This document shows, in pieces, positions 1 through 15,710 of a stretch of DNA of 15,710 bases. A program made the position numbers and the translations under genes. Within the stretch, counting starts at the first letter, position 1. Each line of letters starts with the position of its first letter. The notes below the pieces were generated by a model. It did not search any database and was not told where the DNA came from. It saw nothing but the letters and a program-made list of their open reading frames with translations. This stretch comes from Pseudomonadota bacterium. GTDB lineage: Bacteria > Pseudomonadota > Gammaproteobacteria > Burkholderiales > Gallionellaceae. The stretch lies in contig JAJZUH010000033.1 in NCBI GenBank assembly GCA_021847165.1, forward strand, positions 1 to 15,710, read 5' to 3'.

Positions 1-3000
1 CACCGGCGGGGGTCTCGATCCGCAAGGGCGACGAAGACGAGGAGTTGCTGGAGGTCTTCCTGGAAGAAGCGCGCGAAGTGATGGAGACCTTGCGCAGCAA
101 CCTGGAGATCAGCCGCCTGCACATGGAGAGCCGCGAGCCGCTGGTGACCATGCGGCGCGGATTCCATACGCTCAAGGGCAGCGGCCGCATGGTCGGACTC
201 ACCGAACTGGGCGAGGTCGCCTGGGCGGTGGAGCGCGCCATGAACAAATGGCTGCAGGAGAACAAGCCCGCCACGCCGGCGCTGCTGGACATGATCGGCG
301 ATGCCGAAGTGCTGTTCCAGCACTGGGTGGACATGCTGAGCAGCGGCAGCGCCACCGCCACGATCGATACCTCATACCTGCTCTCCGTGGCCGACTGCAT
401 CGAGAACGGCAAGGAGATCCCGCAAGCCAGGGCCGGATTGCCGGCGCAGGTTGCCGAGCCGCTCCTGCCGGTCGTGATGGAGGACAAGGAAGAGGGGCCG
501 GTCGAGATCGGCTCGGTCAGCCTGTCCCTTGTCCTGTTCAATATCGCCACCGAAGAAGCCGCGGGGCACGTGCATGCGCTGCATGAACAGCTGGCGATCC
601 TGCATGAGACCGAATCGCATCTCGTCACCTACGACTTCATGCGCGCCGCACACACCCTGGCGGGCGTCAATCGCACCATGGGTTTCGTGCAGATCGCGGA
701 ACTGGCCTACGCGCTTGAACTCTGGCTGGAAGAACGGATCGACAAACCGAACGTCGTGAACGAAGCCCAGATGGCACTCATCGATCAGGTGGTGCAGCAA
801 CTGGAGCAGATGTGCGCCACGGTGCGCGAACAACGGCAGGAACCGCAAGCGCAGCCGGAACTGATCGCCCGCTTGCAGGCAGACAAGGCGATCGCAGCCG
901 GCGAGACGGCCGAGCCCGAGCTGGCAGACATCCCGTTGCTGGAGCTGGAAGCGCCGGCGGTGCCGCTGGCACCCGTCGCCGAACCGGAGCCGGAGATCGC
1001 CCTGGACCAGCAATTCGCGGTGCCGGCAGCGGAGTTGCCCGTACCCGAACCGGCCGCAGTCGAAGCGGAGCCGTCTCCGGCTCCCGGGATCGCGCTGGAC
1101 ATGCTGCCGCAGAGCGGCGCGGAAGCAGTCGAGCCGCCCGCGGCGAAGGCCGAGGCGGCGGGTGCGGAAGAACACGCCCAGCCGTTGCCGCACAAGGAAC
1201 GCGAAGTGCACGACGAGGTGGACGAGCAGTTGCTGCCGATCTTCCTCGAAGAGGCGCACGAACTGTATCCGCAGATCGGCACCACCCTGCGCGCCTGGCG
1301 CGAGCAGCCGGGCGAAGCGCAACTGGGGCGCAACCTGCAGCGCAGCCTGCACACGCTGAAAGGCAGCGCCCGCATGGCCGGCGCGATGCGCCTGGGCGAG
1401 CTGACGCACCGCGTGGAAGACCGCGTGGAAAGGGCCATGGCGAGAAGCGAGCTCAACGCCGAGCTGTGGAACGAACTGGACAATTACCTGGATCGCATCG
1501 GCAACGCCATCGAGCAGCTGCAGCATCCGCCGGCGGCCGCGGCCGTCGAACAGCCGTCCGCCGCCCCCGCGGCACAGCCGCAGGTCGCAGCCGCCCAGGC
1601 CGTCCCGGCACAGGCGCTGGAGATCGGCGCCGAGCGGGCCATGCAGGCAGCATTGCTGCGCGTCCGTTCCGACACGGTGGACCGGCTGGTCAACGAGGCG
1701 GGCGAGGTCAGCGTGGCGCGTTCGCGCGCCGAGATGGAGCTGGGCGCACTCAAGAACAGCGTGCTGGACCTGACCGACAGCGTGAACCGGCTGCGCAAGC
1801 AGCTGCGCGAGATCGAGATCCACGCGGAAGGCCAGATGCAGGCGCGCATCGCGGTGAGCGGCGAGAGCGCCGAGAAATTCGACCCGCTGGAGTTCGACCG
1901 CTTCACCCGCTTCCAGGAACTCACGCGCTTCATGAACGAAAGCGTGCACGACGTGCAGACCGTGCAGCAGACGCTGCTGAAGAACCTGGCCGTGACCGAA
2001 TCGGCCCTCAATGCGCAGGCGCATCTCAACCGCGACCTGCAGCAGGGCCTGATGGCGATCCGCATGGTGCCGTTCGCCAGCATCGGCGAACGGCTGTACC
2101 GCATCGTGCGGCAGACCGGCAAGGAGCTGGGCAAGCGCACCAACCTTGAACTGTCCGGCACCGAGGTCGAGCTGGACCGCAGCGTGCTGGAAAGGATGAC
2201 CGCCCCGTTCGAGCACCTGCTGCGCAATGCGGTCGCGCACGGCCTGGAGACGCCGGAGCAGCGCGTGCGCGCCGGCAAGGAGCCGACCGGCGAAATTCGC
2301 CTGTCCTTGCGGCAGGAAAGCAACGAAGTGGTGTTCGAGCTCAGCGACGACGGTGCCGGCCTGGACGTCGCGCGCGTACGGCAAAAGGCGGTCGAATCGG
2401 GGGTGTTGCAGGCAGGCGAGGAGATCAGCGACGAACTGACGATGCAGCTCATTTTCACGCCGGGACTTTCCACGGCACAGGAAGTGACCGAGATCTCCGG
2501 GCGCGGCGTCGGGCTGGATGTGGTGCGCAGCGAGATCACCGCGCTGGGCGGGCGTATCGATTTGGCCTCCGATCCCGGCCATGGCATGCGTTTCTCCATC
2601 CATCTGCCGCTGACGCTGGCGGTGACCAAGACATTGCTGGTGCGCGCCGGGCAGCAGACATATGCGCTGCCTTCCAACATGGTGGAGAACGTGCAGCAGC
2701 TCAAGCCGTCGGCGCTGGACGCGATCTACAAGCAGCAATACGTCGAGTGGCAGGGCGCGCGCTACCCGCTGCATTTCCTGGCGCACCTGCTGGGCGAGGA
2801 CGATGCCGAAATCGAGGCGCAGCCGCATAACCCGGTGCTGCTGCTGCGCGCCGGCGACAAACGCATCGCGGTGCACGTCGATGAACTGCTCGGCAACCAG
2901 GAAGTGGTGGTCAAGAACATCGGTCCGCAGCTGGCGCGTCTGCCCGGCATCGCGGGTGCGACCGTATCCGCCAACGGTACGGTGATCCTCATCATCAACC

Positions 3001-3437
3001 CGATCGCCTTCACCCAGCGCATCGTGGTGACGCGCAAGATCGCCAAAGCGGCTACCGAGGCCGTGCATCAGGCACCGCTGGTGATGGTGGTGGACGATTC
3101 GCTCACCGTGCGCAAGATCACCAGCCGCCTGCTGGCGCGCTCGGGCTACCAGGTCGTGACTGCGAAAGACGGCGTGGATGCGCTGGAACAACTGGCCGAT
3201 GTCGCGCCGAATGTGATGCTGCTGGACGTGGAGATGCCCCGCATGGACGGATTCGAGCTCACCAAGCGCCTGCGCCAGGATGCCAGGACGCAGGATCTGC
3301 CTATCATCATGATCACTTCGCGCACCGCCGACAAGCATCGCCGTTACGCATTGGAGCTGGGCGTGAACGAGTACATGGGCAAACCCTACCAGGAAGAAGA
3401 GCTGCTGGACAACATCGCCCGCCTGATCGGCAAATGA
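1..3437 (+). CDS. pilL: Type IV pilus chemotaxis-like hybrid histidine kinase (PilL/ChpA), 5' end missing
   Basis: The frame is open from base 3 to a TGA at 3435-3437, so the gene starts before the window; the TTG at 45 is not taken as the start. Numbering residues from base 45, the order is: Hpt domain 1 (about 1-100, phospho-His H41 in HTLKGSGR); a degenerate Hpt-like domain (about 160-260, H203 in HTLAG, usual Lys replaced by Ala); a Pro/Ala/Glu-rich linker (about 265-390); Hpt domain 3 (about 395-495, H436 in HTLKGSAR); a CheA-type dimerisation region; the ATPase domain with N-box HLLRNAVAHGLE (724-735), DDGAGLD (768-774) and GRGVGLDVV (819-827); a CheW-like domain (about 860-990); and a C-terminal receiver (D1017/D1018, phospho-Asp D1061, K1113). 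This matches the kinase of the Pil-Chp system that controls twitching motility. The family usually has several Hpt domains and close to 2000 residues, so several hundred residues are probably missing. Upstream pilGHIJ would be expected but cannot be seen. Confidence 0.93.
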   Translation, partial: PAGVSIRKGDEDEELLEVFLEEAREVMETLRSNLEISRLHMESREPLVTMRRGFHTLKGSGRMVGLTELGEVAWAVERAMNKWLQENKPATPALLDMIGDAEVLFQHWVDMLSSGSATATIDTSYLLSVADCIENGKEIPQARAGLPAQVAEPLLPVVMEDKEEGPVEIGSVSLSLVLFNIATEEAAGHVHALHEQLAILHETESHLVTYDFMRAAHTLAGVNRTMGFVQIAELAYALELWLEERIDKPNVVNEAQMALIDQVVQQLEQMCATVREQRQEPQAQPELIARLQADKAIAAGETAEPELADIPLLELEAPAVPLAPVAEPEPEIALDQQFAVPAAELPVPEPAAVEAEPSPAPGIALDMLPQSGAEAVEPPAAKAEAAGAEEHAQPLPHKEREVHDEVDEQLLPIFLEEAHELYPQIGTTLRAWREQPGEAQLGRNLQRSLHTLKGSARMAGAMRLGELTHRVEDRVERAMARSELNAELWNELDNYLDRIGNAIEQLQHPPAAAAVEQPSAAPAAQPQVAAAQAVPAQALEIGAERAMQAALLRVRSDTVDRLVNEAGEVSVARSRAEMELGALKNSVLDLTDSVNRLRKQLREIEIHAEGQMQARIAVSGESAEKFDPLEFDRFTRFQELTRFMNESVHDVQTVQQTLLKNLAVTESALNAQAHLNRDLQQGLMAIRMVPFASIGERLYRIVRQTGKELGKRTNLELSGTEVELDRSVLERMTAPFEHLLRNAVAHGLETPEQRVRAGKEPTGEIRLSLRQESNEVVFELSDDGAGLDVARVRQKAVESGVLQAGEEISDELTMQLIFTPGLSTAQEVTEISGRGVGLDVVRSEITALGGRIDLASDPGHGMRFSIHLPLTLAVTKTLLVRAGQQTYALPSNMVENVQQLKPSALDAIYKQQYVEWQGARYPLHFLAHLLGEDDAEIEAQPHNPVLLLRAGDKRIAVHVDELLGNQEVVVKNIGPQLARLPGIAGATVSANGTVILIINPIAFTQRIVVTRKIAKAATEAVHQAPLVMVVDDSLTVRKITSRLLARSGYQVVTAKDGVDALEQLADVAPNVMLLDVEMPRMDGFELTKRLRQDARTQDLPIIMITSRTADKHRRYALELGVNEYMGKPYQEEELLDNIARLIGK

Positions 3438-3450
3438 CGCGTCCGCCAAA

Positions 3451-3479
3451 TTGAGATTAGGGCGCCGAGCGATTACAAT
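3451..3479 (+). promoter_or_regulatory. Predicted sigma-70 promoter for yqgE-ruvX, no leader
   Basis: TTGAGA at 3451-3456 and TACAAT at 3474-3479 are separated by exactly 17 bp, a close match to the sigma-70 consensus, in the short gap after pilL. The transcription start expected about 7 nt after the -10 box falls on the A of the yqgE ATG at 3486. No Shine-Dalgarno sequence precedes that ATG, so the message may be leaderless. This is read from sequence only. Confidence 0.6.
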
Positions 3480-3485
3480 AGCGCC

Positions 3486-4046
3486 ATGGCCGAGTTCAAC
3501 CTCACGAATCACTTCCTGATCGCCATGCCGGCGATGACAGATCCCTTCTTTGCCAAATCCCTCACTTATGTGTGCGAACACAACGAGCAGGGGGCGATGG
3601 GTATCGTGGTGAACCGCCCGATCAGCCTGACCCTGAGCGAGCTGTTCGCGCAGATCAACATGCCGCTGAAACCGGCCGAGCTGGAAGACGTGCTGGTGCA
3701 CTTCGGCGGCCCGGTGCAGACCGATCGCGGCTTCGTGCTGCACGACACGGTCGGCCAGTGGCAATCCACGCTGCAGGTCAATGACAATATCGGCCTTACC
3801 ACCTCCAAGGACATTCTGCAGGCGGTGGGCGAGGGGCAGGGTCCGCAGCATCTGCTGGTGACGCTGGGCTATGCCGGCTGGTCGGAAGGGCAGCTGGAGC
3901 AGGAGCTGGCCGACAACGCCTGGCTCAGCGTGCCTGCCAACGAGCATATCCTGTTCGAACTGCCGGCCGAGGAGCGGCTGCCGGCCGCGATGGCGCTGCT
4001 GGGAATCGATTTTGCATCCCTGTCGGACGAGGCCGGGCATGCCTGA
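3486..4046 (+). CDS. yqgE: YqgE/AlgH family protein (UPF0301)
   Basis: A 186-residue cytoplasmic protein of the UPF0301/AlgH family. The conserved N-terminal block is present ([14 protein letters not shown], then [18 protein letters not shown]), as are the mid-domain [14 protein letters not shown] and the later [16 protein letters not shown]. Length is normal for the family. The biochemical role is not established; in Pseudomonas AlgH was linked to alginate regulation. The ATG at 3486 is chosen because the conserved block begins only a few residues in and no other start gives it. No ribosome binding site is visible before this ATG, and the predicted promoter puts the transcript start at the same base. 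The 3' end overlaps ruvX, and yqgE-ruvX is a common pair in proteobacteria. Confidence 0.93.
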
Positions 4047-4494
4047 CGGCATGAACGCCACTCATTCCGGCACGCTACTCGCTTTCGATTTCGGCACCAG
4101 GCGCATCGGCATCGCGGTCGGCAGCACCTTCTCCGGCACCGCCCGTCCGCTCACCACCATCGACGATGAAAAGAACGAGGCGCGCTTTGCCGCCATCGCG
4201 GCGCTGTTGGCCGAATGGCAGCCGGCCGCGCTGGTGGTCGGCCTGCCCTGCAACGACGACGGCACGCCGCACGAACTGACCGCGTTGTGCCGCCGCTTCG
4301 CCAATCGCCTGAAAGGCCGCTTCAATCTGCCCACCCTGCTGGTGGATGAGCGTTATACTTCCGCCGCCGCGAGCTCGGCGCTGGACGAGGCGGGGATACA
4401 TGGCCGGAAACAGAAGCCCCTGATCGACCAGTATGCCGCGCAGCAGATACTGCAAGCGTACTTTGATGAACCTGCCGCCGCGAAAATCGCATGA
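4039..4494 (+). CDS. ruvX: Putative pre-16S rRNA nuclease / Holliday junction resolvase-like RuvX (YqgF)
   Basis: A 151-residue protein with an RNase H-like fold of the YqgF/RuvX family, implicated in 5' end maturation of 16S rRNA and originally proposed as a Holliday junction resolvase. Visible motifs are [15 protein letters not shown] near the N-terminus with the first catalytic Asp, [19 protein letters not shown] with a catalytic acidic residue, and the late [10 protein letters not shown] with the last Asp. I chose the ATG at 4039, which overlaps yqgE by 8 nt and has GAGG at a suitable distance. The ATG at 4051 (MNATHSG), just after the yqgE stop, is an alternative that would shorten the protein by four residues. 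Co-transcription with yqgE is likely. Confidence 0.93.
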
Positions 4495-4510
4495 ACCAGA
4501 CAAACCATTT

Positions 4511-4588
4511 GCCACAGGGAACACAGAGCTCACAGAGAAAATCTCCGCGCGCCGCCACTCTCCCTGTGGTCTCCGTGAACTCTGTGGC
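4511..4588 (+). repeat. Imperfect palindromic CACAGAG-type repeat between ruvX and pyrB
   Basis: The left arm (4511-4540) opens with GCCACAGGGAACACAGAGC, and the right arm (4559-4588) read on the opposite strand opens with GCCACAGAGTTCACGGAGAC; about 22 of 30 positions pair. Each arm also repeats a short CACAGRG unit with a period of about 9-10 bases. The element fills most of the 110-bp gap and would form a long imperfect stem with a GC-rich loop. I recall similar CCACAGAG...CTCTGTGG palindromes as dispersed intergenic repeats in many environmental bacteria, but cannot confirm copy number here. There is no T-tract, so it does not look like an intrinsic terminator. Confidence 0.7.
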
Positions 4589-4604
4589 TTGAATTGAGGT
4601 TCTT

Positions 4605-5561
4605 ATGAACAATCCACAACTGAACAAGAACGGCGAGCTGCAGCACCTGCTGACCACCGAGGGCCTGCCCGTCCGCATCCTGCGCGACATCCTCGACAAG
4701 GCTTCCGGATTCGTGAGCCTGGCCGAGGGGCACGAGATCAAGAAGGTCCCGCTGCTGCACGGCAAGTCGGTGTTCAACATCTTCTTCGAGAACAGCACCC
4801 GCACCCGCACCACCTTCGAGATCGCCGCCAAGAAACTGTCCGCCGACGTGGTCAACCTGAACATCGGTTCGTCCTCCACCAGCAAGGGCGAGACGCTGCT
4901 GGATACGGTGGACAACCTGTGCGCCATGCATGCCGACATGTTCGTGGTGCGGCACTCCACCAGCGGCGCCGCGCACCTGATCGCCAGGCATGTCGCGCCC
5001 AGCATCCACGTCATCAACGCCGGTGACGGCCGCCACGCGCACCCGACGCAGGCGCTGCTCGACATGTTCACCATCCGTCATTACAAGCAGGATTTCCACA
5101 ACCTGCGCGTCGCCATCGTCGGCGACATCCTGCATTCGCGCGTGGCGCGTTCGCAGATCCATGCGCTGACCACCCTGGGGGTGCCGGAGGTGCGCGTGGT
5201 CGCACCCAAGACCTTGCTGCCCACGCATGTCGAAAAGCTCGGCGTGCGGGTCTTCCACGACATGGCGCAAGGATTGAAGGACGTCGACGTGGTGATGATG
5301 CTGCGCCTGCAGAACGAACGCATGCAAGGCGCATTGCTGCCGTCGGCGCAGGAGTATTTCAAGTATTACGGCCTGACGCAGGAGCGGCTGGCGCTGGCCA
5401 GGAGCGACGCCATCGTGATGCATCCGGGGCCGATGAACCGCGGTGTGGAGATCGACTCCAGCGTGGCAGACGGCGCGCAATCCGTGATCCTGCCGCAGGT
5501 CACGTTCGGCATCGCGGTGCGCATGGCGGTGATGAGCACGCTGGCAGGGAGCAAGCAATGA
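4605..5561 (+). CDS. pyrB: Aspartate carbamoyltransferase catalytic subunit
   Basis: Catalyses carbamoyl phosphate + L-aspartate to N-carbamoyl-L-aspartate, the committed step of pyrimidine synthesis. The 318-residue product has the carbamoyl phosphate site STRTRTTFE (64-72), the SSTSKGETL loop with K94, HSTSGAAHL, the HPTQALLD segment (146-153), and the C-terminal HPGPMNRG that helps bind aspartate. The ATG at 4605 is preceded by GAGGT at 4596-4600 with 4 nt spacing, a good ribosome site. It overlaps the next gene by 4 nt (ATGA), so the two are translationally coupled. The N-terminal extension before the catalytic domain and the neighbouring inactive dihydroorotase resemble the Pseudomonas-type (class A) enzyme, in which PyrB assembles with PyrC'. 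pyrR, often found just upstream in related genomes, is absent; the palindromic repeat occupies that gap. Confidence 0.97.
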
Positions 5562-6844
5562 ACATCCATATCAAGAACGGGCGCCTGATCGACCCGCACA
5601 ACAAGATCGATGCCAGGCAGGACGTGTTCATCGCGGACAAGCATATCGTCGCCATCGGCAAGGCGCCTCAGGGTTTCGTCGCCGCACAGGTGATCGATGC
5701 CACCGGCCTGGTCGTGATCCCCGGCCTGGTGGATTTGGCTGCACGCCTGCGCGAACCGGGTTACGAATACAGGGCCACGCTGGAATCGGAAATGGATGCC
5801 GCGATGGCGGGCGGGGTAACCTCCCTGTCCTGCCCGCCGGATACCGACCCGCCGCTGGACGAGCCGGGTCTGGTGGAGATGCTCAAGCACCGCGCCCGCT
5901 CGCTCAACCAGGCGCGCGTGTTCCCGGTCGGTGCGCTGACCTATGGCCTGCAGGGTGCCGAACTGACCGAGATGGTCGAGCTGACCGAAGCGGGCTGCAA
6001 GGCGTTCAGCCAGGCCGACACGCCGCTCACCGACACGCGCGTGCTGATGCGCGCGATGCAATATGCGGCAACCTTCGGCTATCGCGTTTGGCTGCGCCCG
6101 CAGGATGCTTTCCTGGCCAAGGACGGCGTGGCGCACGACGGCGAAGTGGCGACGCGCCTGGGTTTGCCGGCGATCCCCGTGGCTGCGGAGACCATCGCCC
6201 TGGCGACCATGCTGCAGCTGGCGCGCGAGACCGGCGTCAAACTGCACATCTGCCGCATCTCCAGCGCCGAAGGCGTGGAACTGGTGCGCGCCGCCAAGCG
6301 CCAGGGGCTGGCAGTCACCTGCGACGTGTCGATGAACCACGTGCACCTGTCCGAAATGGATATCGGCTTCTTCGACGCCAACTGCCACCTGATGCCGCCG
6401 CTGCGCAACCAGCGGGACAAGGCGGCGCTGCGCGCCGGACTGCTCGACGGAACCATCGACGCGATCTGCTCCAACCATTCACCGGTGGACGAGGATGCCA
6501 AGCAGCTGCCGTTCGCCGAGGCCGAGGCGGGCGCGACCGGCATGGAACTGCTGCTGCCGCTGATGCTGAAATGGGCGGATGAGGAAAAGATACCGCTGCT
6601 GGATGCGCTGGCGCGCGTGACCATCAATCCCGCGCAACTGCTGGGCGTGAAGATGGGCCACCTGTCGGTCGGTGCCCATGCCGACGTGTGCGTGTTCGAT
6701 CCCGCCGCGGTCTGGAAGATCGAGCCGGCCGCGCTGAAGAGCCAGGGCAAGAACACGCCGTTCAACGGCTACACCCTGCAAGGCAAGGTGCACCACACCA
6801 TCGTCGAAGGCCATGTCGCATATTCAATCCAGGTTGCCAATTAA
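5558..6844 (+). CDS. pyrC': Non-catalytic dihydroorotase-like subunit (PyrC'/PyrX)
   Basis: A 428-residue amidohydrolase-fold protein of the type I dihydroorotase family, but the metal site is gone. The usual D-x-H-x-H-LREPG motif reads [10 protein letters not shown] (59-68), replacing both histidines with A61 and R63. The region that usually carries the next metal His reads WLRPQD (178-183), the following xHxxH segment reads LHICRIS (H230 kept, R233 in place of His), and the usual catalytic DHAP reads SNHSP (305-309), Asp changed to Asn306. It should therefore not hydrolyse dihydroorotate. In Pseudomonas such a pyrC' product is needed to hold the PyrB dodecamer together, and the 4-nt overlap with pyrB fits that role. 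An active dihydroorotase must be encoded elsewhere. The gene ends in TAATG, sharing one base with the prlC start. Confidence 0.88.
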
Positions 6845-8943
6845 TGAATCCATTGCTTGATTTCTCGGGCCTGCCGCGTTTTGCGGAGATCAAACCCGAA
6901 CATGTCACCCCCGCCGTCGACGAGTTGCTGGCGCGCAACCGCGCGCTTATCGAGCAGCTGCTTGCGGCCGACGTCCCGCCCAGCTGGGGCAATTTCGTGC
7001 AGCCGTTCGAGGATGCCAACGAGCACCTGACGCGCGCCTGGGGACAGGTCGGTCATCTCAACATGGTGATGAACGCGCCCGAACTGCGCGAGGTCTATAA
7101 CGCCAACCTGCCCAAGGTCACGCAGTACTACGCCGAGCTGGCGCAGAACCTTGCGCTCTACAGGAAATACAAGACGATCCGCGAGAGCGGCGATTATGCG
7201 CTGCTGAATGCGGCGCAGAAAAAGGTCATCGAGAACGAGCTGCGCGATTTCCGCCTCGGCGGCGCCGAATTGCCGGAAGAACAGAAAGCCAGGTTCATGG
7301 CGATACAGGAGGAGCTTTCCGCGCTCTGCTCGAAATTCTCCGACAACCTGCTGGATGCCACCAACGCGTTCACCTGCTTGGTGGAGCGCGAAGAAGAGAT
7401 CGCCGGGATCCCGCCGGATGAACGCCAGGTCGCCGCCGAAGCGGCGCAGCAGGCGGGCAGGCAAGGCTGGCTGTTCACGCTGAAGGCGCCTTCCTACGGC
7501 CCGGTGATGCAGTATGCCGACAACCGCGCCCTGCGCGAACGCATGTACCGCGCCTACACCACGCGGGCCAGCGAACAGCCGGCGGAGGGTGCCAAAACCG
7601 ATCACCCGCAAGGGGTAGGCCGTGGTTGTACAGCCGATGAATCGGCAACAACCACGCTCTGGGACAACACGCCGCTGATGTCGCAGATCCTGCTGCTGCG
7701 CGCCGAAGAGGCGCGCATGCTGGGTTTTGCCAATTACGCCGAACTGTCGCTGGCCAGCAAGATGGCGGAGACACCGTTGCAGGTGGCCGAATTCCTGCAC
7801 GAGCTGGCCCGTCGCGCCAGGCCGTTCGCGGAGAAGGATCTGCAGGAGCTGCGCGCGTTCGCGGAAGCGCATCTGGGCATGAAAAAGCTGGAAGCGTGGG
7901 ACATCGGCTATGCGAGCGAGAAGCTGCGCCAGCAGCGCTACGCGTTTTCCGAGCAGGAGGTCAAGCAATACTTCCCCGAGGATGCGGTGCTCTCCGGGCT
8001 GTTCGGCCTGGTCGAGGCGCTGTTCGGGCTCACGGTCAAGGCATCGGCGGCGCCGGTCTGGCATGAGACGGTGCGCTTCTTCGATATCCGCGACGGCAAG
8101 GGCGTACTGATCGGCCAGTTCTACCTCGACCTGTACGCGCGCGCCAGCAAGCGCGGCGGTGCCTGGATGGACGACGCCATCACCAGGCGCCGCACGGCCA
8201 AGGGCATCCAGACCCCGGTGGCCTACCTCAACTGCAATTTCGCCGCGCCGGTGGGCGGCCGCCCGGCATTGTTCACGCATGACGAGGTCATCACCCTGTT
8301 CCATGAGTTCGGGCATGGCCTGCATCACCTGCTGACCCAAGTCGAGGAACTCGGCGTATCCGGCATCAGCGGCGTGGAATGGGATGCGGTCGAACTGCCC
8401 AGCCAGTTCATGGAGAATTTCTGCTGGGAATGGGATGTGCTGCAAGGCATGACGCGTCATGCGGACAGCGGGGAAAAGCTGCCGCGCATCCTGTACGACA
8501 AGATGATCGCGGCAAAGAACTTCCAGAGCGGGCTGCAGATGTTGCGCCAGATCGAGTTCTCGCTGTTCGACCTGCGGCTGCACAGCGATTATGATGCCGC
8601 CGGCAAACAGAGCATCCAGCAGTTGCTGGACGAGGTGCGCGCGGAAGTGGCCGTGCTCATTCCGCCCGCCTTCAACCGCTTCCAGAACAGCTTCTCGCAC
8701 ATCTTCGCCGGCGGCTATGCGGCGGGTTATTACAGCTACAAGTGGGCAGAGGTGCTGTCGGCAGATGCATACAGCCTGTTCGAGGAGAACGGCGTGCTGG
8801 ATGCGGCGACGGGCAGCCATTTCCGCCAGGAGATCCTGGCGGTCGGCGGCAGCCGCGACGCGATGGATTCGTTCATCGCCTTCCGCGGACGCGAACCGAA
8901 GATCGATGCGCTGTTGCGGCACAATGGACTGGCGACGGAATAA
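6844..8943 (+). CDS. prlC: Oligopeptidase A (M3 family zinc metallopeptidase)
   Basis: A cytoplasmic thimet-type oligopeptidase that degrades short peptides, including released signal peptides in E. coli. The zinc site HEFGH is at residues 487-491 with the third ligand in the following GVEWDAVELPSQFMENF segment, and the C-terminal FAGGYAAGYYSYKWAEVL is typical. Translation from 6844 gives 699 residues against about 680 in E. coli. A start upstream (frame open from 6688) is rejected because it would lie inside pyrC'; the ATG at 6844 overlaps the pyrC' stop by one base and opens with the family N-terminus. The extra length comes from a block at about residues 250-271, between TRASEQ and WDNTPLM, encoded by a REP-like palindrome. 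The reading frame is intact through it and the catalytic domain is unaffected, so the enzyme is probably functional. Confidence 0.95.
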   Translation: MNPLLDFSGLPRFAEIKPEHVTPAVDELLARNRALIEQLLAADVPPSWGNFVQPFEDANEHLTRAWGQVGHLNMVMNAPELREVYNANLPKVTQYYAELAQNLALYRKYKTIRESGDYALLNAAQKKVIENELRDFRLGGAELPEEQKARFMAIQEELSALCSKFSDNLLDATNAFTCLVEREEEIAGIPPDERQVAAEAAQQAGRQGWLFTLKAPSYGPVMQYADNRALRERMYRAYTTRASEQPAEGAKTDHPQGVGRGCTADESATTTLWDNTPLMSQILLLRAEEARMLGFANYAELSLASKMAETPLQVAEFLHELARRARPFAEKDLQELRAFAEAHLGMKKLEAWDIGYASEKLRQQRYAFSEQEVKQYFPEDAVLSGLFGLVEALFGLTVKASAAPVWHETVRFFDIRDGKGVLIGQFYLDLYARASKRGGAWMDDAITRRRTAKGIQTPVAYLNCNFAAPVGGRPALFTHDEVITLFHEFGHGLHHLLTQVEELGVSGISGVEWDAVELPSQFMENFCWEWDVLQGMTRHADSGEKLPRILYDKMIAAKNFQSGLQMLRQIEFSLFDLRLHSDYDAAGKQSIQQLLDEVRAEVAVLIPPAFNRFQNSFSHIFAGGYAAGYYSYKWAEVLSADAYSLFEENGVLDAATGSHFRQEILAVGGSRDAMDSFIAFRGREPKIDALLRHNGLATE
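7591..7656 (+). repeat. REP-like palindromic element inserted in frame within prlC
   Basis: An outer stem CGTGGTTGT (7621-7629) pairs perfectly with ACAACCACG (7648-7656), and an inner stem GCCGAT (7633-7638) pairs perfectly with ATCGGC (7641-7646). A GTAG tetranucleotide (7615-7618) sits 2 nt before the hairpin, the layout described for REP sequences mobilised by RAYT transposases. Against E. coli oligopeptidase A the protein has about 21 extra residues exactly here. The left boundary is estimated from that protein comparison and is uncertain by several bases. Confidence 0.65.
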
Positions 8944-8958
8944 GCAAAGGGGGCGATG

Positions 8959-9471
8959 ATGAAAAGGTATTTCCTGCTGATGGGCCTGCTGATCGGAGCG
9001 AATGTACAGGCGGCCGAGCTGTACCGCTCGGTCGACAGCAGCGGCAAGGTGCACTATAGCGACAGGCCGCTGCAGGGCTCCGAGGATGTGGAGGAACTGA
9101 AGCTGGGCAAGGAGCCGCCCCCCGGCGAGGAGCTGCCTTACGAGACGCAGCGCGCCATGCAGAACTTCCCCGTCACTCTGTATACCTTTCCCGATTGCGG
9201 CGGGCTTTGCGAGCATGCGCGCGACCTGCTGGTCAAGCGCGGCATACCCTTCACCGAAAAGAGCCTGGTGACGCAGGAGGACATGGGCGCGTTCCGCAAG
9301 GATTCCGGCGACAACCGGCTGCCGGCGCTCAGCATCGGCAAGACCTGGCTCAAGGGCGTGCAGGCAGAACAATGGAACAATGAGCTGGATTATGCCGGCT
9401 ATCCCAAGAGCGTAATGACCTACCGCCCGCCGCGTCCCGCCGCTCCGGCAGCCGCACAGCCTGCGCAATGA
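8959..9471 (+). CDS. Exported DUF4124-glutaredoxin-like protein
   Basis: A small protein with an N-terminal signal peptide (MKRYFLLMGLLIGANVQA, likely cut near AE), a DUF4124 segment (ELYRSVDSSGKVHYSDRP), then a thioredoxin-fold glutaredoxin-like domain (VTLYTFPDCGGLCEHARDLL, GIPFTEK, RLPALSIG) and a Pro/Ala-rich tail. The two cysteines (80 and 84) are three residues apart, CGGLC, instead of the usual CxxC. The domain suggests a periplasmic thiol or disulfide function, but the partner is unknown. Two adjacent ATGs at 8956 and 8959 are possible; the G-rich AAAGGGGG ending at 8953 is better spaced for 8959. The 3' end overlaps the exonuclease start by 4 nt. Confidence 0.85.
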   Translation: MKRYFLLMGLLIGANVQAAELYRSVDSSGKVHYSDRPLQGSEDVEELKLGKEPPPGEELPYETQRAMQNFPVTLYTFPDCGGLCEHARDLLVKRGIPFTEKSLVTQEDMGAFRKDSGDNRLPALSIGKTWLKGVQAEQWNNELDYAGYPKSVMTYRPPRPAAPAAAQPAQ

Positions 9472-10226
9472 GGCTGGCCACCTGGAACGTCAACTCGCTG
9501 AAGGTGCGCCTGCCGCATCTGCAGCAATGGCTGGCGGCGAACCCGGTGGAGGTCATGTGCCTGCAGGAGACCAAGACCGAAGACAAGAATTTCCCGCACG
9601 CCGAATTGCAGGCGGCGGGCTATCACAGCCTGTTCAGCGGGCAGAAGACCTACAACGGCGTGGCCATCCTGAGCCGCCAGCCGGCCGGCGATGTGCAATG
9701 CGGCATGCCCGGTTTCGAGGATGAGCAGAAACGCGTCATCGCGGCGACCGTCGACGGTGTGCGCGTGGTATGCGTGTACATTCCGAACGGCCAGGAAGTC
9801 GGTTCCGACAAATACCAGTACAAGCTCAAGTGGCTGGCCGCATTGAATGGGTGGCTCAAGGCCGAGCTGGCGAGATATCCGAAGCTGGTGTTGCTGGGCG
9901 ACTACAACATCGCGCCGGACGACCGCGACGTCTACGACCCGGTGGCCTGGCAAGGCCAGGTGCTTTGCAGCGAACCCGAGCGGGCGGCCTTCCAGGCCCT
10001 GCTGCACCTGGGGCTGCGCGACGCCTTCCGGCTGTTCGAGCAGCCGGAGAAAAGCTATTCATGGTGGGATTACCGCATGATGGCCTTCCGCCGCAACATG
10101 GGGCTGCGCATCGACCACATCCTGGTCAGCGATGCAGTGCGATGCAGTGCGTGCAGCATCGACAAGGCGCCGCGCAAGCTGGAGCGGCCTTCGGACCACA
10201 CGCCCGTGGTCGCGGAGGTGGCATGA
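9468..10226 (+). CDS. xth: Exodeoxyribonuclease III (AP endonuclease)
   Basis: A 252-residue exonuclease III family enzyme that cleaves DNA at abasic sites and removes 3' blocking groups in base excision repair. Family motifs in order are LATWNVNSLKVRL (N7), CLQETKTED with the metal-binding Glu, GVAILSR, LLGDYNIAPDD, the YSWWDYR loop, LRIDHILVS, and the final PSDHTPV with the catalytic Asp/His pair. Length is usual for the family. The ATG at 9468 overlaps the upstream stop as ATGA, and the stop at 10224-10226 overlaps the next ATG the same way, so it is the middle of a tightly coupled operon. A perfect 10-bp tandem repeat at 10131-10150 near the 3' end keeps the frame. Confidence 0.95.
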   Translation: MRLATWNVNSLKVRLPHLQQWLAANPVEVMCLQETKTEDKNFPHAELQAAGYHSLFSGQKTYNGVAILSRQPAGDVQCGMPGFEDEQKRVIAATVDGVRVVCVYIPNGQEVGSDKYQYKLKWLAALNGWLKAELARYPKLVLLGDYNIAPDDRDVYDPVAWQGQVLCSEPERAAFQALLHLGLRDAFRLFEQPEKSYSWWDYRMMAFRRNMGLRIDHILVSDAVRCSACSIDKAPRKLERPSDHTPVVAEVA

Positions 10227-11032
10227 TCGGGCGCTGGCTGTTGCCGATGCTGTTGCTGGTCCAGCCGGCGTTCGCCGGCGCGCTGCCGCAGCCCGACCAC
10301 ATCGTCATCGTGATCGAAGAGAACAAATCGTACGCACAGATCATCGGCAACCGCGAGGCTGCCTACATCAATGCGCTGGCCGGGCGCGGCACCTTGTTTA
10401 CCCGTTCCTACGGCGTCACTCATCCGAGCCAGCCCAACTACCTCGCCCTGTTTGCCGGCACAACGTTCGGCATCAGCAGCAATGTCTGTCCGCTGGACCT
10501 GGCCGGCAAGAACCTGGGCAGTTCCCTGCTCGAGGCAAAACGGAGTTTTGCCCTCTATGCCGGGGCGCTGCCCAAGGCCGGTGCCGCCGATTGCATCTAC
10601 GGTGCGTATTACCGCAAGCACAATCCGGCCGCGGACTGGCCAGAGCTGGCCGCCTACAATCTGCCGTTCAGCGATTTCCCGCAGGACTTCTCAAAACTGC
10701 CGACGGTGGCGCTGGTGGTGCCCGATATGCTCAACGACATGCACGATGGCAGCATTGCACAGGGCGACGCGTGGCTGCAGCAGAACATCGAGGCCTACGC
10801 GAAATGGGCGATGGAGCACAACAGCCTGCTGGTCGTGACCTGGGATGAAGACGATGGATCGGCGGACAATCGCGTCGCCACCCTTTTCGTCGGCGCCATG
10901 GTCAAGCGCGGCAAGAGTGCGCAGCGCATCAACCACTACAACCTGCTGCGCACGGTCGAGGATATGTACCGTCTGCCGCGCCTGGGCGAGAGTGCCACCG
11001 TGCCGCCGGTAAAAGGGGTGTGGCGCAAATAA
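10223..11032 (+). CDS. Exported phosphoesterase (acid phosphatase/phospholipase C superfamily)
   Basis: A 269-residue protein with a signal peptide (MIGRWLLPMLLLVQPAFAGA) followed by a phosphoesterase-family domain: HIVIVIEENKSY with metal-binding acidic residues near the start, THPSQPNYLALFAG carrying the probable Ser nucleophile, VVPDMLNDMHDGS and VVTWDEDDGS with further metal ligands, then a short C-terminal region. The alkaline-phosphatase fold and motif order fit acid phosphatases such as AcpA or bacterial phosphatidylinositol-type phosphodiesterases; the substrate cannot be told. It is expected in the periplasm. The frame is open from 9770, but that would overlap the exonuclease almost completely, so the ATG at 10223 directly before the signal peptide is chosen. 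It converges on ntrC with a 34-bp gap that shows no clear terminator. Confidence 0.88.
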   Translation: MIGRWLLPMLLLVQPAFAGALPQPDHIVIVIEENKSYAQIIGNREAAYINALAGRGTLFTRSYGVTHPSQPNYLALFAGTTFGISSNVCPLDLAGKNLGSSLLEAKRSFALYAGALPKAGAADCIYGAYYRKHNPAADWPELAAYNLPFSDFPQDFSKLPTVALVVPDMLNDMHDGSIAQGDAWLQQNIEAYAKWAMEHNSLLVVTWDEDDGSADNRVATLFVGAMVKRGKSAQRINHYNLLRTVEDMYRLPRLGESATVPPVKGVWRK

Positions 11033-11066
11033 CCGCGGGTTGGCGCGGGCGGCAAAGGCGGCTGCG

Positions 11067-12467
11067 CTATTCGTGTTCCTCGTCCAGCCCCAGTTCCTGG
11101 ATTTTCCTTGTCAGCGTGTTGCGCCCCATGCCGAGCAGGGTGGAGGCCTCGATGCGGCGTCCGCCGGTGTGTTGCAGCGCCTGCGTGATGATGGTGCTCT
11201 CGAATTGCTTGGTCAGGGTGTCGAGGATGTTCGGCTCGTTGCGCTGCAGCGACAGCGCCACCTGGTGCGCGAGGGCGCTGCGCCAATCCTGGTTGAGCGC
11301 ACTGCTGGCGTGGGTGTCGCGCCATTCGGAAGGCAGGTCGGCAATCTCCACCACGCGGGTGGGCGTCATCACCGTGAGCCAGTGGCACAGGTTCTCCAGC
11401 TGGCGCACGTTGCCCGGGATGTCCTGCGCGGAGAGGTAGTTGATCGCCGCATCGCTCAGGGTTTTCTGCTCGACCCCCAGTTCCTTTGCGCTTTTCTGCA
11501 GGAAATACTTCGCCAGCAGCGGGATGTCCTCGCGCCGCTCGCGCAACGGCGGCAGGCGCAGGCGGATGACGTTGAGGCGGTGGAACAGGTCTTCGCGGAA
11601 CAGGCCCTGCTTCACGCGCTCGTCCAGGTTCTGGTGGGTGGCGGCGATGATGCGCACGTTGGCCTTGATCGGCTGGTGGCCGCCGACGCGGTAGAAGTTG
11701 CCGTCCGACAGCACGCGCAGCAGGCGCGTCTGCAACTCCGCCGGCATGTCGCCGATCTCGTCCAGGAACAGGGTGCCGCCCTCGGCCTGCTCGAAACGGC
11801 CGTGGCGCGTGGTGGTGGCGCCGGTGAAGGCGCCGCGCTCATGGCCGAACAGTTCGGATTCCAGCAGGTCTTTCGGGATGGCGGCGGTGTTGATGGCGAC
11901 GAACGGTTTGTCGGCGCGCGGGCTGTGCCGGTGCAGGGCCTGCGCGACCAGCTCCTTGCCGGTGCCCGACTCGCCGTTGATGAGCACGGTGGCGTTGGAC
12001 TGCGCCAGACGCCCGATGGCGCGGAACACTTCCTGCATGGCGGGTGCGTGGCCGAGGATGTCCGGCGCGGCCTGCGCGTCCTCGGCGTGCGTGCTCTTGC
12101 GCTGGCTTTGTTCCAGCGCGCGGCGGATCAGCTCGACGGCGTGGTTCACGTCGAAGGGTTTGGGCAGGTATTCGAAGGCGCCGCCCTGGAAGGCCGACAC
12201 CGCGCTTTCCAGGTCGGAGTAGGCGGTCATGATGATGACCGGCAGGTTGGGGTGGTCGTTGCGCAGTTTCTGCAGCAATTCCAGTCCCGAGCTGCCCGGC
12301 ATGCGGATGTCGCTGATGACCATCTGCGGCAGGTTGCCCGGCAACTCCGCCAGCGCCTCGTCGGCGGAAGCGAAGCTCTTGTAATCGATCTCCTCGCGTG
12401 CGAGCGCCTTTTCCAGTACCCAGCGGATAGAGCGGTCGTCGTCGATGATCCAGACAGGTTTGTCCAT
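11067..12467 (-). CDS. ntrC: Nitrogen regulation response regulator NtrC (GlnG)
   Basis: A 466-residue sigma-54-dependent activator. The N-terminal receiver has the acidic pair in IIDDD and phospho-Asp D53 in ISDIRMP. The AAA+ domain has Walker A GESGTGKE (165-172), the sigma-54 contact loop GAFTGA (212-217) and Walker B GTLFLDEIGD (231-240). A Fis-type helix-turn-helix (around residues 425-460, ending RNTLTRKIQELGL) is at the C-terminus. NtrB phosphorylates it under nitrogen limitation and it then activates sigma-54 promoters such as that of glnA. The ATG at 12465-12467 lies one base after the ntrB stop, with GGGGAAA at the end of ntrB as a ribosome site, so the two genes are coupled. Confidence 0.97.
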   Translation of the reverse strand: MDKPVWIIDDDRSIRWVLEKALAREEIDYKSFASADEALAELPGNLPQMVISDIRMPGSSGLELLQKLRNDHPNLPVIIMTAYSDLESAVSAFQGGAFEYLPKPFDVNHAVELIRRALEQSQRKSTHAEDAQAAPDILGHAPAMQEVFRAIGRLAQSNATVLINGESGTGKELVAQALHRHSPRADKPFVAINTAAIPKDLLESELFGHERGAFTGATTTRHGRFEQAEGGTLFLDEIGDMPAELQTRLLRVLSDGNFYRVGGHQPIKANVRIIAATHQNLDERVKQGLFREDLFHRLNVIRLRLPPLRERREDIPLLAKYFLQKSAKELGVEQKTLSDAAINYLSAQDIPGNVRQLENLCHWLTVMTPTRVVEIADLPSEWRDTHASSALNQDWRSALAHQVALSLQRNEPNILDTLTKQFESTIITQALQHTGGRRIEASTLLGMGRNTLTRKIQELGLDEEHE

Positions 12468-12468
12468 G

Positions 12469-13524
12469 TTATTTCCCCAGATGTGTGAGCGGTAGTATCA
12501 CGGTGAAGCAGGTACGTCCCGGCTCGCTTTCGAATTCGATGCTGCCCTGATGCTGGCTGACGAAATCCTGCGCCAGGGTCAGGCCCAGCCCGTGGCCGTC
12601 GGCGCGTCCCGAGACCAGCGGATAGAAGATCTTGTCGCGCAGGTGGGCGGGAATGCCGGGGCCGTTGTCGATGATCTGCACCATCACCGCCAGGCGATGC
12701 AGCTTCTTCATCAGGGTGACCTGGCGCGTGATGCGCGTGCGCAACAGGATGCGGCCTTTCCCGTTCATGGCCTGCGCCGCATTGCGCACGATGTTGAGTA
12801 CGACCTGGATCAGCTGTTCCTTGTCGCCGTGCAGCTCCGGCAGGCTGAGGTCATAGTCGCGCTGGATGACCAGGCCCTCCGGCAGTTCGGCGAGCACCAC
12901 ACTGCGGACTCGCTCCAGCACCTCATGGATGTTCAATGCACTGAAATGGGGCACATGCTGCGGGGTGAGCAGTTTTTCCATCAGCGAGCGCAGGCGGTCC
13001 GCTTCCTGGATGACGACCTGGGTATATTCGCGCAGCGCCGGTTTTTCCAGTTCCTGCTCCAGCAACTGTGCGGCCCCGCGTATGCCGCCCAGCGGATTCT
13101 TGATTTCGTGCGCCAGGTTGCGCAACAGCAGGCGATTGGCCTGCGTCTGGTCCAGCATCTGTTCTTCGCGCGCCAGTTTCAGCGGCCGGTCCATGGTATG
13201 GAATTCCAGCAGCAGCGCGTAGGGAGCCAGCTGCAGCGGCGTCGCGGTGCAACTCAGGTGCAGCTTGCTGCCGCTGGCGTGCGTGCTCAGCGTCAGTTCG
13301 TGTTCGATGTGGCTGGCGCGGCTGGCGAGTGCCGACTGGATGGTGCTGAACAGTTGCTCCGTATGCGCAAAGGCATATTGCAGCGGATGGCCGATCAGGT
13401 TGGTGTTGCTTAGGCCGAACAGGTGCTCCGCTGCCGGATTGATGTAGGCGATGCGCGATTCATCGTCCAGCAGGACGATGGCGGTGGAGAGATATTCCAG
13501 CGTAGGGAGTGTAGAGGTAGGCAT
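12469..13524 (-). CDS. ntrB: Nitrogen regulation sensor histidine kinase/phosphatase NtrB (GlnL)
   Basis: A 351-residue soluble kinase that phosphorylates NtrC when nitrogen is scarce and dephosphorylates it with PII when nitrogen is plentiful. It has an N-terminal PAS domain (AIVLLDDESRIAYINPAAEHLFGL), an H-box NLAHEIKNPLGGIRGAAQLL with H139, and ATPase motifs N (VLNIVRNAAQAMNG), G1 DNGPGIP (286-292) and G2 GHGLGL (310-315). No transmembrane segment is seen, as expected. The ATG at 13522-13524 is the only reasonable start, because an in-frame TAG lies three codons upstream and no ATG, GTG or TTG is available soon after. The Shine-Dalgarno region is weak. A sigma-54-like site directly precedes it. 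Confidence 0.96.
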   Translation of the reverse strand: MPTSTLPTLEYLSTAIVLLDDESRIAYINPAAEHLFGLSNTNLIGHPLQYAFAHTEQLFSTIQSALASRASHIEHELTLSTHASGSKLHLSCTATPLQLAPYALLLEFHTMDRPLKLAREEQMLDQTQANRLLLRNLAHEIKNPLGGIRGAAQLLEQELEKPALREYTQVVIQEADRLRSLMEKLLTPQHVPHFSALNIHEVLERVRSVVLAELPEGLVIQRDYDLSLPELHGDKEQLIQVVLNIVRNAAQAMNGKGRILLRTRITRQVTLMKKLHRLAVMVQIIDNGPGIPAHLRDKIFYPLVSGRADGHGLGLTLAQDFVSQHQGSIEFESEPGRTCFTVILPLTHLGK

Positions 13525-13535
13525 GTCAGTCTACT

Positions 13536-13551
13536 AGCAGAAAACATGCCA
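13536..13551 (-). promoter_or_regulatory. Sigma-54-like promoter in front of ntrB
   Basis: Read on the minus strand this is TGGCATGTTTTCTGCT, with GG (13550-13549) and GC (13538-13537) separated by exactly 10 bases as sigma-54 promoters require. It matches the predicted glnA sigma-54 site at 14 of 17 positions when one more base is included. The predicted transcript start is about base 13525, next to the ntrB ATG at 13524, so the message would have essentially no leader. That is odd for a kinase gene and lowers confidence. Confidence 0.45.
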
Positions 13552-13560
13552 TGCGAATCA

Positions 13561-14025
13561 CTATTTGAGGTTGGATAACTCGGTCTTGAGGGCTTCGACG
13601 TTCTTTTCGTGCGAACTGACTTCTTCCTGCAAGGCGTTCACCTTCTCGTCGTATTTTGCCACGTTGCGGAACGTCTGGCCGCTCGGGGTCTTGTAGACTT
13701 CGGGCGTGTCCTGGCCTTCCTTCAGCCTGACGCGTGCATCATCCAGCGCCTTCTGCTCGCTGGCGAGTTCGTCTTCCAGGATCTTGCGCCGGGCATTGTC
13801 GCGGCGGCTTTGTGTTTCGGAGTTCACGCGGAAATCCGACGCATCTCCCTTGCCCGGTGGGGCCATGGTCGGGAGCGGTTCCAGATGGAGTTTCTTTCCC
13901 CCCTTGATGGGCGTGCTGGAATAGGTGACATGTCCATCATTGTCCACGCGCTTGTAGATTTCCGCATGCGCGCCGGCAGCGAGCAGCATCGAACAGGACA
14001 AGGCGAACAGGTGACGTAATTTCAT
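13561..14025 (-). CDS. Exported DUF4124 protein with C-terminal coiled coil
   Basis: A 154-residue protein with a signal peptide (MKLRHLFALSCSMLLAAGAHA), a DUF4124 segment (EIYKRVDNDGHVTYSSTPIK) and a charged C-terminal half rich in Glu, Lys and Ala that should form a long coiled coil (about 75-154). Function is unknown; it is probably periplasmic. The frame is open upstream to 14130, but the 35 extra residues have no signal-peptide character and would run into the glnA terminator, so the ATG at 14023-14025 before the signal peptide is chosen. It lies between glnA and ntrB on the same strand, 36 bp before ntrB. I recall DUF4124 genes at this position in other betaproteobacteria, but its link to nitrogen control is unproven. 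Confidence 0.85.
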   Translation of the reverse strand: MKLRHLFALSCSMLLAAGAHAEIYKRVDNDGHVTYSSTPIKGGKKLHLEPLPTMAPPGKGDASDFRVNSETQSRRDNARRKILEDELASEQKALDDARVRLKEGQDTPEVYKTPSGQTFRNVAKYDEKVNALQEEVSSHEKNVEALKTELSNLK

Positions 14026-14051
14026 GGTTATGCCCGGAAAACGATGAATGC

Positions 14052-14080
14052 AGTATAGGTCAAGGTTTGCGCGCTGAGAA
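14052..14080 (-). promoter_or_regulatory. Sigma-70-like promoter for the DUF4124 gene and possibly ntrBC
   Basis: On the minus strand TTCTCA (14080-14075) and TATACT (14057-14052) are 17 bp apart. The -10 is a 5/6 match to consensus and the -35 a 4/6 match. It lies between the glnA terminator and the DUF4124 start, giving a leader of about 20 nt. This would provide a basal level of NtrB/NtrC independent of glnA transcription. Confidence 0.45.
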
Positions 14081-14086
14081 GAGCGC

Positions 14087-14118
14087 CAAAAAAGAAACGG
14101 AGCCGCAAGGGCTCCGTT
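14087..14118 (-). terminator. Rho-independent terminator after glnA
   Basis: A 9-bp perfect stem, AACGGAGCC (14096-14104) pairing with GGCTCCGTT (14110-14118), encloses a 5-nt loop. Read on the minus strand the stem is followed at once by a T-rich run. It sits 22 bp after the glnA stop and should end most glnA transcripts, separating glnA from the DUF4124-ntrB-ntrC genes. Confidence 0.9.
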
Positions 14119-14140
14119 CCGGACATGCAATCGGTGACGA

Positions 14141-15556
14141 TTACAGGCTGTAGTACATGTCGAACTCGACCGGATGGGTCGTCATGCGGATACGGTTGAC
14201 TTCTTCCATCTTCAGGTCGATGTAGGCATCGATGAAGTCGCTGGAGAACACGCCGCCGCGGGTCAGGAACTCGCGGTCCTTGTCCAGTGCCGCCAGTGCT
14301 TCATCCAGCGAGGCACACACGGTCGGGATCTTTGCATCTTCTTCCGGCGGCAAGTCGTACAGGTTCTTGTCGGCGGGATCTCCCGGGTGGATCTTGTTCT
14401 GGATGCCGTCCAGGCCGGCCATCAGCAATGCGGCGAAGCACATGTACGGGTTGGAGGAGGGATCCGGGAAACGTGTCTCGATACGGCGGGCCTTGTCGCT
14501 GGCGACGTGCGGGATGCGGATCGAGGCGGAGCGGTTCTTGGCGGAATAGGCCAGCTTCACCGGTGCTTCATAGTGCGGTACCAGGCGCTTGTAGCTGTTG
14601 GTGCCGGGGTTGGTGATGGCGTTCAGCGCCTTGGCGTGCTTGATGATACCGCCGATGTAGTACAGGGCCAGTTCGGACAGGCCGGCATAGCCGTTGCCTG
14701 CGAACAGGTTCTTGCCGCCCTTCCAGATCGACTGGTGCACGTGCATGCCGGAACCGTTGTCGCCGACGATGGGCTTGGGCATGAAGGTGGCAGTCTTGCC
14801 GTACTGGTGCGCCACGTTCTGGATCACGTACTTCTGGGTCTGGGTCCAGTCGGCACGGCGGACCAGCGTGTTGAACCGGGTGCCGATCTCGCACTGGCCG
14901 GCGTTCGCCACTTCGTGGTGGTGCACTTCGACCGGGATGCCGATCTCTTCCAGCGCGATCACCATGGCAGCGCGGATGTCGTTCAGGCTGTCAACGGGAG
15001 GAACGGGGAAGTAACCGCCCTTGACTGCCGGACGGTGGCCGGTGTTGCCGCCTTCGAAGGCGTGGCCGGTTGCCCAGGCGCCTTCCTCGGAATTGATCTT
15101 CACGCCGCAGCCGGACATGTCGACGTGCCATTGCACGGAGTCGAAGATGAAGAATTCGGGTTCCGGACCGAAGTAGGCGGTGTCGCCGATGCCGGAAGAC
15201 TTCAGGTAGGCTTCAGCGCGCTTGGCGATGGAGCGGGGGTCGCGGTCGTAGCCCTTGCCGTCGGTGGGCTCGATCACGTCGCAGGTCAGCACCAGGGTGG
15301 GCTCGTCGTAGAACGGATCGACATAGGCAGATTCGGGATCCGGCATCAGCAGCATGTCGGAAGCCTGGATGCCCTTCCAGCCGGCGATGGAGGAGCCGTC
15401 GAAAGCGTGGCCGGTTTCGAACTTGTCGGCATCGAAATGGGAAACCGGAACGCCAACGTGCTGTTCCTTGCCTTTGGTGTCAGTGAAACGGAAATCTACA
15501 AATTTGATGCCTTGTTCCTTAACCAGCTTCAGAACGTCGGCGGCTGTCTTGGACAT
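14141..15556 (-). CDS. glnA: Glutamine synthetase type I (GSI-beta)
   Basis: Makes glutamine from glutamate, ammonia and ATP; the dodecameric cytoplasmic enzyme is the main route of ammonia assimilation. The 471-residue product shows [11 protein letters not shown] near the N-terminus, [11 protein letters not shown] with metal-binding Glu residues, [23 protein letters not shown], the [20 protein letters not shown] flap region, [14 protein letters not shown], and the adenylylation site [10 protein letters not shown] with Tyr400. The Tyr and the insertion around it mark the GSI-beta type controlled by GlnE adenylylation. I chose the ATG at 15554-15556 (MSKTAADV) because GGGAGA lies about 7-8 nt upstream; an upstream ATG at 15571 has no ribosome site. 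Transcription should depend on the sigma-54 site upstream and phosphorylated NtrC. Confidence 0.98.
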
Positions 15557-15631
15557 ACTCGAATCTCCCATGAAAATTTAAGACGCTGCGATTTTTGAAA
15601 CGAAAACTATTTAGTGAAACAAGCGTGGCGC

Positions 15632-15647
15632 AGCAGAAAATGTGCCA
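15632..15647 (-). promoter_or_regulatory. Sigma-54 promoter of glnA
   Basis: On the minus strand the sequence reads TGGCACATTTTCTGCT: the -24 TGGCAC is perfect, and GG (15646-15645) and GC (15634-15633) are separated by exactly 10 bases. The predicted start is near 15621, giving a leader of about 65 nt. It is the expected target of NtrC encoded in the same window. No clear NtrC palindrome was found in the 60 bases available upstream, where the window ends. Confidence 0.75.
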
Positions 15648-15710
15648 GCACGTGAAACCCTGTAGGGGACGCATTGTGCCATATTCTCCAAATGGGTGTG
15701 AATGCAATGC

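Follow-up and report, generated by a model that had tools for sequence, protein, structure and literature searches.

How DNA with the layout of a mobile repeat came to lie inside a protein-coding gene is the question raised by prlC, the oligopeptidase A gene, in the stretch of DNA analysed here (the window, 15,710 nt from a member of the Gallionellaceae). The answer that we propose, and consider very probable, is that a 57-nt non-autonomous REP-like mobile element has inserted between two prlC codons; its mobilisation by a Y1/RAYT-type enzyme acting in trans is a less certain part of this proposal.

The insertion can be delimited to the nucleotide. The genome holding the window (G000) comprises 1.85 Mb and is 69% complete. 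Its nearest relative, G004, encodes a PrlC of 680 amino acids that is 96% identical to that of the window and has an uninterrupted site. With a slash marking the junction, G004 reads ...GCTGAT/TGGGACAAC... and the window reads ...ACCGAT/CACCC...CGCTC/TGGGACAAC...; as in a second empty and filled prlC pair (G023/G029), the two genes differ by exactly 57 nt. The initial annotation had recognised extra DNA at this place, and rightly so, but its edges (7591-7656) and its size of about 21 residues have to be corrected, because 7591-7602 is native prlC DNA that also occurs in the empty G004, and the insert amounts to 19 codons. The frame does stay open through the hairpin, as had been stated, because the GTAG of the insert is read as G-GTA-G. 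The host protein matches NCBIfam NF008159 (oligopeptidase A) with 847.8 bits in two stretches, below the curated cut-off of 927. Segments of the window's PrlC that align to the oligopeptidase A structure 4ka8, which we take to be of the Arabidopsis type, have 29 residues between them as against 3 in 4ka8, and the PrlC proteins of relatives vary in length at the insert site; from these sequences, the target of the insert is predicted to be a length-variable linker. The features of the locus are collected in Table 1.

Table 1. The 57-nt element and its parts within prlC (positions in the window).
Feature	Position	Strand	Basis
prlC, oligopeptidase A (M3 peptidase), host gene	6844..8943	+	ORF, 699 aa; NCBIfam NF008159
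Inserted element, 57 nt = 19 codons, HPQGVGRGCTADESATTTL	7603..7659	+	exact 57-nt difference from empty G004; dispersed copies
Element head, CACCCGCAAGGG	7603..7614	+	mostly invariant or nearly invariant columns in alignments A1 and A4
GTAG tetranucleotide, guide-like position 2 nt (GC) before the stem	7615..7618	+	compared with the GTAG of REPs (PMC8266576, available part)
Outer stem, left arm, pairs with 7648-7656	7621..7629	+	perfect 9 bp; covariation
Inner stem, left arm, pairs with 7641-7646	7633..7638	+	perfect 6 bp; covariation
Inner stem, right arm	7641..7646	+	covariation
Outer stem, right arm	7648..7656	+	covariation
Right end, CTC	7657..7659	+	CTC or CAC in most copies

The arrangement of GTAG two bases ahead of a two-part hairpin with perfect 9-bp and 6-bp stems, as originally described, is found at 7615-7656. 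Ahead of it stands a conserved 12-nt head, for which a CCC/GGG mini-hairpin with a GCAA loop is possible, whereas classical REPs have no such head. Folded as DNA, 7615-7660 reaches -13 kcal/mol (z = -4.7, with none of 200 shuffles as good); folded as RNA, 7591-7665 gives z = -2.8, with 3 of 200 shuffles doing equally well. When GTAG is not required, the two-stem layout is found a single time in the window and in none of 40 mononucleotide shuffles of it, among which the outer stem alone appears five times. A hairpin arisen by chance is ruled out by the DNA-fold and two-stem layout shuffles.

A search for other genomic copies of the hairpin with its GTAG, as the initial annotation had proposed, disclosed a dispersed repeat. 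In a sample of 61 genomes, 37 from the same family (Gallionellaceae) and 24 from other families, the head CCCGCAAGGGGTRGGCCG, allowing at most one mismatch, is present in 34 genomes (32 of the 37 and 2 of the 24) with up to 43 matches per genome, and the reversed control pattern matches once over all 61. Within G000, as far as its 69% completeness allows, DNA search yields one 80% identical copy, one head-only match and weaker matches, and a covariance model (R1) finds three copies in all. This model, built on an alignment (A1) of 26 copies from which L048 was left out (53 nt long), has matches in 16 of the 19 genomes tried, up to 48 per genome. The core motif also occurs in MAG records named Sideroxydans, Gallionella, Gallionellaceae and Thiobacillus, as well as under some broader names (80 listed of at least 116 stretches).

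The unit length is nearly constant. Taking the shortest end gives 57 nt for 69 of 78 copies; with 57 tried first, this length is found in 80 of 90 copies with a recognised right end among 112 heads and in 113 of 127 among 143 heads. The three sets overlap, and the counts omit those heads (22 of 112 and 16 of 143) for which no right end was recognised. Hairpin pairing is what the family conserves. In an alignment (A4) of 52 copies of the prlC-like subtype, standard pairs fill 97.3% of the pair cells, and two-sided change is seen in 8 of the 15 pairs (48 cells; sliding the partner by 1-3 columns leaves 0-4 such cells). Selection of the subtype relied on bases 45-47 (46 and 47 being part of the right outer arm) and not on pairing; L189 was dropped from the 53 chosen copies before alignment, its end being out of register. 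A mixed alignment with a second subtype, in which the stem is shifted, is weaker (61.2% paired). We regard the interpretation of the prlC insert as a mobile in-frame element as well supported.

Many copies lie within other repeats. Twenty distinct GTTCG-unit-CGAA composites were found, 19 with a 57-nt unit and one with a 59-nt unit. The flanks of 160 distinct copies lean towards T at -2 (106 copies), G at -1 (100) and G at +2 (113), a lean to be read in the light of the many copies that sit in one other repeat, and the prlC site fits only its right half. Forms of 87 nt (L044:1499-1585, L063:1499-1585 and L217) hold about 30 extra nt with palindromes of their own inside the hairpin, as if a second repeat had inserted. 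A copy of another subtype with a different hairpin (L003, G000:C10:5346-5402) lies just upstream of an ExbD/TolR-like frame, the gene name being taken from the translation.

The same codon boundary of prlC could be scored in 34 of the 37 family genomes (all except G002, G010 and G019). It is filled in G000, G013, G029 and G020, in each case directly before the (W/L)DNTP codons, and empty in the other 30; four more distant PrlC rows are empty as well, so that the extra residues, for which a comparison with relatives had been advised, are absent from 34 of 38 rows. A tree of these 38 PrlC rows, computed with the insert excluded, demands four changes between filled and empty, all forced by well-supported branches. 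Shuffled labels give 3.9 changes on average, and clustering of the filled rows does not exceed this level. This lack of clustering suits recurrence and offers no positive evidence of descent. A long-conserved segment of PrlC is ruled out by the empty rows together with the tree.

A single ancestral insertion, inherited vertically and lost in most lineages, would account for the identical codon boundary in all four filled genomes. G013 and G029 may well share one event, and the empty G023 could then represent a loss or a regained empty allele. For the family as a whole, we consider such descent very unlikely in view of the ratio of 4 filled to 30 empty sites and of the inserts themselves: those of G000, G013 and G029 differ mutually by only 2 of 57 nt, and those of G000 and G020 by 4, even though the PrlC of G020 is only 72% identical to that of the window. 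The G020 insert is closer to copies elsewhere, one at L122 differing from it by 1 nt; similarly, a single nt separates the G000 insert from a copy at L206. The near-identical inserts of G000, G013 and G029 would also be expected if one insertion had spread among lineages by homologous recombination of prlC, an explanation that is still compatible with tracts of less than about 30 codons. It is nevertheless improbable, since the DNA flanking the insert tracks the host lineage. The 30-codon blocks that adjoin the insert on its two sides share 91% and 97% identity between G000 and the empty G004, as compared with 63-79% between G000 and G013, G029, G023 and G020; the blocks of G020 are closest to its own clade, and flanks of 2-2.8 kb agree with lineage for G000 and for the G013/G029/G023 group. 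With at least three lineages filled and the flanking DNA tracking the gene tree, we therefore favour recurrent insertion at this boundary, the simplest reading being at least three events, in G000, in the G013/G029 group and in G020. The empty site of G023 marks either a precise loss or a further gain, because on either flank of the insert G029 shares more identity with G023 (93.6% and 92.0%) than with G013 (88.4% and 90.1%). In G020, about 4-5 extra codons just upstream of the insert (L022) have no counterpart in sister genomes; because of these, the event there is not a clean 57-nt change alone.

The initial annotation had termed the hairpin domesticated. Selection as a regulatory RNA, or for a functional peptide in PrlC, would be true domestication and could be read into a hairpin that is intact in three of the four prlC copies (the G013 copy lacks one inner pair) and a frame that is open in all four. 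We hold it to be highly improbable: the closest relatives are without the insert, near-identical copies lie at other loci, pairing is conserved across the whole repeat family, and an Rfam search of 7400-7900 returned no match. The term thus finds no support, as nothing shows a function and sister lineages do without the insert. The two options originally offered, a recent in-frame insertion that is tolerated and a lineage that seeds such repeats inside genes, both hold.

In-frame copies indeed occur in 11 gene families including prlC, with about 17 copies in genomes that are unannotated and at loci that partly overlap; NUDIX (L237), Sua5 (L146), ParE (L143), TPMT (L194), a methyltransferase (L301) and others were left out because their start or frame is doubtful. 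For two further genes, empty and filled forms differ by exactly 57 nt, and in both the element lies in or beside another in-frame repeat. The gene of a GlpC-like Fe-S protein is filled in G007 (CCGTTCGTGCTG/57/AGTAGCG) and uninterrupted in G015, the uninterrupted form being itself an in-frame GTTCG-type repeat that is absent from G003, G004 and G008. In the RNase II-like gene of G013 the element is reversed and adjoins a CTCTCCC repeat; G004, the empty counterpart, has this repeat alone, and G003 has neither. A kinase gene with an APH domain, named SrkA by our own reading, was found in Thiobacillus-group genomes with seven empty loci, one copy (L272/L393) and two tandem copies (L254/L400), 4 of the 14 loci being left unscored as they did not match the search expression. 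The empty srkA site, CCACGCTC/CACC, is similar to the sequence formed where the end of one element meets the start of the next; with a target that resembles the ends of the element, the placement of the insert is ambiguous. Elsewhere, wcaI (G006) and hsdR (L303) each have a family match that spans their copy; in a UvrD-type helicase (L203) and an HI0933-like flavoprotein (L242), the copy is flanked by family matches. The best family stretch of hlyD (G016) begins at the copy, and a second stretch exists; the first oligo_HPY region of a dpp-type ABC gene (G031) is apparently split by its copy, and the nifN copy makes up a C-terminal extension, seen in G013 by family match and in G023 by translation only.

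Other repeats were observed in some of the same genes. At the linker of the GlpC-like protein that the 57-mer fills in G007, a different repeat (CCCCCATGCAGGGGGAAGG... with GGGGGTAGA) is present in G014 (L340) and G011 (L341), the alignments of which report a stop. In-frame repeats of the CTCTCCC...GGGCGAGGG type, or similar to it, occur in the RNase II-like genes of G013, G005, G004 and G015 (L351-L353, L361) and are absent in the 8 other relatives shown. The wcaI-like glycosyltransferase gene of G006 (L111:1233-2747) seemingly holds more in-frame repeats besides the 57-mer, with peptides like RTEVRPTG and VETRPTG.

Such association with other repeats bears on the possibility that the element spreads without any transposase, by DNA repair or recombination (microhomology-mediated capture, replication slippage or gene conversion with other repeats). 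The 20 composites, the tandem pair in srkA, the likeness of the empty srkA site to the element's end-to-start junction and the failure to find a cognate transposase beside the element are all in keeping with it. Constant ends and a mostly constant length at many unrelated sites would hardly be expected from repair capture, and the empty prlC sites bear no likeness to the element junction; we thus regard this explanation as possible but doubtful. Transposition in trans remains the reading that we prefer.

The link to RAYT transposases that the initial annotation had drawn received no direct confirmation, as a Y1/RAYT search of G000 gave no match in this 69% complete genome and the RAYTs of relatives stand beside other REP families. 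RAYT family NF047646 is found in 36 of the 61 genomes and exceeds the cut-off in 23. When matches of more than 100 bits are called strong (15 of the 37 family genomes, with G018 and G020, whose matches narrowly exceed the curated cut-off, counted among the rest), the median head density is 4.2 per Mb in the 15 strong-RAYT genomes as against 1.6 in the remaining 22 genomes (p = 0.0025 in a one-sided test, uncorrected for kinship); for genomes at least 90% complete the values are 3.96 (10 genomes) and 0.43 (12 genomes; p = 0.019, likewise uncorrected). G015, G020 and G025, none of which has a strong RAYT (the match of G020 reaches 81.4 bits), hold 20, 17 and 15 heads.

Across 51 scanned Y1-gene loci, some of which overlap, the element lies at only two places: in G028 (L088/L318), where a weaker RAYT-like gene lies about 730 nt away, and in G016 (L319), inside hlyD and about 3 kb from the Y1 gene. 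A model scan of 28 Y1 loci gave L088 and one doubtful 11.9-bit match in L083. None of the strong-RAYT loci L321-L334 holds a copy of the 57-nt element. The 21 strong-RAYT loci inspected (19 places) each carry other GTAG hairpins, mostly two in inverted orientation that flank the gene (GTAGGTCGGGTTAGCG..., GTAGGGTGGGCACG..., GTAGGGCGCAATAA..., GTAGGATGGGTTGAGCG... and others), and no cognate RAYT flanked by the same element was found at them. Loci L321-L334 and L363-L380 represent several distinct REPtron-like loci, with RAYT genes accompanied by GTAG hairpins of at least four families. We judge it about as likely as not that a RAYT acts in trans on the 57-nt element.

The mechanism would be as follows. 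An element composed of a 12-nt head, GTAG, 2 nt, a nested hairpin and a C(T/A)C end would move as single-stranded DNA by means of a Y1 (HUH) transposase of the RAYT or IS200-IS605 kind supplied in trans, and would enter between two prlC codons without target-site duplication. Insertion that leaves the target unduplicated is in line with Y1 enzymes. GTAG would act as the guide and CT/CA as the cleavage site. In the available part of the work on TnpA-REP, substrates are cleaved at CT, or at CT and CA in Marinomonas, these being the cleavage dinucleotides of the enzymes studied, and GTAG is the guide (PMC8266576); the succession of GTAG, 2 nt, a stem and CT/CA in the element fits such substrates. 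Once inserted, the element would persist in genes because 57 is divisible by three, its forward HPQGVGRGC frame is open and the linker that it enters is variable in length. A bolder reading, which we put forward as tentative and rather unlikely in full, is that of a gene-invading mini-element which, by virtue of its near-constant 57 nt, its open frame and the lack of duplication or frameshift, colonises coding sequence, prefers the prlC boundary (at least three lineages), is perhaps precisely lost (G023) and nests into composite proteins.

The family in this bacterium of the Sideroxydans group and its relatives shows how mobile DNA can turn into protein sequence. In free-living bacteria, a single family offers several genes with before-and-after pairs, a boundary that is occupied repeatedly, srkA with zero, one or two copies and the nesting of repeat within repeat. 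Both what moves REP-like DNA and how often mobile hairpins yield new protein segments become testable questions.

Among known systems, the IS200/IS605-derived non-autonomous elements are characterised by insertion without duplication, a small hairpin unit and precise empty sites. The 57-nt element likewise has no target-site duplication and a precise empty site, srkA being ambiguous in placement. Among the Y1 genes inspected with their flanks, no autonomous parent IS sharing the element's ends came to light. RPEs are in-frame palindromic repeats within Rickettsia genes (PMC3733652, as far as available). The 57-nt element resembles them as a palindromic repeat lying in frame within genes that are empty in relatives (prlC, GlpC-like, RNase II-like and srkA), but its lineage is unrelated. 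Unit size and sequence probably differ as well. With the REPtrons and their TnpA-REP enzymes, the element has in common GTAG, the 2-nt spacer of the Marinomonas REP, a stem-loop and CT/CA just after the stem (PMC8266576, available part); it differs in that a REPtron has its RAYT flanked by its own REP, whereas the 57-nt element flanks no RAYT gene that we found. The closest comparison is with the GTAG REPs, which Di Nocera et al. (2013) sorted into 24 families and which, according to the available text, are mostly intergenic but in several species also lie inside ORFs, with the recB REPs of Xanthomonas at about the same site (PMC3733652); coding palindromes, which the initial annotation had called best known from Rickettsia, are not confined to that genus. 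Like these families (PMC3733652, available text), the element combines GTAG beside a palindromic stem, here one of 9 bp, with complementary variants and conserved pairing among many dispersed copies, some of them intragenic. GTAG REPs are hairpin-plus-GTAG units of 20-40 nt, whereas the unit here is mostly 57 nt including its head; the 57-nt element alone has a head, lacks a cognate REPtron as far as found, occupies the same codon in at least three lineages and nests. Sideroxydans, Gallionella and Thiobacillus are absent from the main text of PMC3733652, and our literature search, which included a 15-base piece of the core sequence as text, found within the papers that it covered no paper on this family or carrying its core. 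Intragenic GTAG REPs as such are already known; what appears to be new is this 57-nt family, its unit of a whole number of codons, its recurrence at the same codon and its nesting.
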